The notes below the pieces were generated by a model. It ran no database searches and had not been told where the DNA came from. It saw nothing but the letters and a program-made list of their open reading frames with translations. The position numbers were made by a program, and so were the translations under genes. This document shows positions 1 through 64,000 of a stretch of 64,000 nucleotides of DNA, in pieces; the first letter of the stretch is position 1, and each line of letters starts with the position of its first letter. This DNA comes from Fennellomyces sp. T-0311 (lineage: Eukaryota > Mucoromycota > Mucoromycetes > Mucorales > Lichtheimiaceae), in contig JALLLT010000059.1 of assembly GCA_025266875.1 (NCBI GenBank), positions 62,001 to 126,000 of the forward strand, in the 5' to 3' direction.

Positions 1-1932
1 GCGGATCTTACCTCATTATACACTTTGAATTCAGATGTCTGTCCTCGCTTTTTGCTGTGAAATTCGGGAGTCTGCACCTACGTTGGTTCAGATCCCTTTA
101 GTCAGATCTTTTTCACATAAGGGTCACTGTGTTCTCTTACTCGGAAATTGGTCACTGGTTTCAAAGGGCTGTTGTCGATCTGAGGCGAGGAATCGCGTGA
201 CGATTTTTGCTGTGAATAAACAAGGTTTAGAATGCATAGATCGAACTATTGTGTCGATCGCGTCCGTACCGATTCTGGCAAGGGAGAAGACATGGGTACT
301 TGATTTTCTGTTCCTGACATTTTTGGTGGTCGAAAGTGTGGAAGAGCAGTTGCTGCACACCGAATTTCAGATTTCGTGTTCCCGTCCGTCCACAACTCCC
401 GGCTGGGTTGAAGCTCCTGGGGGGGGGGGGGCAGTAGAGACGCCGCGCCAATGATCTTAAGACTTAACGCGAAGAATATAAGGTCCAGGGAAACGCATAT
501 TAGTGTTACCGAGATTCTCCAGAAGCAGGCATGTTAATAAATTTGTACTTCCACAAAAAAAAGTGATTCTTCAGAAGAGACTGTTACTACTTCGGGTTGA
601 GATCCTTTCTTTACCTTACTCTCATTTTACGTTTATCATGGCAAGAACTAAAGGGGGCCTGAGATAAGAGCGAATAAGCGGTTAGTTAAAAGGGACGATA
701 TAAGTCAACGAGATTCAGAAAACTGTTCTTTATTGGTTAAAGAGTTCGCTCTATTTATATTCAATGCTTATAATGGATGGGACTTACATTATCGATGTTA
801 TCCATGCTCCTGTTGTGATTATACCCCTATATCCATTACGCACGCCATTTTTGGTGCTATTGAGGAACTGTGGTGTCTATCATTATGGAGCTAGTCCATA
901 TTGGATTATGGTAAGCTAAGTGATAGCTGTAGACATGCGTTCATGATAACGTCTATGACAATATCCCAGATATGGAAGATATGTGTACATGAGCGAGTTT
1001 TGCAAAAAGTGAGTGAGATATAACCTTTCCGAGATAATGATCAGTGGCTGTGTTCATGGTTGGATACAACAGTATACATCTATTACATCTAGGTTGGAAC
1101 TATGAATCGTACAACCAAACTGTACAAAAAGCACTACGAAATTTCGTTGAAAAACAAAATGCAGTTACTTTATCCCAAGCTCGATGACGAGATACCAGCT
1201 CATTGGCAAAACTAGAGAAACCCACCGACATATGCAATATCATTTGGCTTCGCATCCTCCGATCGCAGTAACCTAACCATCACTCGCACTCAGCGGTTCG
1301 CACTTCTCACAGTGGATTATTCAGGGAGATGACATAAATAAGCCATGTGAGTGATAATTAAAGTGATACCTTTTAACCATAACATAAAAGAAGCTTTTTG
1401 TTGACGACAAAATAGTAGGAACATGATGAATTAAGGATATCCCCGCATCCAATGAAATCCCATCAGATGGACATAGGCGCTTCTCATGTTTGCTTCTGAC
1501 GTTCATATGGCAGCAACGACTGGAAAAGAGGTAGAATTTTATCGGTTGCCCGATTCCACATTCAGAGGAAATAAGGAGAAAAGAAGCAGGAAGAGTATGA
1601 AGAGGAAAATAATATACGGCGCCAAAAGAAGAAGTAAAGTATATATACACTTACTGAAAGAGTACGTGTCTGCCAGTATATGAGACCCTGCATAAAAAGA
1701 GTGCTGGGCGATGCTTTGGTCATGATGATTACATTACGTAACAGAAGCCGGTATGTCTACACATTTGTCAATGGATATGCAAGTAGCTACTTGTGCACGT
1801 AATCCATTGACGATTGTCTTTGAGTTGCAGCAGCTTGTGTTCTCTTTGCGCATTCTTTGCGGGCGCCGCCCTTTTATTTACAGCAACATGTGTCATTTCG
1901 TGTAATCATATACATAATATAGTACGCTAAAG
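1..1932. other. Gene-poor left edge
   Basis: I see no convincing gene here. A 139-codon plus-strand frame at 35-454 has no recognisable domain and runs into a 12-base G homopolymer at 420-431, so I do not call it. The rest is AT-rich with scattered short frames lacking splice-linked continuations. Confidence 0.5.
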
Positions 1933-2386
1933 CTATTTACTGTCTTGTGACGACTGGGTTCCTTCACTCTTCGACTTTCTGGAACCGGCCCATTTGATAA
2001 GCTGCAAAAAAATGTCAATAACAGCGAATCTCTGGCTATTTTTCATCAGAATATACCGCATTGTTATATGCCTAAACACACGACAAACACTTGATTTACA
2101 TATAATGTTATGTAAAGTAATATTTCTTACCACGTATGAGGGGTACTCTGGATGATCTTGTTTGATTTTAGCAACCTCCTTCTGATTTAAACGTTGCACA
2201 GTGAGTGAACACGCTAATGACGAACACATACTTTACTTGTATGAATTCAGTTGCTGTCATGGCTTTCTTCGTCTTCAAATCTGGTACCCAAGGTGTTAGA
2301 AAGTACGGGAGAAAGCAGAAGATGGGCTTTAATATAAGCATACCGCTTTGCACAACTTTGGTTGCTTTTCTCTTCGCTTTGGTCAT
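1933..2386 (-). CDS. Small HMG-box-like protein (68 aa, 4 exons)
   Basis: Exons (minus) 2386-2344, 2280-2237, 2181-2131 and 2001-1933 join through GT-AG introns into one 68-residue frame. The start is rich in Lys/Arg (MTKAKRKATK). Residues 19-60 resemble the first two helices of an HMG box: KKAMTA followed by KEVAKIKQDHPEYPS and a Gly-containing turn. The usual Trp of helix 2 and all of helix 3 are missing, so it would be a truncated or degenerate box. HMG boxes bend DNA, and some are fungal sex regulators, but the TPT/helicase neighbours of the Mucorales sex locus are not seen here. It could instead be a decayed copy of a larger gene. The splice joins and frame are visible in the sequence; the family assignment is inference. 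Confidence 0.4.
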
Positions 2387-2880
2387 GCTTGTGCTTGCGT
2401 GGAAGAAAGAAGATACACAGGCGAACAAGTTTTTATTATTTACAGTCAGGCCCCGCCGTTTGCAGCAAATGGAACGGAACAGTGTATGGCGTGTCCGAGA
2501 TAAATTTACAACCAAGCACTGCAGAGCAATACAGGTATAGTCAAAGTATGGTAAAGAATCATTTCGCCATAGCTGCAAGCATGTGATTCTTCAAAGGCAT
2601 CCTTGAGTATATTAAATAGTGATACCCAAAAGGCAATGTGCTTAATATCGTAAAAAGAAGCATGGAAGCATATTCCGAAGGTAGACATTTGAGCGGAAGG
2701 GTTATTGCTTGCTCCCTATTGCAGTTATACAAGGAAGAGACAGGCATGGCTATTGTACTACCCGACCTGCTTCTGTGAACAAACGGGAACAAACCGAGGC
2801 AGCGGGAACATAATTTCTAAGAGCGTCAATGCCGAATGTCACCCTTTCCCCCTTTTTACCCGCTTTGATCAAGTGCAGAC
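2387..2880. other. Upstream flank of the Fanzor-like gene
   Basis: No gene recognised. It lies between the HMG-like gene (minus) and the Fanzor-like gene (plus), so it probably holds both promoters. I found no obvious terminal inverted repeat or target-site duplication marking a transposon end. Confidence 0.4.
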
Positions 2881-5800
2881 ATGGGTGATCAAGCTGCACC
2901 ACTTCCGCTGTTTGATGGATTCGTGGGCCCGGTACGAAGAGTAAGCAGGAACAGTGCTGTCAAGAAGTTACTGCGCGATGAATACCAATTCTTACGAGTA
3001 AGTGATTCATTCAAGTGGATCAAGCCAAACTAACTTGAAGGAAAGCCACAATTGCGTTTCATTGCCGAAATCAATGCAACACGTCGCCAAGACGCTATGA
3101 ACTTGATTAATCTTCACGTGCGAAGATATCTGGAAGGGCACTTTGCGGATTTCCCGCCGTTATCCGGGCAGAGGATATGGACGCAGGCGTATAAGCTCGT
3201 GGGCTTGAGACTGGATGAAGCAATCCCTCGATTCGATAGGCCGGTAAGTGGACTTGTGCTTAACATAGATCATGCCAGCTACTAAATACTACCATAGGAA
3301 GTGGATCTGTTCGCCACCTTCGAAGTTTTCAGAGAGTGCATACGAAATCAAGAGACAGGAGAAGGTAAGATGTGACTTCGACAGCACTGGTATGACGCTG
3401 AAGCTCATTGTTACAGCTTTCTACGAGCCGGATACCCTGGATGATGGCAGTTTGACAGCGACAATGGCAGATAATTTCGCAAGACAGGCAATCCAGAGTA
3501 AGCCTCCGTTCTATCTGTTAGAAAGACTCGTACTCACGTTTGGATAGACTATCACGAGCACATGCGAAACCTACCCCGCTTCATTGCCATAGTGTGGGAA
3601 CAAATTATCGATGGTCACCATATTGGAAATGCCAATGCCGTCAAGCGCGCTGCCAGGTTAATCACCCAAAGTATTATTGACCATCAGCCAGCACCCCCAC
3701 AAGAATTTCAAGATCTTGACATTAACGATCATTATGAGTGAGTGGTATCTACACGCGTAGCTGAAAAGGATTCAGAGCTATTTAACACATTAATTCAAGA
3801 AATATGCATATTGAATTTGAGAACTGGCTTGGTCTGGAGGTGCCCATCCAACGACTGCGTGCGCGGGATCTGACTGCAGACTTATGCATGCGCATTCTGG
3901 GTTTCAGTTCATCATTGCTCCAATTTGCAGAACTTCTCGGACTACCCAAGAGATGGTCACTGTTGCCCATTGCAAGTCATCAAGTGGTGCATTTCACAGT
4001 TTGCACACGAACGCTAGCACTGATACTACGTCGCGCCTGGCAACAGGATCATCAAAATCCTCTTCCACAACCGTTGCAGCGGGAAGTAAGCGACAGTTAT
4101 AATGGCTATGGGAAGTGTGTTTACCAACGGCCGATTTATTAGGATGGTCGTGCATTACCAGTGCAGGGCATATACCACGTGATAAGTGACAACAATGTCA
4201 AGCAGGTGATATGGGAAGCAGTCTTTCAAATGGATCATGTCAAGAGTAATCGCTTTCGACTCGGCGATGATTGTGAGTGATTAATATTGCTATACACGTA
4301 TATACTTTTATATTGACAAACGATCAATGCCTCGATAGTGAATAACTTGGTCAATGTGAACCCGTTTACGTTTGACTTTTCAATGACCACCGACGGTGTC
4401 CGCGCACACCTACTGTTTCTTCGCCCGACTTTGGCAGAACCCGGTAAGGATATGTCATCTTTTATACACAGCAGCACTAACATCACTTTAGAGAGGTTTC
4501 CTACCGTACGGGCAGACCTTCATCGCTTGGAGGACAACATGGACTTGGGCGACTGGACAAAAGGGGTGTATCTGTTGGATAAAGACCCTCGCGGTCTTGA
4601 CCAGGAGCGATTGAATGAGTCAGCAATCATTGGTGTAGATCCAGGTAACGCTCTCATTCGCTTTGGTTACCAGTACAAGTCATCCTGAATCAGAGGTAGG
4701 TCTTTCTTCCATGATTACGGCAAGCGGCACGCAAGAAGAGGGACCAGGTGACCATCGACTGCATGAGATAAGCGTCCCAACCAGGTCGTATCAGTAAGTT
4801 ATTTTATTAAAATATGTGGCCATATTTCTTGGAGACTAACAGCCATGTGTGTAGCGCCCGGACACAAGTGTTCTGGGAATACCAAAAAGAATTACAAAAC
4901 CGGGCAAAATCAGGGATAACTGCTGAATATGACATGATACGAAACCATTCAAGTCACGTGTCCTCTTCGGCGGGTTTTCAAGGTTACATCCGAGTTATTG
5001 CACAGATCAGACCAAGGTACGTACCTGATATGGCCATGTTCCGTAACACCGTCTAAAACAACTTCATAGAATGAAAGACTTTGCAATGCACTACAAGCAC
5101 AGGGAGATCCGCGCTACCCTTGCTGCAGCTAGGCAAAGCACACAAGCGCAGATCACGAATGAACTGCTGGGCATCTCGCCACCCCGTCTCCCAGTATGTA
5201 CAAAACACGGCTTTAATTCATGGTTTGTCTCTAATTCTAATCTTTTAGAACGCAAAAATCCAATTTATCCACCTTACATCAAAGCGCCAGAGGAAGAGAG
5301 CTTCCCGCCGTTGTCGACGAGACGCACAGAGAAATTTTGGGTGGGAAAGGAACCCACTGCCAACCATCAGTTTCTGGGGCGACGGTCGTATGCCGAATAT
5401 ACCTGGTTATGCGCCAATTCCGCATTTCGTACGTCTGATAATCATACATTAACTGCGCTATGATTAACTAGCGTTTATTGTAGGGCATGATTCAATTTGC
5501 GTCACGGCACATGCTTGTTATAATAACGAACGAAATGTACACCAGTCAAGTACATGCCGCTTGCGACGCGCGCCTTCGAGCGGTAAACGGGATGTATCAT
5601 CACTGCGAGCACAGGTACTTGGGTTCCACTGGTGTATGCGATCTCAATTTTACCAACCTTCATATAGGTATAAGCGACGCCGCACCACAACAGGCAACGG
5701 TACTAGGGGAAGGAACGTTCGCTGGTGTGTTGAGGAGAATTCTGCCTTCTTGGACAGAAAGTCAGAGTGTGACGAAAGGCAAAACAGAGGTAAACCTCTC

Positions 5801-6091
5801 TATTGTACCAAAAAACGAGAGTTCCTCATTTCATAAACTATAGCGTCAGAAGTTTGGGCACTGAAGCGGTGCACCAATGTGGATGCGCACATACACCCAG
5901 TGGTAAATGAAAAACCCAATGGTGCTTTTGAGCCTATGTTCTAATGAGCATTTGCTGTCTAGATTGTCAACCGCGACACGAACGCGGCCAAAAACATGCG
6001 GCGCATTGGGATCGCGTATATGGAACTGGATGGCCACCCCGACCACCGTCCCCCACCTCTCCGTCTTCCCCTACCAAATGTAAATGAATGA
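2881..6091 (+). CDS. Fanzor-like (eukaryotic TnpB/OMEGA) RuvC-type nuclease, 17 exons
   Basis: Exons: 2881-2997, 3046-3243, 3298-3364, 3417-3497, 3548-3737, 3800-4085, 4143-4272, 4339-4443, 4492-4644, 4694-4793, 4855-5016, 5070-5193, 5249-5428, 5484-5614, 5668-5789, 5844-5902, 5963-6091. All 16 introns are GT-AG (about 50-70 nt) and the joined frame is 777 codons without a stop. Landmarks: FSMTTDGVR (370-378); RuvC-I-like GVDP (Asp441); a basic stretch SKRQRKRASRRCRR (582-595); GDG (615-617); NEMYTS with Glu648; a Zn-ribbon-like HxxC (655/658) plus C725/H731; and RuvC-III-like NRDTNAAKN (Asp740). This order matches Fanzor/TnpB proteins, RNA-guided DNA endonucleases linked to transposons. Two points are odd: the exon 9/10 join replaces the Gly usual after DP, and His stands where Zn-binding Cys is expected. 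No transposon ends or guide-RNA gene were identified. The frame and motifs are visible; nuclease activity is inferred. Confidence 0.8.
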
Positions 6092-6579
6092 TAGGCTCCG
6101 ATTAAAATAGCCACAGCGTTTGTTTTTGGGTTTGACAGAAGTGTCTGGGCTTGGCCACCCCAGGCATGGCAGTCGAGCCCAAAGCAGGAATGTATAATTC
6201 TTTTCTCTATTAACTAAAAGCCAAGCGGACTTCATGTATCCAAGCGCATATATAAGTTTAAAGAGCCCTCATTTGATACTTTAAAGCATCACTTTTAAGT
6301 ACACCTTTTTCAGTGCCGCTGGCTCTAGTTACCTAATCCTACTGTTGGATTTGCCTTGAAATCCTCTAAAAAGCATAATGATGTATTAAGGAGATCCAAC
6401 TGTTGAATCTGCTTTTATTCCAGACCAAAGCTTCTAAAAATCGCTGATTTTCGACTTCACTGGCAACGCTTTCGTTTCTGTAGAAAGCTCTTTACGAGCG
6501 CCACGACACATCGAGATCGTCAGCTACCTTTGTTCCTCCTGTTGAGACAATACAACAATAGCTCGCGCTGGAAGCAGCG
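6092..6579. other. Downstream flank of the Fanzor-like gene
   Basis: No gene seen. In known TnpB/Fanzor loci the guide RNA often overlaps the end of the nuclease gene and the adjacent element end, so this stretch is the place to look for one. I cannot assign an RNA from sequence alone. Confidence 0.3.
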
Positions 6580-6857
6580 ATGGGTGACCTTCCTAGCCTC
6601 CCCAATTTGCCACCGGAATTCTTAGCTGACTGCCTATCGAGCGATGTAATAGTCAGCTATCTGCTGACTGTGATGCAACTCATGAATGGTTGTCTGAAGA
6701 GTATGACGACGGGGCCAATGTGTTATTGCATTGAATTTACCAAAATGTACTTTTAGAAAACAAAGGCCGTGCTGGAAAGGCTTCGATGCCGACCCGACCC
6801 GCTTTCATAAAAGTGGCTCGGTCCATGATGAACGCTATGCTTTCCGAGAAAGTTTAA
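6580..6857 (+). CDS. Small two-exon ORF of unknown function (73 aa)
   Basis: Exon 6580-6700, a GT-AG intron of 56 nt, then exon 6757-6857 give a 73-residue frame starting MGDLPSLPNLPPEF. The middle is hydrophobic/amphipathic (VIVSYLLTVMQLMNG) and the C-terminal half is basic (KNKGRAGKAS). Composition is less AT-rich than the flanks, which suggests coding. I recognise no family. It could also be the 5' remnant of a longer gene, because the sequence after 6857 has no continuing frame. Confidence 0.3.
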
Positions 6858-7080
6858 GCGTATGAAGTTGCCCACAGATTGTCTTTTTTGGCAATAGATA
6901 AAGTTTGCGCTATTACGTTCTACTTATCATAGGTTAAGAATCTTTGCAAAAAAACAATACGTAGTCGCAACAGGTAGCGTCGGTTCCGAATCTAATACAG
7001 CAAAGCAAAAATTTATTGAAGAGAGGGAATGTGCTTCTTTCCATCTAGAAGCAGCCAGAAAGAGTTATATGTCATTACCA

Positions 7081-8544
7081 CTATCGTGGTTGCCATGTTA
7101 TTGAATCCGAGTAATAATACCGTCGTCGAGGTGAGTTTTCGCGGCTCAGCACCGGTCTACTTTGTTCAATCACACTATCAGTTTGATCATTCGAAGGTAA
7201 TTTATCCGGCTCTGTGGTATCTTGATCAGAAACTTCCTCCTTTTGACCTTGACCGCCTACACACACGATTTCATCCAAGGTGAGGTCCAATTTAAGTTAC
7301 ATTGATATTTGAATGTTACCATTGTCAACATTTTCATTTGTTATTGGATAATGGGAGAGCACGCGACCGCCCAAATTTCTGCATTCGTACTGAAGCGATG
7401 CTTTTCCAGATTCAATCATCGTTTCGGTCATGTGGCGTATCCGTAGGAACAAGTCATCACTCTCCCATTCATCATCCGATTCTTGCTACTCACTTCAGTG
7501 AGATGATCAAGGTAAATGCGAAAAGAAAGAAAAAGTTAATACCTCAGCCTGTCTTATCGGAGAGACTACTGGTTTGATATCCATTACCCCATCCCTAAAA
7601 AATGGCATATGTTAATGGGTTGATGGCCGACTAATCGAGTAATAATACAACGTACTGTTCAAGTTGTTGCTTGAGTTTGGCCACCTGAGATGCTTGTCTT
7701 TTGACAGTAATCTCTAGCATCTCATTAACAGCTAAGAGAGATAGGTTCGATATCTCCAGATCAGCTATCTATAATCATATATCACTATGCCATAACTCAT
7801 AAATCTCGGTTGTCGTCACTCTACTACCTTTCGATTCACACGCGCTTCGTTAATGACAGAATCTTCATCGCCGCCCTCGTCTTCCTCGGTTTCATCGACT
7901 GCTTTCTCGTTCCTGGATTCAATGGGGGTATCAGTAGCAAGGGTATCTGTATCACTACCAGAAAGGCTTCGACGTTTGTGGGAGTATGTTTCGGAATATG
8001 TATCAGATCGGTCACTGTCGTCATCACTGCTATCGACATACAATGGTACAGTGGTTATGGAATGGTTTGTGACAGAACGAGCCATAGAGGTTTGTACCGG
8101 TGGTACAGATGGATGTTGCCGTTGATGATGGCTAGGTATGGAAGCAGGTGTAGAAGCTGACGGTAGAACCGGTGTAGTGAGCGATCGAGAAAGCGTTTGC
8201 TTTTTTGCTGGCTTGTATATCTCGAACGATGGTTTATTGTTACGTGAAGCAGTAGTAGCTGTTGTTGTTGTCATGGTTGCTACAGGTCTCGGTCGCTGTC
8301 TCTGAGAAAAAAGGGTCGGCGGCCTCTGCGACTGCGAAGGTTTTGGAGGTGGGTGGTATATATTAAGTTGGGGCTTGCCTCCATATGGACGCTCGTCCAA
8401 GTTGACTTTTGCTGAACGCGCAACTCTTGGTTTGCTTCCAGGCAATGTCAAGGATTGCGTTGGTTGTGGGGTTTGTTTCACAGACAACGAACGGGTTGGG
8501 CGGATTATGTTGACAGCTTTCGGATGAACATTGTCCTTGACCAT
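7081..8544 (-). CDS. Conserved-looking fungal coiled-coil protein, unknown function (407 aa)
   Basis: Exons (minus) 8544-7828, 7768-7656, 7594-7543, 7485-7320 and 7256-7081 join in frame to 407 codons. The first 240 residues are low complexity (Ser/Thr/Pro/Gln-rich), with an acidic, serine-rich patch (SSDDDSDRSDTYS) and KRR. Exon 2 encodes a heptad-rich helix (IADLEISNLSLLAVNEMLE continuing to KLKQQLEQ), a short coiled coil for dimerisation. Exon 4 has an acidic block DDEWESDD followed by a second helix. It looks like a nuclear or cytoskeletal scaffold, but no catalytic or DNA-binding motif is visible. Its start lies 257 bp from the divergent UTP18 start, so the two may share a promoter region. 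Confidence 0.7.
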
Positions 8545-8801
8545 GGCGATGGATGGGCTCGGAAGAAAAAAAAAACTAAAACAGAAGCGTGCACTGTCCT
8601 AGGTGCAGGTTTGGTACAGGCCAAAGTATATTCCCGACCTCTGCAGGCACCACGGGGGTGCGTTATGTTTGGCATGCATTCCGATAGATAACGCCAGGAA
8701 CGATTGCGCGCATGAACGCCGCCCTACATGTGACGCGCTTTCCTCTTTGCTCTAATTTTGGTTCCACAGCTCCCGCCGCCTACTGCCTTAACTTGCCAAT
8801 G

Positions 8802-10696
8802 GCTGCCAGGAAGAAAGTCAAGACCGACGACGATATCGTGCTCGAGAAGCAGGCTGACGAGAAGGATCTCGAGGCATTCCTTTTTGGTAATGCGGACGAC
8901 GAGATCTGGGACCAGGACGGCCATGACCCCAGCGATCGCGAAGATCAGGCTGCCAGCGACGTCGAACAACAGGATGAAGAACAAGTAAGAACCAAGGCAG
9001 ATTATTAGGATCGCTTGAGATCTAACACAGCATATCACGCTAGGCATTTTTCTTTGACTCAGGACCTGGTTTCGTAATGGACAGCGATCCAACACCAGTT
9101 GCGGAAGACACCACAATGACCGACTCCGGAGTGACCAACGACGTAGACTACGAAAATGACGGCGCTGAAAATGTTGAGGACGATGAAGACGATGAAAGCG
9201 AACCAGAAGAAGAAGATGTGAATTACGGATACAACAGCAAACCGGCATGGGAGGACGAGGATGATGCCCGTTTGACAGTTTCGTTGCTGTCGGCAGATCG
9301 ATTGAAAAAGCTTCGCAAGGATGAAGATGAGGACATTATCAGCGGACTGGAATACGAGCGTAGATTGCGTACACAGTAGGTCGATTTGCTGGCTTATGAT
9401 GGACTGTGTAGCTTACCGTCTTTTGTGCGCAGACACGCCAAGATTTATCCACGACCAAGCTGGACCACTCTGCCATCAGAACTGAAACGAAAGCGTGCGG
9501 ATAACTCGGATGACGAGTACGAGGATGAAGAGCAGTTGGATGATGAAGATCGTCTTGATCTCCTCAAAAGCACATACGGCATTTTGCAGCTGCGACGCGA
9601 AAACAAGGTTCTTCCATCCAGCATGCTGGATATCACCCGACACAAAAACGCAAACCAAATGGCTCCTTCACAGGTACGTATCATTATCCAGATAGGAGTG
9701 TGAGTGGCTAAGTGCGGGTGCTATGTAGATGCCAATCACAGCAGTCGAGTTCCACCCGAACGCCCAGGTGATGATGGCGGCTGGCATGGACAGGATGCTC
9801 CGCCTTTTCCAGGTCGACGGCAGAGTGAATCCCAAAATCCAATCGGTGCGCTTCCAGGATATGCGCATAACATGCGCTGGATTCCTCCCCAGTGGCGACC
9901 AGATCATTATATCCGGCAGACGCGAGTTCTACTACATCTATGACGTGCAGTCAGGCTCCATCGACCGCTGCCCACGTATCTGGGGTCGCCAAGAAAAGTC
10001 ATTGGAAAAATTCTCGATTAGTCCGTGCGGACGCTACATTGCGTTCAAGGGCGATGACGGCCATATCATTCTCGTCAGCGCGCTGACAAAACAGTGGATT
10101 GGCGACCTGAAAATGAACCAGGGCGTGCGAAGCTTCGATTGGTCCTCAGACGGCAAATATTTGTACAGTATTGGCGCAGAAGCTGAAGTCTATCAGTGGG
10201 ATGTAGGAGAGCGCGAGTGCGTAAAGAGGTGGCGCGATGACGGCGGTGTGGAATGTACGTCCATTCGGGTCAGTCACAACGACAAATACTACGCTACTGG
10301 GTAAAGATTCGACGGACGCTCCAGGATATGTAGCAGATGACTAACGTTTGAAGCAGATCTGGCTTAGGCATTGTCAATCTGTACGACCAGCAGGTCTTGG
10401 AACGCAACAACACACAACCAAAGCCCTTCAAGGTTTTCGGGAACTTAACAACCACCATCGACCAGATCAAGTTCAACCATGACTCACAGCTGATGGCATA
10501 CAGCACATCGGAAATCAAGAACCAGCTGAAAATAGTTCACACTGCTACCGGATCAGTCTTCGGCAACTGGCCTACAGAAAAGACACCTTTGAACAAGGTG
10601 ACCAGCATCGGCTTTTCACCCAACAGCGACTATCTGGCCGTTGGCAACTCTCGTGGCAATGTATTATTATACGGATTAAACCACTACGCACTCTAA
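8802..10696 (+). CDS. UTP18: U3 snoRNP / small-subunit processome WD40 protein Utp18
   Basis: Exons 8802-8984, 9044-9375, 9433-9673, 9729-10300 and 10357-10696 give 555 codons. The N-terminal ~200 residues are very acidic (long Asp/Glu runs). A conserved segment KIYPRPSW follows, then a C-terminal WD40 propeller beginning at PITAVEFHPNAQVMM, with blades including GRREFYYIYD and SFDWSSDGKYLYS and ending YLAVGNSRGNVLLYGLNHYAL. This layout and length match Utp18, a UtpB component acting in the nucleolus on pre-18S rRNA cleavage. I chose the ATG at 8802 (MAARKKVK) because the in-frame ATG at 8712 precedes a non-conserved 30-residue stretch. The 3' end converges on the next gene, 122 bp away, with an AATAAA-like signal near 10788. 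Confidence 0.9.
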
Positions 10697-10818
10697 ACGC
10701 ATCCTCCGCATCGCATCCACCCTCATTAAACGTAATCAATTACAACATACCAACAATGTTTACATGTGATTAGTAAATCAAGACGACAATAAATTATGTA
10801 CAGTGAAAATGCAATGTT

Positions 10819-12335
10819 TCAGTATGACAAGTAGACACGCTGCCGTTTGCCTTTGGGATATACCAATAGCGTTGCGGTAAACAGCCCAACAGCAATGCCA
10901 AGCGAGGCTACTACCATCTGGATGGCAAATGAGGTGCCTTGGTCATCTTGCCGGATAAGGTAGTAAGCGCCTTGGATCCCGACGCTTCCTGGCACCAGCA
11001 GAACGATGCCACATGAGAGTGGGACAAGTGCCAAATCACCTGTAACCTTGAGATACAGATTACCAAATAATCCAACGCTGAAAGCGCTGATCGTGCCGAC
11101 GATCTGGTAGTTGGTTATCACCTTGCTGGTGATCATGGTTGTGCCAAAGCCTATGGCAGAACAGCATATCATGGATGGCCATTGGTCCATTGTGGCGCCA
11201 AGCGTCGTGGCCATGCTGATTGCAACAAACGGAAACATGACGATGTATAGCCAATGAGGCATGGTGCTGATGCACGTATCGAAGTCTGTTGGCGACGAGG
11301 AAGGATCGACGGCGTCATAGATGCTCGTTCCAATTTCGAGGCCATAGCCGATAAATAATGCGTAGATCAGGGCGTATACGAATCGAATCGTGCCTGTGAT
11401 GACATGCTTGGCCGATAATTCCATCTATCAGATGCAATAGATACGATGTGAGCAATACATTGTATCGAAACGGGTGATCTTTATTCATTACAATGGCCAT
11501 TGTGAGTATATAACCGGGCAAGAGCGTGGCTGTAGCTGAGAGCGTGACACCAGTGAAGCAGACCCATGGATCGAGCGCCTTTGTGACAAATGCGACAAGT
11601 ATAGCAGTTGAAATCTCGAAAATATTGCAATATGAAGCGTACTTCTCGGCAACCAGAGCGAGCGTTCCCACCATCAAACCGAGCGCACCGCTGGCAGCTG
11701 TATCCATCCAAGATCCGTTGAACATGACCGGCGTGGTGAGGAGACTGGCACAGGCATGTGCCAAAACGACGGCCCACGGGCTCCATGTGGGAGACGAACG
11801 TGCGATGCAGTCAAGTCGATCTATGCATTCTTGGATGGTCACTCTTCGCTCCTCCTTGCATAGATCGTTTGCGACTGTTATCACCTGGGCCAGTTTGCCC
11901 ATATCGAATCCTTGAGGGCATCGCACGAGAAGCGTTCGAGGCTCGAGGTCACCAAAGCATATCATCATGATGCCAGGGATAAAAAAGAAAGTTGCTTCCA
12001 GACCGAGCATATGCGCTGCCTGATCAAGTGATTGCTCCTACAAGATTCGATATGAATATTGCTGCTGCTAGCATTATCGAGCACGGACTTACAATCCTAT
12101 GACAAGGCGCCCCGTACAAAATGAAGCTTTTGCACAGCGAGACCAGCACCTGGCGCTTCATTCTGTCGCCGGTTTTGCAGCACTCCAGGCCAACCATGGC
12201 TTCTTCATCACCTTTGGCTGTGCGTATGCTGGTCCAGTTGATGCTGAATGGTTTTGCGGTGTCACTGTCGACGATGGAGCAGTCGGCCAGACATATGGAC
12301 GCAGGGTAAGAAGCACTAGCTTTCATTCCAAACAC
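10819..12335 (-). CDS. ThrE/Prm10-like multi-pass membrane transporter
   Basis: Exons (minus) 12335-12093, 12037-11492 and 11424-10819 give 464 codons. After a hydrophilic ~60-residue start the protein has about ten hydrophobic segments in two halves, as in the ThrE / pheromone-regulated Prm10 family (DUF1212 plus ThrE_2). Family hallmarks seen are the opening around LCKSFILYGAPCHRIEQSL, ATFFFIPGIMMI, and the central LLPGYILTMAI joined directly to MELSAKHVITGTIRF. That join fixes the second intron at 11491-11425. Bacterial relatives export threonine; fungal substrates are largely unknown. The first exon may be incomplete, as these proteins often have longer N-termini. The gene converges on UTP18. 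Confidence 0.82.
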
Positions 12336-12478
12336 GAAAAGAAAAAAGAGCGTTTCAGGTCATATGACGGTGGAGAGATATAAAGAGCTCGCCCCTTTTA
12401 TCAGCTGTAATGGCAATAGCCTTAATATATGCGTTTTATGGACGGTGGAGAGGGGAGAAGGTATTTATGTACACTGGT

Positions 12479-12930
12479 TTACTTTTTGGATTTTTCTAAG
12501 AAGTCTTTGGCCTCGTTGATCTTGGTGGCGAGGTATGGTGACCCTCCACGGTCAGGATGGTTCAACAGCATAATCTTTCGGTGTGCTTCCTTGACTTTCT
12601 GCTTCGTCGCCTGCGACTCTCTTTAAGAAACACACGCATTGTTAGATTAATCTGCCATTGCCTGCATTCGGTCCACACACTCTTACCTTAAGCCAAGAAT
12701 TAATGCTGCCTCACGCTTGTTCATCTTTGCATCGAAACCGCCTTTGTGGAACTTGGACATGCGGGGTGCCTTGGGCGTCTTTGGCAACTTCTGATACTCT
12801 TGGAATGCACGGATACCAAGACGTCCAGCCGTGGCAGCACCTGCAACAGCAAAGCCAATAATTATTGGTGTAGACTAAAAGTGTCGAAGCATGAGCGAAT
12901 GCCAAGTTGTCTTTAATTATTCCCTACCAT
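12479..12930 (-). CDS. PAM18: Pam18/Tim14, J-protein of the mitochondrial import motor
   Basis: Exons (minus) 12930-12928 (only the ATG), 12874-12687 and 12620-12479 give 110 codons. Residues 2-20 form one hydrophobic segment ([17 protein letters not shown]) that would anchor it in the inner membrane. A linker ([20 protein letters not shown]) follows, then a C-terminal J domain with the HPD motif at 85-87 ([20 protein letters not shown]). Length and order match Pam18/Tim14/DNAJC19, which stimulates mtHsp70 ATPase at the TIM23 channel. An intron directly after the start codon explains why no single long frame appears here. The ATG choice is the least certain part, but both splice signals are good. 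Confidence 0.92.
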
Positions 12931-13834
12931 GTTATTTTTTGGTTATACTTCTTGCTGCCATCCAAATGGAAGGGCCTGTCCGCCATAAAATCAGTAACTA
13001 AGCCACCATCGCGCGCATTACTGCTCCGGCTCTCCTTGCAATTCGGAAGTTATGACCAAAAGTGTACTGCCTACAAACCGTCATAGCGCTTAAGGAGAAA
13101 ATACTCATTGTTGCCCCATAATTTACATGGTATGCTAGCATGCCTTATTTAGACGCTGTTGTATGCAACATAGCTGTACCAAAATAGAAGGTGCTGCCAT
13201 CTGCGGTAAGAAAATATCCATCAAATTCCTAGTTGTCATAGTAATGAACGGGTTCTCCTGAGAATATACCTTTCATATATCAATCAAAATGCACGTGTTT
13301 TCCCATAATGTAGTTTGTTTGGGTTTCTCTCTGCTCAAGTTTTCACCGTATGTGAGTCGAATGCTACATATGTGTATTTGCATTGGTTCGACAGGCACAT
13401 TAATGATTTGCTATAGTAGAAAATAGTTCTTTTAGGGGTTTAACGGAAGACTATGCTTATATATCAGCAGTAAGAATCTGAATCCAGTACATAAGCTGGC
13501 TACCTTTTGTTTAACAGTTGCTTGTTTCTTGTTTAATTTAACACTTTCTGACACCCTCGTGCGGATGGTAATAATGAATATATATGTGTCAGCAAAATAA
13601 CATACACAAGTTTGTAGCTTGGAGTGTCGCCAAAGATGGTACCTACTTGCATGATAAGTCTTCGATTTTTCATACACTTTTAAATATACATTTTTGGTAA
13701 GTATTGTAATAAATACAATGAAAGGTGTACTTGACATGACATAGCGGCAAAAGATAGGACATACGATACCAGCATATATGATTTGATATTGAATACCTTT
13801 AATAATACATAATGCATTTATAGTGTAGACCGCT
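12931..13834. other. Intergenic, no gene recognised
   Basis: AT-rich. A 137-codon minus frame at 13432-13845 has no domain, skewed composition and no splice-linked partner, so I leave it out. The PAM18 promoter should lie at the left end. Confidence 0.5.
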
Positions 13835-14152
13835 CTATTGTGCAATCTTTAGTTTCCTCGCATTATCCAGTATTTTACCACAGGAAACGTATGCATAAAT
13901 GCTAAAAAGAGGAACATGACGAAGATCCCATCCACTAGGTGTTGGTGTACAGCACGTAATCAAATGCATGGCACCAATTATTACTGCTGCGTAAGTAGCA
14001 AACCGTGGATGCTGCAAGTGCTTTTCAAGCCAAAATATAAAAAAATATCCAGTCGGAAACAGCAGTAAACATAATCGATTGGCCTGGTATATTTCACAAG
14101 TGACACTGTGTATGCAGTATGATGTAACGAGATCAGCGGAATAAATTACAGA
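13835..14152 (-). CDS. Possible membrane-protein exon, unknown
   Basis: On the minus strand an open stretch of about 105 codons ends at 13835. It encodes two to three hydrophobic segments (LCLLLFPTGYFFIFWLEKHL, YAAVIIGAMHLITCC, VPLFSIYAYVSCGKIL) with short polar loops. The first in-frame ATG is at 14017, which would cut off the first segment, so an upstream exon is more likely. I could not find it. I do not recognise the family; it may be a decayed fragment. The coding impression rests only on hydrophobic periodicity and the open frame. Confidence 0.3.
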   Translation of the reverse strand, partial: SVIYSADLVTSYCIHSVTCEIYQANRLCLLLFPTGYFFIFWLEKHLQHPRFATYAAVIIGAMHLITCCTPTPSGWDLRHVPLFSIYAYVSCGKILDNARKLKIAQ

Positions 14153-14550
14153 TCAAGTCATTGCATTGGGAGATGATTTGGCCGAGTCACCTTTGTCAAC
14201 ACACGATATTGCATATGTACAGATATATTTTTCAAATAACAGAGGAGCTAATACGGTATCTTATGGGTACATTACTTAAAGGCTGATTGGGGCTTTGAGA
14301 AATCTGTTACAGGGGAGGAGGCATTTGCCGGCAACGATAGCCGGTTGCTAGTTCACTAATGTATTGGGGAATAGCCTGGTCTCACTTTGGATATCGCTAT
14401 AGAGTTAGTTAGAGTTCTCCGTATGATAAAGGAGTATTATTACATATCTTCTGTAGTTCGATGGACGCATGGTGGTCTGTAACGTTGGGGCTCTTCTTGT
14501 AAGTAATCTGGGTCACTTCAAGTTTGCTGAAATTCATAATGAAAACAGAC
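14153..14550. other. Short intergenic spacer before repeat array
   Basis: Nothing recognised. The repeat family begins at its right end. Confidence 0.4.
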
Positions 14551-14962
14551 GCATTGCCACCCGTGAGAGGGACATCTTGGAAGCGAACCCCCAAGGCCAT
14601 CTGGTGGACAACACTCGGGCTTTGCAGCCTAGTACAACAACAGAAACGCCACCCATGAGAGGGACATCTTGGAAGCGAACCCCCAAGGCCATCTGATGAA
14701 CATTTCCTGCCCTAGGGTACGCATTGCCACCCGAGAGAGGGACATCTTGGAAGCGAACCCCCAAGGCCATCTGGTGGACAATACTCGGGCATTGCGGCCC
14801 TATTAAAACAAACGGAAACGCCACCCATGAGAGGGACATCTTGGAAGCGAACCCCCAAGGCCATCTGATGAACATTTCCTGCCCTAGGGTACGCATTGCC
14901 ACCCGTGAGAGGGACATCTTGGAAGCGAACCCCCAAGGCCATCTGGTGGACAACACTCGGGC
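14551..14962. repeat. Tandem array, five units in a 171-bp dimeric period
   Basis: Five copies of a ~70-bp core begin near 14551, 14648, 14721, 14818 and 14893. The core reads GCATTGCCACCCGTGAGAGG, then GACATCTTGGAAGCGAACCC, then CCCAAGGCCATCTG. Copies 1, 3 and 5 match each other best (GGTGGACAA/TACTCGGGC tail), as do copies 2 and 4 (ATGAACATTTCCTGCCC tail). The real period is therefore about 171 bp (14551 to 14721 to 14893; 14648 to 14818). The reverse complement is the same family as the array at 24.1 kb. Long open frames across it are by-products of the repeated sequence. Confidence 0.9.
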
Positions 14963-15389
14963 GTAGTGAAGAAAGTCGTTGTGGCAAAGGGAGAGTGCTG
15001 GGAATAAATTTATCGAGTGGTCAATATTTGCAACCCGTAGAAACACTTGTAACCCCAAAGTTTCCCTTTTCTTTCTTCACGCAATCCATTCATACCTCAG
15101 TGAAGAGTAAGTCTAAGGCATCCATTTATGACAAACCCTCCTAACCCCAATGTATACTTCCCTTAATAAATAGCTATCATTCCTTCGGGCATAAGTCACA
15201 ACTAAAATAGGGCTGGATAGACGAGTGGAAGCGTTGCTTTTATTTTACATATAAAGACTTTTAGCGGCGGAAATTGTGGTTGACAGAATTAAAAACTATT
15301 CCAGATGAGAGAGAGATTGCGCAATAAGGTAATATAATGATGTTGATGTGTACAAATGAATATGAGTAGCTAGAGGTATAAAAAAACGT
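14963..15389. other. Spacer between repeat array and next gene
   Basis: No gene seen; AT-rich and likely to contain the 3' UTR of the minus-strand gene that ends at 15390. Confidence 0.4.
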
Positions 15390-17319
15390 TTAACGCCGTC
15401 GCTTGCTTGGATGTGTATCGGTGGATTCGACAGCAGAGGAACTTATGGTGGAAGATGACGGTGATCCTGACGCTTCTGATATGGGTGATGTAGGCGGTGC
15501 TGCTGTTATACCAGAATCGAAACAAGGTGGCAAAGGAGAAACTTGGCATGCTTTCTTTGTTATGCTTGCTCTAGTGCGCCGGTATTTGTATAAAGTTTGT
15601 TCTACCATCAACTTGCCTTGCAAAGCAAGTTCCAAAAGAGGCACCATGCGCTGAGTATAATCTTCGCTACAAGTAGGGTAGGGAAGGTCGCCGGTTTGAC
15701 GAATCCGTGTTACGTATCCTTTTGGAACATCGGCATCCAGCAGGGAGATTGAGTGCCCTAACAATCATTATAAGATAAAACGTGTTCAGTCAGTCTGCAC
15801 GCTCATACAACGCTACAATTCCAACAATTTACCGTTAATATTATATCCGAGAATATGTATATCATGAAGAATCGTGGGCATTTGTGTAGTGATTTCGATT
15901 AACATGTCCTTCATGACGACTGCTAACTTTAACATGCTATCGGCGATCTTCTTGGTATCATCTGGTGTCTGTGTAATTTCAAGACATCCCAGCTCAATAT
16001 GGCTTGCTTTGTATATGGTATCCATTCTGCGGCCCATTTTCTTCTTTTCAACGGCTTCAATGGCCGAAAGCTTTCGCTTGGCGTTTTGCGCGGCTGCATT
16101 GGCGTCGCTCGATTTCTCCTTCCTATCAAATCCCTTTGTGAGCCTTACGTAGAGCATATAAATCACTACTTGACTTACCCAATCGGAACAACACTTGAAC
16201 CGTGGAAAACAGTGTTGTAGAATGACCAAAGATAGTAGAGCGAATCGCTCTCCAGGAACGAGTCCGTGTCGTACGCTCCATCTGTAAGAAAAAACTTCGC
16301 GGTGGTCATGAGCGTTTGTGAAAGCCATGCAAGGATCGGTTCGTTTATGGGATTATGCTCGATTTTACGACCAAAGTTATACGCACCCAACGCCGAATCC
16401 TATAAGTACAATACTTAGAATTCCGTTTCCTTGATAGGCCTGCTTAATGTCATGGAGCATACTTGTTCGAAGATCTCATCCAATTTCGCTTTCAGTTCCA
16501 ACGGCAGGTCTCGTAACAACGGTGTTCCATACTCTCCGATCTCCTCCAACTCCTCCTTCGAAAACTCGCTCGCCCAATGACCATCATCAACATCAAGAAT
16601 AAGCGAAAGGCACGGACTGTACATAATTGTAAATCAGTATCTCTCCTTCCTATATCGTCTGACACTTACTGCACGTAGTTACACTTCATCGCAAAGTTCT
16701 TCATCTTTTCTTCCACGGAGAGCGGCTGCTGCTTATCTTTGAGTGCTTGTTGCTTAGTGGCTTCGAGTATCCAAAACTTGTTGCGATCTAAGCCGTCCAG
16801 CATTTTCGGTATTTCCTTTTTCTGTTCTTCAGTGAGAGGTACACGAAGACCATTCGATGATGATGAAGACTTTTTCGTCATGGACCCAGAGGTACGTGAA
16901 CGGTGCGGCGTGGTTGGCTTCGAAGTTCTGGGGGAGCCAGTTGTCTGGATGCGGTTTTCGATAGCCTTCCAGGTGGGTCTTTTCGAGGCCTTCATGAATA
17001 TAACGAATAAGTTTAAGGTCAAGCAAACGTGATCTTGTTTCCTTGAGACTTACCACAGTAGCATTTAATACCTTGGCGCGCAATGTAATAAAGTTTATCC
17101 ATGCGCTTTTCCACTCGTCAGTGATCTCCAATCGACTGTGGGCATCGACGATCACGTCCTGTGCTTGGTCAATGACATCTTGGATATCAATTTGCTCGCG
17201 TGTAGTCATCAGATCGCGTATAATTGGATCAACAACTACGTCAAATTAGTATTGATAAAATTTAGCTTTATTGCTACGCAGTACTTACTTGAATGGTATC
17301 TTTCCCATTGCGGTGGCAT
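15390..17319 (-). CDS. Lineage-specific (Mucoromycota-type) protein, unknown function, 7 exons
   Basis: Exons (minus) 17319-17289, 17235-17054, 16989-16670, 16616-16463, 16399-16179, 16122-15833 and 15757-15390 join to 521 codons. Features in order: a helical N-terminus; a Ser/Thr/Pro-rich basic linker; HPCLSLILDVDDGHWASEF; LWSFYNTVFHGSSVVP; KEKSSDANAAAQNAKRK; GRRMDTIYKASHIELGCLEI; GHSISLLDADVPKGYVTRI; a Ser/Pro tail ending KRRR, a possible nuclear signal. From memory, proteins with this string of motifs form large families in Mucorales genomes, with no assigned role. The Asp...Glu...Glu spacing in GRRMD/IELGCLE recalls PD-(D/E)xK nuclease cores, but that is speculative. It sits in a repeat-rich block next to a DNA transposon. 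Confidence 0.75.
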
Positions 17320-18371
17320 GGTAACTGGTAAACAACATCTCACTGGGAACAACAGGTTGCTCTGGATATATGTCGCCACACGTGCGCCTGCACGTGACAA
17401 CCGTTGGGCTCGGACTCACCCACAAAAAAAAAGTCCACGTCTGGGTTTCACTTCCTTTTCCGGTGCTGCTGATGCGAACTGCCATTATGTTCTCTCCCCG
17501 GGAGCCACGGTTTATGTCTACATCTGCTCAGCATTCTTATGATAGCCATATAAAATACTCTTGGTATATTACCGAGGTTAGCTCCTGAAAAGTCTTGATT
17601 TCTTACAGTCAATCCGCCAACCTTCCGGATGGTACAGCATTGAGCCTGCGGTAAAATTAATGAAGCGAATATTCTAGATATATTTGCATTCGATCTCTAC
17701 ACCAACCAGGCACCTACTCAACCATAGCTAGAAACTCAGCTGCAGACCGGGAAGGCGTCATGGAATGCTGATCTACAGGGTACTTGGGTATTTCGCGTTA
17801 CAAAGGTTTTATCGTAGGATGTTGACAGATTGTTGCCAAAGCTTCCGAATCCTTCATGACGTCACTCACTGGCGTGGTGGTCGATTACAGGGGGGATTGG
17901 TCAAAGAAGTGATGTAGCTTTTGTAATCTTGCACAACTTCTTGAGTGAGATCAGATCCGTTAATGACAGCCTCGGGTAGCCGCCATCGGTGGAGGCTAAT
18001 GGCCACGGGCATCAGTAGCATGGTTGTTTTCCAGGTAGCGTAGAATCTCTTCTTGACCTTACTGGATTCAATTCATCGCCACTCGTAACTGTGGGAAAGA
18101 GATATATAATACCTTTGCGGACAATTAAAATAGGCACACCTTGCATGATATTGTACTTGCAGACAAACGATGTGTGACTGCTTGCTACGAACGACACGGC
18201 TGGATGTTACACCGTCCAACGCAACCCAACTCGATCGCGAGAGATCCACTACGCACTGAGTACATAAACGCATGATGATGATATTATGCAATAACACTCT
18301 GAATAACAAGAGACTCAAACCAGTTACTGTGGCTTATAATTAGTACAGTATTGCAGTACCGTATTTCTCTG
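17320..18371. other. Intergenic, possible coding remnant
   Basis: Overlapping minus frames at 18012-18318 contain coding-like fragments (for example QGVPILIVRKGIIYLFP), but no intact gene or splice path is visible. The right boundary is the left terminal repeat of the Mutator-like element. Confidence 0.35.
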
Positions 18372-18563
18372 TGGGTATTACTACGGACACACTACTCCCC
18401 CCACTACGGACACACAACTTTTTATTTTTAAAGTACACGGTTACACATAGCAGACAAATAAATCCCAAAAATAAGCACGTCGGTGTGTCCGTAAGCTAAA
18501 TGAAAATATATGATAGTATCAAGTTGTGTGTGCCTAAGCGAGGAAAATGTATTGTAAAATAAA
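18372..18563 (+). repeat. Left terminal inverted repeat of the MULE
   Basis: It pairs with 22432-22622 with only a few mismatches and one small indel. Short motifs of the type CTACGGACACAC / GTGTGTCCGTAAGC recur inside it and just beyond (18381, 18404, 18483, 18526, 18567, 18611), in both orientations, which suggests multiple transposase-binding sites. Confidence 0.9.
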
Positions 18564-18953
18564 GCTATGTGTCCATAAGCGAAGGACGGTCCGCTATCGT
18601 ATTAAGTTGCGTGTCCCTAAACGAAGGATAGAAAACAAATATTCTAGAAACATATACTGGGCGCCCTAGTCTATTAAGCAGCGATATTTTGTAGTTTATA
18701 TTATCGAGTCAAATACATACGCAGCTTGATATTTCCTTATTCAACCCATACAATTGACACATGAAATTGTCTGTCCATCGTAATAGGAGAATTAAAACTC
18801 TAATGCTGATCAATGACAAGCTGAAGGGCTGTAAAACACCATAGCTATTGTTGTATAAGTCTACGTAATACTTTTTTTATTAAGATACATAAATAAAGGC
18901 AATCTCTTAATACATAAACGGACATCTTTTATCTTCGAAAAGCACTAACGACG

Positions 18954-21900
18954 ATGGAGCAATTAATTGGTAAAACATTCACTGGAGCCACAAAAGAAGT
19001 TATTGCAGCTCTCAACGCCCACGCCGACGAGAGCAAGTCAAGATTTGCTGTATCGACTCGAACTAGTAGTGCGACCAGGATCATTGCCCAATGTGTACAT
19101 GGTGGTAAAAACCGCAATGCACACGGAGTTACCGAGGAAACTAGGCAGCGTCAAGGGTCGACAAAGAAGACTGGCTGCACATGGAAAATGACTCTGAAAT
19201 GGATTGCAGACAAGGAGTATTGGAAAGTGTCAGACGTTTCCGGCAGCGATGAACATAACCATCCTTTGGATAAATCGTCTCAGTTTTATCACCAACACCG
19301 AAGGCCGACATCTGCAGTCAAGCAACAAGTCCGTTCAATGACTATGAATGCAATCAGGCCAAGTAAAATTGAACAAGAAGTGAAGAATCACGAGGACGGC
19401 TCCCTTATGACCATCAAGGACATATATAATTTTCGTGCGCTTATCTTCCAGCAAGACAATCATGGCGACTTTAGCAGGGTACTCAAGTTCCTTGTGAGCA
19501 ACCAATACATTGCTAGATACAAGCTAAACGGCGGGAAAAATGTGCTGGAAGCTCTCTTTATTGCACATGAGACCAGCATTCCGAAGGCAAGGCGCTTTAA
19601 TGAAATCATTGTCATGGATGCAACTTACAAGACCAACGGTAATCGGATGCCACTCATCAACGTCGTCGGTGTTAGCCATCTTGGTTCGAAGAGGCTACAA
19701 AATATCCTGATTGCCTCAGCATTTGTCGTGAACGAAAAGCAAGAGACATACAGATGGGTACTTCGAACAATGCGACAAGTTATTTGGCCAGATGGAAACG
19801 TTGGCATTTTTATTACCGACAATGAAGCAGCTTTGATCAATTCGATAAACGAAGTTTTTCCTGGCTCGAAGCATGTTCTCTGCGGTTGGCATATGGCGCA
19901 GCACTTGCAAACAAACTTTGGCAGCTGCTTTCCCCCAAAGTGCGATGAAATGGAGGAAGTCAAAACCGCAATCCAAGAAATGATTTATATCAAGACAAAG
20001 GACGAATCATCATTTGAATCTTCGGTGAATCGCTACAAGACTTTGATAGCAAAAGGCGCCATTGCGTATGCCAACGAGAACTACAAGTTGTCCAGGAAGC
20101 ATACAGATATAAGCGATGAGCACAAAAAGGATGATGAAATCAGTGACGCTATCGCTCTATTGGCTGACGAAAAAGCAAACAAAATGATGAAGTATTTTGA
20201 AGGGTACGTATTTTCGTTTTTTATATGCAATCTGGTATTCGCATGAAAAGCCTCGTTACTCAACATTTTTATCACGAATGATAGCTGTCTTGAATACAAA
20301 GAAAAGTGGGGCGCGTGTTACGCTGAAAAGCTTCTAAACATGGGTGTTCGAGCAACATCTCGTGTTGAGGGTACCCATTGGCGCATCAAGGATGCAGTAG
20401 AAACCACCGGAAGCTTGACCAAAATCATAAGGGCCATTGATGCTGTAATGCGAAAGACAGTAAGTTATATGCGACTGAAAGGCCCCACAACTTTTTTAAA
20501 TAACACAGTGCTTTTTCAATGCATCAGATCGAGATGGAAGAAATTCAGTTTTTGAACGAAAAGCACAAACTGCCACTCTATTCAAAAGCTCAAATGGAAG
20601 CAATGCAAGAACTCTTCGGCTCCATCTCATTTTTTGCTTTGAACCGTATTCGAAACGAGCTCAAGAGTGCATGGGAAAACCATGACAACTACGAGGCAGA
20701 TATGGACAACTGTTGGTGTAGCACGTTTTTAAACTATGGACTACCATGCCAGCATAAAATTGCGCAAAGTGGTTTTTACATCAGCTTGTCTGATATCCCT
20801 CAACGATGGCGCTTGGATTATGACGGCGGTATGTTCCCAAGAACAGTTGACGAGTTTTCGTATGCTTATACTAACTTTCGAAAACTGCTTGTATATAGAA
20901 TTGTTCAAAAAAACATACAGTGCTAAGGAAGTCATTCTGGAACAACAAAACCAAGTTGTACAGCGCCTGTTCGACACGCTGTACGCTTTGGATTCAGATC
21001 AGCAAAAAAGCGAGTTATTGGCCAGCATAAATGATATTATCGACGAGTTTGCTACACCGATCAATATCGAGAACGTCAAAGTAGCAAACGATGTTGTTAC
21101 AAAAGGACGTCCATTTAACGCTGAGAAATCAAGGCTCCCGTCAAAACATGAACTTGAAGACGAGCAAAACAAGAGACGATTTAAAAAGCGATCCATAAAG
21201 CAACATATTGACAAGACAGAACAGAGTGACGACAGTCCAGGCAGCGACGACATGTTTACATTTCCTTTGCATGGAAAAAGGAAGGATCCTGAACAAAAGT
21301 TCATTGAAAGTTTGATCAAAAAGTATGCGCACTTTATGAATTGCTTTTATGTCTATTACCATGTACTTACTACCAATATAAATTGCTATGTAGATCTAAG
21401 GAGACCCACGAGTCTTCACTCAAGTTTTTTGTTCACCCAGAAATCGAACAAAAGTATATCGAATCAACAGTCAATATCAAATCAGACGGGTTCTGTGGCT
21501 ATAGAACGATTGCGCACTGGGTATACCAAGATCAAGAATCATTTATGGCCGTCAAAGTGAGAATGCTAGAGCACCTACAAAAGAACAAGCATGTGTACCG
21601 AGATCACTTCCCATCCATGCGAGGAAATCTTGAATTGGTCGAAGAATCACTGGCATATGGAACGAATTGCCAGAATCCACCTGCATCTTGCCCGTCAAAG
21701 TACTGGTTTCTGATACCAGATTGTGCGCAACTAGCAGCAGATACGTTTCGACGACCAGTTGCCGTTTATCCAGACAACGCCAGAAAAAAGCCCCATTCCA
21801 ATGAATACGTAACTAGCCCACAGTTATTCGTACCGTATGAAGAACCAAATTTTGACAAGGAGAAACAGCCCTTACCGATCATTATGCAGCATCTGAACTC

Positions 21901-22099
21901 AAACCATTGGGCCACTGTTCAGCATAAAAGCCATCGTATTATTCTGATGAAATGGCCAATGATAGAGATGTTCTGCCTGAGGGCACATAGCTCGATGGGA
22001 AAGAATCAAAACATACGCAAGACCATATGGAGATACTTACCAGGAATCCAGAAGAGCTCGGGGGAAAAGAAAGTTGACATATACCCTGGCATACTTTAA
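18954..22099 (+). CDS. MULE transposase fused to OTU-like cysteine protease (954 aa)
   Basis: Exons 18954-20203, 20285-20459, 20528-20859, 20921-21322 and 21394-22099 join to 954 codons. Domains: an N-terminal FAR1/WRKY-like DNA-binding region (~40-110, with SDEHNHPL); the MULE transposase domain with catalytic Asp222 (IVMDATYKTN), Asp289 (ITDNEAAL) and CGWHMAQHL (310-318); a SWIM zinc finger CWC...GLPCQH (537-551); a charged linker; then an OTU-like domain with DGFCGYRTIAHWVY (Asp751, Cys754) and NSNHWATV (His891). The last ~60 residues look less natural than another reading frame, which itself contains a TAG, so the extreme C-terminus may be frameshifted. Transposase and protease roles are inferred from the motifs. 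The third catalytic acid of the transposase was not pinned down. Confidence 0.85.
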
Positions 22100-22431
22100 C
22101 CTCATTTGTTATATCACGACCCTTGACTTTATATTCAACCACTTCTATGCCCAAACCTTTTTTATGTCCACCGCTTCTTTTCTAGGTCCAATACTTTTTT
22201 ACGTCCACCGCTTTCTTTTGTATGTTCCACATTTTCTTTTTTATGCCCCGTGTCTTATTCCCTTCCTAGCCATTATAACCTATATATGCCCGTAAGTTTG
22301 TTTTGCTCCGCTGCTATTTAGAAAATAAACATAAACATGTAGTCAAACACACCGTTTTTTTTCGCTAAGGAACACACAACTTTATATTGTACGTAAGTAC
22401 GTGTTTCACTTAGCCTACGGTCACACACAGA

Positions 22432-22622
22432 TTTATTTTACAATACATTTTCCTCGCTTAGGCACACACAACTTGATACTATCATATATTTTCATTTAGC
22501 TTACGGACACACCGATGTGCTTATTTTTGGGATTTATTGTCTGCTATGTGTAACAGTGTACTTTAAAAATAAAAAGTTGTGTGTCCGTAGTGGGGGGAGT
22601 AGTGTGTCCGTAGTAATACCCA
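22432..22622 (-). repeat. Right terminal inverted repeat of the MULE
   Basis: The reverse complement matches 18372-18563 from TGGGTATTACTACGGACACA through GTATTGTAAAATAAA. Beyond this the two ends diverge but keep similar GTGTGT-type submotifs. Confidence 0.9.
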
Positions 22623-23169
22623 TTAACTTATCCGTATTGTAAGGATAATATTTCTATATCATTCAAGCCAAAATCAAAAGATGGGGGCTTCGCTACCAGT
22701 GAACGTTTCAGTTTCTTTCAATCCCTCAAGTACGACAGCGACAGAGCAAAATTAGCCCTTGCAAAAGTGAAAAGATCGACGTTCTTGTGAAAAAATATCA
22801 TTTGCAATGAATGAAGCCAAACAAGTATAGCGGTTTGTACCGTGCAGTTATTAGGTAATGATGTATGGATATGCAGCTTATATTTTTTATTAGGTGTCAC
22901 AGTGAAAATCAAGCCCGGATGACCTTAACAGATGAAGGGTAGCAATCGTAAAAAGTCCAATTACTACATATGAAGACTGGAATGATTAAAGATAAGTAAT
23001 TTATGCAGCAGCTGAGCTTTTTCATCGCTAATCCTTGTCCTATTTTTTATGAAAAGTTCAAAGAGCACGGCAAAAGTACATTTCGAAATGCAATAATTCA
23101 AATCATCCTAGAGGTGAGTCCCTTCACGGGAATCGGATAGATCTTGATTGCCTTCGTCGCTAGGGTGGA
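22623..23169. other. Intergenic, right flank of MULE
   Basis: No gene recognised; AT-rich. Confidence 0.45.
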
Positions 23170-23466
23170 TCATGTTGATTTCGTAAAGAACTCGTAGCAG
23201 CGCTGACCAAATTTCTCCCATTTGCCGCGGGTAAGACCTACATCTGTGCGCGAGAGACAGTTCATGGTATAGTCGATGGAATGTGTTTCAGCGTCGAGCT
23301 CTGGCATATTTTCGAATGCGTCCTTTAGTACTTGCATTTGTATCGCCGCAAGCTGGCAAGTGACAAAGTGTTCACGCTTAGCCTTGATTTATCCACAGGG
23401 ACAATCTGGTACGCAGAGATTAAGTGACCGTCCCAGAATTTTTCGCACGCGTAGTAAATCCCCAAA
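23170..23466 (-). pseudogene. Frameshifted coding remnant, unknown family
   Basis: On the minus strand two adjacent frames read like protein. One begins GIYYACEKFWDGHLISAYQI and runs to PVDK (about 23466-23385). The other continues AKREHFVTCQLAAIQMQVLK through LTRGKWEKFGQRCYEFFTKS to a stop at 23170. A shift of one or two bases near 23380 separates them, with no good intron, and there is no start codon. I read this as the 3' end of a decayed gene. The parent family is not recognised. Confidence 0.4.
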
Positions 23467-24072
23467 AAAAAACAATGACCAACTCACACGCCTATCATGA
23501 AGTAAGATATGCGAGTTAGTCGTAGCTTTATCATTAAGAAGCGAGCAATTCGAGTCAATATGTCGATATGTACATTAATCGAGCGAAATGTACGCCAACA
23601 TTACATACATGCGTAATTCGGTTACGAGGTCAGAGAAATTGACATAGAAAAAGCCACGGCCAACCCACACATTCCACATGGAGCAGGATACGCGAGTTTG
23701 TCGTGGCCTCAACAAAGAATTAAGTCAATCCGTCAATGGGTGTGCTTTTCAAGTGAGACTCAATTCGGTAAGGACAAGTACTACTTAAAATTTGAGCTGC
23801 TCGAAACACATGACTTCTATAAACAGCATCAAGCGACAGGATCGGCCGAAGTCAAGTCCTCGAAGTTTGGTAGGTGCAAGACGTTGCGCGGTATTCGAGA
23901 ATATTGACCATATACAGTAAACTAGTAATTACTCCATATATAGTAGTCATTTTGGCGAGCAACAACGGTGATTGGAGTGGCAAGTCCTCTACACATGGGA
24001 TCCGAGTGGTCACGCGCCAAAGTAGTTTTACGCCCAGCATGCCCACTCAAAAAAAAACATTTCAGTATTGTT
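23467..24072. other. Intergenic, nothing recognised
   Basis: No gene or repeat seen before the second tandem array begins. Confidence 0.4.
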
Positions 24073-24646
24073 CACCAGATGGCCTTGTTGGCTTGCTCGC
24101 AAGATGTCCCTCTCACCGGTGGCAATGCGTCGTTTTTTCAGTACACTTTTTTTCTTCAAATGCTCACCAGATGGTCTTGCTGGCTTGCTCGCAAGATGTC
24201 CCTCTCACGGGTGTGCAATGCTCTTTTCCCCCGAAATGCTCATCAGATGGCCTTGTTGGCTTGCTCGCAAGATGTCCCTCTCACCGATAGCGTTTCATTT
24301 TCTCCATTAGGACAGTAATGTCCGAGTGTTCCACCAGATGGCCTTGTTGGCTTGCTCGCAAGATGTCCCTCTCACCGGTGGCAATGCGTCGTTTCTTCAA
24401 TGCACTTTTTTTTCTTCAAATGCTCACCAGATGGCCTTGCTGGCTTGCTCGCAAGATGTCCCTCTCACGGGTGTGCAATGCTTTTTTCCCCGAAATGCTC
24501 ATCAGATGGCCTTGTTGGCTTGCTCGCAAGATGTCCCTCTCACCGATAGCGTTTCATTTTCTCCATTAGGGCAGTAATGTCCGAGTGTTCCACCAGATGG
24601 CCTTGCTGGCTTGCTCGCAAGATGTCCCTCTCACGGGTGTGCAATG
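24073..24646. repeat. Tandem array, seven units in a ~260-bp trimeric period
   Basis: Seven copies of a ~55-bp core begin near 24073, 24164, 24239, 24332, 24425, 24499 and 24591. The core reads CACCAGATGGCCTTG, TTGGCTTGCTCGC, AAGATGTCCCTCTCAC. Units 1/4/7, 2/5 and 3/6 share their spacers, so the repeat is a three-unit block of about 260 bp present twice plus one unit. The core is homologous, in reverse complement, to the 14.55-14.96 kb array: both share CCGAGTGTT..CCACCAGATGG and AAGATGTCCCTCTCAC. Open frames across it in all phases are incidental. Confidence 0.9.
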
Positions 24647-25289
24647 CATCTTTTTCTGTAGGTAGTACATACGATGGACGGTCGAAGATTGTAGAGATCC
24701 AATATCGGAGCGTGCTTATCAATCCTATACCTTGATCCACGCGGATATCGTGCCATTCCTCCAATACGCCATTGAATTGTAGGCAGCTATCCTCGCCTCC
24801 ATTCTATAGTATCCATTTTCGTGATAGTCCCAATCAGTCTTTGAATGATGTATCCACTAGCCTCTTTATTTTTCTCTATGAATATGACATGTTATAAAGA
24901 AGCCAAATTTGCAAGATATTGAACCCAGTGTAGTGTTTTGGCTTGGCCTATTATTTTGTGGCCACGAATATTAATCCACGGTATACGGCTTTAATCCTCG
25001 GATCCGCTGCAATCTACTTTCCGTAGCGCGTTCTGTCGATTACGCTTTTAGAGTACTTCATCAGCGGATGTTGTTTTTGTACACAAAGTCGTGACAGTGG
25101 TGCACTATATACGATTACTGTCTGAAAGTCAATTTGGATGGCAGGCTAGTGACGTAGACGAGGCAAATTTGCACCCTGGCAACGGAAAACTTTTTTGCAC
25201 GGCGGCAGCAAAATTATAGGGCAACCGACCCCCGCAAACCGACCCCCCCTTCCTATCTTTTTTTTCTCTCCTTTGAGAACAAAATAATA
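24647..25289. other. ATP2 upstream region
   Basis: Minus-strand fragments at about 24660-24890 (for example GLISTLRYWISTIFDRPSYV) look coding-like but are broken across frames. The ATP2 promoter and a pyrimidine-rich leader (CCCCCCTTCC and T runs at about 25245-25272) lie at the right end. Confidence 0.4.
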
Positions 25290-27040
<1,751 letters not shown>

Positions 27041-27325
27041 AACAAAATCACCCAAGCAAGCACATTAAAACACACCGCACTAAAAACATGTAATTATGGG
27101 GCTCTTCTTAGAACTGTGAATACAAACTTGAAAAAAAAAGAAAGAAATCATCGTATGTCCATGTGTCAGTTGTTCGTTGTGTGGCGAGAGAAAGAGAGAC
27201 GCGATCATAGTTCCTGCAGCTTTACTGTACTAATATGGTCTTGTGTTTACCTGGTGCGACACACAAGCCGCTGTAAATAGCTCCTCCTTTTTGCCTTCCC
27301 TTTCTCCTTCCGTTCCTTCAGTATC

Positions 27326-28514
27326 ATGCTGAAACTGTTTGCGCCCAAGAAGAAGAGAAAGTCGACTGTGGATATGATGCCCATGAGCCAACCCGACAAG
27401 GATATTCTTCCCCTGCCCGTGCAGCCGTCCCCAGAGCTTCTTATGCCAAAACCACGCTATGCCGTGCCGCCGACGAAGGACGTGCTGCAGGACCACGAAT
27501 ACGACAAAACCGAGCTGGAGCCCCCGGAGCCCGATGTATCGCCCATCATGCTTCCGCACCGTGTCCGATTCTCCTCGTCGTCTCCCTCGCACGGAACACC
27601 TGCGAACATAAAAGTGGCACCTGGTAAACAATAAAGTCCGTTGCGTTTTTTTATTTAGGTATACTAAGCTAAAGTCGATCAAAGCCAGCCCATCGGGTGT
27701 AGCGCAACATGCGTCCATAGCCGCCAGCAGCGACGATTCCCATCGGGTGTACGAAACAGCCGTCCAGTCGCCAGCACCGTCGCCACCTCAGGTCACACAA
27801 CAACACCTGCGCACCAGCAGTACTTCTCTGGGCGACGTTGAGGCGCTCCAGCGCCAGGTCCTGTACATCCAGCAGCTGTGCGAGAAAGAACGTCAGGAAT
27901 GGATGAAACGTGAACACGCCCATCGCTTACGAGAAAAAGAAATGCTAGAAAAAATCAGCGAGACCCAGGATCAGTTACGCCAAGCACTGGCGCAGGTGCA
28001 ACAACAACACCAGCAACAGCAGCAACAGCTTCACCATCATCACCATCCTTCGCGCGATGATAGTGGGTATATGGAGTACGACGAGGACAATGACCACAAT
28101 GAACTAGATAATATGTCATACCATCACATGCGTCTTCCTCGGACTCGGTCCTTCGAGCGCCCTGGTAGCCGAAACAGCAAAAAGTGGGCTTGCCGAAGAA
28201 GCTATTCGGTTGAGAAACCTGTGGTAGCCATGGATGATTACAGAATACCGCGTAGGAGCCGTAGTCGTGCATCTCTAGGGTACTATGACGATGATGAAGG
28301 GGCCGATGTCTACTTTGCTGATCCTGACAGCCCGGTTGAAGATGGCGAAGAATACGATTGGGACTACTATGAGCATGCTAGACCGCCACCGCGACCTAGA
28401 ATAAGCGAATCAACGCCTACAGTGCAGTATGTCCGGCCTCGGCGTTCTTATAGAAGACGGGCTGCGCATTATCACCCTGCATATCATTATTATTACCCTT
28501 ATGACGCCTTGTAA
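27326..28514 (+). CDS. Proline-rich / Q-H-rich coiled-coil protein, unknown function
   Basis: Exons 27326-27623 and 27685-28514 give 375 codons. The first plausible AG sites after the intron (27658, 27668, 27674) would break the frame; the AG at 27684 restores it, so that join is used. Residues 1-15 are basic (MLKLFAPKKKRKSTV, a nuclear-signal-like run), followed by a Pro-rich linker. Then comes a coiled coil (VEALQRQVLYIQQLCEKERQ onward), a Q/H tract (about 80 residues long in all), and an acidic/Arg-rich tail ending in a Tyr-rich segment YHPAYHYYYPYDAL. No domain is recognised; it looks like a scaffold or RNA-associated protein. Confidence 0.65.
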
Positions 28515-28683
28515 GAAAATATACACTGTTTGTTTTACGTATTTGTTTTTGTACCACCCCTTCCGGATAACCAATAGGAGGGACTTGATCTCTGTCATCT
28601 CTTGTCAAATCCCCAGGTCACTGTAATGATAAAAGCCACGCAAATTTAGGAAATTATCGAAACCTTCAAACTCTCTTGTCACA

Positions 28684-29855
28684 ATGCCGGTAGCCAATGC
28701 ACCTCGTCACTTTCGCATTCGTGCTCCGTGCTCATCAGCAAACATTGGCCCGGGATTCGACGTGCTTGGCATGTCGCTGTCGCTCTACCTAACGCTTAAT
28801 GTCACCGTCTACCACGAAGATGCCACACAGGCTTTTGAGATGACCTATTCGGGCGAAGGGGCTACGGAAGTTCCACTTTTGCCAGAGCAAAACTTGATTA
28901 CCAAGATCGCTCTATACGTCCTTTCGGCGAATGGGATCTCGCAGTTGCCACAGCCACTCCGTATTCATGTTGACAATCCCATTCCCTTGGGCCGAGGTCT
29001 TGGTTCGTCGGGAGCCGCCGTTGTTGCCGGTGTATTGCTAGGTGACGCACTTGGCAACTTGAAGATGCCATACGACCGTCTTTTGGACTACTGTCTGATG
29101 ATCGAACGCCACCCTGATAACGTCGCAGCGGCTCTCATGGGCGGTTTCGTGGCGTCGTATTTGCGTGAATTGGATCCCGAAGTTACCAAGGGTGTCCCTG
29201 AGTCTGAAACATTCTTGGACGACGTTATGTCCAAGACGTACCCTCAACCTCCTGTTGGCATTGGCCACTATCTGCGCCTGAACTGGACCAAGGAGATCAA
29301 AACGGTTGCAATTGTGCCCAATTTCGAGGTAGCAACTGCCAAAGCTCGCGCTGTTCTGCCTTCGACATATACTCGTCATGACGTAGTAAGTTTCCTAGAT
29401 GGTTGGGAATACATGCGTGATTTGGTTGTAAACATAACTCGATGGTGCCACAGATCTATAACTTCCAACGTTTGGCGGTATTGACAACTGCGCTCGGTCG
29501 TTCGCCACCAGATGCCGATTTGATTTACAATGCTGTCCAGGATCGTGTGCACCAGCCATATCGTGCAACGCTCGTAAGTCATTTCATTTGAGCTATGCGC
29601 AAACTTTATTGATGGCGCAATTCACTGCAGATCCCGGGTCTTCCCGAAATTCTGTCAAGCATCACACCTGCCAAATTCGATGGTCTATTGGGCATTTTCT
29701 TATCAGGTGCTGGGCCTACCATCCTGGCTTTGGCCACAGGTAACTTTGATGCTATCGCCCAGGCGGCCCAGAAAATCTTCAAGGAGAACGGAATCGATAG
29801 TTGGTATAAGGTTCTGGAGGTTGTAGATGACGGTGCAACATGCGAAGAGCTTTAA
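28684..29855 (+). CDS. THR1: Homoserine kinase
   Basis: Exons 28684-29385, 29454-29573 and 29631-29855 give 348 codons, close to yeast Thr1. It is a GHMP kinase: CSSANIGPGFDVLGM near the start, the ATP loop PLGRGLGSSGAA (101-112), HPDNVAAALMGG, and the C-terminal GIFLSGAGPTILAL. It phosphorylates L-homoserine to O-phosphohomoserine in threonine synthesis in the cytosol. No targeting signal is visible. It is transcribed in the same direction as the gene ending at 28514, with 170 bp between. Confidence 0.96.
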
Positions 29856-30288
29856 AGGAAAGCATAGAAGCCGTTATTTATTTCTCGCGAAAAAGAAAAA
29901 AAAAGCGTTTATATAAATTTTATTTCCTTTTATGTGAAATCTATATTGGGCTGCGAACATGCACCGTAAATCTGCTGCAGCTTATATGATCTGTATATGT
30001 ACACACGGCAGAGTTTAAATAGGGGCGGAGAGGAGAGTTACCAAGATTGCACTGGAGCCGATCCCAAGTGTACACAATGGATTATTGGATAGGACAGTAA
30101 GAGAGTATAAACAAGGCGTGTCACCACTACTTTTTGTCTTTTTTTAGCTTTTATGGTGTAACCCAAGAGCTGTTTTTGAAAAAAAAATATTGAATCGCCC
30201 CAGATTGGTGATAAAGATTCCCCTTCTTCCCAATCCCCTTTTCTTTTCATCTTTCCTTCATATTCCTCGCCTTCGTTATATACAGCAT
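29856..30288. other. THR1 3' region and promoter of the next gene
   Basis: No gene. An A-rich stretch with possible polyadenylation signals lies at about 29890-29930, and CT-rich DNA precedes the start at 30289. Confidence 0.5.
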
Positions 30289-31610
30289 ATGCGTCGCTTA
30301 TCCTCGCCAGCATTATCATTACTAATCGCCACGGCACTTGTGGCCATCACACTCATACCCGCAGCCTCAGCTATGCGTTTCGGTGAACAGTGCGACGCCA
30401 GCCCAATCTACTCGTAATATATCTAGAGCACAGCAAGCACCATTACCAGTGCGGTATTGACGCTGTATCTTGATTTTTAATAGAGCCACATGGCAATATG
30501 ACGATTCTTGCGAAAACATCTACCTATTCTGCGATCCGGCAACCAACACTTGTAACTACAAAGGCTGCACAAACTCGGATTACTTGCAAGGGTACATACT
30601 CCGTGCACATCCCTTATTATCACTCTTGTAAACTGATATATATTATTTATAGATGGGACCCAGCTGTTCATGAATTCCCACCACGCTGCACAGGCAATAC
30701 CTACTGCCCCGACGATAACTCACGGTGCAAAGACAAAGTTGCTGTTGGAGGATTCTGTGAGCTGGTAAGTAACCTAAAAAAATGCCCGGAGTGTTTCCTT
30801 TGCTCACTTTTGACGTTTCCACAGCAACGCGATGATGAATGTGCTGGTACCAATCCGATCTGTCTCAACTCAACATGCCACGTCAAGGTTGCACCTTTGG
30901 GAGGAACGTGTGGCGCAGATACGTAAGTTAATTCGACTTCGGTAGTACGGCGAAAAATCAAATTAAAACACAACCATAGAACAATGTATGTGTCGTATGA
31001 TCGAGACAACTACGCCGTCCAGCAGATTATTATCCGAGATAACTGCACTGCCGGTACTTACTGTATCGACGATACCTGTGTCGAAGCAAAGGCAAACGGA
31101 GGTGCATGTGAACAGGATCGTGAATGTGTTTCTGAATATTGCAGCACCGGCGGGATTTGCGTTAATGGTCCCGACGTTTTCCATACCATCCCTAACTGGC
31201 TGTGGGGCGTACTTGGCGCAGCCGTCGTTATCTTTGTTCTTCTAATTCTGTTGATTCTGTGGTTCCTTCATCGATACCAATCCAAAAAGGAGCATGCGAA
31301 GATGGTCAAGTTCTTTGGTGATAACGAAGAATTTGCAAAGTACGCCATGTTGGAAAACGACGATATGCCGTTGGTGGAGCAACAGCAGTCGACAGGCATG
31401 GACAGTCGAACAAGTGTCGTTTATCTTACTACGCCCGACTATTACGAATCAAGCGCACTTTCGACTCATGGTCGCAAGAGTTTCTTGCGCTCTTCAACTG
31501 CGTCGCCGTTGCGCGACTCGACCGTATCACTCCCAAGAGACTCGGGTAGCTTGGCGCCTTCGCGTTCGCAAACACCCGATCGTTCACGAACACCTGATAA
31601 TCATTTCTAA
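30289..31610 (+). CDS. Secreted-type cysteine-rich single-pass membrane protein (357 aa)
   Basis: Exons 30289-30413, 30484-30591, 30653-30764, 30825-30922 and 30980-31610 join in frame. A signal peptide (MRRLSSPALSLLIATALVAI) precedes an extracellular part of about 190 residues with about 24 Cys in repeated C-x(4-6)-C modules (GNTYCPDDNSRCKDK, NPICLNSTCHVK, AGTYCIDDTCVEAKANGGAC). Next is one transmembrane helix (WLWGVLGAAVVIFVLLILLI) and a Ser/Thr/Pro-rich cytoplasmic tail with many SP/TP sites. The modules resemble Dickkopf/EB-type Cys-rich repeats. The start at 30289 places the signal peptide at the N-terminus. Role unknown; a cell-surface receptor or sensor is plausible. Confidence 0.8.
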
Positions 31611-32466
31611 TCCCCTTTTTGAATAACTTATACTGTATAAAAGTGCCCCCATCGTTTACATGAATTCAGCCATTTTCTTTGTTTGCTTCAGCCATCTGGG
31701 TGATGAATCGGGCACGGATGGAGCGAGCCAATAAGAGTTTGCGTGGAGCCACTCGTTAGCTCAGACGATTGTGCTTGTGAAATGGTTTTCGATCGTTGCT
31801 TCCAGAGCTTCCTTTGCAACACAACACCTTGCAAAATATAAAAAAAATCAAGTGTTCTATGGGTGCTCTCTTGCTTTCGGACATCTGTTGGTTATTTTTT
31901 ATTCGATATATGAACGGAACCTGACCGGCACTGCTTCCCTTTAGTATCAGTTCGACACTTTTTATCGGAAAAGGCGAAGTGAAGTTCCGTTTCTTGACAT
32001 GACTCTGAAAAATGACAGCATCAATTTGAACGCAGCAGGTCACATTGGAACGTGCAGTGGAGTGAACCATTATTGACAGTTTTCAGTGTAGCGTTTTTCA
32101 TGTCGTTGTGCAGTATAGTAAGAGAGAATAATATGATGAAATATGCGGTGATAAGGATGGCTTAGTAGGTAGCACACATGGATTTTGTCTGCGTAGATAG
32201 TGTCTTTAACCATCTCGAGCACAGCCAAATCATTTGCTCGTGCGATTTGGCAAATTTGATATGTACCTTATTCTGCGGACTCAGAGTCGACAATATGTAC
32301 TTCGCGCGAACTCTAATGAAGTCCATCTGAGTTCAACGATTATTTTTCGACGCTCACGAAGCAGTTGCCGAACCCCAGCTATACATATCCCTTTCGACAT
32401 TCTTTACAGCCCAGGCCAAAAGTATAGGTACTGTAGAAATCCTCGAGTTTTTTTTAATCTTCAGTC
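31611..32466. other. Intergenic, possible small minus-strand gene unresolved
   Basis: Minus-strand frames at about 31690-32070 contain coding-like pieces (ALEATIENHFTSTIV; RKLLLARSIRARFITQMAEA followed by NKENG and a stop). I could not join them with good splice sites. A small gene may be hidden here; no family recognised. Confidence 0.3.
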
Positions 32467-34464
<1,998 letters not shown>

Positions 34465-34747
34465 TGTATTCATGAAAGGAGCAAAAGATACGCATTAACA
34501 GCGGGGTTTTGCCCAAATTCAGTTGCTTTATAAGGTTTTACATTTGTTTTCATTTCAAAGGTTGAGAGCATGAGCTTCAATTGACCTTCTTCTATCAATG
34601 TACTGCCCTCTAGACTAGTGACAGCAAGTAACGTAGCTGGGCAAATACACAATATTGGGCTTCTAACAGAGTTCATCACTATATACACACGGCAAACCTC
34701 CTGCACGTGGCTTCATCATCCAGCAGACCATGTGACGGAACGCAGTG

Positions 34748-35185
34748 CTATATCCTCCACAAGAGCACCAACAACACAATGTACGTAGCCATTGTTACCG
34801 CTGTTGTCAGGATTACCCAGTCGCCGCTGGTCTTGAAGGGTATCGAAAGATCGAAGACGTCGCCAGCTGTGCGTCGACGCCACACTGCAATAGCCAACAT
34901 GGCAAGTCCAAACACAAAGAATGTAATTCCGATCTTGTAAAATTCTCGAGTAAACACCTTCAGAATGAGCAAACCAGTCGAAAATGCAGCAAGTGCTGTG
35001 CGCCAGTAAGCACCTTCGAAAGTGCGCTGACGAGCTGGTCGCAATTGTCTCGGTTGGTATACAGTTGCTCATTCTCCAACTCTTCACCAATTCCACTGCT
35101 TCGATTTACCTCTCAAGTCCTGCAATTCGGTCTGCGTCAGCAGAACTGACTGTTCACGATGTCCTCGAACAATTCGTTGCTTCAT
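34748..35185 (-). CDS. DUF202 (YidH-like) small membrane protein
   Basis: Exons (minus) 35185-35110 and 35067-34748 give 131 codons. The 42-nt intron ends at AATGAG and puts the N-terminus in frame with the body. A basic region with ARQRTFEGAYWRTALAAF is followed by three hydrophobic helices (AFSTGLLILKVF, IGITFFVFGLAMLAIAVW, WVILTTAVTMATYIVLLVLL). The R-x-x-x-x-Y/W-x-R-T-x-L signature and helix arrangement fit DUF202, related to the membrane part of vacuolar VTC proteins. Its function in fungi is not established. The short intron is the weakest part of the model; without it the two halves lie in different frames. Confidence 0.72.
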
Positions 35186-36187
35186 TAAGTGTAAAAGTGA
35201 AACCAACTCGCCCACCTCAAGTCCGCTACTGCTTAATCAAGCCTCCTTGAAAGTTTTGGGCCGCCAAAGATCATCATGTGCGTCATAGCCGATCGGATTG
35301 CACCATATATGATGGGCATGCATATGCAAAATGGTGGCAGCGAATACTCCTTGGCCACTTAAATTGCTGTGTTTGGTTGTTATCTACGCACTCGGTCGCT
35401 GCCATGGTGATAAATGATCTGATCTGAAAAGGAAAATATCACAAACACAGATCAGGTAACTTTGGCCAGCACCAACGAAGCTGAGCTTGCCTGCAAATGG
35501 CAAATTTCAAACAGGAAATCTAGCACGCATTTTGGTTTGGAGCAATGTTTCCTTCCTGGGAGCACAACGCTTCCAGCCGGGGGACAATCTGCGTACGCAA
35601 GGTTCTGTCGCACCGTGCAAAACCCTCGGCCAGGTAACGCAAGTCAAAATTAAAATATTCGAAAGAATCATGAGAGCCAAACCACCAAACATTGTGGAAG
35701 GGGTACACGAGCGACAAGGAGAGGTTAACATTGATATATATGTAAGTTATACTTGAAATGGACTCGTTCGCTCTGGGGCGTATATATATAGAACATTCAT
35801 TAACGTGACACCAAATTCGTTATGCTTACCAGGCACTTGCAGGTCTATTGATCCCTGTCAACAAACGTCGTCAAGTTTGAGGACCCTGTCAATAACATGC
35901 AGATGCGAATATACAAACAAATAGTCCACGGATCTTGCTTGGAGGGAAAACCTACTTGCTTCGTATCGATGTCAAGATTCTCCTCCGTACTCAGAATAAA
36001 ACGAAAATTTAAAAACTGTGACACAGGCAAAAATAACATGGTGTTTGTGATTGGCCTCGCGGCGTTTATCTTACATTTCCATAGATTCTGTGCTTCAATC
36101 AAATGTTGTATCGTTGAGAACAATGATGGCCACCTCCCTTCTTCTTCCTCCCCCTTTCACTCCTTATTTCGTTCTTCTTGTGCTAAT
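35186..36187. other. Intergenic, nothing firm
   Basis: A plus frame at 35487-35756 reads partly like protein (RILVWSNVSFLGAQRF) but has no partner exon or domain. The rest is AT-rich and CT-rich just upstream of 36188. Confidence 0.4.
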
Positions 36188-37304
36188 ATGCGCCTCTTTT
36201 CGTCAACTACTTGGGTCCTCGTTATCCTCATTCTGCTACAGATTGCCACCGTAGTACGGCCTCAAAGTGCTGGTGTCAGCGAGCCTGCAGCATCAGAACC
36301 TGCCGAAACAAAGGAACCAGAACCAACTCCAGCTCCTACTACGGAGGCTCCGGCTCCAACTACTGCAGCTCCTCAACCATCCGCCACTAAAGAACCCGCC
36401 CCATCCTCACAAGAAGAGAAGCCAGCCCCTTCTAAGACCGCCGCAAATCCATCCCCGTCATCAAACGACGACGCGAAGAATTCGGACTCTAATGCCAAAC
36501 CAACAAACGGCAAAGACGACACCAAATCGGACAATTCTAACCCAACGGCAACTGATGAACATGGCAACACGACAGGCGGCCCAGAAGCTACTGAAACAAG
36601 CAAAGATAAATCTAGTAAGGATGGTGGCGACGATGACAGTACTCCGATTGGCACCATCGCTGGTGCTGTCGTCGGTGGTGTAGGCATGTTATTTTGCTAA
36701 TGATTATGTGACACAGTGGTACATTATTGCTCACACGTTTTTGTTAACATTATTAGTGGGCGTTGCTTTGCTCGGTGGTATCATTACATGGTTGAATCGT
36801 CGCGGTGGATGCACACGCAGAAGCACCAAACCCAACAAGGCTGACTATGAGGATTTTGGTATGTCCGAATCCGACTATCCTCATCATCGTTCGCCTAGCA
36901 CACCTGTCATGGGCGCTGCCGCTGCCGCTGCAGTAGCGACACCCGCTGTTACACATAGCAATGTATCACCCACCGTTCCCCAGCTTAACGAACACGGCAC
37001 GTACTATGATGGTCATCCTTCTGGCTATTATCATCAAGACATGGCGTCTCAGCAGCAGCAAGGTTATTACTATCCCGAACAGCAAGGGATGGCGAGCGCA
37101 ACGGGATACTATGATAACTCGGGCTACTACTACGATCAACAGCAGCACCAGCAAGTTGCAGGTGCTGGTATGTACGCACAGGATCCCGGATATATGCAGC
37201 AAGAAAATATTGGCTACTACAAACCGGATTTAGCGGATTTACATACAGACCCACAGCATCAACAAATGCAACAGCAGCCGCAAATGCAACAGCACAGAGT
37301 ATAG
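36188..37304 (+). CDS. Mucin-like single-pass cell-surface protein (345 aa)
   Basis: Exons 36188-36677 and 36757-37304 give 345 codons. A signal peptide (MRLFSSTTWVLVILILLQIA) is followed by about 125 residues rich in Pro, Thr, Ser and Glu (likely O-glycosylated). A transmembrane helix is formed across the splice join (IGTIAGAVVGGVGVALLGGI). The cytoplasmic tail is basic at first (NRRGGCTRRSTKPNK), then Tyr/Gln-rich (GYYHQDM, GYYYPEQQ, GYYDNSGYYYDQQQHQQ). The layout resembles fungal wall-stress sensors of the Wsc/Mid2 type, but no WSC domain is present. I chose the ATG at 36188 rather than the longer frame from 35897 because it begins the signal peptide. Confidence 0.72.
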
Positions 37305-37662
37305 AGTAGACAAAGAGTACTTTGCGAAATGACAAGAAGAACGCACTTCCTTTCCTTTCCACTATTAGCCACAGTCTCGAACAACGGTCATACCTCTCCC
37401 TCCTTATCCTGCCCCCAAGGGTAGCCTTCATGGCAACCTTACTTCTACTATAATTTTAGCGCAATATATATTTGTACTGTAGTGATCACCGATTAGATTC
37501 ATTGCACATCTCGTAAATAAAAAAATTGATGTAATGCAAAAGGAAATAATTTTTTGTAATAAGTTAAACGAAATGAACTAAAAAAGTACAAATAAACAAT
37601 ACTATGTAAAATACAATATGATAGATGAGTAAAGGAGGTATACATGTGAAAAGGTTGAGTAA
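37305..37662. other. Convergent 3' regions
   Basis: Between two converging genes; AT-rich, presumably both 3' UTRs. No gene seen. Confidence 0.5.
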
Positions 37663-40600
37663 TTAAGTAGCAGTAGATTTCAGCGACCACCGTAACTTGA
37701 TCCAGTTGATATAGTTGTACACGTCTCTTCGGTTGCTATAGAGATGGGGTAAGTCCAGAGTACTTAAAGATTTAGAGATAAAATGCCAACCTTTCGCCGC
37801 CTCATAAGAGCGTTGCGCACTACTCAGATCGTCCCCGGTTGCACGACCTTTATGGTAGTAATCCTCAACACGTTCAAGGGCCTGTTCATCACCCAGTTCG
37901 ACAATTCGTTGCCAGTGCTTTAACGCTTCGTTGTAGTCCTGGTCAACACCAAGTCCATCTTCATAACAACGCGCAATATGCTGAGTAACTTCTTTGAAAA
38001 CCTCAATTTCGCCTGTTCCGGTCTCAATTTCGTTTAACTGACGGAAACCTGTTTCAGGATCGTGCTCTGGAGCGTACCAACCGTGTAGATGGTACAAAGC
38101 AACCATCATCTGGGCATAGCTTGTTTGGACCCCTTCTGGCTCGTGGACGGCCTTGTCAAACCAGACGTAAGCCTGGTTGTGAAGCTCCATTGCATGAGAT
38201 GCATTCGTGCATTCGTTTGCCATAATGTGGATCAGTCGGCCGATGACAAGCTGCAAAATTGGACGATTCTTCTGGCTCTCTGGGTGCTGGTACGCCTTTT
38301 CATAGCATTCCAGAGCAATTTCCATATTATCTCCTGAAAACGGCAAGTAACCTTCCTGGTAATAAGAGCCAACCATGGCAATCGATATGCCGTCGTCCAG
38401 CTCGGCGGCACGACAAAAGTAGCGGAATGCTGTTGTGTGATTTTGTGCGACCTCAAACAGCTTCCGTGTCGTCTTGTCTGGCTTTGAGAAACCATTGTGG
38501 TACAGGAATCCCAGAGCACGTAACGAGTCCACCACGTGCTGTTCTTCGGCCGCTTTCTTGTACAACTCCCAGGCGGCGGTATATTCTTCTTGCCGCCAAT
38601 AAATATGCGCGAGCTCATACGTTGCTTGGGCATGGCCTCGATTTTTAGCCGTTGTAAAGTATCGTGCGGCTGCCACCAGGTTAGGCTCCAGATCAGCCAG
38701 ACCGTCTCGATGGAACAAGCCTATTTGGTATTCGGCCTCTGTGTTTTTCTGATCGGCGGCTCGACGATACCATTCCAATGCATCTACTTGTTCCCCGAGC
38801 TGGTCGTAGAGCTGCCCGCAAAGAAGCATGGCCTCGGTATTCTTGATTTTTTCTAGATCGGCGCCGCGAGCATACCAAGCAACAGCACATTTCAGATTTT
38901 GCTGGGTACCTATACCAAGCTTATAACATTGGCCGAGCAGAATGCAAGCTGTGCTCCAGGTCTTTCGCTCATGCAGCGGCAACGGCGCAGAAGTCGATTC
39001 CAGGATCTTCTGTAGATGGTTGAAACCGAGCTGGTTATTCTCTGTGATGCCCCCAAGGCCTTGAAGCTGATAGGCTGCCAACCGGAATTGAGCGATCCAG
39101 TGGGTGGGGTGCTTGTTGTACCACTTTACAGCTTCGTGATGCTGGTCCAAAGAGTCGTACACCTCGGCCTTATATATGGATGCACTTAAGTGACCAAGCG
39201 CAATTGCTTCGTTGTAGTACTCGAGGGCAACAAACATATCTTTTGGAAATGCACTGCCGAAGCCCATTTCATGCAGCAGGCCCAGCTGGACCCATGCTTC
39301 AGCGTCTCCTGCCATTATGGCGTCCTCCAGCAGATACTTGATTTCAGAGCTGTCCCACTGAGAACCGTCGTCTGCCATATCGTCTGGATCGTCGTTTTGG
39401 TGCTCTTGGCAGTATAGCATTGCCAGTTCTCGCTTGCTTCCGGCATGTCCGTGGGCATCGCCTTGGCTGAAACGTAACCGGGCTTCGAAATCGTTCCCTT
39501 CCTGCACTGCCAACAGACCTAACTCGTACGCAGCAGCACCGTGTCCTTGATCAGCGGCTACAGTGAGCCACCTTTTTGATTCACGCACGTTGGTTCTGAT
39601 TCCATTGCCGTGCAGAAGCAAGTAACCTTTGTGCGATCATGTATTAGTAACTCAGTGATGAGTTGAGAGCGCAGATACATTACCGAGATAATAGCGTGCC
39701 TCCCTTGCTTGCGTGATGGTTTCAGAAAACTCTTGATTGCCTTTCATTTGATCCAGCCGCGGCCCCAGATGCTGGAGATGCCGTAAGGCTTCGGTGTGTG
39801 CACCTTCGTCAATCAGCAGCTTCGCCAGTCGAGCTCGTGCTCTATCTTGTGCCCAGTGGACCGAGCTAAATATCGGCACGTCCACAGCACGACGGTACCA
39901 GTTGGTTGCCTGTGTAATATTGCAGGTAGTACCAATGCCGTTCTCACAGCAGATGCCTGTTTTGATATATATGATGTGAGTACAAGGTCCGGTGAATTTT
40001 GAAACGGTTTAATTACCCAGCAGCTCGAACGGTTCAATGGCGTTTTCTTCCGTGCTGTACTCGACCATCTCCTGCAGCATGGCGTACACATTGCACTGCT
40101 CTTTTTGATCTCGCAAGCCGTGCAATACGACAAGTCGACAGCTGTTCAGCCTAGCATGCCAGCCGTACTGCGATGAAAGATTGTACTTTTCAATGATAGC
40201 GTTGTACTGAAGAAACGCTAGATTGCGCTCGGATTGACCTTCATACAAATTGGCAATCGCGAAGCTTGCGCTGCACAGAAAAGAAAAGAACAGGTAAGCG
40301 CTTGAATTGCTCGCTTCTATGGTGTTCTTACCGAGTGTAACCCAACTCTTCTGCTCTTTGCAAGCACTCAAGTTGCTTTTCGACGCTGACGTCCACAAAC
40401 CATCCTTTCTCATAGTACTGAGCCAGTCGGAACCATGCCCTTGGATCGTTGAAAGAGACCGCTGCTTTCTTCAGTCGTTCAAATCCCTCCTGATAGTTCG
40501 TCTTGCCCAGGGTCACGGGAATAAGATCCATCTCATACGCACTAGCAAGTTCTCGCATTGCACTTGTGTCATTCTTTGCCTCGGCCTTGAGCAGCCACAT

Positions 40601-43094
40601 GTGCGCTTCAGTGGCATTGTTCGGGTCGTTAACCAGCATTCGTGCGAGCGTCACCATCGCTTCTGGTAGGCCTCTCGTAGCAGCACTACGCAGCAGTTCC
40701 TCGGCACGTGCCAGATCCTTATTTGCCGGTGGCAATCCTTCGATATGGTACACGGCTTCGCACGCCTGGGAGAGCTCATGGCCTTGCGATGCAGCTGCAG
40801 CGTAAAGATAATAGGCTTGCTCTCTATCTTTCATGACTCGTGTTACGCCCTGGTTATCGACATATGTGAATCCATTTGACAACATATCGGCCGCATGGAA
40901 TTGGCTGAGCATATGGCCGAGATCTGCGGCTTTTCGAAAATAGTCGTATGCGAGCTTTGGGTTGCTATCAACAACGTCAGCGATTCCCTCCTTGAGAGCA
41001 CGTGCAATACGGAAATGTGCATCGGGAAAGTCTTCGGTATCGGCTAGATCGCGTAGTAGTTGGAATGCAGTAACGGGATCACGTTGGAGACCTCCGTACC
41101 CATGGAGTTGGTACAGTGCAATTTGTAGCCGTGCAGTGTTTCGATATAACGAAAGCTTATGCATGAACATCGATTCGAGCTCTTTGGGCGCGAGACCTTG
41201 CTTCAAATCACCACTGGCAGCAACCTTGCGGAACCATTCGAGCGCATCTTGACGACGGTTCGCTTCATCGAGCAACAAGGCGAGGGCAAGCTGAGCTGGA
41301 ATACAAAGGATAGGCATGTTGTTGGATTGGGCGACTTTTTTGTAACAGTTGATTGCACGTTGGGTATTCTTAAGGCAGCCGCGGCCGTGTTGATATTGCT
41401 TGCCAAGCCAACATTGTGCCAAGGCGTCTCCTTGTGCTGCTGCCCTTTGGAATAGGCGATGTGCCTCGGACTCGTTTTTACGGACTCCTATTCCGTCAGC
41501 ATACATGTTACCAAGAACACGCTGGGCCTGTGCGAACCCGGATTCGGCTGACAAATGGAAATGCTTCAGTGCTAGTGTGTCGTTTCGCTTCAACTCGCGA
41601 TCGCCATGCCGATAGTTGACACCCATCATGTAATGTGTTACACCAAAATCGGCACTGTCTGCTCCGTCGAGAAATCGTTCATAGTATTCGAATGCTTTCT
41701 GACGACTCTTATTCACGAGCTGACCTTCCTCATAAAGAAAAGCAAGCTGCAACAATGCTTCGCTATTGTCCTGCGATTTGGGAGAAAAGGAGGCACTTAG
41801 CCAGGAACGAATTAAAATACAATACTACTATTTTGTTTACCTGTTCAGCTGCTGAATAAAGCCAATGTAAAGCTTGCTTTGATCGTTCATTTCGAAGTTG
41901 GTCGGTTTCAAGGTCATCCGTTTGTCGAACAAGCAACGAGCCAAGTGCTGCTTGAGCTTTTGCATAACCTTTTGCTGCGGCTAAGTTGTACCACTTCTCA
42001 GCTTCCTTGATATTCTGGTATCCCGCAGTTCCGTGCTCGCAGTAATATCCGGCCATATACTGAGCAGGCGTGTAACCAATCTTGGCAGCTGCATTGAAAT
42101 ATTTTGCTGATTTGGCTACATCGAGTGCTACGCCTTTGCCGTTTGCAAGCATATCGCCGAGACAATATTGTGAGCTAGAGATGACACCAAGGATTTGTTC
42201 GCGCTCCTGCTGATGATGTGGCTGATTCAACATGGTTTTATATTCCTTGGCGGCGGCCTGAAACCATTTGAATGCCTGAACATAATTGGGCTTGCGACTC
42301 GGCGTTTGACCGTAATATTGACATATGGCTAAAGAATAGTATGCTTCAGTTTTTTTGCGCTGCACCAGGTCGACCAATTCACGGTAACGTTGCTCATCAA
42401 TTTGTGGAACAAGAGTAGTATCATCATTGGAGCTCGTCACGAGGGTGCTAATATCAGTTTCCGAAATGGTAGTCCGCGATGATGACAATGCTAGCGGCTT
42501 ATCACTGTGACCATGTGCAGTTGAACTTCGCCGCTGTCGCTCAAGGACATGAATCAGGGCGGGTGATGATGTAGCAGGAGCAAATTTAGACTGCAGCGAC
42601 GAAACAGAAGACATGGATGACGGTGATGAGGCGGTTGAGAACAAGCTTGTGCTGGCGACTGAGTTCGTGGACGACGTCGATGAGATTGTCGGCGGGACGT
42701 ACTCTGGCGGGTCGCTAGGTAACCGGTCTGATACGCTACTCTCCTGGACAATGTGGCTCTTGATAAGTATGGCTGAGCTCATTGTATCATTTGAATAAAA
42801 GTCGATCGATAGACGTCGCTCGTATGTGCTGTTGTCATCGTCTTCTATTAAAAGCGGTTTGGGTGTGGATGAAGACGGCCGGTGGTGGTTATAAGGGGAG
42901 CGGTACATTTGGTGGTCTATTTGTCGATTATGTTCAAAGTGGTGGTGTGATTGACGTTGCTGTTGTAGTTGTTGCGGTCGTAAAGGTTGTGGCGAGGATG
43001 ACAATGATGTTGCGGAGGGTGTAGTCTGCGGCAGCTGGCGTGATTTGTTATTGCTGGTTCGACGACCTTTGGCTTTACTCTGATTTGCGCCCAT
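37663..43094 (-). CDS. Giant Sel1-repeat protein (1727 aa), possible N-myristoylation
   Basis: Exons (minus) 43094-41841, 41770-40332, 40270-40017, 39956-39684 and 39626-37663 join in one frame of 1727 codons. The start at 43094 gives MGANQSK, an N-myristoylation consensus (Gly2, Ser6). An upstream in-frame ATG at 43175 would add 27 residues and hide it. Residues ~10-260 are Ser/Thr/Gln/His-rich and look disordered. From ~270 to the C-terminus the protein is an almost unbroken solenoid of 36-40-residue Sel1/TPR-like helices, for example ALGSLLV..., VLGNMYADGIGVRKN, AQCWLGKQYQHGRGC and ARCYEDGLGVDQDYNEALKH. Sel1 arrays are adaptor scaffolds (Hrd3 in ER degradation, Chs4/Skt5 for chitin synthase). 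No enzyme domain is seen. Partners cannot be told from sequence. Confidence 0.88.
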
Positions 43095-45742
43095 GGTGAA
43101 AGAAATGTACAATGCAAACACAGCTACAATCTGGGAAAGCTGATCTTCATTATTTATATAGAAACGTGTTGCCATTTTTTCTCAACGTATGCATCACAAG
43201 AGCGGTTCCTAATTAATCGATGGCGTAGAACTTTAAAGGTCAACACTTTTGCTTCTTCCTTTTTTGCTCCTCATCCCCCTATTTTCGCGTAGCATTAACG
43301 CGCCATTTCTTGGTACATTTCTTCCCGCTGCTACCACTTGAACGTGTAAAAGCCCAACAAACTGCTGATGCGGAATAAAAGTTGCGTAATTTACGATACG
43401 CCACTGCGTTACCTGGGGTGGAATTGGGCCCAGAAAAATATCTAAAAGTGCTTCTGTGTAACGTCACATTTTCTCGCACGGCTCATCGGCGCACTTTGGG
43501 GATGGATACCAATTCTTAACTGCAGCTTCAAAAGTAATAACGTTGAGTGAGTGTCTTTATTATAATTTCTCATTATGAAACACATCCATTTTTTATCGGG
43601 CAACACAATAAAGTGTAGATATCGCGAAAGCAATTTGAAAAACCATAATTATCGGGTGGTTTGCCGTTATATAACAGTCCACGTACCTATAGGCGTAACC
43701 TGCGGGTTTTCAACACTGTCGTGTGTCTCGATTACTGCGGTATAAGGTAAGAGCCGGCGCCGCGCGTTACAACAGGTTACCACATATGTTCCTTCTCCTA
43801 TCTGCAGTCCTGAGAATGACTTGGAACGAATCCTGGTGTTGCCAGGTGCACAGGTTCAAATAAGGCTATGAAAGCATGGAAGTTCAAGAGATGGACCTGA
43901 AACCCGTAAAGAGTGCTACTGTCATATCCAATGACAGTGACTTTGTGCTCTTGGCGTCGATGTCCAGATGACCCATCCATACTACTTATTATTCAAGTGC
44001 ACAGCACACGATCGATCTCGCGATGAACGTTAGCAACTCCGAGGCCTACTGTTCCAATGTCGCACATAACGCTCCGCTACTTAAATCATCTTTAGTAAGT
44101 TACGTAGCGAGAAGAAAATGGGGTTTAACAGGCGCTAGACACGTGTGTAAAAGTTGGGGGATAAAAACTGCGCCTACGCGATGCAGTGCAACCTGCATAC
44201 GATAGGGACCGTTTGGTGGATATGCGGTCCTTGTCCTACGTATTCGTTACAATCAGTAAATATAGGTCTCCAACGTCACTAGCCATAACAGTTCGTGCAG
44301 CTAACAGGTTTTAAGAAAAAAATACTTTTTTCTGGATGCTTACGCTATTCATTTGTACCGAAAAGCGTATATACATGTGTCCTTCTATACCTAGGCAAAA
44401 TGCACATAGTCAGCGTACATACATAGGCTTATTTTTCATTCCTCTTTTTAGGAAACGAGTTTCTATCCATAAATGTTACTCGCGCGAGGTTGAAACATCA
44501 TATTACATGTCATGTGAAGTTACAAGCTCTAAAGGCTCATATGACAATGATCTTCTATATAATAAGGGCGTATCCACATCAGCGATTGTCATTATTCATT
44601 AAGGATAGTCTACAAGGGTGCGCTTTATCAGTGGACATAATTCCTTTAATGCTTCGTGTACATCGTAATAGTTCCTTGTACATGTTTGACTACTCCTGGA
44701 AAATCCAAAGCAGGTATATATGGGGCTTTGACGTTAAGCACGATTCTTCACCGCCGGCTTATATCCATTGTACGAAGCTCTCGATAGGGAGCTGAAATTA
44801 TTAAAGCATTTAATAAGGACCTTTCTTGGCTGTTTAATATAAAAGAAATACATCATTCTACATGTGAATATAGCATTTTACGCATAGCTATCCCAGTGAG
44901 TCTTGAGAACTTTCGGTACCGAATTTATGTTATATCATTATCACGTTTATATTAGCTATTGCTTCAAATAGAACTTGCTGCGAACATCTTTTGTTTTTAG
45001 TAGCAAGCGCGCCACCAGGCTGTGTATATATCATAGGGATGAAATTCCTGGTGTAGTGTTTTCAAGCTTCTAATTTCTCAGGAACTAGCGCGTGGAAACT
45101 TTCACTCTTTTCTTTATTGCAAAAAAGCGATTTTACTCTTATTGCTACCGGCTTCTGACACTTACGGATATTGTCATTTGTTGCAGGAAATAGATACTGG
45201 ACTCATGCTTAAATAAGATACAAGTTTACCAAAAGCTCTCGATACATAAATGGCAATGAACAGCAGTGCAGATATCCTGCATCACAAGACCCTCGTTCGG
45301 CGTTAGAGGCACATGACTATTTGCAAATCGTCTGGTTGCCCAAACTCTGGCAAACGTTACGGCAACCGAATTACACGCATAACTTCTTGCAGGATACGCA
45401 CATTGCAAAAACCTGAAGGTCTGTACTCTGTACCATGCACAGCACACAGCACGAAACGAGGCACTGATATGTAACTATATATAGATTTCCGCAATCATTG
45501 GTAAAACGATGCCCCATGCACGCACCATGATATTGTTGCAAACAGATTTCAAATAGTTTAGTTTGTATAATAGTAGATTAATACGAATTGATATGCACAA
45601 TGTAATAAGATCTAAGAGCTCGCTGACTCTAGCAGGGCGGCTTTCGGACACGGGACTAGAGGTGATGATGAGGTGATAGAGCAAGGAGAAGAAGTTGGTG
45701 CGTATGTTGGATATAAGGTCGACAAAAGGGGCGTGAGAGTCG
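43095..45742. other. 2.6-kb intergenic region
   Basis: No convincing gene. Several 60-115 codon frames exist but lack domains and splice-linked partners. The Sel1 gene promoter should lie at its left end and the kinase 3' UTR at its right end. Confidence 0.5.
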
Positions 45743-47290
45743 CTACACTGTTGCGAGTTCCAATAGTCTGTCGATCTCATTGATAACCTGCGGGTACACA
45801 TAAAATTAGTATGCTGACCCATTTTCCATTATGCAATCACCACATACTGCTTGTATATCAGCTCGCTCTCTTGAATTCACTACCAGCATTGATTTGATGA
45901 GTTCCCGTAATCCATCGCTGTAAGGATCACCCTCGGCTGGAAATTTGTATTGCCCGTTTAATACAGCCAGTGTCATGGATCCACCAACTTCCTGTGTGTT
46001 TGCTTCAAAAGGGCTCTGACCGTACGCAGTGGCGTACAGTAAACAGCCAAGGCTCTAATAAGAGGAACCGTATGAGCCATTACTGCTGAAGGAGCATAAC
46101 AAAGCCATGTATATTACCCAAATGTCGACCTTTTCGTCAAGTTCCGTTCCGGTCTGTACGTCATATAGTTCTGGGGAGCGGTAGGCCATAGTCGAGTGTT
46201 CAGCCGCAAGATCCTAACAAAAGTATAGCATAATCAATAAGCTTACAATGTACATTTCTGAGACCACAGTACTAAATATTAACCTGCTGTACTAAAGCCT
46301 CGCGCCGGTTCTTGACAGAGATACGTGCGCGCATGATCGATCCAAAGTCACTCAAAACGGGAGTCTGGCCGTCATCGGCGATGAGTACATTTCCAGGCTT
46401 TAGATCTCGATGCGCTGTAGATTCAAGGATTCAGCATCTAAAGGGGTAAAAAAATGTCGGCTCGGTGGAGCTTACCATATGGAACAATTGTGCCCTCTTC
46501 GCTATCTTTTGCACGTTGGTAACCGTTGGTATAATTATACGGCTTTGACGGAGGCATCGCGTGACTAAAGGTAATGGGGACCATTCGTTGGTTCTCAGTG
46601 TCGGGCACAGGTGACTCGTCTTCGTCGTTGTTTCTCATGGGGACCCTTGGAAGCCGAAAAGTATGCAGCACACGGACAGCATAGCATATCTTGCGGAAAA
46701 AGCGGAGCAGGTCCCGTTCGGGAAAGTGAGACTTGTTCAGGTTGTTGGCATTGATGCTGTCTTGGAGGTTGCCACGCTACATGAACAATTATTGTTAGTC
46801 ACAGCAAGTGAAGTATATCGTCATAGCAATAATACTTTGTAGTAGGGGAGAAATATGTACACTGTCTTTGTACCGTCCTTTTCTGTGGTAATGCTGGTGT
46901 TCTGCAGAGTTTTACTGTCAGTGGAACGGATTATCTTCTCAAACTGAACTTACCAAGACTTTAACAATATTCTCGTGCTGGAACATTCGGTACATGTCGA
47001 CTTCCCGCATTGCATCTGCAACCGCATCTTGATCTCCCGGAGGACAACGAATCTTCTTTAAGGCATAAAGGCGGCCAGTCGGAACGTCTTGTACGAGGTA
47101 GACAAAGGCATATCCTCTAAACACCACAGCGTCAAATCCGTGCTCTGCAAATTCGGTAAGGCGGACATTACCCTTCGCCAAGCAGTCGAATCACTTTGAA
47201 CGTTTTTTTGTTGATTTGTATTGTTGGATTAGGAAAACAGCAGGACGTCACGCCGTAAAGAGTATCTCGTAACGCTGATGATAGCGACAT
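45743..47290 (-). CDS. STK16/Env7-like serine/threonine kinase
   Basis: Exons (minus) 47290-47172, 47116-46954, 46901-46836, 46776-46476, 46414-46284, 46213-46118, 46054-45848 and 45787-45743 give 375 codons. Kinase motifs: a Gly loop made by the first splice (LLGEGGYAFVYLV), Lys60 (LYALKKI), IFLPYYKRGNLQDSI, catalytic HRDLKPGN (218-225), and DFG (239-241). The activation-segment/APE region reads STMAYRSPELYD, and the end reads NSRERADIQAVINEIDRLLE. The pattern LPYYKRGNLQD is typical of STK16/Env7, kinases of the vacuole and Golgi membranes. A Cys pair near the start (TSCCFPNP) could be lipidated, as in that family. An insert of ~50 polar residues sits between VLHTF and the catalytic loop, where relatives vary. 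Confidence 0.9.
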
Positions 47291-50140
47291 TGTGGATAAG
47301 GGCTGGGAGTACGAGGGTTGGTGTTGGTTGGAGGAAAGCCGTTTGAAGGAGAGAAGCTGCAGCTAAAATTCGATGAGCGGGAAGTCAGCGTTGATTGAGC
47401 ACTCTTTTTAGGGTACCTTGGCTACCGCCCCTTCCCGACAGATACCTGTTCACACAGTACATGCTAGGTATTTAGTCAGGCATGTTTTATTGCTGTATCG
47501 CCACTACCTTGATTGTCAGCTTTGATGTACTTTGAAAATTACGCAACCGAAGCCGCAAGCAGCCCGCTGACTACTAGCGTACCTACTAAAGCCACATGCT
47601 ACTTTATCTACAAACCCTACCGTTTATTAATTTTTATCAGCGCATAAATGACATTCCGATTGACAAGGTACTGCTAAAAAAATGCCAAAGTTATTTGAAA
47701 ATGGCAGAGTTTCGTTACATCGGCGAGATATGAGCATCACGTAAGGTAAAAGTGCCATCATACCATATTTTTTCTAGCCTCCCATAGCCAACACCAATAT
47801 GTATCAGCTCACCGATGCTCCGACGTAAATCCTAAATTTAAAATATACAGTGCAAGAACTGCCGAAGGTGATCCGTGCTCTTCCCACAAATCAATCCCGG
47901 GGTGCTAAAAAACAAAGTCAGCCCGAATATCATCGATGACACCATCCTTGAAGCTTACACGTTATCACGGATCATCATAACACGGCACTTATTCATCTAT
48001 GTAAAATGTATGCTTAAACTTATCTTCATGGATGATGCTTGTGCATGTAACGATTGATAAGCGCCATACCATATAGTAATGGTCACGCTTCAGCATATTA
48101 GTCCTATATTTCATACTTTGACAACATCTTTTTCAAATAATAGTATACATTATTAACTGTGCCTCAGGTAGGTAACGTAGGCACATTATTACACTAATCG
48201 AAACGTTTATTAAAAGTTTTGACGGAGGAGCAAGGGGAACTGCTTTTATGAGCAAGTGGGATCTTTGCCAAGGCACCTCGAGAAGCTACGTAATAAAAAA
48301 AAAAGCTGAAAGTACAACCACGGGATCACTTGCACTTGTGGATTGGCGCGCAAAAGAAAACTACGCATATTCATACTCTCTGCATAAGCAGGTTACTGTT
48401 ACATTATTTGATGCGCTATGGTACAGATAAGTATAGGGCTCGTGGATAACCAAAAATATGACCACACTCATGGCATCAATGATATTAAACGTAAACCTCA
48501 ATTACGATTAACGCTCAAAGTTTACGATACAAACGTTATAATGCTCATCATGAAAACCACTTGAAACTACTAATTTAGCATGTGGCCATGTAGTACTACT
48601 AAAATAGAAGTCCCAGGGGTAAGCTTTGATGATCATGGCAAGCCACTATATTACTATGATTAGCTAAGTATAGCCAGCAGTAAAAATATGTAAATCTTAC
48701 GCGGGGTATTACGTTAGCTGAGATGCAGATGCAAAAGATATACAATTTTGTGTCTAAATTTCCAATTCGATCTGCAATGTGCTATGCTTCGAATGATGAT
48801 GGTGTCAAAACTATGTTATCAAACAATAACATATGCGCATTACTTTGGGAATGATGTAAGTTGATCTAACGCTCAAGTATGTAAGCCATGCTTTTTTGTT
48901 TTATTTATCATTCTGATAAGCAGAAAAGTTTATTCACTACAAACATAAATATATATACTTCAGTTTTTAGTTTACATAGAAGTAACACCCAGCAACTCTT
49001 ACTTGAAAAAGTTAATTGAATATTAATATCGAAGCATGATTTGAGAGACGTTTTACATGTATGGATGTTACAAAACGGTAAATTCCAGTCTTCACCCTCC
49101 CCCAACATTCCTCGACGAAAGTAACCGCGACAAGTGCAAGAAGGTCTCTTTTTTTTTAGACGACTGTATTTCTAGAGAGATGGCCACTAAAAACTGAAAC
49201 TTGCAGAATCCCTTCTTGTAGTGTGTCTTGCTAATTTTTCTATTTGGCATCATGTAACTTATCAATACAATAGTTTATATCGTTATCGCAATGACCAAAA
49301 GAGTATTTTATCTAACCCGCCTGGGCAGTATAAGCTTATAGAATCTTTCAGTGTGTAAGGTCTTGACAGAATATATCGACAATGAAATATCAGTTCGTTT
49401 CAGTAGCAACTTCAAACAATGAAATCACCGATGTATCACCAACAAGAGCCTAAACCGGACGCCTTAAATATACCACACAGTATAGAGATACTGGCTTCCA
49501 ATACATTTCAAAACTTGGTGCACTGCGTGTGATTGCTTTCTTTCTTTTTACTGTGATTATTATGCAGGAGCGATGTATATATAATTCCAAATATATAGTG
49601 CGAAATGGTTAATAGTAAAATACGGAAATCGGGATCATTAGTGATGGTAACAATGCTAGCTTCTTTCGATATGCTATCATGGCTTATCCGGTTATCTATG
49701 AAATAAAGGCGCCCCGGATCATTTGGCGCGAATTTTATTTTCATACTCATCATCTCTTCTTCCCATCGACGGAGGCACCCTGTGTAAGGAGGTTAGGAGA
49801 CTGGATTGCAGTCTGCTCTATGATGATGAAGGAGTATAGTTCTGTTTAAACCAAAAGGCGACGATGCCTAGAGGCGACGCAAGCATATGCAAGGGATGTT
49901 GCGGAGATACAGCTCGTTAAGACGGCCATTACCTATTGCAGAGTAAATTACCCAATAGGGGAAGCTGAAGAGGAGGAAAGGGGTCGTATGAGGGAAGAAG
50001 TTGGCGGCATCCTGAATTGCTGCAGTTCTGTCGTTTCTTAATGGCTCGGGAAAGGGGGGGGGAATACTCCGAGGCTAAAAGGTCTGTAACATTGGATAGT
50101 TTTTGTGGGTAAAGAAAAAAACATCAGATGATGCCTGGAT
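47291..50140. other. 2.8-kb AT-rich intergenic region
   Basis: No gene recognised on either strand; frames are short and AT-driven. A GGGGGGG run occurs at about 50055. Confidence 0.5.
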
Positions 50141-50401
50141 TTATGCGCGATATAATGTACGCAATGCCTTGACCATAGTACAATGCATACCCCAAAAATA
50201 TAATAAACTTTGAAGCATAATATGGAGTGATTGCCATGGTGCAGGTTTTAGCACGTATGGACTCCTCACTGTTGTCGTTATACTCAAAGGATGAAGCCAA
50301 TTGAGAATGGAAGTGAGACGTTTATCGACAGGTTTCGCCGCAATGCAGCCGAAAATGCTCATGCTTACGAACGGAAACAATAGGAGAACTATTCTTCTCA
50401 A
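50141..50401 (-). CDS. Possible small secreted protein (86 aa)
   Basis: A single minus frame begins MRRIVLLLFPFVSMSIFGCI, a good signal-peptide profile, followed by AAKPVDKR, where KR could be a Kex2-type processing site. The remaining ~55 residues have one Cys and no family match. The second half may instead be read through an intron (GTATAACGA at the LSI position). Confidence is low because the frame is short and no homologue is recognised. Confidence 0.25.
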   Translation of the reverse strand: MRRIVLLLFPFVSMSIFGCIAAKPVDKRLTSILNWLHPLSITTTVRSPYVLKPAPWQSLHIMLQSLLYFWGMHCTMVKALRTLYRA

Positions 50402-50562
50402 TACGCTTAGTTAACTCCAACCAATCCTAAACGGTATATATTATTTGAGTTCCTTTGCATCAGCACATTTAATAACAATAACAATATAAAGGCGCATATC
50501 ATGCATCTTAGCCACTTCTTTTTCCTCTCCACGTTCTTCAAAAAACAAACAATCTATTTATT

Positions 50563-52828
50563 ATGGGCTTCCTACGTCGCGGAAACAAGAAAGGCCTAAG
50601 GAAAGATCAAGTGTCGACCATGACATCCTCATTCAGCAGTCCTGAACCCCTACACCTTAAAATCAGTGATTCCTTACCAGAAAACAACAACATCCACGGA
50701 TCACCGATCGCCAGTGCGTTCATGAGCAGCACTGAACCAACGAATGGAGTGTTGAATGGATCAGCAACTTCTCCTCCAACAAGTTTGATCGATGATATTT
50801 TATTTGAGTTACGATCATCAGAAGCAAAGAAACCTGAGTCCCGTAAGTATTGATGTACGATCTCAGTGTAAAGTGCAAACTCAATTAACATTGTACACAA
50901 TAAAAGCATCTCTTCCAATAATTCCAGGGAACGCAAGGTATCAAAGCACGCTTTCGGATACTGTACAAACAACCGAGATAAATTCGTCTGCAGCGGAACA
51001 CATTTGGAAAAACCAAGGGACTGCATCTACAGCTACCCCTGCCGCCACCCTGACCAAATGTGCCCGTCGTAATACAGCGACAGATTATGTCGTCCACCGC
51101 CACCATTCAGTCAACTCAGGTCCTGGAGATTCATCCTCACGGATTCCTTCTATCGATGTGAGCAGCATGCGACGCGAAAAGCCTGCATTTAAGCGAAAGA
51201 ATGGTTCTATTCCCGATTCGGACGTATCCGATACAGAAACATCCTCCACATCGTCCACAGTAATATCCTCGGAAAGTGAGAGCGCCGCCCATACCAAACA
51301 GCAAGATCCAACCGGAAGCAACAGCAAATTCAACAAAACGGGTAGTTCTGGACCTTCATCTCCTGTGTCGTCCCAAGCGATTTTGATGGCACGCATGAAG
51401 GAACGACATCGACAAGAATGCCGTAAATCATGGCAGGCTATCCCAGAAAATCTGTACATACATCGTGCCTCTCCATCAATGCCAGTTATATATCCTTTGG
51501 ACACGATTATACCATCCAGTGCTGTACCGACTTCAGAATCGTTTATGTCACTTGCCCCTTCGCCACGTCTATCTGGTTCAGAGCAATATAGCAAGCAGCA
51601 ACATCAGCAACAGACAGTGTATCGCCCGCGTTTGGCTCAGCCACTTTCCATGCCTTATGCGCTGGACCTTGCTTCCAGAGGTTTCGTAGACGTAACCTCA
51701 CCCTATGGAAATTCAACAATGTCAGAGCCACCACTGTCGCCAAAACAAGAAGGTTACAACATGGGCTACCACCAGGAACCTGGTGTTAAGCAGAAATTAG
51801 ATCGTCCACTGTCGACTCCAGTATCGCTGTGGCCATCAGAGCAACGAAAAAAGAGAGCGTCAACACCTCCATCCACTCGCAATGCAGCTTCACCAACTAT
51901 GACAGCCCACCAACGCAGGTTCCAGCAGCAACAGAAGCTAGCACCGTCCATACACATGCCATTGACGCCTCCTCCAGATGACATGCCGGTTTCGCCAAAG
52001 GCAGCGCAGCATTTTATTCCTGAGACTGTAAATATGGAAAAGCTTCCACGCAAGTTGATCTCAGAACTTGAGCGAATGCATGATGGACATTCTCGATATT
52101 CATTGCCGGATTTAAGTGATCTGGAATCACCGGGCCCAAGTAATCGGCGACTGCTAAAACGAGTTTCACGATCTATGACAGATCTTAAAGATTCCAGCCG
52201 TAAAGTAACTGGTGAGAAGCAACGCGCCCCAGTAGATACTATCACAAGAAATCAAGGTGCCGAAATATCACCACCCACAAATGCTGGGTACCAGCAACTT
52301 CTACCCCTTGGTGATACGATGCCGGTTGTGCTGGTGGTTAAGGGAACACCAGATCAATACTATCTTGTTATGCAGCAACAAGGCCATCATGCTTTGCATT
52401 GCCATCAGCAACATCATCATCAGCCTCATCACAACGCTTGCGGCCATATCATGCAACATTTAGCATGCTCCCAGTCATACAATCAAGTCTCCTCGTGCGT
52501 CCATCATCATCAGCACAACGCGTGCCAGCATGGTCCACCATCTTGCAGCACTGAAAATACCTGCTCACCGGGTTGTACAAAGCAGAGCAAATGTAGCAAT
52601 CGTGCAAGTAGCAGTAACAGGTCGTGCAATCAGCAGCAACATCGCAAGTGTCATCACCATCACCAGCCAACTTCCTGTGCAACCCACAAGGAGAAGGCGC
52701 CTTGCCAGCATCAACACCGCAGCCACCATTATCACCATCACCATCACTATCGTACAGCCCACCACAAGTCCGAGTGTGCGACGTCGTCTTACTCTATTGA
52801 TAGTCATTTGAAAACACCTTCATCATAG
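50563..52828 (+). CDS. Disordered protein with His/Cys-rich C-terminal tail (726 aa)
   Basis: Exons 50563-50842 and 50928-52828 give 726 codons. The start is basic (MGFLRRGNKKGLRKDQ). Most of the protein is Ser/Pro/Thr/Gln-rich and low complexity, with SP/TP phosphosite-like motifs (PLTPPPDD, LSTPVSLWPS). A short conserved-looking segment QAILMARMKERHRQECRKSW at about 280 resembles a helical motif. Near 590 there is a hydrophobic strand MPVVLVVKGTPDQYYLVMQQ. The last ~125 residues contain roughly 35 His and about 16 Cys in patterns such as HHHQPHHNACGH and KCHHHHQPTSCATH, which suggests binding of zinc, copper or nickel. No family recognised. Confidence 0.72.
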
Positions 52829-53157
52829 TATTTATCTGTGTTTGCATTGCTCATACAAATATATAAAGTATAATAAGTAATTAAAGGTAGAGACAGGTGA
52901 ACGGCCCTACTGCACGTTGGCGAGATGTGTGGGGGTATCGTCTGGAAATGAAGGTTGAGGGAGACGCAATTGCTGCAGGTCAAAAGAACGTTCCGCACGA
53001 GCCACAGCTGGGTAACTGGAAGAAGAAACAAGAGAAACAATTGCTGAATAAGGAGTACATGCGTATGAAGCTTATTTTACTGCCTTATTTTGGGGAATGA
53101 TAATTTTAATTTGTGTAAGGCAAGAAGCGAATAAAGTAGGTACAAGGCACCAGTAGG
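52829..53157. other. Convergent 3' regions
   Basis: Lies between the plus-strand gene ending at 52828 and the minus-strand regulator ending at 53158. A 67-codon plus frame at 52897-53100 has no support. Confidence 0.45.
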
Positions 53158-53473
53158 CTATTCTGGTAAGACACGCAAGCCATCCTCCGGAGGCTGCTGG
53201 AAGTTCTGGTTGTTCAGGTAGTTGTTCCATTCCTCGACATCAAACGACGTGGGAACGCCCCAAAATGCCATGCTAAGTGGATCAAAGGGCTGCTTTTCCT
53301 TTTGCTCAGCTGATGCCGAGTCATATGCATTGACAAATGGAAACTCATAATCAAATGACTGTTTCCCTGGTGCAGATTCCGGCTCTGATGTTTTCATTAT
53401 CGGCTTGAGGGTTGCGCTGTATGGCGGTGGAGATGGTTGTTGTTGCTGCTGCTGCTGCTGTTGTTGTTGTTGT

Positions 53474-53505
<32 letters not shown>

Positions 53506-55675
53506 TTGATTTGCTATTGCAGGAGCCAATACCGGCGAGCTGGGAACCGCAATGGCAGGTGCTGATGAGACTGAAAGATGTTGCTGTTGGTCGTCTTCAC
53601 GTGGCTCCGCATATTCCTCGAGATTGATATCTCGAAGGCCCGCAAGTTCTCCAAGAATGTTTGAATGCCGTGCAGAAGTCTTCCAGGTGGTTTCGACCTG
53701 CTCCATCGCTCGCATGATCTTGTTTACGTTGATTTTGGCTTCAAAGGCGGCCATACTGTCTGGTGAGGATGCGTCGTTGATAAAGATGGTGCCAGCAGTG
53801 AACATAAAGTATAATGCGTAGCAATTAACGTAGTTGAGGCGCCCTTCTTCCATCAGTGATACGGAGATATCGAGTATTTTGTTGGCTGCATAAGTGCAGA
53901 TGGCTCCTGCTGGAAACACAGACGGTGTGACAGAATGGCATCGTCCTGGAATAAACAGTCTATGCAACAGAATCAAGGTGGTGTAGAACAGCATATGAAG
54001 CTGACATCGTTCCAGTGACGGTGCAGGGGCCCTGTCGCCTGCCCTGGTATTTGGTGGTCGGTACAACACTGACAACGGTAGCTTGGCCATCCATCCGTTT
54101 AATTCCTTATCCAGTGCAGATATTACACGGTCGGGCGTCGACATTACGGAAAGTTGATGTCTGCCGTACACTGTATAGAGCTGTCGGAGAACCGAGCCCA
54201 GAGTGCCACACAGCTTAATCAGCTGATGGAAGTTGTCCATCACACTGGGATCGTCCTCGTCGATCGCTGTCGGGAATGGTGTGTCATAGTCACGTTCGTC
54301 TATTATTGGCGTCCGCCCAAACATAGCGCATGATAGCCGATCCACCACAAAGCAGCAGAAGAAGCAACGCTTTCGATTCTCCTTTTCAATATCTGACATC
54401 TTCCATTTGTCGCAGTTTCTGTTCAAACCCAAATTTTGGAGCATTCTAAATGCCTATATAGCAGTGCTGTTAGTATAATACCGCAACATACGTATGTATA
54501 GACACCTACCAGACCACTGTACAGCCATCCGCGCACCGTTTTCATTGCACCAGTCTGATGGCTACTAAGTAGAATAAGAGATTGCACGGTTGACACAGTG
54601 AAATTCTCCCATTCGTTATCCAACAACAGGCGTGCTCGTTCGAAAAAGATGTCGCCAGCGGTGTCCGGCAAGTTTGGGTCTGCTCGCACACGTGGATCAG
54701 GAGATATACGCGAAGCCAGCGCGTAGATGGAGTTCAGCAGGAGCGGTGCCGGTGGAGGAACAGAGCTGTCTTGGCTGTTCAGCGATGTCAGAAACGATTT
54801 TTTGTGCAGGATGGGGAGAAAAGTGTAGTAATGCTCAAAGTATAGTTCGATCAGATGCTTCGATAGGTCCTTTGGTGGTAGTTCGTATGGGTCCAACGTC
54901 AAAAGCGCCTTGGCGGAGGTGACTCGGTCGCTATCCTCTTTGACGTACCCTTTGGAATTAAAGCGAAACACGCCATCACGGTAATTCTTGCTGTCGCGAA
55001 GCATATAGTATCCAGACGATTTGCCATAGTAGCGTACTGGGCTGTTTCCGTCAGTGTACTGGCTTCCGAGCGTATCGTTATTCTCGTTCATTAGCTGTGC
55101 CTGTTGATGCTGCTGGTGCTGTTGATGCTGCTGATGCTGCCGCACGAGAGGGCTGCTCGTAGTGCTGCTTGGCGTTGAAGCCACGGAGGCAGCAGACCCA
55201 CCACCAGACTCACTTTCGTTAAATCCTCTTCCTAACAGTCTTGGGCGCACCAATTCACCATATGGTGTGTGTAGCGGTGCATTTAGCTCGGCCATGATAG
55301 CCTGCGATCGTGGATCGTCTTCTTGAACCACGCTGCCGAGTAGCGCTTCGAGGCGTTGCAATCTTCCTTCAATCGCTTCAATGTAGCCTTTCGGAGGACC
55401 ACGCTATATGCATACACGCATGTTAATTCCTGCATCACCGTGTCCACTATACACGTCTGTTTACCTTTTTGTTTGTTTCATTATATTTGCATTCGAGTCC
55501 TACAGTCCTGCAGTTGCTGCACTGTGGGACTGTGCCGTCGCATTTGACTTTCTTACGTCGACATTGATCACTAGCACTCCATTAACGTCACTCCCTAACA
55601 AATCTGCCTAATTATGGCATACCATGCTTTGCTGACACGCTGTCGTTTAGCAGTAGGGTGATCTTCGTCTGCCAT
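53158..55675 (-). CDS. Zn2Cys6 fungal transcription factor (782 aa)
   Basis: Exons (minus) 55675-55623, 55570-55465, 55403-54510 and 54453-53158 give 782 codons. The zinc cluster is assembled only after splicing: Cys18, 21, 28, 35, 38, 45 (CDQCRRKKVKC...CSNCRTVGLEC). The linker RGPPKGYIEAIEGRLQRLEA is a typical dimerisation helix. The middle region (from about 235) is a Fungal_trans domain: HLIELYFEHYYTFLPILHKK, LLLNSIYALASR, and MKTVRGWLYSGLAFRMLQNL across the third splice. A HQQ-repeat linker and a run of about 24 Gln near the C-terminus may be activation regions. It acts in the nucleus. Target genes cannot be deduced. Confidence 0.92.
53437..53508 (-). repeat. CAG/CAA polyglutamine tract
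   Basis: About 24 consecutive Gln codons (mixed CAA and CAG) inside the transcription factor gene. The codon mixture makes slippage less likely than in a pure CAG run. Confidence 0.9.
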
Positions 55676-57541
55676 GGTAATGTTTGTTGCTGAAAGAAAC
55701 AGCAGGTGCTTGGTTTTTTGGGCAAGGAATTATATTTTGCCGACGCCGGCTGCTGAGCGATCAGTTTTTCATCGGGTCACGTGCAAGTGCCACCCCAAGG
55801 ATTAACGATCTACCAGCCCTGGTAACTGCGTAACACTGAGCACGCAATGCAGTTCTGCTCTAGAAAATAAGCGCGGTTTACGGATAAACAGATTTGACTA
55901 CGAGCAAAGGTCACAAAGTGCTTAACACTCCAATCTTCTCTCTTGACGTATCTCCAACTTACCGTTACTTCTGTCCGGTTGTTCTTGACTGACTATCATA
56001 TCTAATCTTATTGCTTGGAGATACCTCCATACACGCATGTAAATTATCGATAATGTTCGATGCTGCGCAGTTTACACACATTTGGCTGGATATTTCCAAT
56101 TGCGTCCACCGCTGATGACACGTGCTGTCATCACTTTGAACCTAGTGCTAATTTTGCACTTTAAATGTCCCTGAGCATGTTCACCAACCACCAGGTGCTC
56201 TAGCTTATCGATGGTACCATGGTAATAGCTGGCTTTGCAATTCATGCTGTCGGAGCGTGCGGGCCTCAATACTGCAGCAATGTTGTGCAATATAACAGCC
56301 AGCAACCATGAACCGGAACGGTGACGTTTAGCATATCGGATCACAGACAAGTAATACGGATAATTTGATAGATGTACGCGCGCTACATGAAGTTTACCTA
56401 ACTCTACTAATACAATTATCATAAGGACGGAGACACAAACAGCTAAAAGCTATCGCAATACATTAGCTTATACATGATTCGCGGGCGCCTGCAATGCACA
56501 TGTGTAATATACGTGATGCCGTGTTGCGTTGCGTCAAATTAAACATTGCTGGGTTATTCGTAGTATCGTTTTTCCATAAGATCTCCTATCAAAATTATAT
56601 ATGTCCCTTTATGTAAATCGGATATACCATCTCCCGGTTAGTCGTGTTCCAGTGAGTTAGATGTACGAAAGGTTTAACCGATCTGTTGATCGTCGAGAAG
56701 ACATGCGAATGCGCGCTCGGAATACTTTTCTATCTTATGATGGGGTGGGGTATGAGTGTTCATTTTCAAGTTTTAGTAGCTATGTAGTGGTAATAGGTTT
56801 ATAAGAATGATTTGTTCTTCAAGCATAGAAATATAGCCGCATACCACATGAATCCGTCAAGGACGGATACAGACCTTTTCTGGTAGATGTGGAAGGAAAC
56901 ACATTGAACTTTGCAATACCAACAGAAAGGTTAATCAACTGCCTGAATACTTTTGGTGTACTTTACTCAAAACTCTAATCCTCACTTTAAAAAGTTTTGG
57001 ATACCTTCCTTAAAAATCGAACATACAGCACATCATTATATCTGCTTTCGCTTTTCGCAATTCGTTATTTTTTTGTAAGGAGGTTTTTGGCCTTAATTTA
57101 TTACTGTGACTCGTTCAAAATGAAGAGGAGCTACAGCATACTATGAAAGCATATAAACGAAAGGTTGTACATAGAGTTACGTGAATACATGTTTGTTTAA
57201 AAGAGAGATCGCTCCAAGGGCAATCTTTGAAGAAATAACAGGGGTATTATCAAACGTCCGGGTCCAGTGGGTTCGCCATATAGCCAGGATGATGTAGGAA
57301 ATTACCAGCGGTGCTTTGCGAGGGGGAAAAGAGAGAAGGATGGTTCCCTGGTGCTACAATTCCCCGTTACCAAAGCAGCTCCTCATACCTTAAGAATAAA
57401 AACTTCTATGTCTTGTATCTGAAGCCAAACATCACCGAGTTTTTGTTTCGAAAAGTATGGAGAAATTGCCTTTCCTTCGATATCATGCCTCGAAACTAAA
57501 GCGTCATATAAAATCTATGGCTGAAATCGAAAGGTCAGATA
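55676..57541. other. Intergenic, AT-rich
   Basis: The left part holds the promoter of the transcription factor (a HAP-like CCAAT was not searched systematically). A 116-codon minus frame at 56072-56422 has no domain. No gene called. Confidence 0.45.
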
Positions 57542-59007
57542 CACTCCCACCCAAAAAGTCTTAGGGAAAATTTTGAATTCCGCTGCTATGCGAATACGTA
57601 CATGCATTTCTTTAAGAACGTCATTACTAAAACTACGAATTGCCATGAGGAATACTTTGTATGCTCTCTCCTGGCTCTAATGACATACTTGCAGCAATCT
57701 GGCATACTACCCACGGGGGGCTCTCCCAATTCAGTGGTCAGTTTATCCCACTCTTCGCGAAGTGCAGCCTTTTAGCTCTTCTTTGGTCAAAGTGTGAGTT
57801 CGACGCTTCCTGATTTTCTTTTCTGAAGGATTCCATACATGCTCAATAGATTTAGGTCAGGACTCTGGACAGACCAGAAGTTACACTCTCTGATACCAGG
57901 TTCCTCCTTGTATCGCCTCGTATAGCCACCGGTATGACAGCTAGCGCCATCTTGGAAGATAAACTCTTGGCCAGTATCCTCATCGACTTTTTTCAGGTAC
58001 GGGAGGAAGTGATTGGCAATGCAGGTGACATACGCTTTTTGATCCACATTGACAGCTATAAAACCAGTGACATGAAGACTCCCACTCAAAAACAGATCCA
58101 CACCACGACTGATCCTTTGCCAAACTTGTATGTTGGAACGATATTGCGTTTTTCATATCGCACCCTTTATCGTCGGATGACGCTTGTCCTTCTATCATTG
58201 CCTCGTACTAAGAACCTGGATTTATCGGACAGATGATGTCGCTCCATTGTTCCATGATCCAATTCTTGTGCATTTTGGTCCACGCAACCGTCGAGCTATC
58301 TGCTTACGTGTCAAAGTTGGCTTTCGAGTTGGTCAATGAGAGCCAAAGCCGGAACCTCTTCAAATTATTGATCACTGCGTTTCAGGAGACCGTGATGCCG
58401 GCACTCTCGAGTGCTGCTTGGTGAGATAAATTAACTCCATTGGGTTGCGTCTTATACTGAGCCGGAGGGCAATACGGTTCGTCTTGCTCAGTTTTCAGGT
58501 CACCCACTTCTGGAATTATTCCTGAGAATAGCAACCTTTTCCCGTTTCTTGATGACACTATTGCTGGTTGTGCGATTTATCCCGGTAACGGATGAAATCT
58601 CAAGAGTTTGATATTGGCCAAATTTCATGCCGATGATCTGATCTTTTTCTGCTTATGTAAGCTGTCTGCGCTTCTATGGTAACAATGAGAAAAGAGTAAG
58701 AGACACAGTAAGGTACTGTGACAATCCGATATCTCTTTACTTTGGTGGCAAATTGACGTCTATTATACTTCTGAAGAGAGACTGGTAATGGTAAACCTGT
58801 GCTGTCCACTGATTGATGACTGATAAGCGTTTTATCGTTGGAGTTCCAATTATGGCTGTACAAGTTCGACTTGGATACCCCAGCTTCTTAGGTAATACCG
58901 CGAAGTGTCATTGTGATGTTGAGTAAGAAAGGGATGGCAACAAATATAAATTCTTTTTTATTTTACTTCCAAATTTGGAACTTCCGAAGACTTTTCGGAT
59001 GGGCGCA
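57542..59007 (-). mobile_element. Decayed Tc1/mariner-like DNA transposon
   Basis: About 1.47 kb flanked by TA on both sides (57540-57541 and 59008-59009), the Tc1/mariner target duplication. The ends are imperfect inverted repeats: left CACTCCCACCCAAAAAGTCT and, reversed, right TGCGCCCATCCGAAAAGTCT. Inside is a broken minus-strand transposase. Divergence of the ends and several frame breaks show it is inactive. Confidence 0.75.
57700..58880 (-). pseudogene. Broken Tc1/mariner transposase
   Basis: Transposase-like pieces lie in different minus frames. A helix-turn-helix-like part (ALESAGITVSWNAVINNLKR, about 58330-58430) is followed by WTKMHKNWIME (near 58280). A DE-type strand region comes next (FLVRGNDRRTSVIRR then a stop; VRYEKRNIVPTYKFGKGSVV). 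The best block is EFIFQDGASCHTGGYTRRYK followed by FWSVQSPDLN (57787-58101), the second catalytic Asp and SPDLN signature of the family. At least two frameshifts and several stops separate these. Nothing functional is expected. Confidence 0.75.
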
Positions 59008-59009
59008 TA

Positions 59010-62000
59010 TTACGTAAGATCACCTTGTTGTTGCGCTGGATCTCACATATGCTGTCTAATAAGGCAGCCTTTGGTTCCACGATAAGCGTGTTATCATGAT
59101 AACCATCACGTATTCGAAGAAGGTGAAAAGTGGTATGTATCAGTTCAAAAGTTATGGTTTATTTTATGAGATGTAATAGACCTTGTCCTAAGGGTATTAG
59201 GCCTCTCCCTTGCGGTTCGAATGTTTCGTTCCATTATTACAAAAGAATGATGAATGACATGCTTGAAAAAATTAATATAAAGGCGAAATAAAGCAGGTCA
59301 GTGTAGTTAGAGGCGGAAGATACGTAGCGGGAATGGCCACTGCCATAGTTCCATTGATAGCCTTGCATAATTACATATTTTATACGTGATTTCCTTGGGA
59401 GGAAGTGGTCGATTCTGGGATGAACCAGACGTTGCTTGATGCACCGTTTTCCTCGTTGTCATCTTGCAGGTGGATCAGGCTGCTGATCCGTTGCAGAACT
59501 CGGAGTAGAGCTGGTTGTGAAATGTACAAAAGCCTTTGCAGATGTGCTTTACAAAAAAAGGTCTTTACGTACATACAAAAGCATTTTTCTAAATATCGTT
59601 TAATAACAAAACTTACATATCTTCCATGTGTACTGCTTCCATCGCCGCTTATTTTAATTTTTACACCACTGTATGTATCATATATTTATTTGTAAAGTAC
59701 ACTTATATACGTACAGGAGAAATGTAATCGCTAGTTGGGCAAGTAAACGTGTTGAGAGGTCCATAGTGAATTCCGCTGCTGGTTCAATATTTTTACTTCG
59801 ATCAGGTCTATATAATTCTTTGGTGGCTAATTTACCTATCAATTGCGTATACTGGGTAGGGCACATCTTTGAATTGCTATAATCGAACCGGGAAACCGCC
59901 GAATTCATTTTTTAGTCTTAACCTCGCTGATAGTGTCCAGACGGTTCTCGTATTTGGTTACTTGCGTTAATTATCTCTGTTTCTATTACTTCTCCTAAAC
60001 TTAAAAGCCCTTAAGGTTTAATGGTCCGAAAAGCGTAAGTAGAGCCAATATACACGTCCTTTTTAGGATAACTTTTTATCTAGTCGTTGGCTTAGTTAAC
60101 TATTAAAACCACCAGGTCTACAATCGCTTTCTCTATGAATATTACTATTACATAAAGTAAATTCAATAGCTGGGTAAATTAGAAAAAAAACAGATTAGTA
60201 TCGACTACAAACACATTTGTTGACTCACCCAAAGATCAGATCCACTTGATGAATAGGGGCGAGTAACTGTATAGAGAAACTTAGTTCCGCTTCCCTCCAA
60301 TTTTTACTTTGTATTCCCATTCGACTTTATTATTTTGCCTTTTCTATTGTTTCTGACATGGTTTCATTTCCTATGGCTACTTACTTTCCCCTACTGCCGC
60401 ATAAGGTCTTCATTTCCTTGCTCAACATGATCACGCGAGAGCGGAAAGCTGCGACCAGTGCGTGTTCATTTACGTCGTCAATAAAGACTTTTATTTCTTC
60501 CTGTATAGCCAAACTAAAGACATATTCAGGGGCCTGGGTAGCTAGTTGAACAAGCAATGGAGTAAAAGGAAGCTTTGTTAAAAGTAAGATACTATAGACA
60601 TGCTTTAGACTCGTTCAGCAATGAGATTCACTTGATTAGTAATGTGCTTGTAGAAAACATTAGGCTGCATTTAATGGATTTTAGAGCTAGTTAAAGCAGT
60701 GAATGTATGAGAAAGTGTCTTGGAGAATATGAAGACATCAGCTACAATCGCCGGTATTCTACTCATCGGGCAGTTCAAGCGATTTAATTTATTACAATAA
60801 ATAGTAGAAACAGGAGCGTAAAGTACATAGAAAGTCTAATAAGTTAACCTTTAGGGAATAATAGACGATATTCAGGCCATAAAGAGCATAGTCTATAAGT
60901 AAACTGACCTCCAAAAAGTCATGTATAATTTAATTCCGGGTAAAAAAATTGACATTTTGTATTCCTCGTTTTGAGCTGGCAGTGGAATGCTCTAGATACT
61001 ATCGAACGCATTTATTGACTCGACCAGCGTTCGAAACTTTTTGATGTGCAGGTATACTTTGTAGAGGAAGTTACTGGATATCCAGCGGTAGTGACTGAGT
61101 ATAAAACTAGCAGAGGAAAAAATTACTCTGAAAAGGCGTAATTTTTTGGCCTTTAACGTGACTTAAAAGGTGCTGTTACGACGTAAAAGCTTATTTTAAC
61201 CTTCATTAACTGCTCCAAACTGTGTGCTCCATGGAAACGCTGATTTTATATCTCTACCTTTCTTTAAGGCCAAGTTATTGCCTAAAGCAGGTATACTACC
61301 GCTATTCACAAATAGGACAGAATCATTTAAAATGAAAGAGTTGGGAAGCGAAAGGATAGGAAAATGAAGTTCCAGAGCAAGTAGAACATATCAAATAAGA
61401 AAAATACGAATCCGAGGGAAGTCGAAGAAGTCGAAAAAACCAAAGGGTAGCAGCTCGGAAAATCACCTTGAAAGCCTTTCTGATTGAATAGAAATGGGTT
61501 CAGTGATCAGATCTCTTTGGTGTCTTCGTGCTTTTTGTAGAAAAATGTAATGGCAGATCTAGTGTTGGTATTAGCTAGTCGAACCAGTGGTACAGGAAAA
61601 TTTTACTTAGAGAAGCACGACCTTCGTATTTTTTCGAGATACAAAACGATTAACACAAGTGAGGACTTGCCTTGTTATTGTAATGGTTAGATCCGGCAAA
61701 GGGCAACGCGAGATAGGTGACTATGTGTTACTGGCACAATTTGGTACCGAAACACGAGGACTTTGGAAGGAATCGAGCAAATATTAAGGCCTGGGAATGA
61801 TAAATTTGAAAAACACGGAAAACTTGAAGGTGAAGAGGAATTGGGAAAAAAAAGTATTATGTTAAAAAGGCGTAGGTCTGAAGGGTCGGACGTAAAACAA
61901 CTATGCGTTTATTATAAGGGATTGTGGGCTCTTTAAAGTCTTTGGCCAGATATGAAAATATATCCATTGGTCGAAGCTTCCTGGTGTATTACTATATTTT

Positions 62001-63144
62001 GTAGAGAATTTTATGTCTAGTTTGATGGAGTTATCAGAAGTTAAAGCGAGCGCCACTGAAAAGGAAGCTTACCGATTCCGCATATCGATCAAACGCTGCT
62101 TTTGTCGACAGAGTGGTTCCTTTTCAAGCTTGTGAGCAAGATTCGTTTTAGATTATTTCGGCAATCTTCGGTACCTTTGTCAAATCCCGAGGTTATACAA
62201 AACAATCAAGAGCCAGATTTTCTAATTTGGAATACAACACGAGAGGCAATCTATGAACAGTTTTGGTCGTGTCATTTAGTGTGGACGAAGGCATCTTACT
62301 TTCTCTTGCAATAGTGGATAAAAGTCCTAATGCCCTCCATAAGAAGGCTGGGTATTAACTTATATCTTCGTTTCTTCGAAATATGGAAGTAAAAGGCTAG
62401 TGCAGCGAGTGTGACCCGGACGGGGTTCGTTACCTTTGACCCTTGGATCTGATGGCTCACAGCATGTTTTCGCTTTTTGTCTGAGGTTAATGTGGGTGTA
62501 TGAAGATTATAATGCGGCGGCTCGTTGCGGCATCTTAGAAAAATAACGGAAGAGCACGCTATTTGTTACTTGGTCGAACTGTCCGACATACTAATATTAC
62601 CATGCTTCGTAATAAGGGGACCGTAGTGTCGGAATCGGGGTCGTCAAATATGATCGAGTGCGACTATTAATATACTTCTATGTGTTGCACAAGTAGTAGC
62701 CAGGTCATTTGTGTAACTCTAGATATTTTCTTAGACAAGTTTGGCGTAATTATTTGAAAAATCAGCTCAGACGGTTTGTGCTCTCATGGAAAGCGAGCAC
62801 GAGTATAATAGATAAACCTGTGACTAAACAACAAACCCGCTACTGTAATTTAATTTAAAAAGTCACTGTCTTATACAAGATCTTCGGCAAAGCCAATGTC
62901 GCGCTTATACGGCTTTCAGGCAACTGAATCGGCAGTAGCCTGCTTAAACATCCATACGATGATGGAAATTAAATTATGCTGTGTGACAGTCGTATCAGCC
63001 AAAAATCCCGACTATTTGTAGATGAGGCATTGCAGAAGGATCCATAATACGAGCTACAAGTAAAAGGAAGAGTTTATGTATGCTACTGTATATACAAAGA
63101 ATCACACAAGTATGGTACATAGAGTTGTGAAGCAAAATAAAATA
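59010..63144. other. 4.1-kb AT-rich, gene-free region
   Basis: No gene on either strand; frames are short. It contains diverged repeats (next entry). Base composition and lack of coding signal contrast with the gene-rich part of the window. Confidence 0.55.
60970..62080 (+). repeat. Diverged ~0.45-0.5 kb repeats
   Basis: Similar strings recur at about 61038 (CTTTTTGATGTGCAGGTATA then CTTTGTAGAGGAAGTTACTG), 61540 (GTGCTTTTTGTAGAAAAATG), and 61985 (GTGTATTACTATATTTTGTA then GAGAATTTTATG). Each is followed by an AAAAGGCGTA-like or GAAAAGGAAG motif ~90-100 bp later, and spacing is roughly 440-500 bp. Similarity is weak and judged by eye. Confidence 0.35.
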
Positions 63145-63984
63145 CTATTGGATACGGGAGACTGTTGGCAGGCCAGTAAGCGCTTTAGCTGTCACCAAGT
63201 GCGACTGGGGATCTTGGAGCACGGTATACATGAGAATCCACTGCAGTCTATGCACAAACCAGGAGTTTAGCTGCCAGAATCGCAACCGCTCGATTTGCCC
63301 AATTGCGCGCACTCCGTCCCAGAAGGTTAAGCCAACGGTGTTGGTCCCATGCTGCTGTCGGCCATACCGTTCCACAACCTGACCGCCTATTCTTCCGGTG
63401 AGCAATGGTGCGCCGTATGCGAGAGCAGGCGCGAGTCTATCGGTGTAAATAGGTAATGAAATGATGTCGCTCAAAGAACGATACAAAAACGGGAAGCGAT
63501 GGGGCGATGTGAGTGGGGACAGTCGAACGTGCATCAATAGAGTGACAGGAATAGCGGTAATGAACGAATAGCCTAGGTCACGGAGCGCCTTGAACGTGTC
63601 CAGCATGTTGAACTTGCCACGACGATGCTTGTCAAAGTGCTCAATTCGTTCTGCAACCACAGTCATTTCGGCAGCCTTTTGCTCTTCCACTTCCTCCTTG
63701 CGATTCTCCAAAAGAACTTGCTCGGGGGTCACTTGTTCATCCGAGTTATCTTGTTTCCATTTCCTGGCCTCTCTTCTCGCACTCTCCTTCATGATGGTCT
63801 CCTCGTCGTATTGAGGATGGCGTGGAACAGCTCGTGTAGACGCAGAGGGCGGTGCTTGGTCCAAATTGCGACCTGTGATGTTGGCAAAAGATTCTTTTTC
63901 ATTATCGGTGGCAGATGGTGTTTTGTCTTCGACACCAGCTGCAGCGTCAGCTGCACCACCTATCTTGGATATCTCAGTAAACAT
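63145..63984 (-). CDS. Caleosin-like protein, possibly cut by the window edge
   Basis: A single minus frame of 279 codons. The N-terminal ~85 residues are acidic/disordered. Then HFDKHRRGKFNMLDTFKALR (EF-hand-like, with Asp positions partly lost), a hydrophobic hairpin SFITAIPVTLLMHVRLSPLT, a Pro/Tyr segment LPIYTDRLAPALAYG, and a C-terminal part FWQLNSWFVHRLQWILMYTV and LQDPQSHLVTAKA. This order resembles caleosins, lipid-droplet or ER proteins with peroxygenase activity. The calcium loop and the two haem-binding His are not clear, so activity is doubtful. The frame stays open from the ATG at 63984 to the window end, so the true start may lie outside. Confidence 0.6.
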   Translation of the reverse strand: MFTEISKIGGAADAAAGVEDKTPSATDNEKESFANITGRNLDQAPPSASTRAVPRHPQYDEETIMKESARREARKWKQDNSDEQVTPEQVLLENRKEEVEEQKAAEMTVVAERIEHFDKHRRGKFNMLDTFKALRDLGYSFITAIPVTLLMHVRLSPLTSPHRFPFLYRSLSDIISLPIYTDRLAPALAYGAPLLTGRIGGQVVERYGRQQHGTNTVGLTFWDGVRAIGQIERLRFWQLNSWFVHRLQWILMYTVLQDPQSHLVTAKALTGLPTVSRIQ

Positions 63985-64000
63985 AGCACGATCGCGGTCG

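Follow-up and report, generated by a model that had tools for sequence, protein, structure and literature searches.

A divergent Fanzor-like gene in a left-truncated transposon copy of the fungus Fennellomyces sp. T-0311

A spliced gene in a 64,000-nucleotide stretch (the window, C138:62001-126000) of the 45.6-Mb genome of Fennellomyces sp. T-0311 (order Mucorales) is best explained, with good probability in our judgement, as encoding a divergent Fanzor that once travelled in a DNA transposon bounded by TIR-like ends, that worked with an omega RNA from the element's 3′ end, and that now acts in trans or is otherwise retained. Fanzors are RNA-guided DNA-cutting enzymes and the eukaryotic relatives of TnpB. 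The DNA contains an intact, constrained frame, broken sister copies, a right element end beside the gene, termini and target-site duplications in related elements, and a predicted right-end hairpin that recurs across element types. Coordinates are collected in Table 1.

Table 1. Features of the Fanzor-like gene and its surroundings (window positions)
Feature	Position	Strand	Details
B-type relative, 5′ fragment with left end (GGCTGGGTTGAAGCTCC...)	401..652	+	follows CAACTCCC; 401-495 by BLAST, rest by eye
LTR-like repeat	660..1071	+	at least 41 other copies
Stretch between LTR-like repeat and truncated element	1100..2445	.	second copy not found
A-type Fanzor element, left-truncated	2453..6179	+	~190 bp including left terminus missing
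Fanzor-like gene	2881..6091	+	17 exons, 16 introns; 775 aa; BJV82DRAFT_635314; RuvC-type residues D441, E646, D738
Intron 9	4645..4699	+	acceptor 4699 leads into GVDPGL; 2-codon correction of earlier join; matches annotated protein
TNB/zinc-ribbon region	5484..5989	+	exons 14-16 plus the first part of exon 17; H653, C656, C723, H729, RDTNAA (D738)
Predicted omega-RNA 3′ scaffold	6092..6182	+	two-stem hairpin closing on element end and target-copy CAA
Right terminus, TIR-like	6158..6179	+	reverse complement GGCTCGACTTCCATGCCTGGGG in relatives, 1 base different in window; likeness to left terminus by eye
Right copy of 8-bp target site	6180..6187	+	CAAAGCAG; left counterpart absent
Predicted guide start	6183..6205	+	after scaffold; expected from Fanzor architecture (PMC10432273, PMC10711439)

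Structure of the gene

The frame is open from the ATG at 2881 through the TGA at 6089-6091, 776 codons including the stop. Each of the 16 introns is of the GT-AG type and 48-66 nt long; the same set was recovered by a splice-aware protein-to-DNA alignment, and the spliced product is 100% identical to the annotated BJV82DRAFT_635314. An earlier, sequence-only reading of this DNA had proposed 17 exons, 16 introns and an open frame, all of which hold, together with 777 codons, a count that falls to 775 amino acids because the acceptor of intron 9 at 4699 removes two residues after Asp441. The order of its RuvC-like blocks and the position of Asp441 are unchanged, and the residues that it numbered Glu648 and Asp740 become E646 and D738. 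The motifs lie at residues 439-443 (GVDPG, containing D441), 645-650 (NEMYTS, E646) and 737-742 (RDTNAA, D738), and the DGV block that it listed is found as DGVR at 375.

Paralogues of other element types share this architecture with the window gene, which is of the A type. In the D-type paralogue C109 (~50% identical), all 16 introns occur at the identical residue and phase and the spliced frame is open for 777 residues; because of this agreement, a chance frame is ruled out for the window gene. In the B-type paralogue C95 (~48% identical), 13 of the 16 introns are identically placed and two are displaced by 1-2 residues; its intron 2 is disrupted by insertion of an LTR-like repeat. It follows from these largely shared positions that the introns of the family are of long standing and were retained through copying as DNA. 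Fanzors can reportedly contain many introns, as Jiang et al. are said to have described in 2023.

Assignment to the Fanzors

Direct matches of the window protein to Fanzor models are sub-threshold. PF07282 aligns with residues 637-672, its expected position, at 14.3 bits (cut-off 26.3; E 0.047), and is weak and correctly placed in the C-termini of the D-type protein (E 0.019) and of the distant annotated relative P0007 (E 0.038, the pieces having been joined manually). For the B-type C-terminus the match is no better than E 0.15 and lies over the RD motif. At an E value of 1, the model matches none of the annotated relatives P0004-P0007, several of which are shortened models, and two of the four members of a narrower alignment, A1. 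No credible or significant match to a PDB chain was found for the window protein or its family, NCBIfam and PADLOC searches yielded nothing usable for the family, and the AlphaFold models were too poor to use (pLDDT 35.9 with seven aligned sequences and 33.6 with four). The genome also holds a canonical Fanzor family, in which 5 of the 17 reported loci pass the PF07282 cut-off; the reading frame of L001, a member of that family used for comparison, scores 25.4 bits alone against the cut-off of 26.3, and its best PDB match is SpuFz1 at E 0.18.

The link to known Fanzors runs through intermediates. In a profile-profile comparison, the window family aligns with the canonical in-genome family over the RuvC-III/TNB region (E 1.9e-5, probability 78%), with a local score of 48.5 against a maximum of 22.7 among 100 column-shuffled controls; the narrower profile A1 gives E 0.005 and a probability of 7%. 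P0007, which is 27% identical to the window protein, carries canonical GIDPG and DEYRTSKVCYGC, and the three acidic RuvC residues are present in the A, B and D types. The published Fanzor/TnpB motif is D-X(125,275)-[TS][TS]-X-X-[C4 zinc finger]-X(5,50)-RD (PMC3627910). The window protein reproduces its order and spacing, with D441, 207 residues, T649-S650 and RD737-738; the C4 finger is absent, and H653xxC656 and C723x5H729 are found instead.

The Zn-ribbon-like region of the sequence-only reading is present in an atypical form. It reads H653-A-A-C656 and C723-T-N-V-D-A-H729 in the window protein, HSSC and CRNELAH in the D type, and HSGC and CLNHEH in the B type; thus, the first cysteine is a histidine in all three. 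A further histidine sits where the fourth ligand of the putative ribbon could lie. The canonical in-genome family has CPKC...CTNPDC, and P0007 retains CYGC. The altered ribbon suggests that C4-based profile searches can miss whole Fanzor families; the Pfam cut-off missed this one.

Taken as a whole, descent and motif order, linked through intermediates, support the window protein as a putative divergent Fanzor. The Fanzor-like identity claimed earlier is supported by way of these intermediates, and the profile search suggested as a check on it gave a divided answer, sub-threshold for PF07282 directly and positive for the family profile against the canonical family, where the shuffled controls remained below half the score. 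Fanzor1-like, as opposed to Fanzor2, is a label resting on protein length, a TIR-type element and the Mucorales host. The protein homologues of the window protein number seven, all from the same genome, among the best-sharing 7,470-7,997 candidates scored.

The transposon family and its ends

The sequence-only reading had seen no transposon ends nearby and took this to favour host adoption. That premise does not hold: the gene belongs to a recognisable family of transposons, and a conserved right end follows its stop codon at a distance of 88 bp. Five other A-type copies contain the gene region in pieces that are 85-93% identical, and all five stop at one right boundary; in the window this end is sharp and falls at 6179, with an 8-bp copy of the target site directly after it. 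With up to three mismatches allowed, the right-end signature was found at six genomic places and the reversed control pattern at none. Left ends were read in related elements. Alignment by eye shows the two ends, left and right, to be imperfectly matching inverted repeats (GGCTGGGTTGAAGCTCCTGGGG and GGCTCGACTTCCATGCCTGGGG).

Perfect 8-bp duplications, mostly CAANNNNN, flank 10 of the 19 elements examined on both sides (C95, C2:822842, C2:205259, C106, C138:148415, C46, C117, C109, C172 and C114). The 19 include C2:800812 and the A-type C2 copy, the left termini of which could not be placed. Imperfect duplications were found at C133 (7/8), C110 (6/8), C128 (6/8) and the D-type C57 element (5/8), and the lowest matches at the B-type C57 element (4/8), the window copy (4/8) and C159 (3/8). 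The 9-bp duplications expected of MuDR-like Fanzor elements were not seen among these 19. At C117, one additional base precedes the terminus.

The target sites share their first bases. The right flanks number 27 once two duplicates are collapsed; 26 of them start with CA and 23 with CAA, and the second and third bases are AA in 24. The first base was partly fixed by the boundary search, which accepted C or G there and nothing else, whereas the second and third bases are unaffected. The D-type elements C57 and C114 have right flanks that belong to one duplicated stretch. The left copies of all ten perfect pairs also start with CAA. In B- and C-type left ends, GCA immediately precedes CA in 10 of 16 distinct cases (C2:800812 included), and in D-type ends CAAA is preceded by T in four of four and by AAT in three of four. 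Close to their left ends, the D-type sisters show 88-98% likeness to one another, and three of the four have perfect duplications. Internally deleted derivatives retain their termini without an intact gene, and one of them, the A-type derivative C128, keeps only ~29 nt at the right end. An open reading frame upstream of the Fanzor gene in B-type elements, tried as a transposase, gave only a sub-threshold match to DUF6729. Weak left-end matches were also noted at C123, C1 and C46:198153; a separate weak match at C123 has 71% identity over ~120 bases.

A-type sequence in the window starts at 2453, and the C2 and C159 copies extend ~190 bp further, including the left terminus region; the C99 copy is left-truncated too. 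We rejected the possibility that 401-6181 is a single element. The flanking 8-mers CAACTCCC and CAAAGCAG differ, so the B-type fragment and the Fanzor element are separate insertions, and the B type of 401-652 and the stretch at 1100-2445, for which a second copy was not found, also speak against a single element. Without its left ~190 bp, and with the constrained frame described below, the window copy looks stranded but maintained.

A candidate guide-RNA scaffold at the right end

The sequence-only reading had suggested looking for a guide RNA at 5900-6600, a range that can now be narrowed to a likely scaffold at ~6092-6182, on prediction. The window sequence 6092-6190 folds at -39.7 kcal/mol (z -3.45), and none of 200 shuffles is equally stable. 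Among the other right ends, z is -2.51 for C68 and -2.90 for C96, both of the A type, and -4.06 for C95, of the B type. Of the five A-type ends folded (window, C68, C96, C159 and C2), the decayed C159 and C2 ends are indistinct from shuffles (z -0.03 and -1.29). The derivatives C117 and C128, which were folded over different stretches, do not stand out (z -1.24 and 0.18), and such structure is absent from all four left ends folded (z 0.50, 0.97, 1.50 and 0.71).

RNAalifold was given a sequence-only alignment of 16 of 24 right ends from the A, B and C types, eight having been excluded as too short, near-duplicate or divergent. The consensus has 15 pairs, four of which show compensatory changes between element types. 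In the extended structure, 88.9% of cells are paired, a value that none of 500 shuffles reaches and that compares with at most 52.1% in slid versions; this control leans towards the predicted structure, which had been obtained from these very sequences. Pairs with double changes do not exceed shuffles (59/500), further pair types fall below them, and the covariation count reflects about three lineages. Two D-type right ends show a like fold. The outer stem is UUGGG...CCCAA, and its CAA is part of the duplicated target. Immediately 3′ of the stop codon lies a block, GATAGG...CCACAGCNTT, that is similar across types and contains AATAAA in the B and D types. Rfam gave no match within 5800-6400. 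When searched in the genome, the predicted guide matches its own locus and, at three mismatches, six other places, compared with three for the reversed-pattern control. On the basis of fold and placement, the right-end hairpin is probably a guide-RNA scaffold.

Constraint on the window copy

When the A-type copies are read against the window frame, only the window copy has an intact frame. C99 has three one-base deletions and one stop, C2 has ten stops, and C159 has seven (an eighth, read further 3′, is unreliable); C96 and C68 are truncated. Shortened models are annotated for C99 (P0002, 731 aa, lacking the NEMYTS stretch) and C159 (P0003, 526 aa), so the status of these two copies as broken is our own reading of the DNA.

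We counted private changes, defined as those present in one copy where the others agree, excluding C68 as too short. The window copy has 7 nonsynonymous and 14 synonymous private changes, a rate ratio of 0.14; the ratios of the decayed copies are 0.64 (C99), 0.58 (C2), 0.66 (C159) and 0.74 (C96). The window's 7:14 differs from the pooled 173:79 of the four decayed copies (p = 0.0017, with 10 stop changes excluded), which puts a measurement behind the selection that the sequence-only reading had proposed for the frame. Private synonymous rates are 0.04-0.12 on each A-type branch. This pattern of substitutions shows that the window lineage was constrained once the copies had separated; the 7:14 fits constraint during mobility or after stranding.

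Proposed mechanism and alternative explanations

These observations suggest the following model, which is the explanation we favour. The Fanzor gene would originally have been carried as cargo by a DNA transposon that had TIR-like ends and made 8-bp duplications, mostly of the sequence given above. The 3′ end of the element would be transcribed as an omega RNA, with the 3′ block and the terminal hairpin as its scaffold and the duplicated CAA forming the base of the scaffold hairpin. By analogy with characterised Fanzors (PMC10432273, PMC11423790, PMC10711439), the guide would be host DNA after the CAA. The nuclease would then cut the matching empty site beside a short motif at or just before the CAA; in the restored empty site, the predicted pre-guide bases are GCACAA for most of the B type and AATCAAA for most of the D type. 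For a complete element, such cutting would favour recopying after excision. Recopying after excision is the role proposed for TnpB. The window copy has no left terminus and so should no longer move as a unit; its nuclease may act in trans for relatives or be retained for another reason.

A bolder combination seems unlikely when taken as a single reading. In it, HxxC...Cx(2-5)H would have replaced the C4 ribbon; the duplicated CAA would close the guide-RNA stem, so that bases preferred by the transposase serve both in the scaffold and, joined to those preceding them (GCA in most elements of the B type, AAT in most of the D type), as target motif; and the stranded window member would be a host-kept, RNA-guided nuclease acting in trans.

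The history of the window copy can be read in other ways. We give about even chances to the view that the gene is ordinary cargo, its frame intact only through recent mobility and its left end lost later by chance; this view concerns history and is compatible with the favoured identity of the protein. The likeness of the D-type sisters, the perfect duplications in three of the four and the intact C109 frame argue for it, so the wider family was recently mobile, and purifying selection on a mobile lineage yields the same 7N:14S pattern. However, no A-type copy is close to that of the window, the pieces being 85-93% identical, every branch carries the private synonymous rates given above, and the window copy lacks both its left terminus and a matched duplication. 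The same stranding bears on domestication, in which the gene was kept at its locus after mobility was lost because it serves the cell, for instance by keeping related transposons in check. That the copy is left-truncated yet constrained, while C99, C2, C159 and C96 gained stops, frameshifts or deletions, and that its right-end hairpin is likewise intact, point in this direction, and to this extent the host adoption favoured earlier retains some weight, on grounds other than a lack of ends. Domestication is nevertheless rather doubtful in our view, given just 21 private coding changes and seven homologues that, among the best-sharing candidates scored, include no syntenic orthologue.

The remaining alternative, that the protein is a RuvC-fold transposase or passenger that is not RNA-guided and that the transposase recognises the hairpin as a feature of the DNA, appears quite improbable. 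Similarity to known Fanzors is weak, the zinc ribbon is altered, the hairpin adjoins a terminus, and internally deleted derivatives keep their termini without an intact gene, all of which would fit. By contrast, the stem-loop occurs only at the right end, adjoining the 3′ end of the Fanzor gene; C128 retains only the last ~29 nt of that end, which suggests that an element may be able to move without the complete hairpin; and the outer stem includes the flanking CAA, as reported for Fanzor1 RNAs (PMC10711439). Should the stranded copy prove active, it would exemplify in nature the transfer of an RNA-guided nuclease from a transposon to its host. Intact, broken and internally deleted copies, exact ends and predicted guide-RNA boundaries are all held in one fungal genome, which offers a compact test of the role of Fanzors for transposons.

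Relation to known Fanzor systems

Fanzor1 elements of Mucorales (Mucor, Rhizopus and Phycomyces) have been in print since 2013 (Bao and Jurka, PMC3627910). The window family resembles them in fungal order, Fanzor-type protein and target-site duplications, and some of them are also without a transposase of their own; unlike them, it has 16 conserved introns and a non-C4 ribbon (PMC3627910). Their duplications are 9 bp in MuDR-like elements and 11-12 bp in MCi-2, whereas those of the window family are 8 bp (PMC3627910). Perfect 8-bp duplications with TIRs are found in the IS4-type Fanzor1 element ESvi-1B of Ectocarpus (PMC3627910); its host is an alga, and the window family is likened to it by duplications and TIRs. 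No account of this family was found in the literature searched on Fanzors, including those of Mucorales and Mucoromycota. The family is marked by the altered ribbon, the 16 conserved introns and the 8-bp CAA-type duplications. From the canonical family of the same genome (17 loci), which aligns with it in RuvC-III/TNB, the window family differs in the ribbon.

According to Yoon et al. (2023), the scaffold of Fanzor1 RNAs includes the TIR and the duplicated target (PMC10711439), so a window hairpin that takes in the CAA would carry an established principle over to a further family. For the insect-virus Fanzor1 element of SfAV, RNA expression has been shown (PMC10711439), whereas for the window family the RNA is a prediction. 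SpuFz1, GtFz1 and PpFz1 have the same RuvC and TNB order as the window protein (Saito 2023, PMC10432273; Xu 2024, PMC11423790), with no significant sequence match between the window family and any PDB chain. PpFz1 comes from Parasitella, also of the Mucorales, and recognises the TAM ATN (PMC11423790); its resemblance to the predicted motifs may be coincidence.

Related and separate Fanzor families in the genome

The D-type elements are probably a sister family that was mobile recently. Their Fanzor is approximately 50% identical to that of the window, with which it has 16 introns in common, and the spliced frame of the copy on contig C109 is intact. The left ends of the D-type elements are 88–98% alike, and the target duplications are perfect in three of four; the right flank common to the C57 and C114 elements is a duplicated stretch. 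A second, separate repeated Fanzor family of the Fennellomyces genome gave 17 matches (loci L001–L008 and 9 more), and its ribbon is the canonical CPKC...CTNPDC.

Fanzor-related features by contig (C) and locus (L)
Feature	Locus	Coordinates	Remarks
D-type elements	L074	C109:436001-441400	relatives on C172, C57, C114, C95
Extra ORF, B-type elements	L041+L053	C95:193101-198300	upstream of Fanzor exons
Short derivative, internal deletion	L037	C128:617601-620600, 132-703	both termini kept; target duplication 6/8
Short derivative, internal deletion	L065	C117:1118501-1118960	both termini kept; target duplication 8/8

The extra B-type ORF, which begins MGRTKGSINKPKK in L039, matched DUF6729 below threshold (E 0.0007, 19.7 of 27 bits) with a query joined from pieces of several copies. 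An LTR-like repeat lies at window 660–1071, with another copy within intron 2 of the C95 B-type Fanzor. The 8-bp target copy CAAAGCAG is common to the window element (6180–6187) and the B-type element at C2:822842 (L055), beyond which their flanks differ; the coincidence is probably due to chance.

The gene of P0007, an annotated distant relative, seems to run on beyond its annotated end, where exons reading LNRDVNAACNMRR were recognized by eye (L072, C26:13943-14452 with flanks); the annotation therefore probably lacks part of the C-terminus.
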